Of a stretch of DNA of 64,000 nt, positions 1 through 64,000 are shown piece by piece (within the stretch, counting starts at the first letter, position 1; the number at the start of each line of letters is the position of its first letter). The stretch covers positions 310,001-374,000 of the forward strand of contig NZ_FTOH01000003.1 of NCBI RefSeq assembly GCF_900156675.1, given 5' to 3'. The position numbers and the translations under genes are program-made. The stretch comes from Thalassolituus maritimus. Its GTDB lineage: Bacteria; Pseudomonadota; Gammaproteobacteria; Pseudomonadales; Oceanobacteraceae. The notes beneath the pieces are model-generated. The model saw nothing but the letters and a program-made list of their open reading frames with translations, ran no database searches and was not told the origin of the DNA.

Positions 1-398
1 CTCGTGAAAACTTTGGTTGTGGCTCCAGCCGTGAGCACGCGCCATGGGCACTGGAAGACTTTGGTTTCCGTGCGATCATTGCGCCGAGCTATGCAGACAT
101 TTTTTACAACAACAGCTTTAAGAATGGCCTGCTGCCGATTGTTCTGGATGAAGAGACGGTTGATCGTCTGTTTAAAGAGACTGAAGCAAGCGAAGGTTAT
201 CAGCTGACGGTCGATCTGGAGAACAAGAAGGTAGTTACACCTTCTGGTGAAGAGATCGCCTTTGAGGTGGACGACTTCCGTCGTCACTGTCTGCTGAATG
301 GTCTGGACGATATTGGTCTGACGTTGCAGGACGCTGACGAAATTCGCGCCTATGAAGAGAAGCGTCGTGCATCGGCACCGTGGTTGTTTGGTGCTTAA
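1..398 (+). CDS. leuD: 3-isopropylmalate dehydratase small subunit, C-terminal part
   Basis: Partial gene cut by the left edge; the reading frame starts at base 3 and ends with TAA at 396-398, giving about 131 residues of a protein usually near 210. The visible part opens with the family motif [15 protein letters not shown], which lies near the substrate site of the LeuD swivelling domain, and ends in ASAPWLFGA. LeuD pairs with LeuC to form the 4Fe-4S isopropylmalate isomerase of leucine synthesis in the cytoplasm. The next pathway gene, leuB, follows after a 324-base gap filled by repeat elements. Identity is secure from motif and context. Confidence 0.95.
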
Positions 399-404
399 CC
401 GCTG

Positions 405-512
405 CGGATTAGTTAATTAGTTGTTCTGTGGCACGCCGTGAATACGTCCCTGTAGGCTCGGGTGCCGCGTCCATGCGGCACACGGCCCCCGAACCAACCA
501 ATTAACTATCCG
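405..512 (+). repeat. Palindromic repeat element A
   Basis: About 108 bases in the leuD-leuB gap. Outer arms are imperfect inverted repeats (405-426 against 491-512, both of the form CGGAT.AGTTAATT.GTTG). Inside is a 26-base core at 434-459 beginning CGCCGTGAATACGTCCCTG, then a perfect stem GTGCCGC (462-468) / GCGGCAC (475-481). The core matches the core of element B on the other strand at 20 of 26 positions. The whole can fold into a long hairpin on either strand. It resembles dispersed intergenic palindromes of other gammaproteobacteria; copy number cannot be judged from this window. Confidence 0.7.
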
Positions 513-547
513 ATATCTACATGTTTAGCCTCCAGTGAGGCTTGAGG

Positions 548-647
548 AATGTTGGCAGGTGCTATTACAGCCCTTTGTGCCATGGATGGCACAAGGGAGC
601 CCCCAGGGATGGGTTTACGGCGAGCTGTATTAGCACCTGGCAATGTT
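548..647 (-). repeat. Palindromic repeat element B, inverted relative of element A
   Basis: About 100 bases. Outer arms 548-571 and 624-647 are imperfect inverted repeats around AGGTGCTA.TACAGC. The core, read on the minus strand from 622 to 597, begins CGCCGTAAACCCATCCCTG, and an inner stem pairs CCCTTTGTGCC (571-581) with GGCACAAGGG (588-597). Architecture and core match element A, but the flanking arms differ, so the two are family members rather than duplicates. They sit 35 bases apart in opposite orientation and take up most of the 324-base gap between leuD and leuB. Confidence 0.7.
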
Positions 648-722
648 CCGGATGGGTATTGTGCTGCTGCATCCCTGTGGTGGTATTAAAGAATTGCGAA
701 GAGAGATTTTGAGGTTTTAGAA

Positions 723-1808
723 ATGAGCAAAAACGTACTGATTCTGCCGGGCGATGGTATTGGCCCGGAAATCGTTGCAGAAGCCGTTAAGGTTCTGAAC
801 GTAGCGAATGAAAAATTCAATCTGGGTCTGGAGCTGGTGGACGGTCTGGTAGGTGGTTCTGCTTACGACGTACACGGCACACCACTGCCAGAAGAGACTA
901 TGGAAAAAGCCCGCGCAGCAGACGCAATTCTGCTGGGTGCGGTAGGTGGTCCTAAGTGGGATAACCTCGAAGATCGCGAACTGCGCCCTGAAAAAGGTCT
1001 GTTGGGTCTGCGTTCTGGTCTTGAGCTGTTCGGTAACCTGCGTCCGGCAATCCTGTACCCGCAACTGGCGGACGCGTCTTCACTGAAACCTGAAGTGGTT
1101 TCTGGTCTGGATATTCTGATCGTGCGTGAACTGACCGGTGGTATTTACTTCGGTAAGCCACGTGGCATCCGTACTCTGGAAAACGGTGAGCGCGAAGGCT
1201 ACAACACCTACGTTTACAGCGAGTCTGAAATTAAGCGTATCGCTCACGTAGCTTTCCAGTCGGCAATGAAGCGTAACAAGAAACTGTGCTCAGTCGACAA
1301 AGCGAACGTTCTGGAAGTGACCGTGCTATGGCGCGAAATTCTGGAAGAAGTCGGCAAAGAATACCCAGAAGTTGAACTGTCGCACATGTACGTGGACAAC
1401 GCAGCTATGCAGCTGGTACGCGCACCTAAGCAGTTCGACGTGATGGTTACCGGGAACATGTTCGGTGACATCCTGTCAGACGCTGCTGCAATGCTGACTG
1501 GTTCTATCGGCATGCTGCCTTCCGCCTCTCTGGATAAAGACAACAAAGGTATGTACGAGCCATGTCATGGTTCAGCACCTGATATTGCCGGCCAGGGCAT
1601 TGCTAACCCATTGGCAACCATCCTGTCAGCTGCGATGATGTTGCGTTACTCACTGGGTGAAGGCGCGGCTGCAGACGCAATTGAAAAAGCGGTCAGCGAT
1701 GTACTCGATAAAGGTCTGCGTACTGGCGACATCTTCTCTGAAGGTATGCAGAAAGTTTCAACCGCCGAAATGGGCGAAGCAGTGGTAGCTGCTCTGCAGG
1801 AGGTTTAA
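723..1808 (+). CDS. leuB: 3-isopropylmalate dehydrogenase
   Basis: 361 residues, the usual length. It catalyses the NAD-dependent oxidation and decarboxylation of 3-isopropylmalate in leucine synthesis. The N-terminal [10 protein letters not shown] loop, the [10 protein letters not shown] segment around residue 140, the metal-binding Asp-rich segment GDILSDAAA and the NAD-adenine site [15 protein letters not shown] are all present. The start ATG at 723 is preceded by GAGG. The last codons contain AGGAGG, which serves as the ribosome site for asd four bases after the stop, so the two genes are probably co-transcribed. Confidence 0.97.
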
Positions 1809-1812
1809 TTAC

Positions 1813-2934
1813 ATGTCACAGATGAATGTTGGCCTGGTAGGCTGGCGCGGAATGGTCGGCTCAGTCCTGATGCAGCGTATGCAGGACGAGAAAGATTTTG
1901 ACCTGATTAATCCGGTATTTTTCACCACGTCTCAGAAAGGTCTGCCAGCACCGGATTTTGCCGGTAAGGACTGCGGAACTCTGGAAGATGCATTTGATAT
2001 CGATGCACTGAAAGCACAGGATGTCATCATTACCTGTCAGGGCGGCGATTACACCAAAGAAGTGTACGGCAAACTGCGCGAAGCTGGCTGGAACGGTTAC
2101 TGGATCGATGCAGCATCTTCACTGCGTATGGCCGACGATGCCATCATCGTCCTTGATCCTGTTAACAAAGACGTGATCGAAAAGGGCATTGAGTCAGGCG
2201 TAAAAACCTACGTTGGCGGTAACTGTACCGTTAGCCTGATGCTGCTCGCACTGGGCGGTCTGTTCGAGAAAGATCTAGTGGAGTGGGTTGCTCCTCAGAC
2301 TTATCAGGCAGCGTCTGGTTCAGGTGCGCGTCACATGCGCGAACTGATCTCTCAGATGGGTGCTATCCGCGACGAAGTGAAAGACAAGCTTGATGACCCT
2401 GCCAGTGCGATTCTTGAAATCGACCGTCAGGTCGCTGACTTCATCCGTAGCGATGCGCTGCCGACTGACCAGTTTGGTGTGCCTCTGGCGGGCAGCCTGA
2501 TTCCATACATCGACTCTCAGCTCGAATCTGGCCAGAGCCGTGAAGAATGGAAAGCGCAGGTTGAAGCGAACAAAATTATGGGTCGCAGCGACAATCAGGT
2601 ACCAGTCGATGGTCTGTGTGTTCGTGTAGGTGCGATGCGTTGTCACAGCCAGGCGATGACGCTGAAGTTGAAGAAAGACATTCCGGTCAGTGAAATCGAA
2701 GAGATCCTTGCCGGTCATAACGATTGGGTGAAAGTAATTCCGAATGATCGTGATGCGAGCATGACGGAACTTACTCCAGCAAAAGTGACGGGCACATTAA
2801 GTATCCCGGTAGGCCGTATTCGTAAGCTGAATATGGGTCCGGAATATATTTCTGCCTTTACTGTCGGCGATCAGCTCCTTTGGGGCGCAGCTGAGCCACT
2901 TCGCAGAATGTTGCGCATTTTGTTGAATAAGTGA
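1813..2934 (+). CDS. asd: Aspartate-semialdehyde dehydrogenase
   Basis: 373 residues. It reduces aspartyl phosphate to aspartate semialdehyde, the branch point for lysine, methionine and threonine and for diaminopimelate in the cell wall. The NADP-binding start [13 protein letters not shown], the active-site Cys in [10 protein letters not shown] (near residue 136) and the [11 protein letters not shown] segment are as in the gammaproteobacterial form. The ribosome site AGGAGG lies inside the end of leuB. A strong terminator follows at 2939-2965, so this gene closes the leu operon. Confidence 0.97.
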
Positions 2935-2938
2935 TGAG

Positions 2939-2965
2939 AAAGCGGGGCATTTGCCCCGCTTTTTT
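2939..2965 (+). terminator. Rho-independent terminator after asd
   Basis: Perfect stem AGCGGGGC (2941-2948) / GCCCCGCT (2953-2960), four-base loop, then a run of T; directly after the asd stop. Confidence 0.93.
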
Positions 2966-3039
2966 CATGGTGGCTGATAGAAAAATGCTCTAAGTGTTTC
3001 ATACGTCACGCTTTTATCCCCCGCAAACCGGGCAAAATA

Positions 3040-3068
3040 TTGCGTTAGCTGACTTTATATTTGATACT
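3040..3068 (+). promoter_or_regulatory. Probable sigma70 promoter of fimV
   Basis: TTGCGT (3040-3045) and GATACT (3063-3068) are separated by 17 bases. This would give a start near 3075 and a leader of about 108 bases before the fimV ATG. The leader contains an inverted repeat GGTTTT/AAAACC at 3130-3144. Assigned by eye only. Confidence 0.45.
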
Positions 3069-3182
3069 ACGAATCGCTTATGAACGGAATCTATAAGTAA
3101 GCTGGGTCAGGATCATCTAAAAAGAAAGCGGTTTTTCGAAAACCTGCGATACATCGTCGCGAACGACAACAAGGAAGCAATA

Positions 3183-6100
3183 ATGAAGCGCCTACTTGCT
3201 AAAAGCATTCTGTTGGCTGGGGGAATGTCCTTATCATCTCATATTCTGGCGTTGGGCCTGGGCGAGATGGAACTGGACTCTGCACTGAATCAACCCCTGA
3301 GCGCAGAGATCAAGCTTATTGACACGCAAGGTCTGACCAGCTCGGAAATTAAACCAAAGCTTGCCAGTGCTGCTGACTTCGAACGCGCAGGTATTGATCG
3401 CTACCAGTTCCTTACGCAGATGAAATTTTCGGTCAATGGCGACCGTATTCTGATCACGACCCGTGATCCTGTTAATGAACCTTTTCTGAATTTCCTCGTA
3501 GAGCTCAACTGGCCGGCAGGTCGTGTGCTCCGCGAATACACCGTTCTTCTTGATCCACCGGTATTCGAAGAAGGACGGGTTCAACCATTAGTTGCAGTGC
3601 CTGCGGGCTCTGTTCAGTCACAGACGACGGTAACAGCACCTCAGTCGCGTCCAGAACCGAAGCCTACACCTAAGCGCTCAAATAGCTGGCAGACTCCAGC
3701 TGCGCCGGGCACCTACAAGGTTCAGCCGAACGACACCCTCTGGGAAATCGCTCTGGCAACCCGGCCAGATGCGTCTGTGACTCCACAACAAATGATGATC
3801 GCTCTGCAGGACGTTAACCCTGGAGCTTTCATCAATGGCAATATCAATCGCCTCAAAACCCACACTGTTCTTGATATCCCTGATGCTTCCATCATTGAAA
3901 CGGTAAATAACCGCGAAGCTGTTGCTGAAGTAGTACGTCAGAACCGTGAACTGAAAGCCGGTGTTGCTCAGATTGATGCAACTGGCCGTAATACTGATAC
4001 TTCTGGCCCACGCAAATCAACCGGAAATGGCGAAGTTCGCCTTCTCGCATCTGAAGCAAGCGGCGACTCGAACCAGTCGGGTGGGGCTGTTTCGGGTAAA
4101 GCCGGCACCGCTGGTGCGGCTGAAACAGATCTGGCGATTGCGCTTGAGAATCTCGATAAGAGCCAGCGTGAGAATCAGGAGCTGGTAGAGCGCCTTAATG
4201 CGCTTGAAGAGCAGCTCGCTAAAATGGAGCGTTTGATTTCGCTTCAGAATGACCAGCTAGCCAATATGCAGGCTGGGACCGAGCCAGCTGCAAAAGCGGA
4301 CGCGACGGTTCAAGAGCCAGCGGCGGAAACGGCGGGCGTAGCTACCACTGAAGCCGCAACCGAACAGACAAGTGAATCAGTAACTGAATCTGCCACAACG
4401 CCTGCTGAAGACGCTGCTCCAGTAGAGCAGCAAACAGAGACTGAGGCAGTAGCCGAAGCGGCACCTCAAGAAGCTCCGGCAACTGAAGACGCTGAATCTG
4501 AGTCTGAGGCAGGTACTGATTACAACTACAGCGAAGGTGCTGCAGCCGAGACTGAGCAGGCTGCTCCAGTTCAGACTGCTGAACAGAAAGCTATGGCTGA
4601 GCGAGCGGCAGCGGAAGCTCGTCGCTCTGCGGCAGAATCGGATAAAGGTATCGTCGCTAAAGTTATGGCTGACCCTTACCCGTACTTCGCCGTTGCGGCG
4701 GGTCTGTTGCTAATGCTTGTTTACGCGATCATGAAGCTGAAAGCGCGTAAAGAAGAAGACGCCGTTGCAGAAGCCGAGGCGGAGCTGAATGCAGCCGAGG
4801 CAGCAGCGATGGCACCAGGTAATTCTGAGCTTGATCTGCCTGATAACAATGATCTTCCGGGATTCGATGACAACCTGTCATCTGATCATGGCGATGACAG
4901 CTTCGGTAATTTCGATCTGGGCGACGAAGAGCTCGGTAGCAATATCGAATCTGATCTCTCTGATATCGATCTGGATGCATACGAAGATGCCGATGGGGAA
5001 TACGAAACTGTCGGACAGACTGAGGATGCCATCAGTGAGTCGGACATTTACATTGCCTACGGGAAATTTGATCAGGCGATCGAGCTTCTCAAGGGCGCAA
5101 TTGCATCTGAGCCAGAACGCACGGACCTGCGTCTGAAGCAGCTTGAAGTACTCTCTTCGCTTGATGATGCAGAGGCCTTTGCCGAGGCTGAGGCGAACCT
5201 GATTGCGATTGGTGATTCGGCCGCGAATGCAGAAGCAGCAGAATTCAGACAGCAACTGTCTAATCCAATTGAGCCGGAAATCCGTGCTGACGAACCAGGT
5301 GCATTGAGCCTTGATGGCGAGCTGCCTTCAATTGATGAATCAGCAGAAGATGAGTTTGAAGGTGGGATGGACTTTGGTGCCGCGTTGGACTTCGGTGATG
5401 ATGCAGCACCGGAAGACGATGGTATTGGCGCTCAGCTGGAAGAGGTGCCTGACCTTAAGTTGGATGAGTCTTCAGATTTTGACGCAGAAAAAGAGGGCGT
5501 CGACATGTCCCTCGAAGATGATGCGCCGGAGCTGGATGATGACCTTCTTAACTTTGATTTGGGTGACGATGATGAACTCTCTGCAGAGACAGTTGCGGCT
5601 GATTCGTCCGATGATGTGTTAACTGAAGAGAGTGACAGTCTCGCGTCGCTTGATGATTCCGACGATGAGCTTCCTTCCCTCGATCTTGATGCAGACGACT
5701 TAACGACTGATTTTGAAGATATTACAGCGGAGCTTCCTGCTGAATCTGAGAATGACACTGAGTCTGCAATCGATTTCAGTGTCGATGATTTCGATCTGGA
5801 TTCAGAATCTGACGATCTTGTTGATCCTACAGAAACACTGGAAGGGCCAGCAGAGTCTCCGGTTGCTGGCGAACTGGCAGATGTCGAAGATGATCTGTCC
5901 CTCGATTTCGAAGTCGACGAAGCTACGACATCTTCTAATGAAGAATTGGACGACCTTCTTGATGCGGACGGTGATCTGAACTCTGTCGGTTCGTCTGAAG
6001 AAGAGCTTCCAGAGCTGACGTTCGATGTGGAAGATAGCTCTGATTCTGAACTTGCTGAGTCTGCAGATGATGTTTCTGTTGAAGAGGCCGGTGAGGAAGC

Positions 6101-6485
6101 TGGAGAAGAGGTCGCGCACGAAGCGCCTGAATCCGACACCTCTGTTGACGAAAGCTCTGCAGACGAAGATGAGTTGGTTGCAGCGCCAGACTCCGAGGGC
6201 GAAAACGTATCGGACGATCTCGAAGCCCTGATGTCTGGTGATGATGACCTGGCGGGTGGCAGTGACCTGATCGGAGGTATCGACCTTGATGAGCTGGCAG
6301 CCGCTGATGACGAGTTCGACTTCCTGGCGGGCACTGATGAGTGTGCTACGAAACTTGATCTGGCGCGCGCATACGTCGATATGGAAGATATTGATGGTGC
6401 GAAAGAGCTTCTTCAGGAAGTCGTCCAGGAAGGGAATGATGCTCAGAAGCAGGAAGCGAAAGACCTGATGGATAAGCTCGCCTGA
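3183..6485 (+). CDS. fimV: FimV/HubP-type polar landmark protein
   Basis: 1100 residues. Order of parts: signal peptide (about 1-23), FimV N-terminal domain with GLGEMELDSALNQPL, a peptidoglycan-binding LysM domain at about 175-231 (GTYKVQPNDTLWEIA), coiled coil at about 310-360, an Ala/Glu-rich stretch, one membrane helix at about 500-517, a TPR-like patch near 620-680, a very acidic Asp/Glu/Ser-rich region to about 1040, and the conserved C-terminal FimV helix pair (ATKLDLARAYVDMEDIDGAK, about 1053-1100). In Pseudomonas and Vibrio such proteins place type IV pili, flagella or chromosome origins at the pole. A ribosome site AAGGA precedes the ATG. The asd-fimV-truA order is conserved in gammaproteobacteria. 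Confidence 0.94.
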   Translation: MKRLLAKSILLAGGMSLSSHILALGLGEMELDSALNQPLSAEIKLIDTQGLTSSEIKPKLASAADFERAGIDRYQFLTQMKFSVNGDRILITTRDPVNEPFLNFLVELNWPAGRVLREYTVLLDPPVFEEGRVQPLVAVPAGSVQSQTTVTAPQSRPEPKPTPKRSNSWQTPAAPGTYKVQPNDTLWEIALATRPDASVTPQQMMIALQDVNPGAFINGNINRLKTHTVLDIPDASIIETVNNREAVAEVVRQNRELKAGVAQIDATGRNTDTSGPRKSTGNGEVRLLASEASGDSNQSGGAVSGKAGTAGAAETDLAIALENLDKSQRENQELVERLNALEEQLAKMERLISLQNDQLANMQAGTEPAAKADATVQEPAAETAGVATTEAATEQTSESVTESATTPAEDAAPVEQQTETEAVAEAAPQEAPATEDAESESEAGTDYNYSEGAAAETEQAAPVQTAEQKAMAERAAAEARRSAAESDKGIVAKVMADPYPYFAVAAGLLLMLVYAIMKLKARKEEDAVAEAEAELNAAEAAAMAPGNSELDLPDNNDLPGFDDNLSSDHGDDSFGNFDLGDEELGSNIESDLSDIDLDAYEDADGEYETVGQTEDAISESDIYIAYGKFDQAIELLKGAIASEPERTDLRLKQLEVLSSLDDAEAFAEAEANLIAIGDSAANAEAAEFRQQLSNPIEPEIRADEPGALSLDGELPSIDESAEDEFEGGMDFGAALDFGDDAAPEDDGIGAQLEEVPDLKLDESSDFDAEKEGVDMSLEDDAPELDDDLLNFDLGDDDELSAETVAADSSDDVLTEESDSLASLDDSDDELPSLDLDADDLTTDFEDITAELPAESENDTESAIDFSVDDFDLDSESDDLVDPTETLEGPAESPVAGELADVEDDLSLDFEVDEATTSSNEELDDLLDADGDLNSVGSSEEELPELTFDVEDSSDSELAESADDVSVEEAGEEAGEEVAHEAPESDTSVDESSADEDELVAAPDSEGENVSDDLEALMSGDDDLAGGSDLIGGIDLDELAAADDEFDFLAGTDECATKLDLARAYVDMEDIDGAKELLQEVVQEGNDAQKQEAKDLMDKLA

Positions 6486-6489
6486 TTGC

Positions 6490-7317
6490 ATGACTGATTT
6501 AGAGGATGGCTACCGTCGCTACGCGGCGGTTGTCGAATACAACGGTGCTTGCTTTCATGGCTGGCAACGTCAGAAACATCACGACGAACCTACCGTACAG
6601 GCCGCTCTCGAAGCGGCCATTTCTGTTGTAGCTAACCACCCTGTAAGCGTTGCCTGTGCCGGTCGCACCGATGCCGGCGTCCATGCCACGAGGCAGGTTA
6701 TTCACTTCGATACGAAAGCTCAGCGCAAGGACTATGGCTGGATGATGGGGGTGAATACTCATCTTCCGGACGGCGTTGCTTTGCAGTGGGTTGGTGAGGT
6801 CGGAGGTGACTTTCATGCTCGCTACAAGGCCCAGGCCCGTCGCTATCGGTATGTGATTTATGACAGCCCGTCTCGTATGGCGCTGATGCATGACCAGCTG
6901 ACCTGGTGGAAATACCCACTGGATGCCGAGCGTATGCATGAGGCGGCTCAGCACCTTATTGGCACTCATGACTTTACATCGTTCCGGGCGAAGGACTGTC
7001 AGGCTAAATCTCCAGTGAAAGAGATGCATGCCATATCAGTGCAACGTTTTGATCGTATTCTGGTCGTAGAACTGGAATGTAGCGCGTTCCTGTATCACAT
7101 GGTTCGTAACATCGTAGGCGTGCTCTTGCCAATCGGAGAAGGGCACAAATCTCCGGACTGGATGAAAGACGTTCTTGAATTCCGGGATCGCTCAAAAGCA
7201 GGCATCACGGCACCGGGTGGTGGGTTGTATTTTGTTGGAGTGAAATACCCTGACCAGTTCACCCTTCCATGCGAGCCTTGGGGGCCAGCATTGCTGCAGC
7301 CTCTTTTTGAAAAATAG
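6490..7317 (+). CDS. truA: tRNA pseudouridine(38-40) synthase
   Basis: 275 residues. It isomerises uridines 38-40 in the anticodon arm of several tRNAs. The catalytic Asp is D61 in the motif AGRTDAGVHA, and the family segments YNGACFHGWQRQ and FLYHMVRNIVG are present. It starts four bases after the fimV stop with only a weak ribosome site, so its translation is probably coupled to fimV. The fimV-truA-trpF neighbourhood is typical. Confidence 0.97.
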   Translation: MTDLEDGYRRYAAVVEYNGACFHGWQRQKHHDEPTVQAALEAAISVVANHPVSVACAGRTDAGVHATRQVIHFDTKAQRKDYGWMMGVNTHLPDGVALQWVGEVGGDFHARYKAQARRYRYVIYDSPSRMALMHDQLTWWKYPLDAERMHEAAQHLIGTHDFTSFRAKDCQAKSPVKEMHAISVQRFDRILVVELECSAFLYHMVRNIVGVLLPIGEGHKSPDWMKDVLEFRDRSKAGITAPGGGLYFVGVKYPDQFTLPCEPWGPALLQPLFEK

Positions 7318-7337
7318 AATTCTGGAGTGAATCACCC

Positions 7338-7853
7338 ATGCGAGCGGCGTTAAGACAATTTTTGACAGTGGCGTTGTTTTCGGTAGGCCTTGCATCTTGT
7401 GGCGGAGATTGGGGGCCTGAGAATGACGGTGACGGCTTTGGTGATCGTGATGACCCGGTGCGCTCTGACGTGGCGCGATTGGCCCTCCATCAGGGAACCA
7501 ATAACGGAACCGGTGCTACCCACGAGCGTCAGGTGCGCTTTCTGCGTGACCAGGTGAGTTATGAGGACGCACTGCTTAACTACTCGTCCGACGATAGTTC
7601 AGCGCAGGACGTCGACTTTGAAGAGTTTCAGCTTTTGCTCATCGATATGGGCACCCGGAGTACAGGCGGTTATGCCATTGCCGTGAGTGATGTTTATGAA
7701 GAAGAGGGTGTTGTCACTGTAGAGTTGCGATACACCTATCCCGAGGCGGATTGCACAGTGACAGATGCTGACACGACCCCGTACCTTTTTCTGCGGCTCG
7801 AAACTCAGCTGCCGGTCGTACTGTCTGAGGAAGTGGCTTACACGGAATGTTAA
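7338..7853 (+). CDS. Putative lipoprotein, function unknown
   Basis: 171 residues with a lipoprotein signal: hydrophobic start and lipobox LASC with Cys at residue 21. There is no Asp after the Cys, so outer-membrane sorting is likely. Just after the Cys is an acidic stretch (DGDGFGDRDD) that resembles a Ca-binding loop. The rest has no fold I recognise; two late Cys could form a disulphide. GGAG lies 11 bases upstream of the ATG. It sits between truA and trpF, where most relatives have nothing, and is probably transcribed with them. Confidence 0.7.
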   Translation: MRAALRQFLTVALFSVGLASCGGDWGPENDGDGFGDRDDPVRSDVARLALHQGTNNGTGATHERQVRFLRDQVSYEDALLNYSSDDSSAQDVDFEEFQLLLIDMGTRSTGGYAIAVSDVYEEEGVVTVELRYTYPEADCTVTDADTTPYLFLRLETQLPVVLSEEVAYTEC

Positions 7854-7923
7854 GCGTTTTCTGCTGAGAGCAACATCGCTGTTCTGGTATTATCAGGTGT
7901 TTTAACAGACTGAACGAATTGTT

Positions 7924-8571
7924 ATGCGCCGAACCCGAATCAAGATTTGTGGAATTACACGCGCCGAAGATGCAGATGCCGCTGTTGAAGCCGGCGCTGA
8001 CGCATTGGGCCTGGTTTTCTATCCACCGAGCCCCCGAGCAGTGAATGTCGGCCAAGCAGTGGACGCAGTCAGCAATGTCCCTGCTTTTGTCAGTGTAACT
8101 GCTCTCTTTGTAAATCCTACCGTTGAGGAGGTGCAAAGAGTACTTGATAGCGTTAGAATTGATCTTATCCAATTCCATGGTGATGAAGATGACGACTTTT
8201 GTCGACAGTTCAAACGCCCCTACATCAAAGCCCTCCGTGTCCGGCAAGCGTCGGATGTGGTGGCGTCGTGCCTGCGCTTCCCTGGCGCACTGGCAATTCT
8301 CCTAGACAGCTATAAGCCCGGAGTTCCGGGTGGTACAGGAGAGACCTTCGACTGGTCACTGATACCCGAAACTCCACCAAAGCCCATTATTCTTGCCGGT
8401 GGCCTTGAGCCTGAGAATGTCGCATCTGCGATTACTCAGATTCGTCCTTTCGCTGTCGATATCAGCGGAGGCGTTGAAGCCTCGAAAGGCATCAAGGACC
8501 ACTGCAAAATCGAAGAATTTGTGAACGAGGTGTATCGTGTCGATCAACACTACCGAGAAGCAAGCGACTGA
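7924..8571 (+). CDS. trpF: Phosphoribosylanthranilate isomerase
   Basis: 215 residues, a TIM barrel that converts phosphoribosylanthranilate into the carboxyphenylamino deoxyribulose phosphate of tryptophan synthesis. Active-site Cys in [11 protein letters not shown] near the start, general acid Asp in [13 protein letters not shown], and phosphate-binding [11 protein letters not shown] and DISGGVE segments are visible. The ribosome site is weak. Its 3' end overlaps the trpB start by 35 bases, which suggests coupled translation. Confidence 0.96.
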
Positions 8572-9769
8572 CTTTAATGTTGAAATGCCAGATGCCGATG
8601 GCCATTTCGGTATCTTTGGGGGACGTTTTGTCTCCGAAACCCTGACAGCAGCATTGGACGAGCTTCAGGAAACCTACGAAAAACTGCGTAACGATCCAGA
8701 CTTTCAGGCTGAATTTGATAAAGAGCTGGCGCACTACGTTGGCCGCCCATCGCCACTCTATTTTGCAGAGCGCCTGACGGATGAATGCGGTGGCGCGAAA
8801 ATCTATCTGAAGCGTGAAGACCTGAATCACACAGGCGCTCACAAGGTTAATAACACCATCGGTCAGGCCTTGCTCGCCAAGTTTATGGGCAAGAAAAAAG
8901 TGATTGCTGAAACTGGCGCTGGTCAGCACGGCGTCGCGTCTGCAACCGTTGCTGCGCGTTTTGGTCTTGAGTGTAAGGTATTCATGGGCTCCACTGACGT
9001 TGAACGTCAGAAGCTGAATGTGTACCGCATGAAGCTGCTTGGCGCTGAAGTTGAATCAGTGACCTGTGGCACCAAAACACTGAAGGACGCCATGAATGAG
9101 GCTATGCGCCATTGGGTTACCAATGTCGATGACACCTTCTACATCATCGGTACGGCAGCTGGGCCGCACCCATATCCAATGCTGGTACGTGATTTTCAGA
9201 GCATTATTGGTCGTGAAACACAGCGTCAGTGTGATGAGCAGATTGGTCGTCAGCCTGATGCTGTTGTTGCCTGTGTCGGCGGCGGTTCAAATGCCATTGG
9301 TATGTTCCATCCGTACATTAAATACCCTGAGGTTGAGATGTACGGAGTCGAAGCCGGTGGTCTGGGCCTTGAGGGTGATGACCACGCTGCGCCTCTGAGT
9401 AAAGGTAAACCGGGTGTTCTGCACGGTAACCGCACCTACCTGATGGAAGATGAGAATGGCCAGATTATGGGCACGCATTCCGTTTCTGCGGGTCTCGATT
9501 ATCCGGGAGTGGGGCCAGAACATAGCTGGTTGAAAGATGTTGGGCGTGCAAAGTACGTAGCTGCGACTGATGACGAAGCGATCGAGGCCTTCCACAAGCT
9601 AACGCGACTTGAAGGCATTATGCCAGCACTTGAGAGTTCGCACGCGATCGCATATGCCATGAAATTGGCGGCAACGATGGATAAAGACAAAGTTATTGTC
9701 GTAAACCTGTCAGGCCGCGGCGATAAAGACATACACACCATCGCAGAATTGGACGGTGTTACTGCATAA
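8537..9769 (+). CDS. trpB: Tryptophan synthase beta chain
   Basis: 410 residues; joins indole and serine using PLP. The PLP lysine is K103 in [10 protein letters not shown], with the glycine-rich phosphate loop [12 protein letters not shown] and the [10 protein letters not shown] segment. I chose GTG at 8537 because GAGG lies six bases before it, although this overlaps trpF by 35 bases. An ATG at 8584 is the alternative and has no good ribosome site. TrpB works as an alpha2-beta2 complex with TrpA, encoded 291 bases downstream. Confidence 0.96.
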
Positions 9770-9950
9770 GCTGGAGTTTGGCGAGTGGTGACTGTTTGTT
9801 TGTAGGCTTTGGCCGTTTTAGATCCATTTGCCAGTTCCATGTCATCCATTTGTGCCTGCTTTTTGCTATCTACCTATTGCGCGGCAATTTCTTGTTGAAG
9901 TTGTAAGGCCAGCAGTGGCCCGCAAGGAGCGTAGAACTGCAGGAGCAGAC

Positions 9951-10055
9951 ATGGCCGAAGTGATGTTGTATTCGTCGCAACGGCCTAAATGGATGTTTCA
10001 GCTTATCCACGGATTGACGGTATCTGGAGACGGGTGCCGGCTAAAAGTAGAGTGA
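9951..10055 (+). CDS. Possible 34-residue leader or small protein before trpA
   Basis: The trpB-trpA gap (9770-10060) holds a short frame with a strong ribosome site (AGGAG five bases before ATG 9951). Its stop falls five bases before the trpA ATG, so it could couple translation into trpA. The product ([14 protein letters not shown]...) has only one Trp and no hairpin set that would make a Trp attenuator. It may be a remnant or chance. I see no clear promoter or terminator elsewhere in the gap. Confidence 0.3.
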
Positions 10056-10060
10056 AAGAC

Positions 10061-10882
10061 ATGAGCCGAATTACAAAAACGTTTGAGCGTCTGGCCGAAG
10101 AGGGCAAGAAGGCGCTGATCCCTTATATAACTGCGGGTGACCCGGATAAAGCCACCACAGTACCAATGATGCACGCTTTGGTTGAAGCAGGTGCGGATGT
10201 TATTGAACTGGGTGTTCCTTTTTCTGACCCGATGGCGGATGGCCCAACCATCCAGCTGGCCTGTGAACGATCTCTTAAACACGGTACGTCCCTGCGCGAT
10301 GTATTGGGTATGGTTGCTGAATTCCGCAAGACCGATAAAGATACGGCGGTCGTGCTGATGGGGTACCTGAACCCGGTGGAAGCAATGGGATATCCGGAGT
10401 TTGTTGAGCAAGCATCAGCGGCCGGTGTTGATGGTGTACTGGTGGTAGATATGCCGCCAGAGGAAGCGCGCAGCGTCGATTCCATGTTTGAAGAAGCAGG
10501 TCTCGATTTTATATATCTGCTTGCTCCGACGAGTACAGAGCGACGCATTAAAACTATTGGTGAAGTTGGTCGCGGTTACGTCTACTACGTGTCATTGCGG
10601 GGTGTAACCGGATCAGCAGCCATTGATGTTGAAGATGTTGAGCGTAATCTGGATCGTATTCGTCAACATGTGAAAGCGCCTCTTTGCGTTGGTTTCGGTA
10701 TTCAGAATGCTGAGGCTGCTGCACGCGTATCTGAGGTCTGTGACGGTGTTATTGTTGGCAGTGCGTTGGTGAGTCGTATCGCTGATCAGGCAGATAACCC
10801 GGTCCAGGCGATCAAAGACGTTACTGGCCTTGCTGGCAGTATGCGCGAAGCGATGGATGCAAATGCTGCGGCGGAAGTCTGA
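10061..10882 (+). CDS. trpA: Tryptophan synthase alpha chain
   Basis: 273 residues from ATG 10061, which gives the usual N-terminus [11 protein letters not shown]; the frame is open further upstream, but that extension is unlike the family. It splits indole glycerol phosphate to indole and glyceraldehyde phosphate. Catalytic Glu in [16 protein letters not shown], Asp in the [10 protein letters not shown] segment, and the phosphate loop [10 protein letters not shown] and GVIVGSALV are present. folC begins 18 bases after the stop; accD, which follows trpA in several relatives, is absent. Confidence 0.95.
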
Positions 10883-10900
10883 TCCCTCTGGAACTGTTTG

Positions 10901-12151
10901 ATGCTCTATAGCTCCCCTGATGAATGGCTTCGCTATCTTGAAGCCATTCACCCCTCTGGTATAGATCTTGGTCTTGAACGTGTTGCTCGTGTTGCAGGAA
11001 CGCTCGACTGTGTGAAACCCGCGCCGCTGGTTATTCTGGTCGGCGGTACCAACGGAAAAGGTACGACCTCGGCATTAATTGCTGCGCTGCTCCGAAAGCA
11101 GGGTATGAAGGTCGGGATGTATAATTCTCCTCATATCCACCGTTACAACGAACGAGTGTCAGTGGATGGTACTGATATTTCAGATTCCGATTTATGCCTC
11201 TCTTTCGACGCGGTTGAACAGGCGCGCGGTGATATCACACTGACGTATTTCGAATTTGGTACGCTGGCAGCGCTCTGGCACTTCAAGCAACAGATGCTTG
11301 ATGCCGTTGTTCTGGAGATCGGCCTGGGTGGGCGGCTTGATGCCGTAAATGTTGTTGATCCTGATATTTCAGTAGTGACGAGTATTGGTCTCGATCACCA
11401 GGACTGGCTTGGTGATACGCTCGACGATATCGCCTATGAGAAGTGCAGCATAGCGCGCAAAGGGAAATGGCTTGTCTGTGGTCAACCCGATGCCCCTGCA
11501 CAAGCTTCGGAAACCGTTGAAAATATTGGCGGACTTTTCGCGGCGCGAGGTGAGATGTTTGATGTCATTGAGTCTGAGCAGCAGCTTATTGTGAGCTATA
11601 AGACGAACAGTGAGCCTCGCACAGTCACTCTGACCGGTTACCATATTCCTCATCACAACGTCGCGACGGCGATACAGTCGCTCGCGCTTATTGATCTATT
11701 GCCCTCTCCCGAGATGGTTTCAGAGGTTGTGGCTGGCCTTCGGGTTCCGGGAAGGTGGCAGAGTTGGAAAAACGGTTCAGCGACCGTGGTACTTGATGTT
11801 GCACACAATCCTCAGGCGGCTGCCTATCTGCGTCATCATATAGAAGAGCTGGACTGTCTTGTTCTGGGGATGCTGAGTGATAAAGATGTTGCAGGTGTCC
11901 TTGAGGCGTTGCCTCCGTTTAAGCGCTTTTGCGTAGTGACTCTCACAGGTTGGCGTGGCCTGACGTGTGACGAGCTGGCGGCAAAAAGTAGCGCAGCAGG
12001 ATTTACAGTGGATCAAAGCTTTGAAACTATGAGCGCTGCTCTGGAGTCTATTCCAGCAACGGGGACCACGCTGGTCGCTGGATCATTTCACACAGTAGAG
12101 GCTGCAGCTGAATGGCTTCACGCCGGAGAGGGTAAATGGAACTCCATTTAA
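10901..12151 (+). CDS. folC: Folylpolyglutamate/dihydrofolate synthase
   Basis: 416 residues from ATG 10901 (a TTG codon just before it is an alternative). Mur-ligase-like enzyme that adds glutamate to dihydropteroate and folates. The ATP loop VGGTNGKGTTSA lies near residue 48, followed by the omega loop SPHIHRYNERV and the LEIGLGGRLDAVN segment; the C-terminal ligase domain has VVLDVAHNPQAAA. It overlaps the next gene by 16 bases. The order folC-SPOR gene-cvpA-purF is conserved in gammaproteobacteria. Confidence 0.95.
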   Translation: MLYSSPDEWLRYLEAIHPSGIDLGLERVARVAGTLDCVKPAPLVILVGGTNGKGTTSALIAALLRKQGMKVGMYNSPHIHRYNERVSVDGTDISDSDLCLSFDAVEQARGDITLTYFEFGTLAALWHFKQQMLDAVVLEIGLGGRLDAVNVVDPDISVVTSIGLDHQDWLGDTLDDIAYEKCSIARKGKWLVCGQPDAPAQASETVENIGGLFAARGEMFDVIESEQQLIVSYKTNSEPRTVTLTGYHIPHHNVATAIQSLALIDLLPSPEMVSEVVAGLRVPGRWQSWKNGSATVVLDVAHNPQAAAYLRHHIEELDCLVLGMLSDKDVAGVLEALPPFKRFCVVTLTGWRGLTCDELAAKSSAAGFTVDQSFETMSAALESIPATGTTLVAGSFHTVEAAAEWLHAGEGKWNSI

Positions 12152-12690
12152 AGAAGCGAATTTTAGGTGCCTGGCTTACAGTGACCGCGATTCTGGTTGT
12201 CGCGCCTATTGTGCTGGACGGTTCGCGCACCCATATTCTTCTTGAGTCAGATGCCCCGGCAATGCCCGATACTGAACGCTGGGCAACAGAGGAATACGAA
12301 CGCCAGGTACGCAGAGATGTTGAGGCGCTGGCATCAGGTGAGGCTACCGCCGATGTATCCATGCCTTCTGTTGACGTTGTCGACCGTGATGAGCCTCCTG
12401 CGCCCGGTGTTCCGGCGGATCAGACCAGACTGGATCAGGACAAAATCCCCTACGCCTGGACCCTGCAGGTTGGGGCGTTTGGCCAGCGGGACAACGCGTA
12501 TCGTTTTCGTGACCTGTTGCGCCATGATGGCTACAAAGCTTACGTCCAGGAATTTCAGCAGGAAAAAATCACCCGGGTCTATGTTGGGCCTGAGCTGCGT
12601 AGAGCCGATGCTGAAAAAATACAGCGTCAGTTAAAGCAGCGGGATGATATCTCTGAAGCATACCTTCGCCGTTACAAGGCAGAGAGCTGA
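12136..12690 (+). CDS. dedD: SPOR-domain inner-membrane protein, DedD type
   Basis: 184 residues. A short cytoplasmic start, one membrane helix (about 8-27), a variable acidic and Pro-containing linker, and a C-terminal SPOR domain (about 108-180; WTLQVGAFGQRDNAYRFRDLL and RVYVGPEL). SPOR domains bind septal peptidoglycan stripped of peptide stems, and DedD helps in cell constriction. Position directly after folC, with overlap, and before cvpA matches E. coli. The gene symbol rests on position and architecture. Confidence 0.85.
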   Translation: MELHLKKRILGAWLTVTAILVVAPIVLDGSRTHILLESDAPAMPDTERWATEEYERQVRRDVEALASGEATADVSMPSVDVVDRDEPPAPGVPADQTRLDQDKIPYAWTLQVGAFGQRDNAYRFRDLLRHDGYKAYVQEFQQEKITRVYVGPELRRADAEKIQRQLKQRDDISEAYLRRYKAES

Positions 12691-12716
12691 CGCAGCGCTA
12701 TTGTCAATTCTTTTAT

Positions 12717-12754
12717 AGCGCGCAGGCTCTGGTATACTGCGCGCTTTCTTTTTT
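12717..12754 (+). terminator. Terminator between dedD and cvpA, with an embedded -10-like box
   Basis: Nine-base stem AGCGCGCAG (12717-12725) / CTGCGCGCT (12737-12745), 11-base loop, then TTCTTTTTT. The loop and 3' arm also contain TGGTATACT, an extended -10 box that could start a cvpA transcript; there is no good -35. The terminator ends the upstream truA-to-dedD transcript. Confidence 0.75.
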
Positions 12755-12769
12755 CTGCCGGGGCAGCGA

Positions 12770-13261
12770 ATGACCATTATCGACTGGGTGATCCTGGGTA
12801 TCATCGGCGTCTCTGGCCTGATCAGCCTGGTGCGTGGCTTTGTGAAAGAAGCCCTGTCTCTCGTATCCTGGTTGGTTGCCTTTCTTGTCGCCCGTTATTT
12901 CAGCGGTAACCTCGCCACTCTCCTTGAAGACAGTATTTCGACAAACAGTGTTCGTTGGATGGTCGCTTTTGGTATCTTGTTTGTTGCGACTCTGGTTGTT
13001 TTAGCTATGGTGAATTTTCTGGTAACTCAACTGGTTAAAGCCACTGGTTTGAGCGGTACTGACCGGGTATTCGGCATGGTTTTTGGCATCCTACGGGGTG
13101 TTATCATCGTGGTTGCTCTGGTGTACGGAGCTCAGTTGACCGGGATTCCTCAGCAGGATCTCTGGTGGCAGGAATCGACAATTATTCCATACCTGGAAAC
13201 GCTGGCGGACTGGGCGCGTAAAACGCTTCCCTCCGCCGTGAGCCAGGTATTGGCAGCTTAA
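12770..13261 (+). CDS. cvpA: CvpA family membrane protein
   Basis: 163 residues with four predicted membrane helices and the family start DWVILGIIGVSGLISLVRGF. In E. coli CvpA is needed for colicin V production and affects envelope stress tolerance; the molecular role is unclear. It lies 30 bases before purF, the usual partner in a cvpA-purF operon, and after a terminator, so transcription probably starts just upstream. Confidence 0.92.
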   Translation: MTIIDWVILGIIGVSGLISLVRGFVKEALSLVSWLVAFLVARYFSGNLATLLEDSISTNSVRWMVAFGILFVATLVVLAMVNFLVTQLVKATGLSGTDRVFGMVFGILRGVIIVVALVYGAQLTGIPQQDLWWQESTIIPYLETLADWARKTLPSAVSQVLAA

Positions 13262-13291
13262 TAAACTTCGCTTGTTTGAGGTAATACGCGC

Positions 13292-14809
13292 ATGTGCGGA
13301 ATAGTGGGTGTAGTTGGTAAGTCCCATGTTAACCAGGCAATCTATGACGCTCTGACGGTGCTGCAGCATCGTGGTCAGGATGCCGCAGGAATTGTGACCA
13401 GCTACGGTAACAAGCTTTGTCTGCGAAAGGATAATGGCCTTGTTCGTGATGTATTCAGAACCCGCCACATGCAGAGGCTGCTTGGCAATATTGGCATCGG
13501 TCATGTGCGCTACCCAACGGCTGGCAGCTCAAGCTCTGCTGAAGCTCAACCGTTTTATGTGAACTCGCCGTATGGTATTACCCTGGCGCATAACGGCAAT
13601 CTGACGAATACAGAGCAGCTCGCAGAGGACATCTACCGTGAAGACCTGCGCCACATCAACACCACTTCTGACTCCGAGGTGCTGCTGAATATTTTCGCGC
13701 ACGAGCTTCAGGAACAGCGTCAGCTCAAGCCATCACCAGAGGTCATCTTCAAGGCCGTGCGGAGAGTGCACGAGCGTATCCGTGGTGGGTATGCTGTGGT
13801 CGCTATGATCACTGGCTACGGTATCGTTGCTTTCCGCGATCCCCACGGCATCCGTCCGGCTGTGTTTGGTCACCGTGATACTGCGAACGGCCCTGAGTAC
13901 ATGGTTGCCTCTGAGTCAGTTGCCCTGGATGCACAGGATTTCAAACTCGACCGTGACATCGCGCCGGGTGAGTGCGTTATCTTTACCGAAGATGGTCAGC
14001 TCTTCACAGAGCAGTGTGCTGAGCAGACAGAACTGACGCCGTGCATTTTTGAGCATGTTTATTTTGCCCGTCCTGATTCCATCATTGATGGCATCGCTGT
14101 GTATAAAGCCCGCCTGCGCATGGGTGAAAAACTCGCCGATAAGATCATGCGTGAGCACCCTGACCACGATATTGATGTCGTTATTCCGATTCCGGACACC
14201 AGCCGATCTTCAGCACTGGAATTGGCGAATCATCTGGGTGTGAAATACCGCGAAGGCTTTATGAAGAACCGCTATATCGGCCGGACCTTCATCATGCCGG
14301 GGCAGCAACTGCGCAAGAAGTCCGTAAAACAGAAGCTGAATGCACTCGACCTGGAATTCCGCGGTAAGAATGTCCTCCTTGTTGATGACTCTATCGTGCG
14401 CGGAACGACGTGTGAGCAGATCATTGAAATGGCCCGCGAGGCTGGCGCCAAAAACGTGTATTTTGCCTCTGCGGCACCGGCCGTTCGATTCCCGAATGTG
14501 TACGGAATCGATATGCCAGCGAAAGAAGAATTTATCGCGCACGATCGCTCGACCGAAGAAATTGCAAAAGCCATCGGTGCTGACTGGCTTGTTTATCAGG
14601 ATATTGAAGATCTGGTAGACGCTTGCCTTGAAGGTGCGACAACAGATGCTAAAGCATTCGATTGTTCTGTATTTAATGGCGAATATGTCACTAAAGATAT
14701 TAACGACGAATATTTCCGACGTTTGTATGAACTTCGAAATGACGCTAACAAAACCCTGCAGGTGATCGATAATGAAGCGATTGACCTACACAACCAGAAA
14801 GAGGCCTGA
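13292..14809 (+). CDS. purF: Amidophosphoribosyltransferase
   Basis: 505 residues, the same length as the E. coli enzyme. It makes phosphoribosylamine from PRPP and glutamine, the first committed step of purine synthesis. The N-terminal Ntn glutaminase begins MCGIVGVVG, with Cys2 as nucleophile after Met removal; the phosphoribosyl site is [13 protein letters not shown] at about residue 365. GAGG precedes the start. metZ begins five bases after the stop. Confidence 0.97.
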
Positions 14810-14814
14810 AGACA

Positions 14815-16029
14815 ATGGCAGACTTACCTGATTGGCCGGAGCGCTATCAATCTGATCTGACGGATGCGGAGTTTGATACTCTCGCGGTTCGTGCCGGTCA
14901 GATGCGTACGCCGGAAGGTGAGCACGGGGAAGCTATTTTCCCGACCAGCAGTTATGTTTTCTCTTCAGCCGCTGAAGCAGCAGCGACCTTTGGTGGCGAC
15001 CGGGATGGCAATGTCTATTCCCGATATACCAACCCAACGGTCAGAACTTTTGAAGAGCGCCTTGCCGCTCTTGAGGGTGGCGAAGCCTGCGCAGCGACAG
15101 CCTCCGGCATGTCCGCTATTTATGCCTTGTGCATTGCACATCTGCAGGCGGGCGATCACATGATCTGCTCCCGTGCTGTGTTTGGCTCGACGACTGTACT
15201 TCTCGAAAAATTTCTGCGTAAGTTTGATGTAGATATTACTTATGTAGACCTGTTGGATCTGTCAGCCTGGAAAGAAGCGGTTCAGGAGAATACAAAGTTA
15301 TTGTTTCTTGAGTCTCCATCGAACCCGCTGACTGAAGTCGCTGATCTGCGCGCCATCTCTGAGATTGCGCGATCTGCAGGCGCTTTGTTTGCCGTCGATA
15401 ACTGCTTCTGTACGCCCGCTGCTCAGCTGCCGCTTGCGTTAGGCGCAGATCTTGTCGTGCATTCTGCGACCAAGTACATCGATGGGCAGGGGCGCTGCCT
15501 TGGCGGTGCGGTGATCGGTTCGCATGAGTTGATTGAGCCCGTTATTGGGGTTCTGCGTTCTGCTGGCCCGACAATGAGTCCGTTTAATGCATGGGTATTC
15601 CTGAAAGGGCTGGAAACACTGTCATTGCGCATGAGGGCGCACAGTGACAATGCGCTGGTGCTCGCCGAATGGCTCAAAGAACACCCGAAAGTAGCAAAAG
15701 TGAATTACTGCGGTTTGCCTGATCATCCTCAGTACGAGTTGGCAAAAAGCCAGCAGCGTCTGTTCGGTGGCGTATTGTCATTTGAAGTAGCAGGCGGGCG
15801 TGAAGAAGCCTGGAGAGTTGTCGACGCTACACGCATGATCTCTATTACTGCTAATTTGGGTGATACGAAGACGACCATTACTCATCCGGGAACGACGACG
15901 CATGGCCGTTTGACGGACGAGCAGAGAGAAGAAGCAGGAATATCTCAGGCGCTGTTACGTATTTCAGTTGGGCTCGAGAGTGTTGAAGATATTAAGCGTG
16001 ACCTCGCGCGCGGACTTGATGCTCTGTAA
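14815..16029 (+). CDS. metZ: O-succinylhomoserine sulfhydrylase
   Basis: 404 residues, a PLP enzyme of the Cys/Met metabolism group. It uses O-succinylhomoserine and sulfide to form homocysteine directly. PLP lysine K220 in SATKYIDGQGRCLGG, and the YSRYTNPTVRTFEERLA and GDTKTTITHPGTTTHG segments are typical. The purF-metZ order is the same as in Pseudomonas, which is the best guide to the specific name among close relatives (cystathionine gamma-synthase, O-acetylhomoserine sulfhydrylase). A terminator follows. Confidence 0.92.
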   Translation: MADLPDWPERYQSDLTDAEFDTLAVRAGQMRTPEGEHGEAIFPTSSYVFSSAAEAAATFGGDRDGNVYSRYTNPTVRTFEERLAALEGGEACAATASGMSAIYALCIAHLQAGDHMICSRAVFGSTTVLLEKFLRKFDVDITYVDLLDLSAWKEAVQENTKLLFLESPSNPLTEVADLRAISEIARSAGALFAVDNCFCTPAAQLPLALGADLVVHSATKYIDGQGRCLGGAVIGSHELIEPVIGVLRSAGPTMSPFNAWVFLKGLETLSLRMRAHSDNALVLAEWLKEHPKVAKVNYCGLPDHPQYELAKSQQRLFGGVLSFEVAGGREEAWRVVDATRMISITANLGDTKTTITHPGTTTHGRLTDEQREEAGISQALLRISVGLESVEDIKRDLARGLDAL

Positions 16030-16057
16030 CTGCCAGTATCGCTTACCACCTGATATC

Positions 16058-16083
16058 AAAGGCTGCTTTATGCAGCCTTTTTT
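16058..16083 (+). terminator. Terminator after metZ
   Basis: Stem AAAGGCTGC (16058-16066) / GCAGCCTTT (16072-16080) with more T. It lies between convergent metZ and the minus-strand gene that ends at 16102 and could act for both. Confidence 0.9.
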
Positions 16084-16101
16084 ATTCGATAGGTGCCCCG
16101 A

Positions 16102-17229
16102 TTATTCGACGGGATTTTTACACTCACTCTCGTCCGGAGAGAATCGGCAGCGGATTTTGCGTGCGAGCCTCAACATGACCGGGTCGTAATAGCCCTCGTT
16201 GCGCAGAGTCAGTCGGATTTGCTGGGCGTTTTCGTTCAGAGTCGCCATGTCAGCAGAAGACGGGTTTATCCAGAAGCTGGTTGGTATGTTACCCAGCTCT
16301 TTGTCCAGCATTCGTGCGTAGCTGTTAAATTTAAACAGAAAGTCTTCCCGTAAAATCTGAGCCAGACCCGGCGGAAAACGATCTGAGTGACCAATCAGTT
16401 GGAGTGTTGACTGCCCTAGCGGCATGGCCAGTCCGCGGGTTTCTTTTCCAGTCCTCCCATTAGCCATGGCCAGATAGCTGATGTCTGGAGCGATCATGAA
16501 TTCGGTTAATTCATTGGTGAATGTCTTTACTGTGGCAGGCATGTCAGCAGTACGGGTACGACCTCGCAGGGTATCTACCAGGCGCACAAAACCGGTATCG
16601 GTATCTGCCACGGATACTGATTTTCCGTCCAGAGAATTCAGGGACGCTTTCGCTGCTGAGTCAGCGTACAAACGACTGTAGCCAATTGTGACCAGCCCCA
16701 GGGCTGTGTACTGAGCGTTGGTCATATGCTCGGCGATCTCTGGTTTAGCGAGTACCTGAGCCAATAATTGCAGGTGTTGGCGATCTGGGAGGGCGCCTGG
16801 TGCTTCTGTTGTTGCCAGAAAACGATTAAATCGTTGTGCGGTCGCGCCGCGGACAAGAATGGCGTCGCAGGCCTTTTTGCTGGCAAAAGTCTCGACCATT
16901 TCCTGTTCATTCTGGAAAACGTCAATGGTCAGCTGCATACCATAATGCAGAGAGCGCAGTACCTGGTCTTTCGCCGCTGTTGCGATAGGGCCTGCTTTAC
17001 CGATTGGATCCCAGATGCAGAAGGTCCTGGGCAGTTTTCCACCCGTCATTTCACCACTGAGCAGAGTTTTAAGAGCCTTTATTCGCTTCTCAAGCGGCAG
17101 ATTCTGATTGAGAACCGCGGCTTCAAGCGTTTGATGGCTGCGGATTTTTTCGGTTGTTTCTGCGGTTCCTGGCAGTGCTATTAATAAAAACAGAAGGCAG
17201 AATGCTGGGAGGAATAGCGGGCTTTTCAT
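16102..17229 (-). CDS. Putative periplasmic solute-binding protein
   Basis: 375 residues with a signal peptide (cleavage near ALPGTAETT, about residue 24). After an N-terminal helix region the sequence TFCIWDPIGKAGP starts an alpha/beta fold like periplasmic binding proteins, with DAILVRGATAQRFNRF and a long helical C-terminal half. I recall a family of putative solute-binding proteins (DUF6091-like) with these segments but assign no ligand. There are four Cys, two of them near the end (KIRCRFSPDESECKNP). GGA lies eight bases before the ATG. No transporter gene is adjacent. Confidence 0.65.
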   Translation of the reverse strand: MKSPLFLPAFCLLFLLIALPGTAETTEKIRSHQTLEAAVLNQNLPLEKRIKALKTLLSGEMTGGKLPRTFCIWDPIGKAGPIATAAKDQVLRSLHYGMQLTIDVFQNEQEMVETFASKKACDAILVRGATAQRFNRFLATTEAPGALPDRQHLQLLAQVLAKPEIAEHMTNAQYTALGLVTIGYSRLYADSAAKASLNSLDGKSVSVADTDTGFVRLVDTLRGRTRTADMPATVKTFTNELTEFMIAPDISYLAMANGRTGKETRGLAMPLGQSTLQLIGHSDRFPPGLAQILREDFLFKFNSYARMLDKELGNIPTSFWINPSSADMATLNENAQQIRLTLRNEGYYDPVMLRLARKIRCRFSPDESECKNPVE

Positions 17230-17273
17230 TAAACGTCCTTTTTGTGTAACCCAGTTTGCTCAAAGGGAGCGCA

Positions 17274-17299
17274 AGTATACCGAGTCAGACACCTGTCTG
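17274..17299 (-). promoter_or_regulatory. Candidate promoter and operator of the 16102-17229 gene
   Basis: Read on the minus strand, TATACT lies about 45 bases before the ATG. Next to it, at 17286-17299, is a perfect palindrome CAGACA-CC-TGTCTG covering the expected -35 zone. No good -35 hexamer is seen, which would fit a regulated promoter. The rest of the 288-base gap (17230-17517) shows nothing clear for the divergent moxR gene. Confidence 0.3.
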
Positions 17300-17517
17300 T
17301 ATTCGTCCTCTATGTGTCTGGCTCGAGATGGCCCATAGCGTGCCTGAACGAAGGTGTAGCTGGCAAGAGAGATCCTTTAGCGAATGATTCCTGAGCGAAA
17401 TTTTATGTGCGGGATGTCCGTTTTTCGGATTTTTTCCGTACATTGTCGTGAGCTGAGCACTTAAAAACCGTCAGCGGGTCAGATACTCTTATGTGTCAAC
17501 TTTTCTGAGGTTTATGC

Positions 17518-18417
17518 ATGTCTGCCATTGAAAGGGCGTTATCCAGTCTTTCGACCGTCATACTCGGTAAGAATCAACAGTTAAAACTCTCTATGTGCTG
17601 CCTGCTGGCAGACGGACACCTGTTGATCGAAGACTTGCCGGGAATGGGTAAAACGACACTGTCGCATGCCCTGGCACAGGTTTTTGGTTTGAAATACAGC
17701 CGGATCCAATTTACCAGCGACCTTTTGCCTGCTGACATTATTGGTGTCAGTATTTTTGAGAAAGATCCGGATTCTGGCGAAGGAGCCTTCCGTTTTCATC
17801 AAGGCCCTGTCTTTGCGCAGGTCGTTCTGGCCGACGAAATTAATCGAGCCACGGCGAAGTCGCAGAGTGCGCTTCTTGAAGCCATGGAGGAGCGGCAGGT
17901 CACCGTCGAGGGTTACACCCGACAACTGCCTCAGCCGTTTTTTGTGATTGCGACTCAGAATCCGTCTTCCCAGGGCGGTACATTTCCGCTGCCTGAATCT
18001 CAGCTTGACCGGTTTCTGATGTGCCTCAGCCTCGGATATCCAGATGAACGTGCCGAGCGGGAACTGCTTGAAGGAGTAAGTCGCCGCCATCTGGTCGAGG
18101 ACTTGCAGACGGTGATCAGTCCGGAAACACTCGTGCGGCTACGTCAGGCCGTTGAGGGTGTTAAAGCGTCTTCTGCGGTCCTCGATTACCTGCAGCGTAT
18201 ACTGGCGTTCAGTCGCAGTGATGCGCGCTTTACTCATGGCCTCTCACCGCGAGCGGGGCTTGCTTTACTGCGAGCAGCTAAAGCCTGGGCCGTTATCGAG
18301 GGGCGGACATTTCTGATTCCCGAGGATGTTCAGGCGGTATTAGAGCCAGTCGTCGATCACCGCCTCAAGTCCGGTGCTGCACGGCACATACTTGAAAACG
18401 TCGCTGCTTTAGCCTGA
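17518..18417 (+). CDS. MoxR-type AAA+ ATPase
   Basis: 299 residues. Walker A PGMGKTT at 41-47, Walker B VVLADEINRA near residue 105, sensor ATQNPSSQGGTFPLPESQLDRF, and the C-terminal lid. MoxR ATPases act as chaperones that mature or remodel partner proteins, often with von Willebrand A proteins. The next two genes, DUF58 and a transglutaminase-like membrane protein, follow with a one-base gap and a four-base overlap; this trio is widespread in proteobacteria. Confidence 0.93.
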   Translation: MSAIERALSSLSTVILGKNQQLKLSMCCLLADGHLLIEDLPGMGKTTLSHALAQVFGLKYSRIQFTSDLLPADIIGVSIFEKDPDSGEGAFRFHQGPVFAQVVLADEINRATAKSQSALLEAMEERQVTVEGYTRQLPQPFFVIATQNPSSQGGTFPLPESQLDRFLMCLSLGYPDERAERELLEGVSRRHLVEDLQTVISPETLVRLRQAVEGVKASSAVLDYLQRILAFSRSDARFTHGLSPRAGLALLRAAKAWAVIEGRTFLIPEDVQAVLEPVVDHRLKSGAARHILENVAALA

Positions 18418-18418
18418 T

Positions 18419-19396
18419 ATGGTCAAGCGATCCCAATCAGATAAAAAAGGATGGGGCAGGCGACTGTTTCAGTCGTGGTTGAATCGCAGAATTCCGCCTG
18501 TGTCGCGTTTGGCTCTGTCTCACCGGAATGTTTTCATTCTCCCGTCGCGAACGGGATGGGCCTTTGCGGGTCTGCTTGTGGCCATGTTGCTGACCGCTAT
18601 TAATTATCAGAATTCACTCATCTATGGCTTAACCTTCTGGTTGGTCAGTCTGGGGCATGGCACCATCTGGTTAACTTTCCGTAATCTCTCAGGGCTTGAG
18701 ATGTCCGCAGGTAAGGTCGAGTCCTGTTGTGCCGGCGAAAGTCTTCAGTTGCCGGTCAGAATTTCTTCTGCCCGGAATTGGGCCGTCGCAGTTGCTGTGG
18801 GGTACCCAGGGGAAACCGAACAGGACTTTACTCTGGCTCCGGGCGAGTCGCTCGAGGCAGCCCTTACGCGGCGTACTCTTAAACGGGGGCGTCTGCCATT
18901 GAAGCGGATCCGGGTAGAAACTGAGTACCCATTTGGTTTGTTCCGTGCCTGGAGCTGGGTCGCGCTCGACTTTGATGTGGTTGTTTATCCTAAGCCAGAG
19001 TTCACACCCGTGCATCTGTCAGCCGGTGACGGTGATGAGATTGAAGGCACAGCTATGGCGTTGATTGGGCGTGATGACGTGTCGGGTATCCGTGAGTATG
19101 GACGTGGTGACAGCATGAATCAGATCTCCTGGAAGCATACCGCCAGAACCGGCTCTCCTAAGTCGTTTGAGCGTGAGCAGGAGCAGGGCGTTATGTGTTT
19201 GCTGGACTGGGAGAGCCTCAAAGGCCTGGAGCCAGAAGTTCGTTTATCGAGGTTGGCCTCGTGGGTTGATCAGGCTGAGGCATTGGGGTGGCAGTATGGT
19301 CTGTCGATACCTGGCGTAGAGATATCCGCTGCTACCGGTAGCGAGCATCGCCATCGTTGCCTCAAGGCTTTGGCGCTATGGGGAGAAGGCGAATGA
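18419..19396 (+). CDS. DUF58 membrane protein
   Basis: 325 residues. Two N-terminal membrane helices (about 45-85), then the DUF58 body with VETEYPFGLFRAWS and the signature GIREYGRGDSMNQISWKHTARTG near 220-245. The fold is related to von Willebrand A domains. It starts one base after the MoxR gene and ends in an ATGA overlap with the transglutaminase gene. The three products probably form one MoxR-driven inner-membrane unit. The cellular substrate is unknown. Confidence 0.9.
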   Translation: MVKRSQSDKKGWGRRLFQSWLNRRIPPVSRLALSHRNVFILPSRTGWAFAGLLVAMLLTAINYQNSLIYGLTFWLVSLGHGTIWLTFRNLSGLEMSAGKVESCCAGESLQLPVRISSARNWAVAVAVGYPGETEQDFTLAPGESLEAALTRRTLKRGRLPLKRIRVETEYPFGLFRAWSWVALDFDVVVYPKPEFTPVHLSAGDGDEIEGTAMALIGRDDVSGIREYGRGDSMNQISWKHTARTGSPKSFEREQEQGVMCLLDWESLKGLEPEVRLSRLASWVDQAEALGWQYGLSIPGVEISAATGSEHRHRCLKALALWGEGE

Positions 19397-21432
19397 CCAG
19401 TGTCGCTCTCCCAAGAAAGGCCTTGTTACTTCAGGTGCTGGCGGTGCTGAGTTCACTCGTGCCGCATCTGGGGTACCTGCCGGTATGGCTTTATCTCATG
19501 GTGGCATTCGTTCTAGGCTGGCGATGGCTTGTATATACCGGCCATCTTTCATTTCCGGGACGATTCGCAAAGCTGGTTGCGGTTGTTCTGGCATGTGTGG
19601 GGGTATATACGCTCAGTGGGGGCAGGATTTCGCTTGAGGGTAGCAGCGCTTTCCTTATCTCGGCGGGAGTTCTGAAGCTTCTGGAGCTGGCCACCAGAAG
19701 AGATGGCATAGTCGTTGTCTTTATTGCTTTATTTATTCAGGCCTCAGGTTTTCTTTTTAATCAAAGCATTCTGTATAGCCTTCAGGGGATTGGGACACTG
19801 GTTTTGGCCTGTGCGGCAATGGTTGCAACGCAGGCTGCCACCCGAACGGGATTATCTTCGCAGGTTCCTGTATTTGGCGTCACTGCAAAGCTATTACTGA
19901 CGGCTTTGCCGTTTATGCTCATCGTCTATTTCTTATTTCCTCGTCTTGGTCCGCTCTGGAGCGTAGCGCTGCAATCGGACTCAGCCTTGACCGGTTTGTC
20001 TGAGCGGCTGCAGCCGGGGGATATTTCGGAGCTTAGTCAGTCATCTGAAGTTGCATTCAGGGTGACCTTTGATGGTGCCAGGCCTGCCCGCAACGAGCTC
20101 TACTGGAGAGCCATGACGCTGGATAAACATGACGGGGACGGTTGGGATAAGTCAGTATTGGATGCGGCTCAGCTACCCATGCCTGCAATTATTGAAGAGG
20201 CCACTTACGACTACGAAGTAATACAGGAAGCAACGGGGCAGGCGTATCTTTTTGCGTTGGCGGGCTCGGTAAGCCGAGACAGGGATATCGAACTGACAGC
20301 AACCCGTTTATTGAGATACGACCGTCCTGTTTACCAGCGCATCAGATATGACGTCAGTGCGCCAATAGAGCCGGTTATTGGTCCTGCCTTTGACTCTGAA
20401 TTGAGAACCGCTCCTGATTTGTATCTCGCGCTTCCTTCTGGCGCTAACCCCATGATCCGGGAATGGGCGAGGGAGCTGCCCTCTGAGGCCGGGCAATTTG
20501 CTAAAGCGTTCGTACGATTCGTACGAGAGCAGCCATTTTATTACACGCTTAAACCACCTCGTTACGGCGAAGATGATATTGATCAGTTTCTGTTCTCTGG
20601 TCGCAGAGGTTTTTGCGAACATTATGCCTCGGCAATGGCCTTCGCTGCCCGGGCGGCTGGCATTCCATCCAGAGTGGTTGCTGGATACCAAGGGGGGGAG
20701 TGGCATCCGGATGGCTATCTGACCGTAAGACAATATGATGCACATGCATGGGTTGAACTCTGGGATGGCCAGCAATGGTTCCGGGTTGATCCGACCTCAG
20801 CAGTGGCGCCAGATCGGATTGAATATGGCCTGCAAAGAGCCCTGCTAGAGGAGGACACTTTTCTTGAGGAGAGCCCTCTGTCCCCGCATCGTTATACCGA
20901 TATTGGATGGGTAAACAGTTTGCGCTTGCAGCTGGATACTATTAATTACCAGTGGAGCCGGTGGGTGCTGGCATACGACGGTGAAACGCAGAAAGGTCTG
21001 TTGTCCCGCTGGTTTGGCATCGATGCTTTGGTTGACGGTTTGTATATTATCGCCGGCTCAATCGCGGGTCTGTTCGTTATTGGTGCTCTGTGGCAATGGT
21101 GGCAGCAGCGCCCGGAGAAAAGAAAGCGGCTGATTCTTATCTGGTCAGAGTTGCGTCGCACTGCGCTAAAAAAAGAAATTACGGTCGGGGAGGGGACGGC
21201 ACCCTTATCGTTGCTGGCGGAAATCGAACTTACATATCCGTCTCTTGCAGCCCAGTGTCACACTGCACGTTGTGCTCTTATCCAGGTATACAAATCAGAG
21301 ACAGAGGATATGTTGGAGCGCGCTGAGAAAAATCTTGCTCGACAACTGCAGCTACTCAACCGGCAGCTGCGTCGGGTCCGGCCAGGCGCAGAAGCAACCA
21401 CTTCCGGCAATATTCAGAAAAGGCCCGTATGA
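19393..21432 (+). CDS. tgpA: TgpA-type membrane transglutaminase-like protein
   Basis: 679 residues from ATG 19393, which overlaps the DUF58 stop (ATGA) and has GGAGAAGG just upstream. About six N-terminal membrane helices, then a periplasmic transglutaminase-like core with an intact triad: C408 in GFCEHYA, H451 in DAHAWVELW, D466 in FRVDPTSA; a last membrane helix at about 550-570 and a cytoplasmic tail. Pseudomonas aeruginosa TgpA is an essential protein of this design with transglutaminase activity. The last 81 bases overlap, tail to tail, the gene on the other strand. Confidence 0.88.
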   Translation: MTSVALPRKALLLQVLAVLSSLVPHLGYLPVWLYLMVAFVLGWRWLVYTGHLSFPGRFAKLVAVVLACVGVYTLSGGRISLEGSSAFLISAGVLKLLELATRRDGIVVVFIALFIQASGFLFNQSILYSLQGIGTLVLACAAMVATQAATRTGLSSQVPVFGVTAKLLLTALPFMLIVYFLFPRLGPLWSVALQSDSALTGLSERLQPGDISELSQSSEVAFRVTFDGARPARNELYWRAMTLDKHDGDGWDKSVLDAAQLPMPAIIEEATYDYEVIQEATGQAYLFALAGSVSRDRDIELTATRLLRYDRPVYQRIRYDVSAPIEPVIGPAFDSELRTAPDLYLALPSGANPMIREWARELPSEAGQFAKAFVRFVREQPFYYTLKPPRYGEDDIDQFLFSGRRGFCEHYASAMAFAARAAGIPSRVVAGYQGGEWHPDGYLTVRQYDAHAWVELWDGQQWFRVDPTSAVAPDRIEYGLQRALLEEDTFLEESPLSPHRYTDIGWVNSLRLQLDTINYQWSRWVLAYDGETQKGLLSRWFGIDALVDGLYIIAGSIAGLFVIGALWQWWQQRPEKRKRLILIWSELRRTALKKEITVGEGTAPLSLLAEIELTYPSLAAQCHTARCALIQVYKSETEDMLERAEKNLARQLQLLNRQLRRVRPGAEATTSGNIQKRPV

Positions 21433-22029
21433 TTCGCCCGCGAGCAGACGCTCAATCATGTTGGTGAATAACGCTTCGTCCGAGAGACTGCAGAGGGCAC
21501 CAAAGCCATACGCGCCAAAATATGCCAGGCTGGCATTCTGGCTGAGTACCGCCAGCCCGGGGCTGGCGGTCAGAGGTAGCTTGTCATTGGCAGACGCCCT
21601 CATGACCAGAGCATTAGGGTTGAGTTTACGTGCTTCCGCCAGTCGATTTTCTGGAAGTGTTTCTGGCGCTAAGATAACAAATCTCACTTCATCGCCTTCT
21701 GGCCATTGCTCTATAATGGCCCGGGTGTGACGAGCACTGACGTTGTTGCACAGACAGTCTGGGTTCCACAGATGTACCACAGTCACCAGTGCATCGGAAC
21801 TTTCAGGATATTCAGCCGACACTCTCTTCAGTAGCGCTGCCAAGCCTTGCTCAACAATGTCGGGGCTGCGCGATTCCGCAGGGGCGTCTGCTTCGACAAA
21901 CGGTCGCAGTGACTGCTGCTGAAACCACCACAAACCAAACAGTGATCCTGCCAGCCATACGAAGATCAATACTGAAACCAGAAGTGTTTTCTTTCGACCT
22001 GGGATATCTGTGCCGGGTGATACTGACAT
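21352..22029 (-). CDS. Membrane-anchored thioredoxin-fold protein
   Basis: 225 residues from the ATG at 22029 (an upstream start at 22098 would add 23 residues and overlap the divergent neighbour more). One N-terminal membrane helix (about 15-36), then a periplasmic domain with VVHLWNPDCLCNN: a beta strand followed by C92-x-C94, in the place of the thioredoxin CxxC. A second pair CFC lies near the C-terminus. This fits a DUF6436-like family from memory. Its end overlaps tgpA antisense by 81 bases. A redox role is likely but not shown. Confidence 0.65.
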   Translation of the reverse strand: MSVSPGTDIPGRKKTLLVSVLIFVWLAGSLFGLWWFQQQSLRPFVEADAPAESRSPDIVEQGLAALLKRVSAEYPESSDALVTVVHLWNPDCLCNNVSARHTRAIIEQWPEGDEVRFVILAPETLPENRLAEARKLNPNALVMRASANDKLPLTASPGLAVLSQNASLAYFGAYGFGALCSLSDEALFTNMIERLLAGESYGPFLNIAGSGCFCAWPDPTQLPVE

Positions 22030-22137
22030 CGTAATAGTGGCTCTGAATATGGGGTGTTGTTTAGTGGCTACCCAATTGCGGGTGGCCGGCGTTATCATAC
22101 ATCGCCTTTGAATTGTAACCGATTATTGGGAGTAGCC

Positions 22138-22797
22138 GTGTCTTTGAAGGTGTTGACTGCGGAGCAACTGACTACTGAGTCGCAGTTGTGTGATCGATGG
22201 TTTCTCGTCGAGGTGACAGCTGAACATTGTGCTCCTTGTCGCGCATTAGAACAGCTTCTGACATTGCTTGAGCCTTCTTTGGATTCCCGCTGCTCCATTG
22301 TACAGGTTCGCTCTGAAGCGTCGCCAGAGTGGGTAACAGCGCATCAGATCCGGACAGTTCCGATGTTGCTTGTCTATCATCGTGGTCACGAGATCGCACG
22401 CGAACACAATAACCTGTCAATGTCAGGGATCAGGCATTTTTTAAGGGATCATTTGCCGTTCCCGTCAGAGCCTCAGATCAATACGTTTCTCAGAGAGGGA
22501 AAGTTCGATCAATTGCGCTCCGTACTCGAATTAATGACAGATGAAGAGTCACGAACGCCGGAAGTACAGCGAGCCCGTTCATGGCTTTCTCTGCGAGATC
22601 TTGAACTAGATGGGGCTGAATCAAACTTGCGTGATGCTTTTTTTGACTGGGCCAGCGCAGGTGAGTGGGTTGCGGCACTGGCTGCGCTTGAAGCTGCCGT
22701 CGACCATTCTGATGGTCTACGTGGTTTGAGCATCGCCTTGGCAGATCTGATCCCTGATCGCAAATTAGTGGCACAGTGGCGCCGTAAATCCCTTTAG
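22138..22797 (+). CDS. Thioredoxin-like protein with C-terminal helical extension
   Basis: 219 residues from GTG 22138, chosen for its GGGAG site five bases upstream; the frame is open to 22054 but lacks such a site. Thioredoxin fold at about 1-105 with active site C31-A-P-C34 (EHCAPCRALE) and the cis-Pro segment RTVPMLLVYH. The last 100 residues are helical and TPR-like, similar to CnoX/YbbN architecture but shorter. There is no signal peptide, so it is cytoplasmic. It is divergent from the CxC membrane protein. Confidence 0.72.
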   Translation: MSLKVLTAEQLTTESQLCDRWFLVEVTAEHCAPCRALEQLLTLLEPSLDSRCSIVQVRSEASPEWVTAHQIRTVPMLLVYHRGHEIAREHNNLSMSGIRHFLRDHLPFPSEPQINTFLREGKFDQLRSVLELMTDEESRTPEVQRARSWLSLRDLELDGAESNLRDAFFDWASAGEWVAALAALEAAVDHSDGLRGLSIALADLIPDRKLVAQWRRKSL

Positions 22798-22950
22798 TTA
22801 TACCGTTATCTAAATGGCCTCAGGATTTCATCCAATCCTTGTTTTCAGAGTAGTGGGATAATTAGGCCTGGCCGGATAATTAATCTGGAACCTCGCGGTT
22901 ACCCTCCTATAGTCAATGCTGATGACATAACGATCAATAGTGGAGTGACT

Positions 22951-24561
22951 ATGCAAGGTGAGCGCCTGAGTATTCGTCAGCGTTTATGGATAATGCTGTC
23001 GGCTGTATTTCTCATGGGTGTTATTTATATAGCTGTCGATTTTCATCAGTATCAGAATCAGCTGGTGGAAGAGAAGAAACAGCAGCTATCGGCGTTAGTC
23101 GAGTCACAGGCAAGTCTGCTCAGTCAATTGCTGAGCAACGGTGGTGACCTACAGGAGGGCCTCTCCGCGATTAACGGTTCTCGCTACCACGGTGAGGAGT
23201 ACTTCTTTGTAATTAACGAGCAGCTAATTATGAAAATGCACCCCTTCAAGCCCGTACTGAATGAGACGTCGGTGTCCAAGGTTCGCGATCCTGATGGCGT
23301 TTATCTGTTTCGTGAGATGAAGAAAGCGGTCGAGAAGGGAGGTACAGGATTCGTTTACTATAAATGGCCTCGCCCGGGTGCTGGTGAACCGGTCAGTAAA
23401 CTCAGTGCTATCACACCAGTTGCCGGATCGGATTTATATATTGGTACCGGTGAATATATCGATGATATTCAGGCGGCTATCCTGAGTCGGGGAGGTTGGA
23501 CTTTGTTTAGTCTTCTTATCTGGGGTGCCTTTATACTGGTGTGCTCACGATATATTGCTGCCGCTATTTCAAAACCCATCCGCAGAATTGAAGAGACAAT
23601 GGCTACCCTGGCAGAAGGCGATCTGTCATTTGAATGTGAGCTATCGGGTGTTCCTGAGTTTGATCGTATTTCTGTTGCGATCAATAAAATGCGATCGCGC
23701 CTGTCCGAGTTGTTAAGCCGTATTCGGGACGACAGCGACCGACTAAACCGTGAGGCTGACATCGTGTCACGCTCCACTTCTGAGGTCAGTGCTGGCTCAG
23801 ATAGCCAGTATCGGGAGCTGGATCAACTATCAGTCGCGATGACTGAAATGGTTCAGACAACTCAGGTGCTCGCCGGTAATGCGCGTGATGCTGCGCAGCG
23901 GATGACAGAAGTTACAGATGCGGCTTCCAATGGAGCTAACTCAGTATCAGCAGTACGGAAACGCGTTTATACGGTACTTAGTCAGCTGGAAGGCGCATCG
24001 GTCGCAATTACTCAGATGAATGCATCGGCTGAGCAAATTTCAAATGTCGCCGAGGTTATTGCGAGTATTTCTGAGCAGACAAATCTTCTTGCCTTGAATG
24101 CAGCAATTGAAGCAGCACGAGCGGGGGAGTCGGGGCGTGGTTTTGCTGTTGTTGCAGATGAAGTTCGTACGCTCGCTCAACGCACCGGCGTGGCAACCAG
24201 TGAAATTAAAGATGTCATTGAAACCATTACTCAGGTTGCCAATGACTCTGTTCGCGCAATGCAGTTGAGTGCTGAAGAGACAAAAGCCTGCGCTGATGAG
24301 GTAAATACAACGGAAGAACAGCTGGCCGGAATCTCAACCAATATGACGCTGGTAAAAGATATAAATCATCAGGTAGCAGCGAGCGTTACGCAGCAGGAGC
24401 AAGTGGCAGCTGAGATGGATAGCAATCTGTCCAGAGTTGCTGAGTCTGCAGATGGTCATAAAAATATTTCAGACCTGCTCCGTCGTACTTCAAAAAATGT
24501 AGAGCGACTCGCTGAGGATCTTGTCGAGCAGCTTAAATATTTTCGTACGGACTTGAACTGA
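22951..24561 (+). CDS. Methyl-accepting chemotaxis protein with a single Cache domain
   Basis: 536 residues from ATG 22951 (GGAG five bases before; a GTG six bases upstream is less likely). First membrane helix about 13-30, periplasmic single-Cache sensor about 35-165 with [13 protein letters not shown] and VYYKWPRPG, second helix about 175-197, HAMP about 200-255, and a signalling domain with the tip [20 protein letters not shown] near 384. There is no C-terminal CheR/CheB docking pentapeptide. Its ligand is unknown; related Cache sensors often bind small carboxylates or aromatics. It is an orphan receptor with no che genes nearby. Confidence 0.93.
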
Positions 24562-24571
24562 TCCGAGCATG

Positions 24572-24604
24572 AAAAAGCCCCGCAGTGCGGGGCTTTTCTT
24601 TTTT
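24572..24604 (+). terminator. Bidirectional terminator between the chemoreceptor and the aldehyde dehydrogenase
   Basis: GCCCCGC (24577-24583) and GCGGGGC (24587-24593) pair around a three-base loop, with A-rich 5' and T-rich 3' flanks. It can work for both convergent genes. Confidence 0.92.
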
Positions 24605-24625
24605 CAGGGCGAGTCGTTATTTTGA

Positions 24626-26227
24626 TTAACGGTCGTTGTCCACTTTCCAGCTACTCATCATTTTCTTCATGACTTTAGGAATAACAGTCAGATTAAGACC
24701 AATCCATTCAAACGCAGAGCGAGGTTTCGCGTAGGCAGTCAATTTCAGCATGGTCTCGTAGGTCGCTTCGTCGAAAGGGAACCACCAGGCGTTGTTTTTA
24801 CTCAGTGTCGGTAAAATATCCCAGTTCACGATTTTTGATTCAGCCACTTCAAGCAAACCAAGGGCGCCATGTGTACGACCAATACCTGACTCTTTCGGGC
24901 CACCCCATTCGGTGTTACTTAATCCATGGGTATACAGGTGGTCGTTGACGGTAACCGCACCAGCGTGAAGCTGTTTGGCAACTTTTTTGCCGTGCGCGTT
25001 ATTACGAGTCCAGACCGATGCTGTCAGGCCGTATTGTGATTTATTCGCCAGTTCGATCGCCTCTGCTTCAGAGCTGACTTTCACAACAGGCATAAATGGA
25101 CCGAAGATTTCGTCCTGCATGAACTCCATATCAGAGGTCACGTCAGTCAGTAGGGTCGCAGGGAAGAAATAACCATTCTGGTTGCCGACTGCCTGAGACT
25201 GAGCAGCGATCTGAGCACCATTATCGAGAGCCATCTGAAGTTCTTTTTCGAGCTGCTGGAATTGTTTCTCAGTGGTTACTGAACCCATATCGGCATCATG
25301 ACCGTTATCACCGTGGCGTAATGCTTTGGTTTTAGCGACGGCCATTTTGATGAAGTCGTCATACACTTTTTCGTGTACGTAAACCCGCTTCACGCCACCA
25401 CATGACTGTCCCGCGTTCTGATAGGCCGCCCACATGCCACCGTTTACGGCACGTTCGATAGGTGCATCTTCAAGAACGATCATGGCATCGTTACCGCCAA
25501 GCTCAAGGCTGCACGGTACAAGATACTCTGCGCATGACTTCATAACCTGCTTACCTGCGAAGGTGGAACCGGTAAAGAATATTTTATCCGCGCCGTTCTC
25601 AAGCATGGATGAAAGAACTTTTGAGCCGGAACCAACAACATGAGTAAACAGGCCATCAGGTAAGCCTGATGCTTTAACAACGCGCTCAATGGCTTCGCCG
25701 ACCATCGGCGTCTGGGCAGCCACTTTAAGCACAACTGCGTTACCTGCCATAAGGCCCATTACCAGCTCACCGAATGGAATGCTGAATGGGTAATTCCATG
25801 GGCTGATGATGCCGAGAACGCCAATTGGCTGAAAAACACGCTTTGACCATTTGTTGAAGAACATCATGGACGCAGGAGGAAGCAGTTCATCTTTGAGCAC
25901 TTTAGGCGCGTTTTTTGCGTACCAAGTACAGCTCATGATGGATGGAATAACTTCAGTATTTAGGGCATCAATTTTCAGTTTGCCATTGTCCTGGCTGATG
26001 ATGCCTGCAAGCTCATCTGCGTTATCACGAATGTAATCTGCCATTTTCAGAACGTAAGATGCACGCTCTTTATAAGAAGTCTGTGCCCAGATTTTCTGAG
26101 CATCGCGCGCGCGATCAAATACCGTGGTGAACTCTTCCTGAGTTGTCAGTGGCAGGCGACCGATTTCTTCTAATGTCGCTGGGTTGATACTGACTTCATA
26201 CGCCACGTCTGGATTGGCTACATTCAT
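24626..26227 (-). CDS. NAD(P)-dependent aldehyde dehydrogenase
   Basis: 533 residues. Rossmann-fold aldehyde dehydrogenase with the oxyanion Asn in ISPWNYPF (N145), cofactor Lys K168, general base E242 in LELGGND and nucleophile C276 in NAGQSCGGVKRVYV. Compared with the usual 480-500 residues there is a C-terminal extension of about 50 residues ending in basic and aromatic segments, which could touch the membrane as in fatty-aldehyde dehydrogenases. In a marine heterotroph a role in long-chain aldehyde oxidation is plausible, but the substrate cannot be read from sequence. Confidence 0.9.
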   Translation of the reverse strand: MNVANPDVAYEVSINPATLEEIGRLPLTTQEEFTTVFDRARDAQKIWAQTSYKERASYVLKMADYIRDNADELAGIISQDNGKLKIDALNTEVIPSIMSCTWYAKNAPKVLKDELLPPASMMFFNKWSKRVFQPIGVLGIISPWNYPFSIPFGELVMGLMAGNAVVLKVAAQTPMVGEAIERVVKASGLPDGLFTHVVGSGSKVLSSMLENGADKIFFTGSTFAGKQVMKSCAEYLVPCSLELGGNDAMIVLEDAPIERAVNGGMWAAYQNAGQSCGGVKRVYVHEKVYDDFIKMAVAKTKALRHGDNGHDADMGSVTTEKQFQQLEKELQMALDNGAQIAAQSQAVGNQNGYFFPATLLTDVTSDMEFMQDEIFGPFMPVVKVSSEAEAIELANKSQYGLTASVWTRNNAHGKKVAKQLHAGAVTVNDHLYTHGLSNTEWGGPKESGIGRTHGALGLLEVAESKIVNWDILPTLSKNNAWWFPFDEATYETMLKLTAYAKPRSAFEWIGLNLTVIPKVMKKMMSSWKVDNDR

Positions 26228-26350
26228 GGTGAAATACCTGTGCGGGTTTCTGTAACTTTTGACGGCCAGATGTTAGCACAGTAAACCCGGCGCTGAACAA
26301 GTCGGTTCCGGCCTTGCAGAGCAGGCTAAATGAGCCAGTCTGTCGCTATG

Positions 26351-27751
26351 TCACTCGGGAGAGACGCCTTGGGAGCGGCGACTTACGATGCGCAACCTCA
26401 GCAGCAGACAAACTGCTGCAGAGCTTAAGCCGGCAATGAGTCCGATCCAGAACCCGGCGGCCCCCATCGGTTCTGAGAGCCCGTAAGCAAGGTACCAACC
26501 GGTACCAAAGCCAATGACCCAATAAGACAGGAAGGTAATGAGCATGACCACGAAGGTATCTTCGTAGGCCCTGAGCGCACCAGCGGCAGCGATCTGAATA
26601 GCGTCGGGGATCTGGAATATCGCGGCGTAGATCAATAGGGCGGCACCGATTGAGACCACGGCTGGGTCTGGAGAATAGAGATTCGCGATAAGACCAGCGC
26701 CAGACAGAATGACTGCGGCATTAAAGAGAGCCAGCAACAGGTTGAGCTTCACTCCCAGCCAGGCACACTGTCGAGCAGGGCTGAGCGCTCCTACGGGGGC
26801 ATTGTTCTGCTGGCCGAGATGATGACCCACTCTGACCGTTAACGCCATGCCAAGGCTGAGAGGCAGCATAAAGGTCACTGAAGAGACGTTCAGTGCTACC
26901 TGATGACCTGCGACGACGACGGGACCTAGGTCGGTCAGGAAAAGGGCAATAACGGTAAACAGGCTGACCTCAAAAAATATGGCCACACCGATGGGAAGTC
27001 CAACACGGCTCAGGCTTTTTACATGGTCGGTGACGGTTGAGCGATAGAATGACAACAGGCGTATGCTTTGCTCGGCCCGATAGCGTCGGCAGTCCCATTG
27101 CAACGCCCAGGTCATAAAGCAGACGACGATCGCGCTTCCGATGCCGCAACCGATACCACCCAGTTCCGGAAGGGGCCCCCAGCCATAGATCAGCGCCGCA
27201 TTTACCGGAATATTAAGTATTAAACCAATCAGCATGATGCGGGTAACGTGATGGGCCTGGTCAACAGCTTCGGCATGGAATCTGAGTGCGAGGAATATTC
27301 CGGATATGGGCATCGCGGTTGCGATGGCCAGTAGGTAGTATTTCGCGGTTGTTGCCGTATGCGTGTCGTCAATCCAATAGGGCAGAGCTACCGCGATAGC
27401 GGCAGTAATACCTCCGAGAATGACGCCCGTCAGAAGCCCGAGCGAAATGCCCGAAGCCAGCAGGGATTGTATGGCGGATGACGCCGATGGACCTGAACGT
27501 GCTTTGGCTACGGCAGGTGAGAGAGCAACGAGAACGCCTGCGAGAAATAGCCATATAGGCGTCCAGACGGCACTGCCAATCGCGACGGCGGCGAGATCAC
27601 GGGTGCTCACGTATCCCGACATGACGGTATCAATGGTGCCCATACCGACCTGCGCGAGCTGTGTAAGAAGAATCGGGCCCGTAAGTTTAAGAATCGCTTT
27701 GAGGTCTGATGCTGGTTCTTGGTGGTAAGAGGTAGGGTGTGCGGTAGACAT
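26351..27751 (-). CDS. MATE family multidrug exporter (NorM-like)
   Basis: 466 residues with 12 predicted membrane helices in two six-helix halves. N-terminal LTGPILLTQLAQVGMGTIDTVM and GLPIGVAIFFEVSLF at the start of the second half are typical of NorM-type sodium- or proton-coupled pumps for cationic drugs. It is transcribed alone on the minus strand. The 78-base divergent gap to epmC contains TATAAT near 27772 but no convincing full promoter. Specificity is not predictable. Confidence 0.93.
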   Translation of the reverse strand: MSTAHPTSYHQEPASDLKAILKLTGPILLTQLAQVGMGTIDTVMSGYVSTRDLAAVAIGSAVWTPIWLFLAGVLVALSPAVAKARSGPSASSAIQSLLASGISLGLLTGVILGGITAAIAVALPYWIDDTHTATTAKYYLLAIATAMPISGIFLALRFHAEAVDQAHHVTRIMLIGLILNIPVNAALIYGWGPLPELGGIGCGIGSAIVVCFMTWALQWDCRRYRAEQSIRLLSFYRSTVTDHVKSLSRVGLPIGVAIFFEVSLFTVIALFLTDLGPVVVAGHQVALNVSSVTFMLPLSLGMALTVRVGHHLGQQNNAPVGALSPARQCAWLGVKLNLLLALFNAAVILSGAGLIANLYSPDPAVVSIGAALLIYAAIFQIPDAIQIAAAGALRAYEDTFVVMLITFLSYWVIGFGTGWYLAYGLSEPMGAAGFWIGLIAGLSSAAVCLLLRLRIVSRRSQGVSPE

Positions 27752-27829
27752 AGCGAAACAGAGGTTGAACCGTATAATTGACAGGCGCGGCTATTGTGCC
27801 TGTGCTTGATATTGAATAACAGAAAGAAA

Positions 27830-28405
27830 ATGAACTTGCTAAAACAACCCGACGTCATCGAACTTTTGCCGGCTGATCTCGTAACTATTTTTGACCGGCT
27901 TTTCAGCGTCTCTGAAAACACTCGCCTGGTCTCGGGTGGTGGTGAGCCTGAATATCTCCCGGCGGATACTGAAGTGCCTTACCACAGGGTTATTTTCGCC
28001 CACGGCTTCTACGAATCTGCGCTGCATGAAATTGCACACTGGTGCATTGCGGGCGCTGAAAGGCGTAAGCTTGTTGACTATGGTTACTGGTATGAGCCCG
28101 ACGGCCGTTCTGCCGAACGACAGCGAGAGTTTGAGCAGGTCGAAGTAAAACCGCAGGCATTGGAGTGGATACTGTCAGAGGCGAGCGGGCGCAAGTTCCA
28201 TATCAGTACTGATAATCTGGATGGCGACCCCGAGGCGGTGGAACTGGGGCGACAAAAATTCCGTGGTGCCGTGGTCAAACAGGCGACATGGTATCTCAAA
28301 AACGGGCTGCCAGAGCGTGCTGAGATACTAAAAGAGGCGCTATTGGATTATTATCACCGCCATACACTATTTGGTACGCATCTGTTTGTGCCAGAAAATA
28401 TCTGA
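27830..28405 (+). CDS. epmC: Elongation factor P hydroxylase
   Basis: 191 residues from ATG 27830 (E. coli EpmC is 182). EpmC hydroxylates the beta-lysylated lysine of EF-P. The metal-binding segment ALHEIAHWCIAG (HExxH) and YGYWYEPDGRS are diagnostic, with VEVKPQALEW downstream. The ribosome site is weak. It is followed after 12 bases by rhlB. EpmA and EpmB, which make the substrate, must lie elsewhere in the genome. Confidence 0.9.
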   Translation: MNLLKQPDVIELLPADLVTIFDRLFSVSENTRLVSGGGEPEYLPADTEVPYHRVIFAHGFYESALHEIAHWCIAGAERRKLVDYGYWYEPDGRSAERQREFEQVEVKPQALEWILSEASGRKFHISTDNLDGDPEAVELGRQKFRGAVVKQATWYLKNGLPERAEILKEALLDYYHRHTLFGTHLFVPENI

Positions 28406-28417
28406 ACGGAGATAGGT

Positions 28418-29788
28418 TTGTTAAAGAAACTGTTCAAATCCAACGCCTCAAAGCCGGCGCCGGAATCGAAGAAGCCCGCAGCTGCTAAAAAGGCCCCGGC
28501 TCAGAAAAATAAGCCAACGCAAAATGCCAAAAGTCATGGCTCTAAGCGCAACGCTGGGGCTGATAAGGCCACTGCACAGAACAAGAAGCTGAAGAAAGAC
28601 GTTATAGAAACTCCGTGGAATCTCTCGGATTTCAAAGTAGAGCCTCAGGAAGGAAAAACCCGTTTCCACGATCTTCAGCTGCCTGATTCTGTGATGCGCG
28701 GTATCCATGAGTCCGGGTTTCAGTATTGCTCACCGATTCAGGCGGAGAGCCTGCCTGCAGCGCTGACAGGTCGTGACATGATTGGTCAGGCGCAGACTGG
28801 CACGGGTAAGACAGCGGCCTTTCTGCTGACGATTTTCAACCGTCTCCTGACTGTCCAGCCGGAAGAGCGCTTCGCCAGTGAACCTCGTGCGCTGATTATC
28901 GCGCCGACTCGTGAGCTGGCACTGCAGATTGGTAAAGATGCGGAAGCACTGGGTAAATACACCGGTCTGAATACTGTCACCGTTGTCGGTGGTATGAACT
29001 ACGACTCGCAACGCAAAATGCTGCGGGATCATGTGGTCGACGTACTGGTAGCGACACCGGGCCGTCTGATCGACTTTATGCGGAGTCAGGATGTGTTCCT
29101 GGATCAGGTTGAGGTGCTCGTTCTTGATGAAGCTGACCGAATGCTCGATATGGGATTCATTCCTGACGTGAAGCGGATTGTCCGTGGGACGCCGCCAAAA
29201 GAATACCGTCAGACTCTGCTGTACTCCGCAACCTTCAATTTTGATGTGCGTATCCTGATTGATCAGTGGACCACGAACCCGATGAAGGTTGAAATTGAGC
29301 CGGAGCAGGTAACGACTGATCGTGTTGATCAGAAGCTTTATCTCTGTGCCGACTCAGACAAATATAGCTTGCTGGAGCGGGTACTGAACGAAGAGAAGCC
29401 AGAGCGACTGATTATTTTCGCCAACCGTCGCGACCTGACCCGTAATCTGTGCGATAAGTTGAACAAGAACGGCCACGTTGCTGTTCTTCTGTCTGGCGAA
29501 GTCAGCCAGGATAAACGGGTCCGTACACTGGAGCGTTTCCGTGACGGGCGGGTAAATATCATGGTTGCCACAGACGTCGCTGGTCGCGGTATTCACGTTG
29601 ATGGCGTCAGTCATGTTATCAACTACACCTTGCCGGAAGATCCGGAAGATTACGTTCACCGTATCGGCCGGACTGGCCGGGCAGGTGCCAAAGGTGTATC
29701 GGTGAGCTTTGTGTCAGAGGATGATGCGTTCGTACTGCCGGACCTCGAAAAATACCTCGGCACCAAGCTGGAACTGACGCAACCCTGA
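28418..29788 (+). CDS. rhlB: DEAD-box ATP-dependent RNA helicase
   Basis: 456 residues from a TTG start at 28418 with GGAG upstream; the start MLKKLFKS is like Pseudomonas RhlB. A Lys/Ala/Pro-rich tail of about 65 residues precedes the core: Q motif [12 protein letters not shown], Walker [16 protein letters not shown] in [15 protein letters not shown] motif, and [10 protein letters not shown]. RhlB unwinds RNA for the degradosome. The basic N-terminal extension is low in complexity and probably disordered. The rhlB name rests on similarity of start and motifs and is less certain than the helicase call. Confidence 0.88.
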
Positions 29789-29803
29789 GGATTAAGGTTG
29801 GGT

Positions 29804-30289
29804 ATGTGCTGGCGGGTATTTCTGTCTTTAGTACTATTGGTTCCCGTGACCTACGCGCTGGAACCGCAGGACGCTGCAAGTTACTTTGCTACCGAGGCGG
29901 TAACGCCTCAGCAGGCTGAACTGTGCCTGGAGTCTATGAGGTCCCCGCTGATTCATAACAGCGAAGGCGACCACGTGAATTCGTACTATTACTTTGGCGT
30001 TCACCATGATCGGACACTGATTGGTCTTGAGCGGGTAAAGGGTGCGGATTATTCCCAATATTTCAGCTTACTGGTGTTTGATCAGACCACGCTGCTTGGT
30101 TACTACCGCAATATTGCCAGCCTACCGCTTTTTATTGAGCCAGATGGGCAGCTGTCGTTTCCGCGGGGTGTTGAACTGGCGGACACCATCTACATTGATC
30201 AGGATGAATTCCCGGCTCTTTGCCTCGCCGGGCAACCGTGCGTCGAGTGGGTATCAGTCGGTGCGCGGTGTGAGCTGAGCGCGGATTGA
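29804..30289 (+). CDS. Secreted protein, function unknown
   Basis: 161 residues from ATG 29804 (AAGG six bases upstream; a TTG two codons earlier is an alternative). Signal peptide ends near VTYALEP (about residue 19). The mature part has four Cys (one near the start, three near the end), likely disulphides. I recognise no domain. It follows rhlB by 15 bases and may be co-transcribed. Its last 36 bases overlap the end of the convergent hydrolase gene. Confidence 0.65.
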   Translation: MCWRVFLSLVLLVPVTYALEPQDAASYFATEAVTPQQAELCLESMRSPLIHNSEGDHVNSYYYFGVHHDRTLIGLERVKGADYSQYFSLLVFDQTTLLGYYRNIASLPLFIEPDGQLSFPRGVELADTIYIDQDEFPALCLAGQPCVEWVSVGARCELSAD

Positions 30290-31006
30290 TTGCTCCAGCC
30301 AGTCCGGGTCGTCGGCAGGTAAGTCGTGCCCTGCAGAAGGGTGTGTGAGCAAAGGCTTCTTCCAGCGATGCGCAATGCGCGCGGTGCAGCCTGGTTTTAC
30401 TAGCCTGTCGCCTGCTGCGTTGTAGAAGAACACGTCATGGACTGGTGCGCTGGTCGGGCCTTTGTAGCGACTTGCGGCGATCAGTTGCACGAATACGTTA
30501 CGCCAGCGCAGCGGGTGTTCATCTGCAAAACGGATCCATGGAGCAGATTCACCAGCGGTAAGTGCGCGGTTTATGGTCAGATCAAAAATGGTCCGCTCGA
30601 GTCGCAGGCGGTCGCCAAAGCAGAACAGCAACCTGAAAAATGACACGGCCGTCATACGCTCCCACGGATATGACATATTGGCGAGGCTGGTATTGATCAG
30701 ATGGAGTGATTCAATCTCGTCTGGGTACTGGCGGGCCCATTCTGCAGCAATCATAGCCCCCATAGAGACAGCAATTACTGTTATCGGCCCCTGGTACTCA
30801 GCGCGAACCTGTGCACGAATGTTTTCCATCATAGACGGAATGTCAGAAGGGGTTGTCTGGGAGTACTGATAGCCATTGCCGGGTAACTCAGGTTGAATAA
30901 CCTGAAAGTCCTCTGCAAACCTCTCCGGGAATTCCAGCCAGTGATAACGGCTGCGGATCAGGCCCCGAAGAAAAACGAGTACAGGTTTATCAGAGGACGG
31001 CTTCAA
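30254..31006 (-). CDS. Alpha/beta hydrolase
   Basis: 250 residues. Nucleophile S81 in VIAVSMGAMIAAEW, an oxyanion region FLRGLIRSRYHW near residue 15, and a C-terminal His in PSAGHDLPADDPDW. This is the usual order of a small cytoplasmic hydrolase or esterase; the substrate is unknown. It starts 12 bases downstream of the end of the TorF-like porin gene on the same strand, so the two may form an operon. It overlaps the convergent secreted-protein gene by 36 bases. Confidence 0.85.
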   Translation of the reverse strand: MKPSSDKPVLVFLRGLIRSRYHWLEFPERFAEDFQVIQPELPGNGYQYSQTTPSDIPSMMENIRAQVRAEYQGPITVIAVSMGAMIAAEWARQYPDEIESLHLINTSLANMSYPWERMTAVSFFRLLFCFGDRLRLERTIFDLTINRALTAGESAPWIRFADEHPLRWRNVFVQLIAASRYKGPTSAPVHDVFFYNAAGDRLVKPGCTARIAHRWKKPLLTHPSAGHDLPADDPDWLEQSIRAQLTPRTD

Positions 31007-31018
31007 GCGTTTACCCTG

Positions 31019-31735
31019 TTACCAGATACGGAAGAAGCGGTGGACGCTGAACTGAATCAGAGTGCCTGCATCGAAGTCGCCACCCAGATTAGTGCGTTCC
31101 AGGGTCAGGCGGTAATCCCAGTGATTCCAGGTTCTGGCGGCTCCTACGCGGAAGTGCCAATAATCGTCAGCCGTCGAGCTACCGAAGTTCGTCGTTTCGT
31201 CGGTGCCGTCTAAGCGGTGATTGGCGCCGTAGAGTTCGATTGAAAAAGACCCGGTCTGAAAGGTGTAGGCTGTTTCGAGGGTATGCAGGTTGTACTCGCT
31301 GCCGTAATAGCCGTCTGCCGCCCGGTATCCCAGAGTCAGGTTGTTATCCCACAACAGACGAAGTGCTGTTTCGTTATATGCATCGCCTTTTTCTTCAGCG
31401 TCACCATGGAAAGTGAAGCGCGTCAGGCTGGCATCAACAGACCATGCTCGCCAGAGCGGCAGGTTAGCACCGCCATACACATCCCATTCGGAGTGCAGGC
31501 TATCTGCGCTGCCGTGGTCTACGTTACTGCCCCAGGCGCCAGCATAAAACCCTGAGTTATGGGTGGCCGTCATGCCTGCCTGCCAGGCGGCTTTGCCACT
31601 GGTCTGGCTTATGCCGTCACGCACAAATTCAGAGGTGACTCCAAGGTCGGCGGTAACATCAGCCAATGCGGCATGGTGACAGGTCAGTAAAGCGGCTGAC
31701 GTGAGTGATACAAGCAGGTGTTGCAGACGTGGCAT
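31019..31735 (-). CDS. TorF family putative outer-membrane porin
   Basis: 238 residues with a signal peptide ending near AALADVTA. The mature start ADVTADLGVTSEFVRDGIS is the hallmark of the family called TorF or gcw_chp. Alternating aromatic and polar beta strands follow, and the protein ends in Trp (FFRIW), as outer-membrane barrels often do. Function is not established. The minus-strand hydrolase follows closely. Confidence 0.85.
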   Translation of the reverse strand: MPRLQHLLVSLTSAALLTCHHAALADVTADLGVTSEFVRDGISQTSGKAAWQAGMTATHNSGFYAGAWGSNVDHGSADSLHSEWDVYGGANLPLWRAWSVDASLTRFTFHGDAEEKGDAYNETALRLLWDNNLTLGYRAADGYYGSEYNLHTLETAYTFQTGSFSIELYGANHRLDGTDETTNFGSSTADDYWHFRVGAARTWNHWDYRLTLERTNLGGDFDAGTLIQFSVHRFFRIW

Positions 31736-31794
31736 AAGGTTAGGAAATCCGTCAGATACATCAGGCGCCTAGTGTAGCGGAAGCGGCGCTCGCT

Positions 31795-32865
31795 TCACAC
31801 TGCCGGTGTGATATTTCCGCTCATTCCCGGATACCAGCGTTCAAGCGCAGACTGAAGGGCTCGCGTCTGATCTGCCGCTGATTCAGGCGCCCACTGCGGC
31901 ATGGTCCGCGTAGCAGACATCAAAAAGTCGAACAGAACCAGATGCCGGCGCAGAATGCGCTGTTGGCGATGGGGTAGTACCGGGTTAAATAAACCGTGGT
32001 AACGCAGGAGGTGTCGTGGGTTTTTCTTAACCCAAAGCCAGGAACCCATTTCCAGAGTGATAGGAATAAAACAACCTTCTGGTTGCATGGCCCGGTAATC
32101 ATCGTAGAGGTAATCCCACATATCACCGTTGGTGGTATAGCTATGCGCCTGCGGCTCAAACAGATACTGCTCGTGACTTGGGAAACTGTGTTCAAACAGC
32201 TCAGTCAGCGTATGAGCAGCGCCTATTCCGGGCCACGGGGCAGTGCTTTTAGCGTATGGGAACCAGAGTCGGTCGCGGGTGCCGAAGCCCGAGTGGCAAT
32301 CAAGGCTAATGCAGTATTTCTGATCGCGCAGAGCATGATGAATGGCGTCGCTTAGCGCTTGATTCTCGGGTTCCATGGGGCGGCCAGGCTTGCCGCGGTA
32401 CCAGGGCAGTGCGGAACTGATGCGTTGTCCGCCCACCAGCCATGGCGTTTTGCCCTCGGCTTCAACCGGCGCATTGCGCATCAGGTCCACACCGTTAGGG
32501 TTGCAGCGGGTATTCTCAGCCATGCCACCCGGATTGACGATGGGGATGATTAATAGCCTGAGGTGTTCAAGTTGATCGCGAACAACGGGGTCCCAGTGCA
32601 GACGACGCACCAGGCTCTTCATAAATGACAGAATGACCTGGGTGCCGATGCGTTCGACACCGTGCACACCACCGACCAATGCCAACACCGGAGCATCTTT
32701 GGCAGCACTGCCCATTTCAAGAACATAGAAAGGAAGATGTTCACCTTTGTGTTGTATGTGAGCAGGCACACGAATCCGCATGTACTGTTTGCCCTCTTCG
32801 ATGAGGGACTCAAGTTCTGCCAGTTCTGGCAAAGCCGCGTTAAGGCGGGAAATGCGTTGAATCAC
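31795..32865 (-). CDS. M14-type zinc carboxypeptidase
   Basis: 356 residues. The M14 zinc motif HGVE (HxxE) lies near residue 68 in LVGGVHGVERIGTQ, with NPNGVDLMRN and a third zinc His in LDCHSGFG; the catalytic Glu is probably in PITLEMGSW. No signal peptide, so it is cytoplasmic. Similar proteins are annotated as M14 or DUF2817 peptidases in marine gammaproteobacteria. It is divergent from the ABC exporter with 59 bases between. Confidence 0.85.
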   Translation of the reverse strand: MIQRISRLNAALPELAELESLIEEGKQYMRIRVPAHIQHKGEHLPFYVLEMGSAAKDAPVLALVGGVHGVERIGTQVILSFMKSLVRRLHWDPVVRDQLEHLRLLIIPIVNPGGMAENTRCNPNGVDLMRNAPVEAEGKTPWLVGGQRISSALPWYRGKPGRPMEPENQALSDAIHHALRDQKYCISLDCHSGFGTRDRLWFPYAKSTAPWPGIGAAHTLTELFEHSFPSHEQYLFEPQAHSYTTNGDMWDYLYDDYRAMQPEGCFIPITLEMGSWLWVKKNPRHLLRYHGLFNPVLPHRQQRILRRHLVLFDFLMSATRTMPQWAPESAADQTRALQSALERWYPGMSGNITPAV

Positions 32866-32924
32866 GTTGAGGTGAACCTTATGCTCTTTGGCCTTTTGAC
32901 TATATCTAACAGGTTACACCGCCA

Positions 32925-34727
32925 ATGAGAAGCTTCCAGTCAACACCGGTGGACATGCCTGACAAACTGCGCGTTCGTCGTTGGCTGACCACCATCTGGC
33001 CCTTCCTGCTGGAGTATCGCGGTCGGGTCATCGGGGCGATGATTTGCTTGTTGCTGGCCAAACTGGCCAGCGTCGTTATGCCATTTCTGCTCAAGTATCA
33101 GGTCGATCATCTGGATGCAGCTGGCACCATTGGGGAGAACTGGTGGGCGGCGTTTCCGCTATTGTTGTTGCTGGCTTATGGCACTGTGCGATTTATGACC
33201 GTGTTTGCCGGGGAGCTCCGCGATCTTCTGTTTGGCCGGGTTGCAGAGCGGGTGATGCGCAGAATGTCACTGGCGTTGTTCCGGCACCTTCACAGCCTGA
33301 GTCTTTCTTTTCACCTGGACCGTCAGACGGGGGCATTGCAACGTGATATCGAGAGAGGGACTAACGGCATTTCGTTCCTGATGCGTTTTCTGATTTTTAA
33401 TATCCTCCCGACATTTCTAGAGCTAGGGCTGGTGATCGTTCTTCTCTTAATTAACTACCCACCTGTGTTTGCCGGGATCACCCTGGTAGCCGTTGTTCTG
33501 TACGTCGGCTATTCAGTGAAGGTCACGGAGTGGCGTACGCGCCATGTGCGGGAAGCCAATCAGATGGACTCATCAACGCATGCCCGGGCGCTTGATAGCC
33601 TTCTCAACTATGAGACGGTTAAGTACTTCACCGCAGAAGAGCGGGAGTCGGCTGACTACGATGGTTCACTTGCCCGCTGGGAAAAAGCCCGACGCATGAA
33701 CCGCTTGTCGCTGTTTACCCTGAACAGTGGTCAGGCGCTTATTATTTCAGTCGCCATGGCCTGCATGTTGATGTCAGCAGCACACTATGTGCTCATCGGG
33801 GAGATGACGTTGGGTGATTTCACGCTGGTGAATGCTTTTATGTTTCAGCTCTTTTTGCCTCTGAACTTCCTTGGCTTTGTTTATCGCGAGATTAAGGCGT
33901 CGGTCGCTAATATTGAGAGGATGTTTGTTCTGCTCGATATTGAAACCGACGTGCCCGATAACGCCACCAAAGGCCTGAATGTGACTCGCGGTGAGGTGGT
34001 GTTTGATCGGGTCGGTTTTGATTATGGCAACGGTCGACAGGTACTTAATGAATTGAGCTTTTCTGTGCCTGCAGGAAAGACGCTCGCGCTTGTTGGCGGC
34101 AGCGGCGCGGGTAAGTCAACGATAACCCGGTTGCTGTTCCGTTTTTACGATGTGGCATCCGGTCAGATACGTATCGATGGTCAGCTTATAACCGATGTTT
34201 CTCAAGCGTCGTTGCGGCAGGCCCTGGGCATCGTTCCGCAGGATACCGTCCTGTTCAATGACACACTCAGAAATAACCTGCTTTATGCCTGCCCGGATGC
34301 CAGCGAGGCAGACCTGCAGGACGTTGTACAGATGGCAAGTCTGGACAGGCTGGTTGCAGAAAATCCAGCCGGTCTGGAAACCGTCGTGGGGGAGCGAGGG
34401 TTAAAACTGTCTGGTGGTGAAAAACAGCGCATTGCCATCGCCCGAATGCTACTTAAAAGACCCGCCATTATGGTCTTTGACGAGGCGACCTCATCGTTAG
34501 ACTCTGAAACTGAGCGCAGCATTATGAAAGAGATTCGCAGAGTGTCCGAAGGGCATACTGCGTTAATCATTGCGCACCGCCTATCGACGGTTGTCGATGC
34601 CGATGAAATTGCGGTTCTGGAAAACGGACAGATCGCAGAACGTGGCAACCACAGAGAACTTCTGGCAAAGAACGGTCGTTACGCGGCGCTATGGCAGGCT
34701 CAACAAGCCTCCGGGGAGGTTGACTGA
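32925..34727 (+). CDS. Atm1/HMT-type ABC exporter, fused membrane and ATPase domains
   Basis: 600 residues. Six-helix exporter domain (about 35-320) with the Atm1-family segment SLLNYETVKYFTAEERE, then an ATPase domain (about 345-590): Walker A GGSGAGKST near 390, signature LSGGEKQR, Walker B IMVFDEATSSLD and switch His in IIAHRLST. Bacterial Atm1 homologues export glutathione-linked or metal-thiol compounds and help in metal tolerance. Acts as a homodimer in the inner membrane. The stop and the xni start share one base (TGATG). Confidence 0.93.
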   Translation: MRSFQSTPVDMPDKLRVRRWLTTIWPFLLEYRGRVIGAMICLLLAKLASVVMPFLLKYQVDHLDAAGTIGENWWAAFPLLLLLAYGTVRFMTVFAGELRDLLFGRVAERVMRRMSLALFRHLHSLSLSFHLDRQTGALQRDIERGTNGISFLMRFLIFNILPTFLELGLVIVLLLINYPPVFAGITLVAVVLYVGYSVKVTEWRTRHVREANQMDSSTHARALDSLLNYETVKYFTAEERESADYDGSLARWEKARRMNRLSLFTLNSGQALIISVAMACMLMSAAHYVLIGEMTLGDFTLVNAFMFQLFLPLNFLGFVYREIKASVANIERMFVLLDIETDVPDNATKGLNVTRGEVVFDRVGFDYGNGRQVLNELSFSVPAGKTLALVGGSGAGKSTITRLLFRFYDVASGQIRIDGQLITDVSQASLRQALGIVPQDTVLFNDTLRNNLLYACPDASEADLQDVVQMASLDRLVAENPAGLETVVGERGLKLSGGEKQRIAIARMLLKRPAIMVFDEATSSLDSETERSIMKEIRRVSEGHTALIIAHRLSTVVDADEIAVLENGQIAERGNHRELLAKNGRYAALWQAQQASGEVD

Positions 34728-35488
34728 TGCATCTGCTGTTAATCGATGCGATGAATCTGATACGCCGGGTCTATGCTGCGGTGGAAGACTCTGAGTTTGC
34801 AGCTGAAGCAACCCGCAATAAAGTGATCGATATCATTGGTGCCAACGTCCGGGGACGCAAAGCCACACATCTGTTAATGGTCTATGAGGATCAGGAGCCG
34901 ACCTGGCGCCACCGCATCTGGCCAGAGTACAAGGCCGGGCGTTCGCCCATGCCTGAAGCGCTGGCTAACGATCTTTCTGACATGCGGGCGGATCTTGAGC
35001 GCAGCGGTATCCACAGTTACCGCATGTCGGGTTGGGAAGCGGATGATGTCGTCGCAACGGTGGCGGACCGGGCTGCCCGTAGCGGCCTTCAGGTAACCAT
35101 TCTGTCGACCGATAAAGGCTTCTGCCAGCTGGTGTCAGAACGTATATCTGTACTTAATCACTTTGATCGATTTCTCTGGAATGAAGAAGCTGTGCACCAG
35201 CGCTGGGGACTGGCACCTGCTCAGTTGACCGACTATTGGGCTCTGTGCGGTGATCAGACAAATCATTTGCCGGGCGTGCCGGGCATCGGTAAGAAGGGTG
35301 CCGCTCAGGTTCTCGATCTCTGTGGTAGCCTGGATCATGCGATCGGCTGGCCAGAGGTATTGCCCGAACGTCTTTCAAATGCGCTGGAACAGGGGATTCC
35401 TTCGGCGATCCGGACTCGTGTTCTGGCGACCCTCAGAACCGATCTCGAGTTAGGGATCAGTCTCTCTTCATTGAGGGCAAAGTCATGA
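34727..35488 (+). CDS. xni: Flap endonuclease Xni
   Basis: 253 residues (E. coli 251). 5'-3' exonuclease domain like that of DNA polymerase I, with LLIDAMNLIRRVYA at the N-terminus, the arch region with RMSGWEADDVVAT, and a helix-hairpin-helix LPGVPGIGKKGAAQ near residue 185. Xni cleaves flapped DNA. Its start overlaps the ABC exporter stop by one base, which suggests coupled translation. Confidence 0.92.
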   Translation: MHLLLIDAMNLIRRVYAAVEDSEFAAEATRNKVIDIIGANVRGRKATHLLMVYEDQEPTWRHRIWPEYKAGRSPMPEALANDLSDMRADLERSGIHSYRMSGWEADDVVATVADRAARSGLQVTILSTDKGFCQLVSERISVLNHFDRFLWNEEAVHQRWGLAPAQLTDYWALCGDQTNHLPGVPGIGKKGAAQVLDLCGSLDHAIGWPEVLPERLSNALEQGIPSAIRTRVLATLRTDLELGISLSSLRAKS

Positions 35489-35534
35489 TCGGCTAAACTT
35501 GCCCGCCATTTTGACAGGCCTCAGCGGAGCAGAT

Positions 35535-35951
35535 ATGTCTTCTCAGATTAAAGTTCGTGGATTCCATATTGATGTGTACCAGCACGTTAATAACGGACGC
35601 TACATGGAGTTTCTGGAAGAAGCTCGTTGGGAGTTTATGGATCACACTGGCTTTGCCGAAAAAATCGCTGCGCTTGGGCTTTCGATGGTGGTGGTGAATA
35701 CCAATATCAACTACCGACGCCCTGCGGTTATCCATGATGTTCTGGATCTCGGGATTCGTGTGGCAAAAATTGGCAGTAAAAGCGCCGTTTTTGAACAGAC
35801 CGTGACTCGTCAGAAAGATGGGGCGACTGAGATGGTGGTCGATGCCACAGTGACCTTCTGTGTGATGGATCCGGTGGCCGAAAAGGCTGTCCCGCTCGAA
35901 GGCGAGATCCGGACCATTCTTGAACAGGTTGCAGAGGAAGCCGGGGCATGA
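35535..35951 (+). CDS. Hot-dog acyl-CoA thioesterase
   Basis: 138 residues from ATG 35535, chosen for GGAG five bases upstream; an in-frame start at 35499 has none. Single 4HBT hot-dog domain with the motif DVYQHVNNGRYMEFLEEARW, in which the Asp or Asn near residue 13-20 is catalytic in the FadM/YbgC group. Acts on an unspecified acyl-CoA. It overlaps miaE by four bases (ATGA). Confidence 0.88.
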   Translation: MSSQIKVRGFHIDVYQHVNNGRYMEFLEEARWEFMDHTGFAEKIAALGLSMVVVNTNINYRRPAVIHDVLDLGIRVAKIGSKSAVFEQTVTRQKDGATEMVVDATVTFCVMDPVAEKAVPLEGEIRTILEQVAEEAGA

Positions 35952-36565
35952 ATCTTGATGACGTGATGGCAGAGATTAATCAGTTCCTGCTATGCCCAAC
36001 ACCTGGCGCATGGATTGATGTTGCTCTCGAGAATCAGGAATTACTGCTGATCGACCATGCTAACTGTGAGAAAAAAGCCGCTTCGACAGCAATGAACCTT
36101 CTGTACCGCTACATTGATCGCGATGACCTTCTCAAAAAAATGAGTCAGCTTGCGCGCGAAGAGCTGCTGCATTTCGAACAAGTGGTTGGCATCATGAAGG
36201 ACCGTGGTGTCAGCTATCGTCACGTGTCGTCGTCACGCTACGCTTCTGGGTTGCGCGAACTGGTTCGTAAGGGCGGAGAGGATGAGCTGGTCGATGTGCT
36301 TATCTGTGGCGCTTTAATCGAAGCGCGTTCCTGCGAACGGTTCGCGGCGTTGGTTCCGCACCTCGATGACACCTTGGCCAAATTCTATCGATCTCTGCTT
36401 CGCTCAGAAGGGCGCCACTACCAGGATTATCTGGAGCTTGCCAGACAATATGCGGGCACAGATATCCAATGGCGGATTGACGAGTTCCGTGAAATTGAGC
36501 GGGAGTTGATTCTTAGCCCGGACCCGGAATTCCGTTTCCACAGTGGCGTTCCTGCCGCCGCTTAA
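35948..36565 (+). CDS. miaE: tRNA-(ms2io6A)-hydroxylase
   Basis: 205 residues. A four-helix diiron protein that hydroxylates the isopentenyl group of ms2i6A37 in tRNA. The carboxylate and His ligands can be seen in order: HANCEKKAA, REELLHFEQV, IEARSCERF and SEGRHYQDYL. It overlaps the thioesterase gene by four bases. Its stop overlaps the end of a small minus-strand gene. Confidence 0.93.
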   Translation: MNLDDVMAEINQFLLCPTPGAWIDVALENQELLLIDHANCEKKAASTAMNLLYRYIDRDDLLKKMSQLAREELLHFEQVVGIMKDRGVSYRHVSSSRYASGLRELVRKGGEDELVDVLICGALIEARSCERFAALVPHLDDTLAKFYRSLLRSEGRHYQDYLELARQYAGTDIQWRIDEFREIERELILSPDPEFRFHSGVPAAA

Positions 36566-36741
36566 TCCTGACAGGCGCGAATGATCTTGATGCAGATGTC
36601 AGTTTCGCGCTGATACGTCGCTTCATCAATAGCGCCAGCCTTAAGGTCCCGGCTGGCTTGCTCAAGCCGCGCCTCTGCGTCTTTTAAGTCGGTAAACATG
36701 CGGTTGGCTTCAAGTGCTTTTAAGGTTACTGCTGCAGTCAT
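36562..36741 (-). CDS. Small helical protein, 59 residues, function unknown
   Basis: A short gene with a very good ribosome site: GGAG seven bases before ATG at 36741. The product starts MTAAVTLKALEANRMF and is a charged helix, probably a short coiled coil, with the pattern YQRETDICIKIIRACQD at the end. It sits in the convergent gap after miaE and is divergent from the next hydrolase gene. Codon use is like the neighbours. I recognise no family. Confidence 0.6.
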   Translation of the reverse strand: MTAAVTLKALEANRMFTDLKDAEARLEQASRDLKAGAIDEATYQRETDICIKIIRACQD

Positions 36742-36864
36742 GGGTGGGCTCCTCAGGACGTTCTGATGTCACAATCAAACTAGACTCCCTCTCAGAACTG
36801 CACCAGTAGCTATCGTTCCCAAGACCTGCAATGATTACAATTTCTTTAACAGGGTGGTCGCAAA

Positions 36865-37776
36865 GTGAACAAACTCCCGTTAGATGGCGCAATCTGCGCT
36901 GGGCATTCATTGGACACCCGGCAGGTAGCTGGACTGGCTACCTACGATTGCATTGAGGGTGAAGGAGAACCGCTTCATTTTCTTCACGGCAACGGTTTTT
37001 GCGGACTCACGTTAGCTCCCCTGGCAGAAGAAATTACAGATGGAAGTCAGCCCCTGCTGTTCACTGATTTACCAGGACATGGCGCCTCAGAGGGACCGGA
37101 TGTCAACGCACAGCCAGACTGGAATGATATGGCTGACCGCGTTGCAAACAGTATCGCCGCTCGCATTGACAGGCCAGTAACGGGGATAGGTCACAGTATG
37201 GGCGGTGTGGTGACGCTGCTTGCCGCAGCGCGTTATCCTGACTTGTTTTCCCGAGTTGTGCTTCTTGATCCGGTGCTGTTCAGCCGGGAAGTTATTTTCT
37301 ACCAAAGACTGATGAGAAAAACAGGGCTATGGCAGCGGACGTCTCTGGTGCGTTCGGTTGCCAGGCGTCGCTCGGAATGGCCGTCGGTGGATGCATTGAA
37401 AACAGACCTGTCAACGAAGTCGTTATACCGCAACTGGACCCCCGGAGCGCTGGACGCATTTGCTCATTATGCAGTCCGTACAACTGACTCTGGTGAGATC
37501 GAGCTAGCCTGTGATCCCCGTTGGGAGGCCTCCATTTTCGGTTCTTATCCTCGAGGCCTCTGGCAGGCAGTGAGAACGGTCAGTGTGCCGGTCGATATTG
37601 TTGTCGCCACACGTTCATATCCGTTTATCCGTCCAGCAGTAAAGCGTGCAGTGGGCCGGAACAAGCGTATTTCGCAACATGTTTTTGATGGTGGTCATTG
37701 CTTTCCTATGGAAGCGCCAGAGGCCGCAGCGGTGCAAATTAATGACATATTGGTCGATTCCGGCCGGGGGCTATGA
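36865..37776 (+). CDS. Alpha/beta hydrolase
   Basis: 303 residues from a GTG start (GGGTGG about eight bases upstream). Nucleophile S111 in GIGHSMGGVV, oxyanion segment HFLHGNGFCG near 38-46, acid near VPVDIVVATRS and His in DGGHCFPMEAP near the C-terminus. This is typical of a cytoplasmic esterase or epoxide-hydrolase-like enzyme; the substrate is unknown. It is divergent from the small minus-strand gene. Confidence 0.85.
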   Translation: MNKLPLDGAICAGHSLDTRQVAGLATYDCIEGEGEPLHFLHGNGFCGLTLAPLAEEITDGSQPLLFTDLPGHGASEGPDVNAQPDWNDMADRVANSIAARIDRPVTGIGHSMGGVVTLLAAARYPDLFSRVVLLDPVLFSREVIFYQRLMRKTGLWQRTSLVRSVARRRSEWPSVDALKTDLSTKSLYRNWTPGALDAFAHYAVRTTDSGEIELACDPRWEASIFGSYPRGLWQAVRTVSVPVDIVVATRSYPFIRPAVKRAVGRNKRISQHVFDGGHCFPMEAPEAAAVQINDILVDSGRGL

Positions 37777-37853
37777 AAACCTTTGTCAATTTGCGCGCTC
37801 TGGGCTAAGGTGGTTTTTACTTGGGCAATTAAGTGAGTTTCGAGTAGGACCCT

Positions 37854-38318
37854 ATGAACATGGAGATTCAGGCAGCCTTAGATGTTGCCGATGAGACTGA
37901 TTCCTTCCTGCAGATCACCGATGTGATCTACGACAAAGAAGCCGAGAATGGCTATGACTCCCTGAATGAAGCAGAGAAAACTGTCTTCTGTCTCGATCAG
38001 TTGCTGAGAGAGATGGAGAACGGTGGTTTCGTGCAGTTCGTTCACCACGAAGCAGGCGCTAAAGCGGAAGACACGCTCGAAGCACTTGAGCGTATTAAAG
38101 CGCCAGTGTCGGCTGGTCTGCTTGATCAGATAGTCGATCTGTTTCCTGATCGTAATATTCCTTCAGATGAAGATGATCGCATTGATGCTTTCGATAATAT
38201 CGAAAGCGAACATGCTGATAAAATCGCAGCTCTGGATGATCGTTTCTACGACAGCGGTGAAAATCTGGTCGGGTTGACACTGCGATTTGTTCAGAAAAAC
38301 CTGCGTGAGTTTCACTGA
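37854..38318 (+). CDS. DMP19/DUF4375-like protein
   Basis: 154 acidic residues, helical. GGA five bases before the ATG. The central segment EKTVFCLDQLLREMENGGFVQF matches, from memory, the DMP19/DUF4375 family, whose founding member in Neisseria is a DNA-mimic protein. The low isoelectric point fits that idea, but function here is unknown. After the stop a weak hairpin (TGATCAAACAG / CTGTTTATCA) could end transcription but has no T run. Confidence 0.65.
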   Translation: MNMEIQAALDVADETDSFLQITDVIYDKEAENGYDSLNEAEKTVFCLDQLLREMENGGFVQFVHHEAGAKAEDTLEALERIKAPVSAGLLDQIVDLFPDRNIPSDEDDRIDAFDNIESEHADKIAALDDRFYDSGENLVGLTLRFVQKNLREFH

Positions 38319-38443
38319 TCAAACAGGTGGCAAGGCTGTTTATCAGGAGGGGCGCTTGGGCCAGTATCGGCGCGAGTTGAGGCGTATCTTGTAATATCCA
38401 GGGCAAACGCTGAAACTATGTAGCAGCAATAAAGGGATTGCCT

Positions 38444-39019
38444 ATGATTATAAAAATGGTCTCATCGTGTTTTCTGTGTACAGCGCTGGCTCTCTCTGCC
38501 TCCGCTGCATTTGCAGATGTAAAGCTCAAAGGTGTATCTGTACCAGAAGAGGTTACTTTTTCTGGTCACACTATGGTTTTAAATGGTGCCGGTGTTCGGT
38601 CTCGTTTTTTCATCGATGCGTATGTCGCCGCATTGTACCTCCCGGAAGTTTCGACTGACGCAGACGGAATTCTTGCCTCCGGAAGCCCGCTGGATATCCG
38701 TGTCGTTATTATTTCGGATCTGGTGACCGCTGATCGTTTTGCAGAGTCTGCAATGGACGGCTTCGTCAGATCTACCCATGGAGACCTGGGTCCGATACGT
38801 CCTCAGGTTGAAACTATGATCAAAACCTTCCGGAACTCTTTGTCGGTCGGCGATGTCTTTGATCTGGTTTATAACCCAGACGCCGGAACCGAGATTTATC
38901 GTAACGGTGAGCTTCTTGAAGTTGTTGAGGGGCTGGATTTCCGTTCTGCAATGGCTGGTATCTGGCTCTCCGATGACCCGGTGCAGACCAGTCTTCGGGA
39001 AAAAATGCTGGGTCTTTGA
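38444..39019 (+). CDS. Chalcone-isomerase-like secreted protein
   Basis: 191 residues from ATG 38444 (AGGG upstream). Signal peptide ends near ASAAFADVK. The segment LNGAGVRSRFFIDAYVAALYLP is the signature of the bacterial chalcone isomerase-like family, which are periplasmic fatty-acid-binding-like folds without known isomerase activity. It lies 47 bases before a hybrid kinase gene. A physiological role is not established. Confidence 0.87.
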   Translation: MIIKMVSSCFLCTALALSASAAFADVKLKGVSVPEEVTFSGHTMVLNGAGVRSRFFIDAYVAALYLPEVSTDADGILASGSPLDIRVVIISDLVTADRFAESAMDGFVRSTHGDLGPIRPQVETMIKTFRNSLSVGDVFDLVYNPDAGTEIYRNGELLEVVEGLDFRSAMAGIWLSDDPVQTSLREKMLGL

Positions 39020-39066
39020 GCCGGAACAGGGCTTTGAGTGCAGAAAATAGTGCAAAGGATTGCTAA

Positions 39067-40695
39067 ATGACAGAAACAGAACTCACGCGCTCGGGAAGCG
39101 ATCTGTTACCTGACGAAATACCCGTTCTGGTTGTTGATGACGACCAGTCGGTACTCGATGTTACGAGTCTTGTTCTGTCGCGGTACCGTTTTGAGCAGCG
39201 CCCGGTTACTGTTATCCAGGCCCGTTCGGCTGCGGCTGCCCGCGAAATACTGTCTGCACGCAGTGATATCGCGGTGGTGTTTCTGGATGTTGTCATGGAA
39301 GAAGATGACGCAGGCCTTAAACTGGTTGAATGCATTCGCGAAGAACTCAATAACCAGAAGATCCGGGTTATTCTCCGTACCGGTCAGGCTGGTTTCGCGC
39401 CAGAATATCGGGTTGTTCAGAATTACGATATCAATGACTACCTCGCCAAAAGTGAGTCCACGCAAGAGCGTCTCTACGTTTCCCTGACGACAGCGCTTCG
39501 AGGATACCGGGATATTCTGTTGTCCGAACATTTTGCCACGCTGGCGATGAATGCTGAACGTGAGCGTGAACTTGCCAGCGAAGCTCTGGAAGAAAAATCG
39601 CGATTCCTTGCACACCTCAGCCATGAGGTACGTAATCCTCTGACTGGTATGGTTGGCATTATTGAGTTGCTCGGCGATGCGGATGAAGCCGAACGGACTG
39701 AACTTCTGCAGGGTCTCGAATTCACCACCCAAACATTATTGGCCGTAGTCGATGATGTACTCGATGTTGCTAAAATTGAAGCGGGTAAGTTCCGTCTTCA
39801 GGAAGCTGCGTTTAATGTTCGTTATTGGCTGGAGAAAACAGCCTCAACTTACGAAGCAATACTCCGGCAAAAGGATATCAGGCTTACGTGCGAAGTCTCA
39901 GCGGATATTCCTGTTAATCTGATTGGCGATCAGGCCAGGTTGCGTCAGGTGTTATCTAATTTTCTCAGCAATGCTGCAAGGTTTACTCCAGCGGGCGGCC
40001 AGGTCGCTGTGCGTCTGAACGGTACTCAAAGTGGAGATAAGTGGGCGCTGTTTGTATCGGTCAGTGATACTGGGATAGGCATAGCGCCAGATCGCCTCAC
40101 GTCTGTTTTTAAACCTTACGTACAAGAGACAGAGGCTACCGCAGAAGTATACGGTGGCACCGGGCTGGGTCTTAGTCTGTGCCATGACCTTGCGTCCTTA
40201 ATGGGGGGGAGCGTCGGCGTGACAAGTCGTCAGGGAAAGGGGTCGACGTTCTGGCTGGAGGTGCCGCTTGGCATTGATAGCTCGCTGGTTATGGGGAGCC
40301 AGGACGGGCCGGCTTATAAAGTTCTCGTGTGTGAAGATGATGCCACCAATCAGAGAACCTTGCAGGTAATTCTGGAAAAGAAAGGTCTTGATGTCGCAGT
40401 CTTTGATAATGGCCAGGAGCTTATCGACAGTGAGGCGTGGCGAGTGGCTGATGCGATTATCATGGATTGTCATATGCCAGAACTTGGCGGTATGGACACG
40501 ACGCGAATCATTCGAGCTGAGGGTGGTGGGTTGCCGGTGTTAGCTTTGACGGCTGGCGTGTCAGACGCTGAGCGTCAGGACTGTCTGGAGGCTGGTATGG
40601 ATTGTGTTATCAGTAAGCCTGTGGATTATTCAATGCTTTATGATCAACTGGTTTCGCTAATTATTAAGGGGCGTCACCCGGTGCGCATTGCCTGA
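39067..40695 (+). CDS. Soluble hybrid histidine kinase, receiver-HisKA-HATPase-receiver
   Basis: 542 residues with no membrane helix. N-terminal receiver (about 18-145) with phosphoacceptor D74 in FLDVVME and the LRTGQAGFAPEYRVVQNYD segment seen in DUF3369-linked regulators; HisKA with H186 in FLAHLSHEVRNPLTG; HATPase_c with N box FLSNAARFTPAGG, DTGIGIA and GGTGLGLSLC; C-terminal receiver with D467 in AIIMDCHMPELGG. There is no sensor domain, so input must come by phosphotransfer or contact with another kinase. No output partner is adjacent. A terminator follows. Confidence 0.92.
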   Translation: MTETELTRSGSDLLPDEIPVLVVDDDQSVLDVTSLVLSRYRFEQRPVTVIQARSAAAAREILSARSDIAVVFLDVVMEEDDAGLKLVECIREELNNQKIRVILRTGQAGFAPEYRVVQNYDINDYLAKSESTQERLYVSLTTALRGYRDILLSEHFATLAMNAERERELASEALEEKSRFLAHLSHEVRNPLTGMVGIIELLGDADEAERTELLQGLEFTTQTLLAVVDDVLDVAKIEAGKFRLQEAAFNVRYWLEKTASTYEAILRQKDIRLTCEVSADIPVNLIGDQARLRQVLSNFLSNAARFTPAGGQVAVRLNGTQSGDKWALFVSVSDTGIGIAPDRLTSVFKPYVQETEATAEVYGGTGLGLSLCHDLASLMGGSVGVTSRQGKGSTFWLEVPLGIDSSLVMGSQDGPAYKVLVCEDDATNQRTLQVILEKKGLDVAVFDNGQELIDSEAWRVADAIIMDCHMPELGGMDTTRIIRAEGGGLPVLALTAGVSDAERQDCLEAGMDCVISKPVDYSMLYDQLVSLIIKGRHPVRIA

Positions 40696-40728
40696 CGCTG
40701 GCGTGTTGCTGTGACGTCCGATATTTAT

Positions 40729-40758
40729 AAAAAAGGGCTGAAAACTCAGCCCTTTTTT
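40729..40758 (+). terminator. Bidirectional terminator between hybrid kinase and Lon-like protease
   Basis: Perfect twelve-base arms AAAAAAGGGCTG (40729-40740) and CAGCCCTTTTTT (40747-40758) with a six-base loop, between two convergent genes. Confidence 0.93.
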
Positions 40759-40791
40759 CTATCTGTCTAAATTCAGCGGTCACCTGTCGGT

Positions 40792-43215
40792 CTATTTTCC
40801 CGAAGCGTCATCTTCCGAAGACTCCCCATCTTTGCGAGAAGGGTCAGTCATGCGGGCGATGGCTTCAAGGCGTTTGATGATTTCTCCGTTTACGCTACCT
40901 TCTGGGTAATTGCCCTCTGCATCTGCGATACCAGGCTCCCGGTCCAGCAACAGATGGATTGCTTCGTCGACGTGGCGGACGCAGTAAATATGGAATTCAC
41001 CGGCCTCGACGGCCTTAAGCACATCATCATGTAAAACAAGATTACGCTGATTGGCTGCTGGGATAATTACCCCTTGCTTGCTGGTCAGTCCCCGAGCGTT
41101 GCAAAGACGGAAGAAGCCTTCGATCTTCTCATTCACGCCGCCGATGGCCTGGGCTTCACCGTATTGGTTGACCGAACCTGTAATAGCAAAACTCTGATCA
41201 ATCGGCGAGTGAATCAGAGCCGAAATAAGACAAATCAGTTCAGCCATAGAGGCGCTGTCGCCATCGACGTAACCGTAAGACTGTTCCATTGCGATATGAG
41301 CAGAAATAGCGAGAGGGAATTTCTGTGCATAGCGGTTCCCCAGGAAGCCTGAAAGAATCATCACACCTTTAGAGTGAATCGCCTGGCCCAGAGCGACTTC
41401 ACGTTCGATATCGACAATACCTTTTGAACCCGGATATACCGACGCTGTAATTCTGGCAGGTGAGCCAAAGCTGGTGTCGCCGAGTGACATCACGGTCAGT
41501 CCGTTAATTTTACCGATGGCGGTGCCGGTGGTCTCGAGAAGCACGGTGCCGTCCAGCATCTGCTCAAAAAGCTTGTCGTAGACCCTTCCAGTACGTTCCT
41601 GTTTGGCCTTAAGCGCACGATCGATATGAGTTGTGGTGATTAATTCGTCCTGCGCCAGCTTGCGAATGAAGTCGGCTTCGGCCAGAAGATCAAACTGATC
41701 ACCAATTAACGCACTCAGGGTATCCTGCTGTTCCGCAAGACGGGCGCTGTGTCTGACCATGCGCTCAACGGCAGCTTTATCGAGGTCGGCGTATTGCTGC
41801 TCTTCGATCCGGCTCTTCAACAGTTGAGCGTAGGCCTGAACGTGGGGTTCAGTCAGTTCGATATCACTGTCGAAATCCACCAGTGTACGGAACAGACGTT
41901 TAAAGTCTTCGTCGTATTCCTGAAGCAGATAATAAATCTGACGAGAGCCAATAAGCACCAGCTTAAAATCGAGGGGAATAACATCTGGGACGAGTGATGT
42001 TGTGTTCAGCAGGCCGACCTCGGAATAGGGAGATTCCATCTTGAGCTCGTTGGATTGCAGTGCACGTTTCAACGCGTCCCACACGAAGGGTTCGGACAGC
42101 ACTTTCTCGGCATCCAGAATCAGGTAGCCGCCGTTGGCTTTGTGCAGCGCACCGGGGGCGATTTTCTGATAATTGGTGACCAATGCGCCTTGTTCACTGA
42201 CGTATTCAATACGGCCAACGAGGTTGGCGTAAGACGGATGGGGCTCATAGATCACTGGCGCGCCACTGTCAGGCGCATGATGCGTGGCAATATTTGGCAG
42301 CAGTGAATCTTCGAGACTGCTGCGCTTCGCGTACTCTTCACGCAGGTCCATCAGGCGCTCTTCGACCAGCTCTTCCAGAACAACGGACGGAAGGTGCTCT
42401 TCCATCACCGTGATGTAGTCCATCACTGGCTCATGATGAGAAAAGGCTTCGCGAATCGGAGCGAGCAAGGGAGTGATCGCCTCGCGAATCGTTTCCTGAT
42501 TCAGGCGGCGCAGTTCATTGCTGCTTTCGCGTTTCCATTGTGGCAGTTCTGCAAGTTGCTCACTGAGCATATGTTCAAGCTCAGCGATGTCATTGTGGAA
42601 GGTTTCCCGCTCTTCTTCGGAGAGCTGAGCAAATTCGGTCTCATCCAGTGCTTTGCCTTCGCGCATCGGGGTGAAGCTGATAGCGTTGGAGTCCCGATAA
42701 ACCGCTACGCCACGCTTGTGCGCTTCCCGCTCTACCGTCTCAATCGCCCGGTCATAACGACGGTTGAATGTGTAATCAATGGCCGACTTTTTCTGTTGAT
42801 AGGTCGGGTGCTCCAGTACCGCTGGGAAACTGGCAATCAGCTGATCAATTAACTCAGTCATAAGCCCGCGGAAGTCGCTGGCCTCCTGAGGGAGCAGTGC
42901 GAGCACCTTAGGTTCGCGCGGATTATTGAAGTTATTTACATAGCACCAGATGTCTGGGGTCTTCTGACGTTTGGCCTCGCTTTTCAGATAGTCGCGCACG
43001 TAGGAAGAGCGCCCTGTTCCGGTGTCTCCCATTACAAAAATATTGTAGCCGGGGCGCTCCATTGCAACGCCGAACTGGATCGCGTTGACGGCTCGCTCCT
43101 GACCCAGAACCCCGTGAAAGGGCTCAATATCCGCAGTTGTTTTGAAGTCGAGAGAATCGGGGTGGATCGTCTGTGTGGCAAGAGAGTGGGGTAACGCTTG
43201 GGGCTTCTGTGTCAT
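40792..43215 (-). CDS. Lon-like ATP-dependent protease (LonB/YcbZ type)
   Basis: 807 residues. N-terminal AAA+ part with FVMGDTGTGRSSYV, a Walker A in which the usual Lys is Arg; a long helical insertion; a second ATPase-like portion around YLILDAEKVL; and a C-terminal Lon protease domain with Ser in DGDSASMAEL (near 654) and Lys in GGVNEKIEGF (near 696), the Ser-Lys dyad. Such proteins are soluble relatives of Lon; Arg in this loop is, as I recall, common in the family. Substrates are unknown. Transcribed alone. Confidence 0.9.
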   Translation of the reverse strand: MTQKPQALPHSLATQTIHPDSLDFKTTADIEPFHGVLGQERAVNAIQFGVAMERPGYNIFVMGDTGTGRSSYVRDYLKSEAKRQKTPDIWCYVNNFNNPREPKVLALLPQEASDFRGLMTELIDQLIASFPAVLEHPTYQQKKSAIDYTFNRRYDRAIETVEREAHKRGVAVYRDSNAISFTPMREGKALDETEFAQLSEEERETFHNDIAELEHMLSEQLAELPQWKRESSNELRRLNQETIREAITPLLAPIREAFSHHEPVMDYITVMEEHLPSVVLEELVEERLMDLREEYAKRSSLEDSLLPNIATHHAPDSGAPVIYEPHPSYANLVGRIEYVSEQGALVTNYQKIAPGALHKANGGYLILDAEKVLSEPFVWDALKRALQSNELKMESPYSEVGLLNTTSLVPDVIPLDFKLVLIGSRQIYYLLQEYDEDFKRLFRTLVDFDSDIELTEPHVQAYAQLLKSRIEEQQYADLDKAAVERMVRHSARLAEQQDTLSALIGDQFDLLAEADFIRKLAQDELITTTHIDRALKAKQERTGRVYDKLFEQMLDGTVLLETTGTAIGKINGLTVMSLGDTSFGSPARITASVYPGSKGIVDIEREVALGQAIHSKGVMILSGFLGNRYAQKFPLAISAHIAMEQSYGYVDGDSASMAELICLISALIHSPIDQSFAITGSVNQYGEAQAIGGVNEKIEGFFRLCNARGLTSKQGVIIPAANQRNLVLHDDVLKAVEAGEFHIYCVRHVDEAIHLLLDREPGIADAEGNYPEGSVNGEIIKRLEAIARMTDPSRKDGESSEDDASGK

Positions 43216-43422
43216 TGTCGCTCTGATGTCGCTTCTTTAATGAGGTACCCAGTTACAGTATTGCGCTCGCCGCAGTATGACAAGTCTGATTAGAGAAAAG
43301 CGCACACTGGTAAGCTCTGTCAGTTGCTTTTGTGCGGTTCTCGGGGATAATTCACGCTTTGTTGGCATCTGTTGCCGGCAAGTGTCATCGCAGTATTCAG
43401 AATGTGCAGTTAAGGTAGCTCC

Positions 43423-43692
43423 ATGTCGGTCCAGCCGGAAGACAGAACAACGATAGATATGTTCAGCTCGTCAGGGCCGGGCCGCCCTCGCAGTAACCCC
43501 TATGACAGAACTCAGCAGTCTCGCCTTAATAAACGCAGTCAGCGTCTGCGCGACAAACATGCTGGTTTGCATCGTCTGGAAGTGAAATTGCCTGCGCACG
43601 TCGTAGCCGCTCTGGATGACGCTGCTGACGAGTTAGGTTTGTCCCGTGCGGAAGTAATCACCAAAGCACTGGAGCAGTGGCTCCACATCTGA
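43423..43692 (+). CDS. Ribbon-helix-helix-type regulator
   Basis: 89 residues. A basic N-terminal half with GRPRSNPYDRTQQSRLNKRS, then a C-terminal RHH-like segment LHRLEVKLPAHVVAALDDAA. It resembles small Pseudomonas proteins annotated as LexA-regulated. No LexA box is visible in the 207 bases upstream, so SOS control is not supported here. It sits just before the 4.5S RNA gene, as it does in some relatives. Confidence 0.7.
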   Translation: MSVQPEDRTTIDMFSSSGPGRPRSNPYDRTQQSRLNKRSQRLRDKHAGLHRLEVKLPAHVVAALDDAADELGLSRAEVITKALEQWLHI

Positions 43693-43715
43693 CGCAATGA
43701 ATTGTTCATAAGACC

Positions 43716-43744
43716 TTGATTCTGAAGCGGGTTTTGGCTAATGT
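43716..43744 (+). promoter_or_regulatory. Promoter of the 4.5S RNA gene
   Basis: TTGATT (43716-43721) and TAATGT (43739-43744) with exactly 17 bases between. It predicts a start near 43751 and a leader of about 23 bases containing CCCCGC..GCGGGG before the mature RNA. That matches the E. coli precursor, whose 5' leader is removed by RNase P. Confidence 0.7.
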
Positions 43745-43773
43745 ACGCCTCCCCGCTGATCGCGGGGCGTTAT

Positions 43774-43885
43774 GGTGGCCTTTGTCGGTCCCCTCGCAAC
43801 GATACACCGCGAACCCCGCCAGGTCCGGAAGGAAGCAACGGTAGTGGTCGACTCGTGTGCCGGGGTGTGGCTGGCAGAGGTCATC
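43774..43885 (+). ncRNA. ffs: Signal recognition particle 4.5S RNA
   Basis: About 112 bases. The apical core CAGGTCCGGAAGGAAGCA, the binding site for Ffh, is exact. Flanking stems can be followed outward: CGCAAC...CGTGTGCCGGGGTGTGGC as in E. coli, and the closing helix pairs GGTGGCCTTTG (43774-) with CAGAGGTCATC (-43885) using G-U pairs. It lies between the RHH gene and dnaX, a common position in Pseudomonas relatives. Confidence 0.95.
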
Positions 43886-43957
43886 TCCAGTTTCTCTTCC
43901 GTATTTTCCTTTCCAGATTGTCACTGACTTTACCCGCTTATCCAGTTATTATGCGAG

Positions 43958-43975
43958 CTGAATACAGGTATTCAG
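43958..43975 (+). promoter_or_regulatory. Perfect palindrome in the dnaX leader
   Basis: CTGAATAC-AG-GTATTCAG, eight-base perfect arms, ending 15 bases before the dnaX ATG, which itself has a poor ribosome site. It could be an operator or a small hairpin that affects translation. The spacing differs from a LexA box (CTG-N10-CAG expected, N12 here). Confidence 0.45.
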
Positions 43976-43990
43976 GCCGAATAGATTTTC

Positions 43991-46054
43991 ATGAGTTATC
44001 AGGTACTTGCGAGAAAATGGCGTCCGCGTTTCTTTGATGAAATGGTCGGGCAGGAGCACGTTCTGCGCGCGCTCATCAATGCGCTGAATGAAGGGCGTCT
44101 CCATCATGCGTACCTGTTTACCGGCACTCGCGGTGTTGGTAAAACGACGATTGCCAGGATTCTGGCCAAGTGCCTCAACTGTGAACAGGGCGTCAGCGCA
44201 AGACCCTGCGGCGAGTGCTCTTCTTGCCGTGAAATTGCAGAAGGCCGCTTCGTTGACCTGATTGAAGTCGATGCAGCATCCCGTACCCGTGTTGAAGATA
44301 CCAGAGAGCTCCTTGATAACGTTCAGTACGCGCCTACAAGAGGCCGCTTCAAGGTCTACCTGATTGACGAAGTTCATATGCTCTCAACCCACAGTTTTAA
44401 CGCCTTGCTGAAAACGCTCGAAGAGCCGCCGGAACACGTTAAATTTCTGTTGGCGACGACCGACCCACAAAAGCTCCCGGTAACTATTCTTTCGCGTTGC
44501 CTTCAGTTCAGCCTGAAGAATATGACTCCTGAACGTATTGTCGGTTACCTGGGCAAAGTACTGCAGGCCGAGTCTGTGCCATACGACGAACCGGCGCTCT
44601 GGTCTCTGGGCCGCGCAGCTCAGGGCAGTATGCGGGATGCGTTAAGCCTGACAGATCAGGCCATCGCCTTTGGTGAAGGTGAAGTGCACGAGTCTCAGGT
44701 CAATTCCATGCTCGGAAGTATGGATCGCGGCAGGCTGTTCAGACTCGCTGAAGTGATGGCGAAGGCAGATGCCAGTGAGATCCTGGCTGAAACGGCTTCC
44801 ATGGCTGAACATTCTCCGGATTACGATGAGATCCTTCAGGGGCTTCTGCATATCTGGCACCGTGCATCGCTAGCTCAGGTTGTTCCTGATGCCATCGATA
44901 ATGCCGAAGGGGATCGTGAAGCGATACTGCAGTTGTCGATGGCAATGCCCGCCGAAGATCTGCAGTTGTGTTATCAGATCGCACTTCAGGGACGGCAGGA
45001 TCTGGCGATGGCACCAGAGCCCCGGCAGGGCTTTGAGATGATATTGCTGCGTATGCTGGCATTCCGTCCGGCGCCTGATGTCGTACCTGAACTCGACCTG
45101 GCGTCGGCGCTCGAAAAAAAAAAGCCACTGACAGCTCCGGCGAGTAAGGGGGCTCCTGAGTCTGATTCAGAGGCGACTACAGCGCCGATCAAGCCTTCAC
45201 CGATGACTTCTGTACCGCCTTCACCTGAAACGTCTGTTGCTGAATCAGCGCCGACAGAGCCTCAGGTTGCTGCGCCTGCTCTCTCAGAACCCGAAAATGC
45301 TGAATGTGACGCGTCAGAGTCACCAGGTTTTGAGGCTCTAGATTCTGAGTCTCTAGATTCAAAGCAAAACCCGGATTCGACGGAAAAAAAGCCCCCTCAA
45401 CCGGAATCGCATGCGATTGAAGCTAAGCCGGCCACTGATATCGCCATCGAACATGAAACAAAAAGGGAATCAGAGCCAGAGCCGGTTCAGACCACGCAAA
45501 GTGATGATCAGAAAGAACGTCGCGATGGCTCTCTGGCCGATCTTATGGAGAATCCGGTTTCGCCAGCCTCGGGGGATTCTGTGGAGGAGCAGGATAGGCC
45601 AGTCTTAGCTGAGCCGGTCGAAAGTGAGGCTCCAGTGGCGAGTGTCGACGAGCTACCTGAGTTGGCTCCACATACCTGGCACATGTGGGTTGATCATCTG
45701 GCGCTCGCAGGATTACCCATGGCAATTGCCCGAAATAGTGCACTTATTCAGCGTGAAGATGCGCCGGAAGGCACGGTACTTGAGTTTGATGTCGATCCCG
45801 CACAAGGCGCGTTGTACAACGATACTCAGCGAGAGAGAATCGCAACGGCTCTGAGGGAATTTCTGCCCGGTGTGACTCTTAGAATGACTCTCACTGCGAC
45901 ACGTGGAGAGACACCGGAGCAACGGCGGCAGAGGCTGCTGGCCGATGCGCTGTATTCAGCGCGTCAGGCAATCGACAGCGACCCTCTGGTGGATCAGATA
46001 GTTAATGAATTAGGCGGGCAGGTCATCGAAGACACTGTCCGGCCGAATACCTGA
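43991..46054 (+). CDS. dnaX: DNA polymerase III subunits tau and gamma
   Basis: 687 residues. Clamp-loader ATPase: Walker A TGTRGVGKTT near residue 45, zinc Cys set (CLNC..., CGECSSC), Walker B VYLIDEVHMLS, SRC motif LSRCLQF. Residues 375-560 are a Pro/Glu/Ser linker, and the C-terminal tau domain for polymerase and helicase contact begins near APHTWHMWVD. At codons 375-378 there is a run of ten A (45114-45123), with stops in both other frames within 25 bases, so a short gamma form is expected by slippage. First gene of dnaX-ybaB-recR-rnd. Confidence 0.96.
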   Translation: MSYQVLARKWRPRFFDEMVGQEHVLRALINALNEGRLHHAYLFTGTRGVGKTTIARILAKCLNCEQGVSARPCGECSSCREIAEGRFVDLIEVDAASRTRVEDTRELLDNVQYAPTRGRFKVYLIDEVHMLSTHSFNALLKTLEEPPEHVKFLLATTDPQKLPVTILSRCLQFSLKNMTPERIVGYLGKVLQAESVPYDEPALWSLGRAAQGSMRDALSLTDQAIAFGEGEVHESQVNSMLGSMDRGRLFRLAEVMAKADASEILAETASMAEHSPDYDEILQGLLHIWHRASLAQVVPDAIDNAEGDREAILQLSMAMPAEDLQLCYQIALQGRQDLAMAPEPRQGFEMILLRMLAFRPAPDVVPELDLASALEKKKPLTAPASKGAPESDSEATTAPIKPSPMTSVPPSPETSVAESAPTEPQVAAPALSEPENAECDASESPGFEALDSESLDSKQNPDSTEKKPPQPESHAIEAKPATDIAIEHETKRESEPEPVQTTQSDDQKERRDGSLADLMENPVSPASGDSVEEQDRPVLAEPVESEAPVASVDELPELAPHTWHMWVDHLALAGLPMAIARNSALIQREDAPEGTVLEFDVDPAQGALYNDTQRERIATALREFLPGVTLRMTLTATRGETPEQRRQRLLADALYSARQAIDSDPLVDQIVNELGGQVIEDTVRPNT

Positions 46055-46097
46055 TGTTTTATAAAGAATTGACCTGAAGAATTGAAGAGAGGTACGC

Positions 46098-46424
46098 ATG
46101 ATTAAAGGTGGAATGGGCAACCTGATGAAGCAGGCTCAGAAGATGCAAGAGCAGATGGCAAAGGCTCAGGAAGAACTGGCTTCAGCAGAAGTAACTGGTG
46201 AAGCCGGCGCGGGTCTGGTGAAAGTCGTTATGACTGGCCGTCACGATGTTAAGCGCGTCGACCTTGATGATTCCATCATGGAAGAAGAAAAAGAACTGCT
46301 CGAAGACCTTCTGGCGGCTGCTGTGAATGATGCCGTTCGTAAAATCGAACAGAATAATCAGGAGCACATGTCGAAACTGACATCAGGCATGGGGCTTCCT
46401 GCAGGCATGAAGCTGCCGTTCTGA
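46098..46424 (+). CDS. ybaB: YbaB/EbfC nucleoid-associated protein
   Basis: 108 residues, the usual size. Dimeric DNA-binding protein with the family start [17 protein letters not shown] and the segment [19 protein letters not shown]. It follows dnaX by 43 bases with a GAGG site and precedes recR by three bases, the classic dnaX-ybaB-recR order. Confidence 0.95.
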
Positions 46425-46427
46425 TTT

Positions 46428-46955
46428 ATGGCCAGCCGACCGCGTGACTATCAGCTACTTTGTGAAGCATTCGATGGCTTGCCCGGTATCGGTGCGCAGG
46501 CAGCAGAGCGGCTGGCGGAATGGTTGGTCTACCACGGCGATAGCAGGCAGATGGCAGAGGTCTTGACGCGTATTGGCGAAGCTGGGCTTTGTCGGCTCTG
46601 TAATCGTATTCAGTGTCAGTCGGAGTGTCAGGTCAATGTCGATGGCGCCGATTACTTTCTGGTGGCATCGACAGAAGCGGCACTCAATCGGTTGTTTGAG
46701 ATTGTTGATTATCAGGGGCCGCTGTTTGTTTTACACGGCGAGTTGTCGCCAGCAAGCGGTGTCGGCCCCTCTCAAATAGGTATGGATGATCTTCTTGCGT
46801 CCGTTGAGCGCTTCCCGGAGGCGTCGCTGTTGATACTCGCCAGCGACTCCGTTGAAGGGCGGACAACCGCAGAATATATTTTCCGGCGCTCCGGCCGGGC
46901 TGGTGAGCGTGTCAGTGTCGAACGTGCGTGTGAGATATTAAGGGGTCTTGATTGA
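46428..46955 (+). CDS. recR: RecR-like protein, short and divergent
   Basis: 175 residues against about 200 for normal RecR. The N-terminal helix-hairpin-helix DGLPGIGAQAAERLAEWL and the central VLHGELSPASGVGPSQIGMDDL are clear RecR features, and the locus is right. Differences: the zinc finger is compressed (CRLCNRIQCQSEC), the TOPRIM Glu of the VVESPAD motif is replaced (LVASTEA), and the C-terminal block GVPVGGELEYVD is missing. No frameshift restores the tail; the next gene starts within the stop codon. It may be remodelled or partly decayed. Confidence 0.82.
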   Translation: MASRPRDYQLLCEAFDGLPGIGAQAAERLAEWLVYHGDSRQMAEVLTRIGEAGLCRLCNRIQCQSECQVNVDGADYFLVASTEAALNRLFEIVDYQGPLFVLHGELSPASGVGPSQIGMDDLLASVERFPEASLLILASDSVEGRTTAEYIFRRSGRAGERVSVERACEILRGLD

Positions 46956-48094
46956 CAGAACCTAGAGTACAGACTGAAGTGCCGGTGCCGGAATGGATCG
47001 CGACGGATCAGCAACTTAACGATGCCTGCATCAGGTGGTCTTCGGCGGATTTTCTCGCGGTTGATACTGAGTTTGTCAGAACCAGTACGTTTTATCCCAA
47101 GCCTGGATTGATTCAGGTTGCGGATAAACATGCGTGCGCATTGATTGACCCTCTGGCAATCAACGACTGGAGCAAGTTCAAAGCTCTTATGCAGAGCCCG
47201 GATGTTGTGAAAGTATTCCATTCATGCGCGGAAGATCTTGAAGTCTGTAAGCGTATTTTTGATGCCGTGCCGAGCCCCTTGTTTGATACACAGATAGCGA
47301 TGGCGCTGTCGGGGTATGGTGGTTCTGTAGGGTTTCAACGAGCCGTCAGTGAATTGCTTGATCTGGATATCCCGAAAGAAGCAACCAGAACGGACTGGCT
47401 TCAGAGGCCACTGACTCCGGTGCAGATGGAATACGCAACCGCAGATGTGTTTTATCTTTTTCAGATTTATCCACGGTTGAAACAAAAGCTCGAAAGTCTC
47501 GGAAGAGAGGCGTGGGTTGAAGAAGAGTGTGAACGTCTTGTAGTCGCCGCGAGTCAACCTGATACAGACTTCTCAGGTGCGTTCCAGCGAGTGAAATCAG
47601 GTTGGAAGCTAAGGCCGCAGGAACAGAGCATTCTGCAACAGCTGGCTGTCTGGCGTGAGGAAGAGGCGCGCGCGCGCGATGTCCCGCGAAATAAAGTGGC
47701 GGATGATCCGGCGCTTTGGAATTTGTCCAGATTTAAAGCACGTAACCGCGATCAGCTTTTCAAAGCAGGGTTGCGGGCAAATATCATCAAAGAGTGTGGC
47801 AAACAGGTTCTGCAGATTATTCAGCAGGCACAGGCTAACGATTCCGATGAATGGCCAGAGTTGTTGCAGCGGCCGCTCTCTGTTGATGACGGTAATCTGA
47901 TGAAGCTTCTGAAAAAAGGCGTAATTAAAAAAGCGGAATCGCTGAATATTCCGCCGGAAGTGCTGGCCAACAAAAAAGCGCTGGAGGCGTTAATGCGCGC
48001 TCCAGACAATGAATTGCCACCCATACTCCTTGGGTGGAGAAAATCAGAAATAGGTGATGCCCTGTTGGCGCACCTGAAAGAGATCAGGCAATAA
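46952..48094 (+). CDS. rnd: Ribonuclease D
   Basis: 380 residues (E. coli 375). DEDD exonuclease that trims tRNA 3' ends: DTEFVRTSTFYP near 35, CAEDLEVC near 93 and the DVFYLFQIYP segment carry the acidic metal ligands; an HRDC domain follows at about 210-290. I chose TTG at 46952 because AGGGG lies six bases upstream; it overlaps the recR stop (TTGA). The ycgL gene starts three bases after the stop. Confidence 0.93.
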   Translation: MTEPRVQTEVPVPEWIATDQQLNDACIRWSSADFLAVDTEFVRTSTFYPKPGLIQVADKHACALIDPLAINDWSKFKALMQSPDVVKVFHSCAEDLEVCKRIFDAVPSPLFDTQIAMALSGYGGSVGFQRAVSELLDLDIPKEATRTDWLQRPLTPVQMEYATADVFYLFQIYPRLKQKLESLGREAWVEEECERLVVAASQPDTDFSGAFQRVKSGWKLRPQEQSILQQLAVWREEEARARDVPRNKVADDPALWNLSRFKARNRDQLFKAGLRANIIKECGKQVLQIIQQAQANDSDEWPELLQRPLSVDDGNLMKLLKKGVIKKAESLNIPPEVLANKKALEALMRAPDNELPPILLGWRKSEIGDALLAHLKEIRQ

Positions 48095-48097
48095 ATT

Positions 48098-48391
48098 ATG
48101 ACGGCGACTAAGCGCGTTTTGTGTGACGTTTATAAAACACGTCGCAAGGATGAGATGTACCTCTACGTTGAAAAGAAAGAGGGCATGGCTCGTGTACCGG
48201 ATGAGTTGAAAGAAATGTTTGGTAAACCTGAGCTGGCATTAACCCTGTTGCTGACGCCAGAGAAAAATCTTGGTCGGGCAGATGCTGAAAAGGTTCTCGC
48301 TGATATCGAAGAGAAGGGCTTTTACCTGCAGATGCCTCCGGCAAAAGAACCTTATATGCTGGATCTCTTCTGCCGAAAGGACGACGAATGA
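48098..48391 (+). CDS. ycgL: YcgL family protein
   Basis: 97 residues. Start TATKRVLCDVYKTRRKDEMY and PDELKEMFGKPELALTLLLTPEK are the family signature. Function is unknown; the rnd-ycgL-ycgN order is conserved in gammaproteobacteria. It overlaps the next gene by four bases (ATGA). Confidence 0.93.
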   Translation: MTATKRVLCDVYKTRRKDEMYLYVEKKEGMARVPDELKEMFGKPELALTLLLTPEKNLGRADAEKVLADIEEKGFYLQMPPAKEPYMLDLFCRKDDE

Positions 48392-48831
48392 GTGCGGACC
48401 GGCGCTTCTGGGAAACGACACCTTTAAAAGAGATGAGTCGGCAGCAGTGGGAATCCCTCTGCGATGGTTGTGCCTTATGCTGTCTGCATAAACTGGAAGA
48501 CGAAGACAGTGGTGATGTTTATTACACCGACATTCATTGCCGCTATATGGATCAAAGCAACTGCCAGTGTACGGTTTATCAGGACCGGCAGACCTACGTG
48601 CCTCACTGTGTCTGGTTAACACCAGAGCAGGCTTCTGAGTTTCACTGGTTGCCAGAGACCTGTGCTTACCGCCTTGTTGCTGAAGGTAAACAACTGAAAG
48701 AGTGGCACCCCCTGATTAGTGGAGATCCGGAGTCTGTCCACTACTCCGATGTTTCGCTGCGCGGCAAAGGTGTTGCGGACAATCTTGTGAATGAAGAGGA
48801 TTGGGAAGATCACATCATATGGAAAGCCTGA
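48388..48831 (+). CDS. ycgN: YcgN family Cys-rich protein
   Basis: 147 residues of the UPF0260 family. The Cys pattern is DGCALCCLHK, then CRYMDQSNCQC, CVWL and CAYRL, which suggests metal or Fe-S binding, as in related YkgJ proteins. Biological role is unknown. Four-base overlap with ycgL, and a short overlap with the membrane protein gene downstream. Confidence 0.92.
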   Translation: MSADRRFWETTPLKEMSRQQWESLCDGCALCCLHKLEDEDSGDVYYTDIHCRYMDQSNCQCTVYQDRQTYVPHCVWLTPEQASEFHWLPETCAYRLVAEGKQLKEWHPLISGDPESVHYSDVSLRGKGVADNLVNEEDWEDHIIWKA

Positions 48832-49238
48832 CTGATTATTACGCCTTCTGGGCCATTTATATCCTGGCTGGCCTGCTGGGTTTCTGGTGCTGGGGGAAGA
48901 TGGCGTTCTGGGTAAAAGAACGCGGCGCTGCTTACCATATTTACAGTGCGGTAGGGGCCGTCATTATTTTTACGCCAGTGCCGGTTCCTGATGCCAGCAT
49001 TGAAGTACTTTCTCCGGGGTTTATCGCGGTACCATTCGCTTTAATATCGGATGGTCTGGCCGGGTTGGAGCAGTTTGTTCCTTGGTTTTCTGTCGCTGCG
49101 GGGATCGCACTGATCGTGACACTGGTCGGTCTTATTGCAGGCCTTGCACCTAAACCTGACGAGCAACAAAAAGATCGGACGACTGCAACCAGACCTGCTA
49201 AGAAAACGGCGTCCGTTAAAGGAAATCCGTTCCGCTGA
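48819..49238 (+). CDS. Small inner-membrane protein, function unknown
   Basis: 139 residues from ATG 48819, overlapping ycgN by 13 bases. Two clear membrane helices (about 8-27 and 95-117) and a hydrophobic middle segment, then a charged tail rich in Lys, Thr and Ala. I do not recognise the family. It is the last gene of the dnaX-to-ycgN run and is followed by a long hairpin. Confidence 0.7.
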   Translation: MESLTDYYAFWAIYILAGLLGFWCWGKMAFWVKERGAAYHIYSAVGAVIIFTPVPVPDASIEVLSPGFIAVPFALISDGLAGLEQFVPWFSVAAGIALIVTLVGLIAGLAPKPDEQQKDRTTATRPAKKTASVKGNPFR

Positions 49239-49241
49239 AGC

Positions 49242-49268
49242 ACAGGCAAGACAGGCTGTCTTGCCTGT
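49242..49268 (+). terminator. Long hairpin after the ycgN operon
   Basis: Twelve-base perfect arms ACAGGCAAGACA (49242-49253) / TGTCTTGCCTGT (49257-49268) with a three-base loop. There is no strong T run, so it may be a weak terminator or an mRNA 3' end barrier. Confidence 0.55.
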
Positions 49269-49406
49269 CTGTCAATCTCTATTTACTGTTTTGTCAGTTT
49301 TCTTCTGGCATAACAGAACATACTTCCATGTCCCTCCTGTATCTTAGTTCTGCTGTGACTTACAAGCTGATACGTACTTTTCTGGCTAACTCTCAAAACT
49401 TTGCTA

Positions 49407-49450
49407 GTTTTAATTCATACCGTGCCCAGATTGGGCACAGAATTAAAAAC
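49407..49450 (+). promoter_or_regulatory. Two-layer palindrome upstream of the 49504 gene
   Basis: Inner perfect arms GTGCCCA (49422-49428) / TGGGCAC (49432-49438) around GAT; outer arms GTTTTAATTC (49407-49416) / GAATTAAAAAC (49440-49450). It lies 54 bases before the ATG in a 265-base gap (49239-49503). It could be an operator, perhaps for the winged-helix protein encoded downstream, or a hairpin with a T-free end. No clear promoter is seen. Confidence 0.5.
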
Positions 49451-49503
49451 GCATGTCTGATTAGTGACACAGGCACCTGGCGGTGCTACTGAGGGTTTAG
49501 AAA

Positions 49504-50172
49504 ATGGCTAACCATATATTCATTCTTGCTACCGTAATGCTTCTTGCAGGGATCTTCGGCGGTCTGGTGAACTTTTACCTTTACGGCGATAAAGACCCGG
49601 ATTCGGCAAGTCTTCCACGATTTCTGGTTGTAGGTGTCGGCGCATCGTTTCTGGTACCGGTTGTTCTGGATATGGTGAACAGCGAGCTGGTTCTTGAAAG
49701 TCAGGGCGACCCCTCACAGCTACTCATTTTTACCGGTTTCTGTCTGGTTTCAGCGCTGCTGAGTCGCTTTGTTATCGACAACATGTCGGACCGGATTCTC
49801 AACGAGGCGAATGTTGCTCGTCAGCGTTCTGAAGAGGTCGAGCAGGATCTCCGTATTATTCAGAATGAGCTGCTGCCTCTGATTGATACTGAAACCGAAA
49901 AAGACATGAGCGGGTACGATCCGCAGATGGCGAATGTCTCAGAAGAGCTGGACACAACCTCTACCCAGATTCTCAAGATTCTGTCCAATGGTCGGTATAT
50001 CTTCCGCTCGCTGGCAGGGGTGTGCCGAGAATGCAATCAGGAAGAGTCGACAGTCCTGAAAACACTGCATGTGCTGACTACACGCAGCCTTGCAGGCAAG
50101 GTGAGTGGTAAAAATGGTGTGCGCTGGCACATCACAGAGAAAGGTCGTCGTGTTCTCGAAAATAGCCTCTGA
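49504..50172 (+). CDS. Three-helix membrane protein with C-terminal winged helix
   Basis: 222 residues. Three membrane helices (about 5-26, 40-60, 72-92), with AGIFGGLVNFYLYGD in the first loop, then a coiled coil (about 95-125), and a C-terminal winged-helix segment (about 150-222; QILKILSNGRYIFRSLAGV and VRWHITEKGRRVLE). The helix part resembles, from memory, proteins annotated as YEATS-associated. Membrane-bound transcription or ligand sensing is possible. The next gene begins after 60 bases and encodes a large vWA membrane protein, so they may work together. Confidence 0.7.
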   Translation: MANHIFILATVMLLAGIFGGLVNFYLYGDKDPDSASLPRFLVVGVGASFLVPVVLDMVNSELVLESQGDPSQLLIFTGFCLVSALLSRFVIDNMSDRILNEANVARQRSEEVEQDLRIIQNELLPLIDTETEKDMSGYDPQMANVSEELDTTSTQILKILSNGRYIFRSLAGVCRECNQEESTVLKTLHVLTTRSLAGKVSGKNGVRWHITEKGRRVLENSL

Positions 50173-50232
50173 TTCTGATTGAGCTTGAACTTGAAATTGA
50201 AGGTGACTGAGTTAAAGGGAGTCGGAGCTTTT

Positions 50233-52428
50233 ATGCTGCTTTTCCGAGCGATTTTTCTTGCGGTGTTCTTCACCGCTTTAACCCTCAGCGTCCGGGCTGA
50301 AGAAGCTCCGGCTCCAGACGTAAGAATCGTGATCGATATCTCCGGCAGCATGAAGGAGACAGATCCTGAAAACCTCCGACGCCCCGCACTTAACCTGCTG
50401 ACGGAATTATTACCTGAGGGAGCTCGTGCTGGTGTCTGGACCTTTGGGCGCTACGTGAATATGTTGGTGCCTCTGGGTGCTGTAGATGAAGCTTGGCGCC
50501 AGAAGGCACGTGCAGCCAGCGGTGATATCAGCTCTGTCGGTCTCAATACCAACCTCGTTGAAGCCCTCGATAAAGCCCTTTATGAGGCGACCCAGAACAG
50601 TCAGTTTGATCAGACAGTCATTCTCCTGACCGATGGTCGGATTGATATGGATACCTCCGGTGGTGCCCCTGACACGCCGGCGAATACCGCCGCTCGCGAA
50701 AGGCTTATCAGCGCTGTTCTTCCTGAGTACATGTCGAAGAATGTCCGTATTCACACTCTTGCCCTGTCCGATGCCGCAGACATTAATATGCTTGGGCAGC
50801 TTGCTATGGAAACAGACGGCCTCGCGCTAAAAGCGCATACCAATGACGAACTGATGCCAGCATTCCTGAAAGCATTTGATCGTGCCGTACCCAGTGAGCA
50901 GGTACCGCTTGTTGGAAATACCTTCAATATCGACCCAAGTGTTAACGAATTTACCGCGCTGATATTCAGGGCGGCTTCAAGCAAACCTACTGAGCTGGTA
51001 TCGCCTTCGGGCGTCCGTATCTCTCAGGACTCTGCTGCTACGTCGCCCGATGTTCGATGGCACCATGATCTGAATTTCGATCTGATTACCGTCAAGTCTC
51101 CAGAAAGCGGAGAGTGGACCGCCGACGCCGATGTTGCGCCTGACAGTCGCGTACAGATTTTGTCTGATCTCAAGCTCAAAGTGTCTGGTCTGCCGGGAAG
51201 CCTTTTTTCTGGTGTGCCGGTGCAGCTTGAAATGTCCTTGGAAAATGAGGGTGAGACAGTTGATGAAGAGACGATTCTGCAGCTGACGGATGTGAGCCTG
51301 CAGGTTACGGCACCAGATGGCCGCACAGGTAGTAAACTATTGTCTGACCCGGAAAGCCTGCCGGTCGATGGTATTTTCAGAGAAACTCTGAGCCGCCTTA
51401 ATCAACCGGGTGAGTACCGACTCGAGATACGGGCACAAGGGCGTACGTTTGAACGTAAACAGGTGCTTACGGCGACATTGGCAGAGCCGATGCGGGTCGA
51501 TGTTACTCCTGATGTCGGGCAGCAGATACTTAATGTACGTGTGTACCCTCAGAGTGACCTCGTAGATACTGCTCTGTCGCGTGTGATTTCCAGAATATCC
51601 AGCCCGGATGGAAGCTCTGTGATTAACGCGATGGAGTATTCAGAAGGCAGCGGCGCCTGGGAGCTCGCGCTTGTCGCCGACAAGGGCCCAGGCAGTTACG
51701 AGGTTATGCTTAACATCCGTGGAGTGTCGGCCAGCGGTAAGACATTTAAGAGTAAACCTGAAAGCATTCCTGTGATCTTTCCTTTGGTCTCTGAGGTAAG
51801 TACCCCAGTTACCGAATCGCCAGATCCGGAGCCGGTTAATGAAGAGGTCAGCGAACCTGATGTCAGGGTTGGGCAACCGGCTGTGGAGGACGCACCAGAG
51901 CCTACTGTGAGTGAAACTGCTGCAGCACAACCTGATTCGTCTGAAGAGGCACCTGCGGAACCTGAGGTCGTTCCTGTATCTGATGAAATTGTTCCTGATC
52001 TGGCGGCGAGATACAGTGAACAGTCTGTTGTCGAAGAAGTTGGGCCAGAAGAGGAGCTGGGTGTTGCCTGGTGGGTATACGTCCTACTTGGGGTGGCAAA
52101 TCTGGCACTTCTTGGTGGGCTGGCGTGGTGGTGGCTGGCGCGGCGCAAAGGAAAATCTGAGAGCGCGGAAGACGTAGCGGCACGTGAAGCGTTGGATCTG
52201 GAGACAGGGCAGCTTGATGACGCCGACCTGGATTCCGCTGACTTTGATAATTTTGACGGTGCGGAGGAGGAAGAAATTCCTGCAGCGGAGGAAGAAAGCA
52301 AGGTCACTGCCTCTATGGGAGGAGACACCGATATGGGGAGTCCTGAACCCGCAGCGGATGCAGCAGATTCAGCCGATGAAGACGATGACTGGGGGGAATT
52401 CGACCTCCCGGACGACAAAAAAGAATAG
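50233..52428 (+). CDS. Membrane-anchored von Willebrand A protein
   Basis: 731 residues from ATG 50233 (GGAG five bases upstream; an in-frame TTG at 50179 is less likely because it would mask the signal peptide). Signal peptide 1-22, vWA domain about 28-230 with intact MIDAS D35-I-S37-G-S39 and TDGR near 150, beta-sandwich domains to about 530, Pro/Glu linker, a membrane helix about 613-637, and an acidic cytoplasmic tail. The design resembles the TIGR03503 family of marine gammaproteobacteria. Metal-dependent protein binding in the periplasm is likely. Partner unknown. Confidence 0.8.
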   Translation: MLLFRAIFLAVFFTALTLSVRAEEAPAPDVRIVIDISGSMKETDPENLRRPALNLLTELLPEGARAGVWTFGRYVNMLVPLGAVDEAWRQKARAASGDISSVGLNTNLVEALDKALYEATQNSQFDQTVILLTDGRIDMDTSGGAPDTPANTAARERLISAVLPEYMSKNVRIHTLALSDAADINMLGQLAMETDGLALKAHTNDELMPAFLKAFDRAVPSEQVPLVGNTFNIDPSVNEFTALIFRAASSKPTELVSPSGVRISQDSAATSPDVRWHHDLNFDLITVKSPESGEWTADADVAPDSRVQILSDLKLKVSGLPGSLFSGVPVQLEMSLENEGETVDEETILQLTDVSLQVTAPDGRTGSKLLSDPESLPVDGIFRETLSRLNQPGEYRLEIRAQGRTFERKQVLTATLAEPMRVDVTPDVGQQILNVRVYPQSDLVDTALSRVISRISSPDGSSVINAMEYSEGSGAWELALVADKGPGSYEVMLNIRGVSASGKTFKSKPESIPVIFPLVSEVSTPVTESPDPEPVNEEVSEPDVRVGQPAVEDAPEPTVSETAAAQPDSSEEAPAEPEVVPVSDEIVPDLAARYSEQSVVEEVGPEEELGVAWWVYVLLGVANLALLGGLAWWWLARRKGKSESAEDVAAREALDLETGQLDDADLDSADFDNFDGAEEEEIPAAEEESKVTASMGGDTDMGSPEPAADAADSADEDDDWGEFDLPDDKKE

Positions 52429-52442
52429 CGCTTATATTATGA

Positions 52443-52471
52443 CCGCCTCCGGTACCGGAGGCGGCTTCTGT
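52443..52471 (+). terminator. Hairpin after the vWA gene
   Basis: Perfect palindrome CCGCCTCCGG-TA-CCGGAGGCGG (52443-52464), followed by CTTCTGT. Strong stem, poor T run; a probable terminator for the 49504-52428 pair. Confidence 0.65.
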
Positions 52472-52519
52472 ACAATTATCCCTTTCTGTCTGATTTTAAA
52501 GCCTTTTTCTGGTCCTGCC

Positions 52520-52548
52520 TTGCTGTACTAAAGCGGCCTCCTTATACT
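52520..52548 (+). promoter_or_regulatory. Promoter of the MoxR-CoxE pair
   Basis: TTGCTG (52520-52525) and TATACT (52543-52548) with exactly 17 bases between; predicted start near 52555, about 34 bases before the ATG. GAGG lies before the start codon. Confidence 0.65.
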
Positions 52549-52588
52549 CTGGCCAGTCAAGAATCAGAGATCGAGAGGTTAAGTCCTG

Positions 52589-53431
52589 ATGAAATTCCAG
52601 GGTACCGGTGAATACGTAGCGACACCTGAGCTGCAAATGGCAGTCAACGCAGCAATTACATTGCAGCGACCACTCCTGCTGAAAGGTGAGCCAGGAACCG
52701 GTAAAACAATGCTGGCAGAGCAACTGGCCACTTCATTAGGCACTGACCTTATCCAATGGCACATCAAGAGTACGACCAAGGCTCATCAGGGACTCTATGA
52801 GTACGATGCAGTCAGTCGTCTACGCGACTCGCAACTTGGTGTTGATGGTGTCAATGATATTTCGAACTACATCGTTAAAGGTAAGCTCTGGGAAGCTTTT
52901 GAAGCGGATAAGCCTGTTGTTCTGCTGATCGACGAGATTGATAAAGCGGATATCGAGTTCCCGAACGACCTTCTTCTCGAAATCGATAAGATGGAGTTCT
53001 TCGTGTATGAAACTCAGGAGCGCATCGTTGCTAAGCACCGCCCAATTATTCTGATTACCAGTAATAACGAGAAAGAATTGCCTGACGCATTCCTGCGCCG
53101 CTGCTTCTTCCACTATATCGACTTCCCAGATCGCGAAACCATGAAGGCGATCGTTGATGTGCATTTCCCGAATATTCAGGCGGAACTGGTCAATGACGCG
53201 CTTGAAGTCTTCTTTGACGTGCGCAAAGTACCGGGGCTGAAGAAAAAACCGTCAACTTCTGAACTGGTTGACTGGTTGAAGCTGCTGATGGCCGATGAAC
53301 TCGGCGTCGAGTTATTACGGAATCACGATACTACTAAGGCGATTCCGCCAATGGCGGGTGCTCTGGTGAAGAATGAGCAGGATGTGCACTTGCTGGAGCG
53401 TCTTGCGTTTATGAGTCGCCGTCGGGGCTGA
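52589..53431 (+). CDS. MoxR/CoxD-type AAA+ ATPase
   Basis: 280 residues. Walker A GEPGTGKT at 33-40, Walker B VVLLIDEIDKADIEFPNDLL near 113, sensor ITSNNEKELPDAFLRRCFFHYI. It belongs to the MoxR subgroup that pairs with CoxE vWA proteins. CoxD in Oligotropha helps mature CO dehydrogenase, but no such enzyme is present here. The vWA gene starts two bases after the stop, so the pair is one unit. It differs from the MoxR protein at 17518. Confidence 0.92.
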   Translation: MKFQGTGEYVATPELQMAVNAAITLQRPLLLKGEPGTGKTMLAEQLATSLGTDLIQWHIKSTTKAHQGLYEYDAVSRLRDSQLGVDGVNDISNYIVKGKLWEAFEADKPVVLLIDEIDKADIEFPNDLLLEIDKMEFFVYETQERIVAKHRPIILITSNNEKELPDAFLRRCFFHYIDFPDRETMKAIVDVHFPNIQAELVNDALEVFFDVRKVPGLKKKPSTSELVDWLKLLMADELGVELLRNHDTTKAIPPMAGALVKNEQDVHLLERLAFMSRRRG

Positions 53432-53433
53432 TC

Positions 53434-54615
53434 ATGCTGATCGACTTTTTCGATACGGTTCGTCGCGCAAAAGTACCATGCTCGATTCGCGAGTACCTTG
53501 ACCTCGTTGAAGCGGTTCAGGCGCGGGTAGCCTTTGCAGATCTTGAAGAGTTCTACGCGCTTGCGCGTTTGATCCTCGTAAAGGACGAAAAGCACTACGA
53601 TAAGTTCGATAAGGCCTTTGCCGCCTACTTTGAGGGTATTGAAGCACTGCCTTCATTGTTCGATGACGCCAGTATCCCTGCTGAATGGATGCGCAAAGAG
53701 ATGGAGAAGCTGCTCTCCGAAGAGGAAATGGCCAAGATTGAATCGCTGGGCGGTTTCGATGAGTTAATGAAAACGTTGCAGGAGCGTCTCGAAGAGCAGA
53801 AAAAACGTCATCAGGGTGGAAATAAAATGATCGGTACGGGCGGAACATCACCGTTTGGTGCTGAAGGTTACAACCCGGAAGGGGTTCGTATTGATCAGAA
53901 TCGTTCCCGTCATAAAAAAGCGGCGAAAGTATGGGAACAGAGAAACTACAAAAATCTTGATGACAACGTGCAGCTCGGTATACGGAACATCAAAGTAGCG
54001 TTGCGTCGTCTTCGTCGGTTTGCGCGCCAGGGCGCAGCCGATGAGCTTGATATGAATGACACCATCAGTTCTACCGCGCGCAACGCAGGTATGCTCGATA
54101 TTAAAATGGTTCCAGAACGGCACAACGCTGTGAAGGTACTGCTCTTTTTTGATGTCGGTGGGTCTATGGACCCTCACGTTCGTGTTTGTGAAGAGCTGTT
54201 CTCGGCCGCTCGTACCGAGTTCAAACATATGGAAACCTTTTACTTCCATAACTGCCTGTATGAGTCTGTCTGGAAAAATAATATCCGCCGTATGAACGAG
54301 CGCACAGAAACATGGGACATTTTGCGCAAGTATGGACAGGATTACCGCGTTATCTTTGTGGGCGATGCCATGATGGCGCCGTATGAAGTCACTCATGCGG
54401 GGGGAAGCGTCGAACACTGGAATGAAGAACCGGGTGCGGTCTGGATGGAACGCATGGCGAATCATTTCGATAAACTGGTCTGGTTGAACCCAGCGCCGGA
54501 AGACCATTGGGGGAATGGCGGTTCGCTAGGTGCGATCCGTACATTGGTCAAAGACAAAATGTATCCCATGACCCTGTCAGGTCTTGAGGACGCCATGAGA
54601 TTTCTCAGCAAATAG
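53434..54615 (+). CDS. CoxE-type vWA protein
   Basis: 393 residues, cytoplasmic. A helical N-terminal half, then a vWA domain (about 235-385) with the variant metal site FFDVGGSMD (D240-x-G-x-S), as usual for this family. The cofactor ATPase is encoded just before. Such pairs use ATP to insert metals or remodel a target protein. The gene order then passes to the envelope cluster after 78 bases with no clear terminator. Confidence 0.9.
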   Translation: MLIDFFDTVRRAKVPCSIREYLDLVEAVQARVAFADLEEFYALARLILVKDEKHYDKFDKAFAAYFEGIEALPSLFDDASIPAEWMRKEMEKLLSEEEMAKIESLGGFDELMKTLQERLEEQKKRHQGGNKMIGTGGTSPFGAEGYNPEGVRIDQNRSRHKKAAKVWEQRNYKNLDDNVQLGIRNIKVALRRLRRFARQGAADELDMNDTISSTARNAGMLDIKMVPERHNAVKVLLFFDVGGSMDPHVRVCEELFSAARTEFKHMETFYFHNCLYESVWKNNIRRMNERTETWDILRKYGQDYRVIFVGDAMMAPYEVTHAGGSVEHWNEEPGAVWMERMANHFDKLVWLNPAPEDHWGNGGSLGAIRTLVKDKMYPMTLSGLEDAMRFLSK

Positions 54616-54693
54616 CTGAAAATAGAAGTTGGAGGAGCTTGTCAGAGAGGGCAGGTTTCCCCGGAAAATAATAAAGAATGCAGGATGTTTTAC

Positions 54694-55404
54694 ATGCAGG
54701 CGATACGCTTGTTTTCACCACTGCTGACATTGCTGATTGCTACAGGAATCACTCTTGGGGGCGTTAAGCCGGTTGCTGCTGAGCAGGTCTACATAGGCCT
54801 GCGCAATGGGCCGTCTGAGGCATTTCCTGTCATCTACGAAGTCACTCCATACCGTCGCCTTGAAGTGGTCGCTCGTCGTGGTAGCTGGGTTAAGGCGTCT
54901 GATGGGCGAAACAGTGGCTGGCTGCATGTCGATGACCTTCATCTACTCGAAACCTTTCCCCGCGATGAACTCTGGAAGCTAGTCAATGACGCGCGCCCCG
55001 GGAAAAATCGACTCGAAGTGACCCTTTCAACCGCCAGCGCCTATTCCCTCGGATGGTTGTTTCCTGTCCTCGGAGAGTATGGCTCTGTGCGCTACACTCG
55101 CGCCCCAGAGGGAGATTCAGCGTGGTCAATGCTGGATGCTGGCGTCGTTACACAGTTCGCTGAGCCCGCAGACTACATAACTTTTAGTTGGAACGCGTTT
55201 GCCGGTTATGCTCAGAGTGAACTAGGCAATACTCATTGGTCCGATACTGCTGAGTCTGTCTGGGTCGGTGGCGTAGGTGTTGAATCAATGTGGCGGGTTG
55301 CCCGGTATTTTGATTTTGGTGCTCGCGGCGAAATAGGCGCCACATTAGACAGTGAAATGACAACCCACAGGTCAGTATCAATAGTTTGGAGATTACGTTT
55401 ATGA
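54694..55404 (+). CDS. Secreted SH3-like and beta-barrel-like protein
   Basis: 236 residues from ATG 54694 (AGGA upstream; ATG 54685 is the alternative). Signal peptide ends near KPVAAEQVY (about 30). Residues 30-90 look like a bacterial SH3 domain (VYIGLRNGPSEAFPVIYEV, RRGSWVKASDGRNSGWLHV). The second half has alternating beta-strand patterns and ends VSIVWRLRL, as in small outer-membrane barrels. It overlaps the next gene by four bases. First gene of the envelope cluster. Confidence 0.72.
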   Translation: MQAIRLFSPLLTLLIATGITLGGVKPVAAEQVYIGLRNGPSEAFPVIYEVTPYRRLEVVARRGSWVKASDGRNSGWLHVDDLHLLETFPRDELWKLVNDARPGKNRLEVTLSTASAYSLGWLFPVLGEYGSVRYTRAPEGDSAWSMLDAGVVTQFAEPADYITFSWNAFAGYAQSELGNTHWSDTAESVWVGGVGVESMWRVARYFDFGARGEIGATLDSEMTTHRSVSIVWRLRL

Positions 55405-56009
55405 CTTCTTTTTGGCGGACGGTGGGGTTCGCTGGTATGGCGTTTTGTTCGCTCAGTGCTGCGGCGGAGGTGTTCAGTCCGGGCAGTCAGAGGAACGGTC
55501 TTGATGATTTGAGTGAGACTGAAGTTGAACACGGTGTCTTCAGTGTGGGTTACACCAATACTCTGGCGTATAACAATGATTCGCAGCCGGGGATTCTTTT
55601 TACCGCGCGCTATTTTGCCGGTGAGAAATGGTATTTGTTGGGTGAAGCTCAGATTGGCCAGTTCAGCACACGCGCTGTGATTAATGACGGCCAGGAAGTG
55701 CGAAGTGAAGACGAAGAGCTGCTTCGTTACTCAGCAGGTGCGGGGTATGCGCTCCTTCAGGGGACTGCCAGTACCAGCGGAGTCCGTGCGGTGCCGTGGG
55801 TGCTCGCAGCGGAACTTAATGCAGGCGAACAACATTCCGGTGATACCAGTGGTCGTTATGCATCGCTTGGCCTGAACGTTCAGTTTCATGGCGAGCGGAT
55901 CTGGACGGGAATAGGTGTTCGTGAGTTTCTGGTCGACGATGAGCGCCTTCAGTCTCTCGAATCTGATGGGGGCACGCAGTGGGATATCTCACTCGGTTTG
56001 TATTACTGA
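55401..56009 (+). CDS. Putative outer-membrane beta-barrel protein
   Basis: 202 residues from ATG 55401, whose ATGA overlaps the previous stop; GGAG is nine bases upstream. Signal peptide ends near LSAAAEVFS. The mature part is rich in alternating strands (VFSVGYTNTLAYNND, YLLGEAQIGQFSTRAV) and ends WDISLGLYY, with a C-terminal aromatic as in outer-membrane proteins. Overlaps the redoxin gene by 31 bases. No family name known to me. Confidence 0.7.
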   Translation: MTSFWRTVGFAGMAFCSLSAAAEVFSPGSQRNGLDDLSETEVEHGVFSVGYTNTLAYNNDSQPGILFTARYFAGEKWYLLGEAQIGQFSTRAVINDGQEVRSEDEELLRYSAGAGYALLQGTASTSGVRAVPWVLAAELNAGEQHSGDTSGRYASLGLNVQFHGERIWTGIGVREFLVDDERLQSLESDGGTQWDISLGLYY

Positions 56010-56473
56010 TCGGTCTGGCTCTCCAGCTGCAGGCGTCTGAAAGTCTGAAACCGGGGGATATGGTTCCGGACTTTACTTTGCCGGCGACGAACGGCTTTGG
56101 TCAGCGACTTGAGGAAGCCCGCGGTTCTTATCTGATGTTGATATGGCTTGGGGACTGCGATGAATGTTCCGAGCGTCTCGTCAGATATCAGCTTCTCGCT
56201 GAGAGTCTGGAAATTGAAGGGCTAAAAGGTTGGTTTGTCTGGACCCCTAAGGGAAAGCGCCAGCCGCCAAATATGCGTATTCCAGTTCTGAAGTACGAGC
56301 CGAAATGGCGTCAGGGCTGGGTGTTTGATGAGCGGCCAGCGATAATGTTGATTAATGCCGACGGGCGCCTTGATCACCTGATTACGGGTGATCTTAATGA
56401 TAATTATCAGGAAACTGAGCGGGTGGTTATGCGCTGGATGAGCCAGGGTCGTGACTATCAGCAACCGGAGTAG
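55979..56473 (+). CDS. Periplasmic redoxin
   Basis: 164 residues from GTG 55979 (GGGGG six bases upstream), overlapping the barrel gene by 31 bases. Signal peptide about 1-20, then an AhpC/TlpA-like thioredoxin fold: LKPGDMVPDFTLPATNG, active site C60-D-E-C63 in WLGDCDECSER, and a C-terminal part ending RDYQQPE. It may keep disulphides in neighbouring envelope proteins in order, though those have few Cys. The next gene starts three bases after. Confidence 0.8.
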   Translation: MGYLTRFVLLIGLALQLQASESLKPGDMVPDFTLPATNGFGQRLEEARGSYLMLIWLGDCDECSERLVRYQLLAESLEIEGLKGWFVWTPKGKRQPPNMRIPVLKYEPKWRQGWVFDERPAIMLINADGRLDHLITGDLNDNYQETERVVMRWMSQGRDYQQPE

Positions 56474-56476
56474 ACA

Positions 56477-56974
56477 ATGAAATTTCTGTTAGTTCTGAGC
56501 ATGCTGTTTGCCTCTGCCGTCATGGCGGAGGACGCAGCGGTACGCGAACAGGTGATGACAGCAAAAGAGGCCGTACTTGAGCTTAATCGTGACCTCTACG
56601 AGCTGGAGCGGGAGCTTCTGAGCCCAGCCACGACTCGGGCGGCATTTCATGTGACTCTTAATCACGGTGAATATTTTGAACCTCTGTCAGTTGAACTCTC
56701 GGTAGATGGCAAGCTTGAACTCCAGCATCTGTATACTGAGCGTCAGGTAAAAGCCTTGCGTATGGGCGCGGTGCAGCCTCTGGGTGATCTCAACCTTGCA
56801 CCGGGCAAGCATCAAGTGTCTGTGACAATTCGCGGTGTCGACCATCAAGGTCAGGGGCGTGAACTTGCGATCACTGAAATGATCAGCAAAACCGGTAAAC
56901 CGCTTATTACAGAACTCCTGATCGTCGACCGTGATGACCTGCAGAGCGCACGGTTGCAGCTGAAGTACTGGTAA
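56477..56974 (+). CDS. Small periplasmic protein of the envelope cluster
   Basis: 165 residues. Signal peptide 1-17 (AVMAED). A short coiled coil follows (about 22-48, VLELNRDLYELERELL), then a beta-rich domain with FEPLSVELSVDGKLELQHLY and LNLAPGKHQVSVTIRG. I know no function. Tight spacing before and after supports a common operon. Confidence 0.75.
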   Translation: MKFLLVLSMLFASAVMAEDAAVREQVMTAKEAVLELNRDLYELERELLSPATTRAAFHVTLNHGEYFEPLSVELSVDGKLELQHLYTERQVKALRMGAVQPLGDLNLAPGKHQVSVTIRGVDHQGQGRELAITEMISKTGKPLITELLIVDRDDLQSARLQLKYW

Positions 56975-56978
56975 TTTG

Positions 56979-58946
56979 ATGCAGAAACTATTTCTTCTAC
57001 TTCTGTTGGCACCGCTGGCGCTGTTCAGTGTGAGCGTATACGCAGAGAGCGCAGCAGAAGATGATATCGATATTGACCTCGACGATATCGAAGGTATAGG
57101 CGTCAACGAAGACGCTGAAAAACGACTTCTGCGCGGTAATTTTTATTATTCGTACCTCGTCGGAGAGTATTACCAGACGCTTTACTATTTACGCGAATGG
57201 AAAGAGCTTATTGGTAGCAACACCACGCCAGAGGCAGAAGCTGAAGTCATGAGGGCTGCGGTCTATCTGTCGCTGGGGCTCGAGGATCAGGCGGAGGATC
57301 TCTTTTACGCTGTATTTGAACAGGGCGGAAGCGCATCTGGAGACGCCTGGTATTTCTTGACGCAACGCCTTTTCAGTGCAGGTTTCTACGGCCGCGCAGA
57401 GCAGGCTGCACGGAATGCACTGGCAGCATCGCCTGCTCTCAGTCGGCGTTATGACCAGGAGCTTTCTTATCTCTTGGCCAGTAGTATCAGTGAGCAGGAT
57501 CGGGTCGAAGAAGCCCTGATTGTAGTCAAGGGTATGGAAGACGCGAGCATCTGGACGGGGTATGCGCGCTACAACCTCATTCTGGCGATGGTTCGTCAGA
57601 ATTTCAGAAGTCGCGATATCGAAGCGACGATTGATGAAGCGATTTTCTACTTGCCAGACAACGAAGAAGGCACGGCTCTGCGTGATCGCATTCTGCTGAT
57701 TTCTGGTATTGCTGCGATGGAGCGGGATAAGCATGCAATGGCTAACCGCTATTTTTCAGACGTGACCCTGGAATCTGTATTTACTCCGCCCGCCTTATTG
57801 CATTACGGATGGAATCTTTTGGCTCAGTGGCGCTACGAAGATGCTATTCAGCCTTGGCGTATCCTGCAGCAGCTCTACGATGAATACCATCCTGCGGTTG
57901 TTGAATCCTACCTTGCAGTACCTCACACGCTTGAGTTGGTCGATGCTGTTAACCAGTCTGTGCTGGCGTATAAACGTGTTGAGGAGCGCCTGACTGATAT
58001 GGTCGGGGAACTGAAACAACTCAACCAGGAAGAGTCACTGGGTAATTGGCTTGATGAGTGGCGCCAGTCGAATGAAACTGAGAATTGGGGCTGGCAGAGA
58101 CAGGCGCTTGGTGATCTGCCACAAAGCCAGGTAACGCGTTTTGCTCAGGGATTACTGAAAGAAGAAGCGTTTACGCAAGAGTTGGCGCGGCTTCATGACC
58201 TTGATCGGATCCGTGCTGATCTCGCAGAAGCGATGCGTGAGTTGACCTTGTGGGAAGATATCCTCGTCCAGCGCCGGGAGAATCTCGAAGCGATGGGTGG
58301 TGAGGCCCTGCTGGAACAACTCGAAGAGCGTCAGATGGATGTTCTTCGAAGCATTCTTGCTGTTCAGGACAGACTCCTGGACGAAGATGAAACGGTTTTC
58401 TCTTACGCATCCAGAAGTGATGAAGCCCGCATCGAGCGTTTAAGAAGCGTCGTTCCTGCGGTTACTTTGCTCCAGAAAATAGGCACGCCGACCCGTGATC
58501 TTGCGCCATATAAAGAACGCTGGCGGCGGATGAGGGGGCTGCAGCTCTGGTCAATATATGAAGCGCAGCCTCAACGTAAGTGGGATACCGAGCGCGACCA
58601 TATGATATTGCGCTCTGAAACTGACAAATTATTCCGTCAATTAGAGAATACACGTACATCCCTGATTTGGGCTGATAGTTCATGGCGTGGATTTCCTGAA
58701 CGCGTCGGTCTATTGCAGCAGAGAGTTGCCGCGCTGGATTCAAATGTCGCAGAGATTCAGCGTGATCAGGAAGCACTTCTCACAGAAATGACAAAACAGC
58801 ACCTCACAGAGCTCGATGAACGCCTGACGCTTTATCTCGCACAGGCGCGCCTGGCGCTGGCTCGCCTCTACGACGATTCACTACAGAATGAATTTGGCTC
58901 GCTCGACTATGAGCCTGAAAATGAAAAACAGGAGGCGGTTAAGTAA
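56979..58946 (+). CDS. Large periplasmic helical-repeat protein
   Basis: 655 residues from ATG 56979 (weak ribosome site; coupling to the upstream gene likely). Signal peptide about 1-22. An acidic patch (DDIDIDLDDIEG) is followed by TPR-like helical pairs to about 330 and long coiled coils at about 390-460 and 550-630. No lipobox, so soluble in the periplasm or held by partners. The stop shares its last base with the next start (TAATG). Sequence outside the repeats is not familiar to me. Confidence 0.8.
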   Translation: MQKLFLLLLLAPLALFSVSVYAESAAEDDIDIDLDDIEGIGVNEDAEKRLLRGNFYYSYLVGEYYQTLYYLREWKELIGSNTTPEAEAEVMRAAVYLSLGLEDQAEDLFYAVFEQGGSASGDAWYFLTQRLFSAGFYGRAEQAARNALAASPALSRRYDQELSYLLASSISEQDRVEEALIVVKGMEDASIWTGYARYNLILAMVRQNFRSRDIEATIDEAIFYLPDNEEGTALRDRILLISGIAAMERDKHAMANRYFSDVTLESVFTPPALLHYGWNLLAQWRYEDAIQPWRILQQLYDEYHPAVVESYLAVPHTLELVDAVNQSVLAYKRVEERLTDMVGELKQLNQEESLGNWLDEWRQSNETENWGWQRQALGDLPQSQVTRFAQGLLKEEAFTQELARLHDLDRIRADLAEAMRELTLWEDILVQRRENLEAMGGEALLEQLEERQMDVLRSILAVQDRLLDEDETVFSYASRSDEARIERLRSVVPAVTLLQKIGTPTRDLAPYKERWRRMRGLQLWSIYEAQPQRKWDTERDHMILRSETDKLFRQLENTRTSLIWADSSWRGFPERVGLLQQRVAALDSNVAEIQRDQEALLTEMTKQHLTELDERLTLYLAQARLALARLYDDSLQNEFGSLDYEPENEKQEAVK

Positions 58947-61753
58947 TGTTGTTCCGTTTTCTGGTATTAGTAATGCTCGTAGTAGTCAGCTCTGGCTGTA
59001 GTTGGTTGGGTAAAAAAGACGAGCGTAAGTATATCTCAGACATTGGCACGCTTACCGTTCGCACAGCGTCCGATGAACCTCTGGGTGTAGATCATCGTGA
59101 TGTGATTCGCAGCTATAAATCCTATCTGGAAGTATCCACTGATCCTGAATTGCGCGTTCGTGTGGCGCACCGTATCGCCGGCCTGAAGCTCCAATGGGAC
59201 GAGACCCGAATGGATCAGCTTGGTGATGATATCGATGCCATGGTAGAAGAAGATCGGGAGATGGCCGAAGCCTCTATTGGCGATTATGAAGCCCTCCTTG
59301 AACTCTATCCTGATCGAATAGATAACGACACCATCTATTATCAATTGGCGAAGGCGTATTCGTTGGCTGGTCGACAGAATCAGGCCATCGCTGTGCTGGA
59401 AGAATTAACCGAGCGTTACCCCGAGTCTATTTACTATCTCGAAGCTCAGTTCCGGCTAGGGAGAATGCTATACAACGTCAACGACTTCGAAGCGTCGGAA
59501 AGTCGCTTTACTCAGGTTGTAGAGTTTGGCTTTAAAGGCAACCCGTACTACCTTGATGCGCAGTATTTCCGCGGCTGGGCATTGTTTAAGCAAAACCGGT
59601 TGGAAGATAGCTTGCTCTCCTTTACGGAGATGATTGATGAGCATTTCCCAGACGATGAAACGCTGATGGCTGCGGACGGTGCCGAACTGGAAGTATTGAA
59701 CGATACGCTGCGTATTATGGCATTAATGTTCGATTATCTCGGCGACTGGAACGAAATTGCTCGCTTCTATGATGAGCACGGTACCAGGTACTTCGAATAT
59801 CGGATTTACGCCGAACTGTCTAATCAGTATTACGAAAAGAAATACTACAAAAGCTCGGCATCAACCCTGCGGGCATTTGTTGATCGCTTCCCGGATGACG
59901 ATCGGGCTCCGCTCTATTATCGTCGTTTGATTTCAGGATATGAAAAAGCCGGATACCCGATGCTGCGCAGGAAGCACAAAGAGATCTTTATCGAACGTTT
60001 CGGTGTCGGATCCCCTTATTGGGAGACCCATGGTGAAGAAGTGCGCACTCTGATTACCGTTGCTTTGGGTGACTATATCTGGGATCTCGCCACATTTGCG
60101 CACGGCTGGGGTCAGCAAACAAAATCAGCGCGTGATAAGCGTGAACGACTGGAGCAGGCCGCCGGCTGGTATCGAGAGTATATCCGCTCATTCCCTAAAG
60201 CACCTGATGCGGTAAAAGCACACTTTTTACTGGCTGAAATTTCTTACGAGATTGGAAATTACGACGATGCACGCAACAACTATGAAATTGTTGCTTATCA
60301 ATATCCATTCTACGAGAACGCTGCTGAAGCGGGTTATGCGGCGTTGCTCGCATACAATAAATATAAGCCAACGCCCGAAGAAGAAGCGCGCTGGCGTCAG
60401 CTGACCGTTGCAAGTGCTAAGCGATTTGTTCTCGAATTTCCGCAGGATGAACGACGTGGAACCGTTTTAGTGAATACTGCTGAGATGCTTCTCGCGGATG
60501 AATATTATGGCCAGGCGTTGACTACGGCCCGGCTTGCACAGGAAAGCGGTGTTGAACTACCTCCGCGGTATTCTTACGGTGCGTCATTGGTGCAGGGGCA
60601 TTCAGCCTTTGAGCTAGGGAAGTTTGAAGAGGCTGAAACAGCGCTTCTTGCTGCCTCTGAGTATTCAGAGTTGAATCGTAAGCAGCGCGCTGATCTTCGC
60701 CAGAAGTCAGCGGCTGCAATTTATAAACAGGGCGAAGCTGCGCAGGAAGAAAATCCAGAAGAAGCGGTAGCGCAATGGTTGCGACTGGCTGAGGTTGTGC
60801 CTGAAAGTGATCTGCGTGAAAACGCAGAATACGATGCCGCGACCTTGCTGATGCAGACAGAAGATTTCGCTCGAGCTGAAGAAGTGCTTCTTGGATTCCG
60901 TGAAAATCATCCGAACAGTAAGTTCTCAAATGATATTCGCAGTAAATTAATTATTGCTTATGAGGGGCAGGGTGAGTGGCGCCAGGCAGCCTTTGAATTG
61001 AAAACCATCTCGGATTCTGGGACGGACGATGAAGAGAAACGAATCGCCGCTTTCCAGTCGGCGGAGTATTTCGAGAAGGCCGAGGATTACGATAACGCTA
61101 TCGTAATGTATCGACGCTATGCACATACGTACAAACGTCCTTTTGATCCCGCTATTGAAGCGCACTATAAGCTTGATCAGATATACGCAAAACTAGGTGA
61201 AGAAGAAAAACGCCGTTTCTGGTTAGACAAAATTATCAGTCTCCATTCTCGTGCTGGCGATGATAGAACAGATCGATCTCGTTATCTGGCCTCTAAGGCG
61301 GCCTTTGAGTTGGGTGAGTTTGATCGGCGCCGCTTCGATGATATAGAAATAACTCTGCCTCTGGCGAAAAGTATTGTGCGTAAGAACAACGCTATGCAAG
61401 GGGCGCTTAAACGTTATACCCAGGCCGTTGAGATGGAAGTTCTGGAGTTTACCACGCCTGCGACTTTCCATATTGGTGATATGTATGCCAAGTTCAGTCG
61501 CGGTTTGATGGAATCTGAACGCCCGGCTGGCATGGATGAACTCGAAGAAGAAGAATACACATTCCTGCTCGAGGATCAGGCATTTCCTCTGGAAGAAGCT
61601 GCGATTGATATTCATCAGACAAACATCAGCAGGACCTATGATGGTCTCTATGATGAATGGGTTAAAAAAAGTTTCCGGTCTATGGCTAGATTGATGCCGG
61701 GCCAATACGACAAACAAGAAAAAGCGGTGACCTATGTTGATCAGATTCGCTAG
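58946..61753 (+). CDS. Large TPR lipoprotein
   Basis: 935 residues. Lipoprotein signal with lipobox VSSGC (Cys18) followed by Ser-Trp, which favours the outer membrane. Many TPR or TPR-like repeats run from about 110 to 800 (for example IYYQLAKAYSLAGRQNQAIA, YYLDAQYFRGWALFKQNRL). It starts on the last base of the previous stop and overlaps the next gene by 20 bases. Proteins of this size and design, next to TolQ/TolR motors, include GltE-like parts of the Myxococcus gliding machine. Here I infer a scaffold under the outer membrane. Confidence 0.85.
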   Translation: MLFRFLVLVMLVVVSSGCSWLGKKDERKYISDIGTLTVRTASDEPLGVDHRDVIRSYKSYLEVSTDPELRVRVAHRIAGLKLQWDETRMDQLGDDIDAMVEEDREMAEASIGDYEALLELYPDRIDNDTIYYQLAKAYSLAGRQNQAIAVLEELTERYPESIYYLEAQFRLGRMLYNVNDFEASESRFTQVVEFGFKGNPYYLDAQYFRGWALFKQNRLEDSLLSFTEMIDEHFPDDETLMAADGAELEVLNDTLRIMALMFDYLGDWNEIARFYDEHGTRYFEYRIYAELSNQYYEKKYYKSSASTLRAFVDRFPDDDRAPLYYRRLISGYEKAGYPMLRRKHKEIFIERFGVGSPYWETHGEEVRTLITVALGDYIWDLATFAHGWGQQTKSARDKRERLEQAAGWYREYIRSFPKAPDAVKAHFLLAEISYEIGNYDDARNNYEIVAYQYPFYENAAEAGYAALLAYNKYKPTPEEEARWRQLTVASAKRFVLEFPQDERRGTVLVNTAEMLLADEYYGQALTTARLAQESGVELPPRYSYGASLVQGHSAFELGKFEEAETALLAASEYSELNRKQRADLRQKSAAAIYKQGEAAQEENPEEAVAQWLRLAEVVPESDLRENAEYDAATLLMQTEDFARAEEVLLGFRENHPNSKFSNDIRSKLIIAYEGQGEWRQAAFELKTISDSGTDDEEKRIAAFQSAEYFEKAEDYDNAIVMYRRYAHTYKRPFDPAIEAHYKLDQIYAKLGEEEKRRFWLDKIISLHSRAGDDRTDRSRYLASKAAFELGEFDRRRFDDIEITLPLAKSIVRKNNAMQGALKRYTQAVEMEVLEFTTPATFHIGDMYAKFSRGLMESERPAGMDELEEEEYTFLLEDQAFPLEEAAIDIHQTNISRTYDGLYDEWVKKSFRSMARLMPGQYDKQEKAVTYVDQIR

Positions 61754-62576
61754 TGCGTTACTGATTCTATTATTGAGTGCCTGTGCGTCGAATAAGCCTG
61801 CAATTCAGGATTCGGCCCAGCTTGGCCCTGATGGTCAGCCTGTTGCGGAACCTCTTCCGGAGGGATTTGAAAATGAATACCGTGATGGTTTGTCGCTTAT
61901 GGAGGACGAACGTTTTGACGAGGCACTAGAACACTGGGCAGATATGTCCGTTGTTTTTGGCCAGTATCCGGGAGTGTGGAGCAACCTGGGACTCGCGCAT
62001 TATCACCTAGGCAATTATGAAGAGGCCGCCACCGCTTACGAACAGGTTGAAACTATAGATCCGACTTTTTGCCCGGTTCATTCGTTGAGTGGTGTAGCTT
62101 ATCGTGAGCTGGGGCGTTTTGATGATGCTCAAGCGAGTTATTACGCTGCTATTGATTGTGATCCCGATGACGGGCGCCACTATTACAACCTTGGGATCCT
62201 TCTGGATCTGTATCGTAATGACCTTGAGAGCGCGCTTGAATTTTACCGTAAGGCGCGTCGATTGATGCCTGATAACGAGCAGTTAAATATCTGGGTGGTC
62301 GATCTCGCACGGAGAGCAGGTGTCGACGAGGCTGATCCAGCAAGTATTGATGAATGGTATAGCTCGTTAAAAACGCCAGCCGACGAAACTACGGATGGCG
62401 TAATACAAAGCCAGGTAACCGACATTAGTGCCCAGGAGGGTGTTGTCGATGAAGAAAACTCTCAGGAAGTAGTACCCGCTGATGAGGCGGTTATGCCTGA
62501 GCAGGTAGATGAGAACTCTGCGCCCGTTGATTCAACAACTACTGAACAGGGCGCGGCCGAAGGGGAGGCAATATGA
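61734..62576 (+). CDS. TPR lipoprotein
   Basis: 280 residues. Lipobox LLSAC (Cys17). Three to four canonical TPR units at about 45-185 (VWSNLGLAHYHLGNYEEAAT, YYNLGILLDLYRNDLESALE), then an acidic, Glu-rich, probably disordered tail of about 75 residues. It overlaps the previous gene by 20 bases and the next by four (ATGA). Likely outer-membrane attached adaptor of the same complex. Confidence 0.85.
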   Translation: MLIRFASALLILLLSACASNKPAIQDSAQLGPDGQPVAEPLPEGFENEYRDGLSLMEDERFDEALEHWADMSVVFGQYPGVWSNLGLAHYHLGNYEEAATAYEQVETIDPTFCPVHSLSGVAYRELGRFDDAQASYYAAIDCDPDDGRHYYNLGILLDLYRNDLESALEFYRKARRLMPDNEQLNIWVVDLARRAGVDEADPASIDEWYSSLKTPADETTDGVIQSQVTDISAQEGVVDEENSQEVVPADEAVMPEQVDENSAPVDSTTTEQGAAEGEAI

Positions 62577-62899
62577 GATACCTGATGACTTTGCTTATAC
62601 CTCTGCTTTTACCTTTGATGCTCATCAGTACAGAAGCATTGTCTGCTGATGATGATGTCGTTCGCCTGCAGGGAATGACGATTCGTGGGAATAGCGAAAA
62701 TCCCAATGTCCTCTATATTAATGCCTGGCAGCCGCCTCCGGGAACGGGGCGACTGTATGAGCCTGTTACCAGCTTCAATCGTCACTGGTTCCGACCATTG
62801 ACCCGTGACAGCCTGAAGCGAGAGATACGTTATGGGAAGCGTTATAACGAAAAAGAGGATCACGTCACAAGGCTAAACGAAGTCCTGGAAATAGAATGA
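62573..62899 (+). CDS. Small secreted protein of the envelope cluster
   Basis: 108 residues. Signal peptide ends near EALSADDD (about 25). The mature part of about 83 residues includes VVRLQGMTIRGNSENPNVLY and a Pro-rich WQPPPGTGRLYEP, then a basic end. Four-base overlap with the TPR lipoprotein gene. No family known to me; its fixed place before the motor genes suggests a structural part. Confidence 0.75.
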   Translation: MRYLMTLLIPLLLPLMLISTEALSADDDVVRLQGMTIRGNSENPNVLYINAWQPPPGTGRLYEPVTSFNRHWFRPLTRDSLKREIRYGKRYNEKEDHVTRLNEVLEIE

Positions 62900-63001
62900 A
62901 CTGCGGTTTTTTCTGCAGAGAAATAATGGTTAAATCAGCCCGTATGTAGCTTAATGAGCTGCCTATCAGAACAACAATAGTATCAGAACCGGAGATATCC
63001 A

Positions 63002-63658
63002 ATGGATTCCATCATTCGCTTCCTTCAGGAAGGTGGTGTATTTATGTACCCGATTGCAATCATCATGGTAATCGGTCTCGCTGTCGCAATTGAACGTTTG
63101 CTCGTCCTGGCGAAGGAAAAGTCGGGTAACCGCCGTGCCTTCGATGAAATGTACCCCATGCTGCAGAAGCGTGATCTGCGTTCAGCGCTCAACTACGCTA
63201 ACAGCTCTGATACTCATATCGCTAATATTTTTGCGTCCGGCATCCAGCGTATCCCGACTGCCCAACGTCGTGAAGAGGTTGAGTACGCGCTGGAAGAAGG
63301 CCTGATGGAAGCGATCCCTCAGCTGGAAAAACGCACGCCTTATATTGCGACCCTGGCTAATATCGCAACCCTTATGGGTCTGCTGGGTACTATTATGGGT
63401 CTTATCGCGGCATTCACCGCAGTCGCCAGTGCGCCGGCTGCTGAGAAAGCCGAACTTCTTTCGCAAAGTATTTCTGTCGCGATGAACACAACCGCATTTG
63501 GTCTGATTGCAGCCATCCCTCTGATTCTGCTGCATAGCTACCTGCAGACCAAAACATCTGAAATCGTCGACAGCATCGAGATGGCAGGCGTTAAGTTCCT
63601 AAATACCATCACGGATAAAAAGGCAGGACAAAACGGCACTCCTTCAAATAACGGTTAA
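63002..63658 (+). CDS. MotA/TolQ/ExbB-type proton channel protein
   Basis: 218 residues. Three membrane helices: about 14-34, and the conserved pair at about 115-145 and 160-185 (IATLMGLLGTIMGLIAAFTA, SVAMNTTAFGLIAAIP). The Thr and Gly pattern of the channel helices is intact. It forms pentamers around ExbD/TolR dimers in known systems and uses proton flow to do mechanical work. GGAG lies eight bases before the ATG. The ExbD-like gene starts 14 bases after the stop. Confidence 0.93.
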   Translation: MDSIIRFLQEGGVFMYPIAIIMVIGLAVAIERLLVLAKEKSGNRRAFDEMYPMLQKRDLRSALNYANSSDTHIANIFASGIQRIPTAQRREEVEYALEEGLMEAIPQLEKRTPYIATLANIATLMGLLGTIMGLIAAFTAVASAPAAEKAELLSQSISVAMNTTAFGLIAAIPLILLHSYLQTKTSEIVDSIEMAGVKFLNTITDKKAGQNGTPSNNG

Positions 63659-63672
63659 TCAGGAGTCGTTCG

Positions 63673-64000
63673 ATGAGACGCCATAAGAAAATCAGAGAAG
63701 AGGCGGAACTCAACGTAACATCCTTCATGAACCTGATGATCGTGCTGGTGCCAGTGCTGTTGATGAACATGGTTTTCTCGCAGCTGGCCGTACTGGATCT
63801 CAGGTTACCTTCTGGCGATGAGCCAGGCGCCGTTAACCCGGAGGATGTCACGCTTGAAGTGACGATCAGGAAGACAGGATTCACTCTCTCCCGGACTTAT
63901 CAGGAAGAGACAGTTGAACTGGCTTCTATTCCTGCTCAGTCTGGAGAACTTGACTACGAAGGCCTTTCAGAAGCCCTTCAGAAAGCCAAGAAAAATCCTG
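63673..64000 (+). CDS. ExbD/TolR-type protein, N-terminal part
   Basis: Partial gene running off the right edge; 109 codons are visible. AGGAG lies seven bases before the ATG. One membrane helix (about 17-38) in the family context LNVTSFMNLMIVLVPVLLMN, followed by the periplasmic part. Compared with ExbD (INVTPFIDVML), position N20 takes the place of the essential Asp25. Such proteins can occur next to a second ExbD that keeps the Asp, which would lie outside this window. Confidence 0.85.
   Translation, partial: MRRHKKIREEAELNVTSFMNLMIVLVPVLLMNMVFSQLAVLDLRLPSGDEPGAVNPEDVTLEVTIRKTGFTLSRTYQEETVELASIPAQSGELDYEGLSEALQKAKKNP

Follow-up and report, generated by a model that had tools for sequence, protein, structure and literature searches.

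A cluster of twelve genes in Thalassolituus maritimus probably encodes a gammaproteobacterial machine of the Agl-Glt class, in which an asymmetric proton motor would drive an outer-membrane surface complex with a putative cargo. Sequence comparison establishes the gene content and conservation of the cluster, its kinship with Agl, Glt and Nfs proteins, an Asn/Asp pattern in the two small motor subunits and the linkage of the core to additional genes, while the working of such a machine is considered below in conditional terms.

Gene order and conservation of the cluster

The trans-envelope motor cluster was confirmed as twelve genes, covering 54685-64000 of the window (the whole stretch of 64,000 nucleotides that was analysed) and a further 1.6 kb beyond it, in the order SH3-barrel, barrel, redoxin, sec1, GltC, GltD, GltE, 108-aa protein, AglR, AglQ, AglS and GltG (Table 1). 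The original prediction had listed at least ten linked genes, encoding barrels, a redoxin, secreted proteins, a helical-repeat protein, TPR lipoproteins and a TolQ/TolR-type pair, and all ten were recovered on the plus strand. Equally, the second ExbD gene and the AgmX/TonB-like gene that it anticipated past 64000 are located there. With the gene starts adopted here, on the other hand, five and not six of the nine junctions overlap (barrel/barrel, barrel/redoxin, 655/935, 935/280 and 280/108), with two further gene overlaps past 64000. GltG spans the membrane once, is rich in Pro and has a C-terminal domain of the TonB/AgmX type (NF033768, 56 bits versus a cut-off of 40), and an acyl-CoA ligase-like gene comes next after it.

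Table 1. Genes of the motor cluster; positions are those of the window or, beyond its end, of locus L009 (G000:C15:370001-386000)
Gene	Position	Strand	Description
SH3b	54685..55404	+	bacterial SH3 domain between a signal peptide and a barrel-like C-terminal region; internal start codon at 54694
barB	55401..56009	+	outer-membrane beta-barrel protein, OMP_myx_plus family
redx	55979..56473	+	secreted TlpA/ResA-like redoxin, CxxC = CDEC
sec1	56477..56974	+	secreted, fold unassigned; opens the conserved core
gltC	56979..58946	+	655-aa periplasmic helical-repeat protein
gltD	58946..61753	+	935-aa TPR lipoprotein, lipobox SSGC
gltE	61734..62576	+	TPR lipoprotein, lipobox LSAC
p108	62573..62899	+	small secreted core protein; slot after gltE is the gltF slot in M. 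xanthus
aglR	63002..63658	+	ExbB/TolQ/MotA-type motor subunit; PF01618 8.5e-29
aglQ	63673..64000, continuing to L009:4182	+	ExbD/TolR-type subunit, PF02472; Asn20
aglS	L009:4179-4673 (beyond window)		second ExbD-type subunit, Asp kept
gltG	L009:4670-5638 (beyond window)		TonB-like, AgmX/PglI C-terminal domain

The original prediction also hung on conservation of the cluster as a unit, and of 41 gltD loci, selected by hand to cover a broad range, 35 have the nine core genes from sec1 to gltG on a single strand; conservation of the cluster is above chance, and it is contiguous outside the Myxococcales. Taken singly, p108 is present in 41 of 41 gammaproteobacterial loci, gltC in 40 and sec1 in 39. 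Of the 35 loci with all nine genes, two have gltC and gltD in a common frame, and in L104 the called gltG frame begins before aglS. For this sample 40 loci were chosen by hand for spread from 85 rows and 32 rows of gltD searches, and these loci also served to build the profiles with which genes were counted; the gltC profile derives from alignment A4, with loci carrying gltC-gltD in a single open frame left out.

Upstream of the cluster, at 50179-54615, lie VWA, MoxR-type ATPase and CoxE-type VWA genes, which were rejected as machine parts, as they were seen in the window's own family and partly in one same-order locus (L123). AlphaFold single-sequence models of two window proteins were unusable (pLDDT 43.8 and 38.9). 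At the thresholds used, a search of solved structures with the motor and GltC profiles returned only TolQ/ExbD entries and TPR-type repeat proteins, and the barB profile gave no match.

Kinship with the Myxococcus machines

Profiles built from the gammaproteobacterial loci reach the AglR, AglQ and AglS as well as the GltD, GltE, GltG and, weakly, the GltC families of Myxococcus xanthus. The three motor genes are found in the same order in M. xanthus locus L117 (AglR 8e-51, AglQ 2.9e-20, AglS 4.6e-29), where the lengths of AglR (245 aa) and AglQ (162 aa) equal those in a table of the 2011 description (PMC3169522). The AglQ and AglS profiles each score highest on the matching M. xanthus gene, and AglR is set apart from other M. 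xanthus ExbB/TolQ-type proteins by a clear score gap, the profile from alignment A5 giving 8.3e-50 for aglR and 3.3e-43 for a paralogue before dropping to 1.2e-20.

With respect to the Glt proteins, two Myxococcus genomes were searched with the gltD profile (alignment A3) and each yielded four GltD-type loci, the best match being 1.5e-76, and GltD reaches 3.5e-92 for an open reading frame of M. xanthus locus L113. The GltE profile matches the frame following gltD in L113 (4.7e-46), L114 and L115, with cross-matching of TPR proteins possible; it also matches a 4132-aa frame of GltI size (2.1e-25), so that TPR repeats may inflate the kinship of GltE, and the gene itself scores 9.1e-9 on the GltE model NF033758 (34.8 bits, cut-off 225). 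Matches of the GltG profile in M. xanthus extend to 5.3e-21. GltC kinship is weak (profile A4, 1.3e-11 in L115 and 1.1e-8 in L113), and gltC stands directly upstream of gltD in the window, L113 and L115 alike. A weak relative of sec1 directly precedes gltC in L113 (5.9e-5), and p108 has no significant relative among the M. xanthus loci searched. Identity of p108 with GltF was considered, as both occupy the same slot and have a similar short motif, and is not claimed, the profile evidence being non-significant: 124 and 157 of 5000 shuffles score equally, and a reverse profile recovered one p108 among ten weak matches.

By its genes, the cluster is the Agl-Glt 'core complex' that Luciano 2011 (PMC3169522) reports from Gammaproteobacteria, with aglR, aglQ, aglS, gltC, gltD, gltE and gltG clustered together and the function left open, hence it has already been described. 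The original prediction, which considered the cluster undescribed, has to be amended in this respect, while its statement that relatives of the Glt core with open function exist outside Myxococcus agrees with passages of that paper. The same source mentions a further core gene that has no relatives in Myxococcales and may be p108 or sec1, and passages of a 2013 paper propose the core complex as a basal transport machinery (PMC3858216). The barrel pair, the redoxin, sec1 and p108 are regular members beyond the 2011 core, to which the AglQ Asn and, in other families, redox genes are added here; these additions are absent from the text passages of PMC3169522 considered here.

Of the barB family, 18 of 20 members match the outer-membrane barrel model TIGR04565 (best 1e-50), with the window barB itself at E 0.0051 and 16.8 bits versus a cut-off of 60. 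In the SH3b family (alignment A2, n = 20), 16 members match the SH3 model TIGR04211 and 11 match TIGR04565; the window member matches neither, although its SH3_3 hit (1.4e-5) is just below the Pfam cut-off. In M. xanthus L115, a locus taken as Nfs by its gene content, the two barrels next to gltC share TIGR04565 with both families. The barrel genes would thus appear to belong with the Nfs-type barrels of Myxococcus, an assignment that looks new; the barrels compared are those of L115, as no GltA or GltB candidate was seen in L121. Shared with the Agl-Nfs spore-coat machine is a TIGR04565 barrel pair beside gltC-, gltD-, gltE- and gltG-type genes. Unlike the window cluster, however, M. xanthus Nfs relies on the AglRQS of a different locus, the GltG-type protein of L115 matches the long GltG model, and M. 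xanthus AglQ has Asp. Interaction of M. xanthus GltA, GltB and GltC, and the dependence of their place in the machine on AglQ, are recorded in passages of PMC4488436. The neighbouring redx matches AhpC-TSA below the Pfam cut-off (2.8e-4), and CxxC is present in 18 of 19 aligned members of its family.

An asparagine in the AglQ subunit

Where M. xanthus AglQ has its proton-accepting Asp (D28), window AglQ carries Asn20. All 37 gammaproteobacterial loci compared have Asn in AglQ and Asp in AglS, and the AglS Asp recurs throughout a set that combines gammaproteobacterial and Myxococcota loci (67 of 67). The pattern looks new, although not as a strictly gammaproteobacterial trait, an option rejected since Asn-bearing AglQ also occurs in 9 of 30 Myxococcota loci, themselves the best matches of the Asn-bearing profile among 58 genomes. 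Five other ExbD/TolR proteins from loci examined in the window's genome all have Asp.

The exchange D28N in AglQ paralyses the M. xanthus motor, so that a different solution is required of the gammaproteobacterial motor. Loss of the Asp from AglQ in 37 of 37 loci speaks against a functional homodimer of AglQ in these bacteria. As only AglS keeps the proton-accepting Asp, AglQ is most likely a neutral partner beside AglS, with one proton site driving the cycle. The residues would be equally compatible with a homodimer of AglS and an AglQ located outside the channel. With AglQ as the neutral partner, the AglQ/AglS pair would constitute a natural case of an asymmetric stator. Passages of a review on 5:2 motors (PMC9389320) leave undecided whether AglQ and AglS pair as heterodimers or as homodimers, and state that both are predicted to have the conserved Asp.

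Redox genes, cargo and competing readings

In other gammaproteobacterial families, genes for ApbE, a di-heme HZS-alpha-like lipoprotein, a redoxin, DUF4266 and DUF3570 are part of the same operon, a linkage of redox genes, for predicted electron-transfer proteins, to the Glt core that looks new. Of 274 genomes, 53 have both gltD and DUF3570 (63 and 71 when each is taken singly; Fisher 1e-30 on genome counts, uncorrected for the kinship of genomes). DUF3570 is situated 2.2-5.4 kb upstream on the same strand at 21 of 83 gltD places and not close upstream on that strand at 62 (2 fragment rows left out, both halves of one split gene, G186, included). HZS-alpha was detected in 38 of 274 genomes, 37 of which have gltD, and at 27 of 44 HZS-alpha places gltD is on the same contig, in every case at most 25 kb away; the presence of hzsA in 10 of 10 extended gammaproteobacterial loci is no frequency, as these were chosen for nearby DUF3570 or hzsA. 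Clusters of ApbE, DUF3570, DUF4266 and thioredoxin-like genes are presented in passages of an eLife 2021 paper (PMC8238504), the main text of which contains neither 'ExbB' nor 'TPR'. The same gene types, together with the HZS-alpha-like lipoprotein, directly precede the Glt core in other families, whereas the window operon retains the redoxin alone. As it has no DUF3570, ApbE or HZS-alpha genes, and its genome no PF18582 match, a redox cargo is not the rule for every such machine. The AglQ exchange, the barrel kinship and these redox genes all go beyond the original prediction.

It has been considered that a one-proton-site rotary motor of AglQ-Asn/AglS-Asp type moves, loads or gates an outer-membrane redox complex composed of the di-heme HZS-alpha-like propeller lipoprotein, the DUF3570 protein and the barrel pair. 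This would be a motor-driven surface machine of the electron-transfer or metalloenzyme type, kept in a stripped form by the window's genus. We regard this as rather improbable. One copy of the [S/T]GA[S/T] flavin-attachment motif is present in 3 of 10 DUF3570 proteins beside glt cores and none in 7, which makes flavinylation there doubtful; flavinylated DUF3570 is accordingly a less secure element of this reading, and the probability of the reading is lowered. Somewhat easier to entertain, if still unlikely, is polysaccharide handling, with a secreted surface polymer carried round the cell as by Agl-Nfs in myxospores: Agl-Nfs moves spore-coat polymer according to passages of PMC3858216, the barrel pair and GltC have relatives at the Nfs-like locus L115, and a fibro-slime-domain gene (TIGR02148, 2.5e-29) occurs in paralogous loci of the window's family. 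Against it, representatives of 14 groups of unassigned neighbour genes recurring in at least three loci gave no Pfam family for the export or synthesis of polysaccharides (at least three groups had no match); as no wall-synthesis family was named either, wall shaping and polymer export, both raised by the original prediction, are unsupported by the neighbours.

The ExbB/ExbD/TonB-type parts would also fit a TonB- or Tol-like system serving import or the stability of the outer membrane, but this is highly unlikely, with Pal, TolB and a TonB-dependent receptor all absent from the cluster, scores far below the tolQ and exbB cut-offs (69.6 of 221 and 48 of 206.2) and a TolQ-TolR-TolA-like locus (L001) elsewhere in the genome; an Agl-Glt-like trans-envelope proton motor distinct from Tol-Pal and TonB, as first proposed, is upheld. 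Least probable of all is a gliding engine in this genus. AglR, AglS, GltD, GltE, GltG and the barrel pair are akin to the M. xanthus gliding machine, which shares the AglRQS motor, the GltC/D/E/G kinship and an outer-membrane barrel pair. Within the cluster, however, no gltH-, gltI-, gltJ- or gltK-like gene and no clear GltF candidate was seen; GltG has no FHA match, unlike the M. xanthus GltG frame with 1094 bits on NF033760 and matches to FHA-type models; and AglQ bears the very residue that paralyses the Myxococcus motor.

For the favoured machine of the Agl-Glt class, we infer complex formation, asymmetry in vivo, a force path and a cargo as follows. AglR, AglQ and AglS would make up a proton motor of the ExbBD/TolQR kind within the inner membrane, GltG would carry the force across the periplasm, and GltC, GltD, GltE, sec1 and p108 would provide a periplasmic and lipoprotein scaffold. 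The SH3-barrel/barrel pair would represent the outer-membrane end, as do GltB/GltA and NfsB/NfsA in Myxococcus. The output would probably be the moving, loading or presenting of a surface-protein complex and not gliding, with the di-heme HZS-alpha-like lipoprotein and the DUF3570 protein of the same operon as the best cargo candidates in other gammaproteobacterial families. As these operon partners are concrete candidates, the role of Agl-Glt outside the myxobacteria, left open in 2011, becomes testable.

Conservation of the cluster and its downstream end

In the 3.86-Mb genome of Thalassolituus maritimus (G000, 30 contigs), whose contig C15 holds the window at 310001-374000, all ten linked genes of the original prediction were recovered on one strand and in the order it gave, and the start codons chosen here give overlaps at five, not six, of the nine gene junctions up to position 64000. 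The second ExbD gene and the AgmX/TonB-like gene looked for beyond position 64000 are both present, the former next to where the first ExbD gene finishes and the latter (gltG) coding for a TonB-like protein whose C-terminal domain is of AgmX/PglI type (NF033768, 56 bits vs a cut-off of 40); gltG is followed by an acyl-CoA ligase-like gene.

A profile search of 274 genomes sampled from the class found relatives of the 935-aa protein GltD in 63, and of 35 near relatives 25 have one. Among 41 loci, namely 40 fetched gltD surroundings of up to 20 kb each and the window's own, 35 carry all nine of sec1-gltC-gltD-gltE-p108-aglR-aglQ-aglS-gltG on the strand of gltD within about 8.5 kb, in line with conservation as a unit, and SH3b, barB and the redoxin gene are near the core in 26, 26 and 25. 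As the profiles were made from the same 41 loci, these counts describe a single family and do not serve as independent tests. The order is kept in 34 loci; in L104 the called gltG frame begins ahead of aglS. A complete same-strand core is missing from L091, L093, L096 (cut by the contig end), L101, L106 and L107. The single gltC-gltD frame of two loci (see table) hints at the two proteins working together.

Kinship with the Myxococcus machinery

For comparison, the genomes of M. xanthus AM003 and Myxococcus sp. CA023 were used. The GltD profile picks out four loci per genome (best 1.5e-76) in addition to weaker TPR hits, and the AglR profile identifies the motor gene (8.3e-50) and one paralogue (3.3e-43) before scores fall to 1.2e-20, while the AglQ and AglS profiles each score best on the matching M. 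xanthus gene. The M. xanthus locus L117 has the order AglR (245 aa), AglQ (162 aa) and AglS, the first two lengths agreeing with the published table of Luciano 2011 (PMC3169522). Another M. xanthus locus, L113, shares the gene order of the window with sec1 (5.9e-5), gltC (1.1e-8), gltD (3.5e-92) and gltE (4.7e-46), and L115, containing two barrels, gltC, gltD, gltE and gltG, is Nfs-like by gene content. Kinship of GltC, sec1 and GltE is suggested by weak or repeat-rich matches. In the M. xanthus loci searched, the redoxin profile had no match and the p108 profile no significant one. The position of p108 after gltE corresponds, though, to the slot before gltG that a small secreted protein occupies in L115 and L122, the latter of 89 aa, the published GltF length; a GDLTKPDGEYI-like motif common to both resembles the conserved part of p108 at non-significant scores, and a GltF-p108 kinship, which profile scores do not prove, is possible. 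The comparison with Glt proteins thus yielded Myxococcus relatives of GltC (weakly), GltD, GltE and GltG, but not, at significant scores, of GltF/p108. By this profile kinship the cluster is the gammaproteobacterial core complex of unknown function reported by Luciano and colleagues (PMC3169522), and the term "undescribed" has to be given up.

GltA and GltB have been counted among genes that originated in an ancestor shared by Myxococcales and Bdellovibrionales (PMC3169522). In the barB family 18 of 20 proteins match the outer-membrane barrel model TIGR04565 (best 1e-50), as do 11 of 20 SH3-barrel proteins; the window's barB reaches 16.8 bits and its SH3b has no NCBIfam match, and both are divergent family members. 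The two barrels adjoining gltC in L115 also hit TIGR04565, at 2.3e-56 and 1.1e-19, and are, weakly, the top two of the barB profile among 588 reading frames (0.0013 and 0.0086), among which the SH3b profile has no match. With TIGR04565 common to the gammaproteobacterial families and the L115 barrels, an outer-membrane barrel pair therefore accompanies the core in both groups, the L115 barrels being the Myxococcus pair compared. Direct contacts among GltA, GltB and GltC, all parts of the machine, are known from M. xanthus (PMC4488436).

A probably asymmetric pair of motor subunits

Residue 28 of M. xanthus AglQ is Asp in the alignment made here, and its D28N exchange paralyses motility and abolishes sporulation (PMC3858216). 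At this position all 37 gammaproteobacterial loci carry Asn in AglQ and Asp in AglS (37/37 each); five other ExbD/TolR-type proteins of T. maritimus carry Asp, as seen by visual reading of the loci around the best 8 of 13 ExbB-type matches. Among 30 Myxococcota loci AglQ has Asp in 21 and Asn in nine; in the joint set AglS is Asp in 67/67 and AglQ Asn in 46/67 loci. A midpoint-rooted FastTree tree of the three motor proteins AglR, AglQ and AglS, computed without the key column, places the 37 gammaproteobacterial loci in a single group (support 0.94). The Myxococcota Asn loci fall outside it, eight of them as a group (support 0.43) and L158 besides. Given the rooting and the weak supports, a change between Asp and Asn more than once may only tentatively be proposed.

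A review of 5:2 motors states that MotB with Asp replaced by Asn resembles the protonated form and gives the AglQ/AglS pairing as unknown (PMC9389320). We infer that AglQ and AglS form a heterodimer in which one site works, or else that AglS forms homodimers and AglQ serves another role. In main-text passages of mostly open-access journal papers, no report of AglQ Asn was found in the literature on AglRQS/Glt systems, nor of a redox-gene link to the glt core in that on Glt, ApbE, DUF3570 and hydrazine synthase; barrel or redox neighbours may be drawn in figure S1 of Luciano 2011 (PMC3169522), to which that paper refers for the order of the genes.

Redox neighbours and possible working

In other gammaproteobacterial families the genes ahead of sec1 can be, in this order, those for ApbE, a large lipoprotein, in some cases a protein of some 170-180 aa, SH3b, barB, redoxin, a small lipoprotein (of DUF4266 type in the locus tested, L134) and DUF3570, not all in each locus. 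Both large lipoproteins read have a PD40 propeller match, the hydrazine synthase alpha middle domain and two CXXCH heme sites. This HZS-alpha-like protein occurs in 38 class-sample genomes, 37 of which also have gltD, and 27 of its 44 places are on a gltD contig, all within 25 kb. Of the 274 genomes 63 have gltD, 71 have DUF3570 and 53 have both, and at 21 of 83 gltD places DUF3570 precedes gltD by 2.2-5.4 kb in the same orientation; in L128-L130 the redox genes lie divergently, about 13-16 kb from the glt genes. A second type of glt-core locus in the window's family (L073, L075, L078, L081, L085, L086) has barrels in divergent orientation and a gene with a fibro-slime domain. Five of the six also have a large propeller lipoprotein, which in L073, L081 and L085 contains long DPT repeats. 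Large laminin-G-like-domain proteins, some with CXXCH, recur beside other loci.

By analogy with Myxococcus work and the families named, protons would probably pass through AglR-AglS, the motor working GltG, whose TonB-like tip would reach TPR lipoproteins and barrel pair through the wall, perhaps gripped by the SH3 domain; the machine would then move or load a surface complex. An asymmetric proton motor driving an outer-membrane surface complex is the reading we favour, with reasonable though far from full confidence. That a one-proton-site motor moves, loads or gates a redox complex of HZS-alpha lipoprotein, DUF3570 and barrel pair accords with the linkage, and is improbable. One DUF3570 protein is a shown ApbE substrate with two [S/T]GA[S/T] motifs (PMC8238504), and of the profile's ten DUF3570 proteins three have one copy and seven none, so that flavinylation in these loci is doubtful, which slightly lowers confidence in both readings. 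The cargo is a guess from gene order, not directly applicable to the window's operon. That operon form may have lost redox genes, as L123, from the same taxonomic order as the window, carries a CoxE-type VWA gene followed by ApbE, lipoprotein and SH3b. The two DUF3570 genes of G000 lie elsewhere, unlinked to glt.

Coordinates of features in the window and related loci
Location	Feature	Remark
window 49504-50172	YLATT three-helix membrane domain protein	PF20303, 1e-39
window 50179-54615	VWA protein, MoxR/MadB-type ATPase, CoxE-type VWA protein	directly upstream of cluster; set in several genera of the family; VWA protein with C-terminal membrane helix, TIGR03503-like (126 bits vs cut-off 305.6)
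L009:11389-13482 (beyond window end)	small protein with GKCGEGKCG repeat units, DUF692-type-looking enzyme gene, partner gene	presumably like a metal-binding peptide (bufferin) cluster
L090:8699-13225	gltC + gltD, one open frame	1508 aa
L105:8780-13027	gltC + gltD, one open frame	1415 aa
L115:4817-5107	small secreted protein before gltG	
L122:6567-6836	small secreted protein before gltG	
L126:11579-12639 (genome G044)	further aglR/aglQ-like pair	about 5 kb beyond apbE gene
L134:9077-14284 and L100:1390-4047	DUF1585 protein with CXXCH, large laminin-G-like-domain proteins, putative twin-arginine-type protein	beside propeller-lipoprotein or glt loci; laminin-G-like proteins with two CXXCH in L134 and a weak MtrC/MtrF-like match in L100
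L131 (G000:C13:232001-248000)	DUF3570 gene	adjoining ApbE-type gene and 72-74-aa small proteins; also DUF1501 gene and cytochrome c/DUF1553/DUF1588 gene
L132 (G000:C8:92001-108000)	DUF3570 gene	adjoining ApbE-type gene and 72-74-aa small proteins
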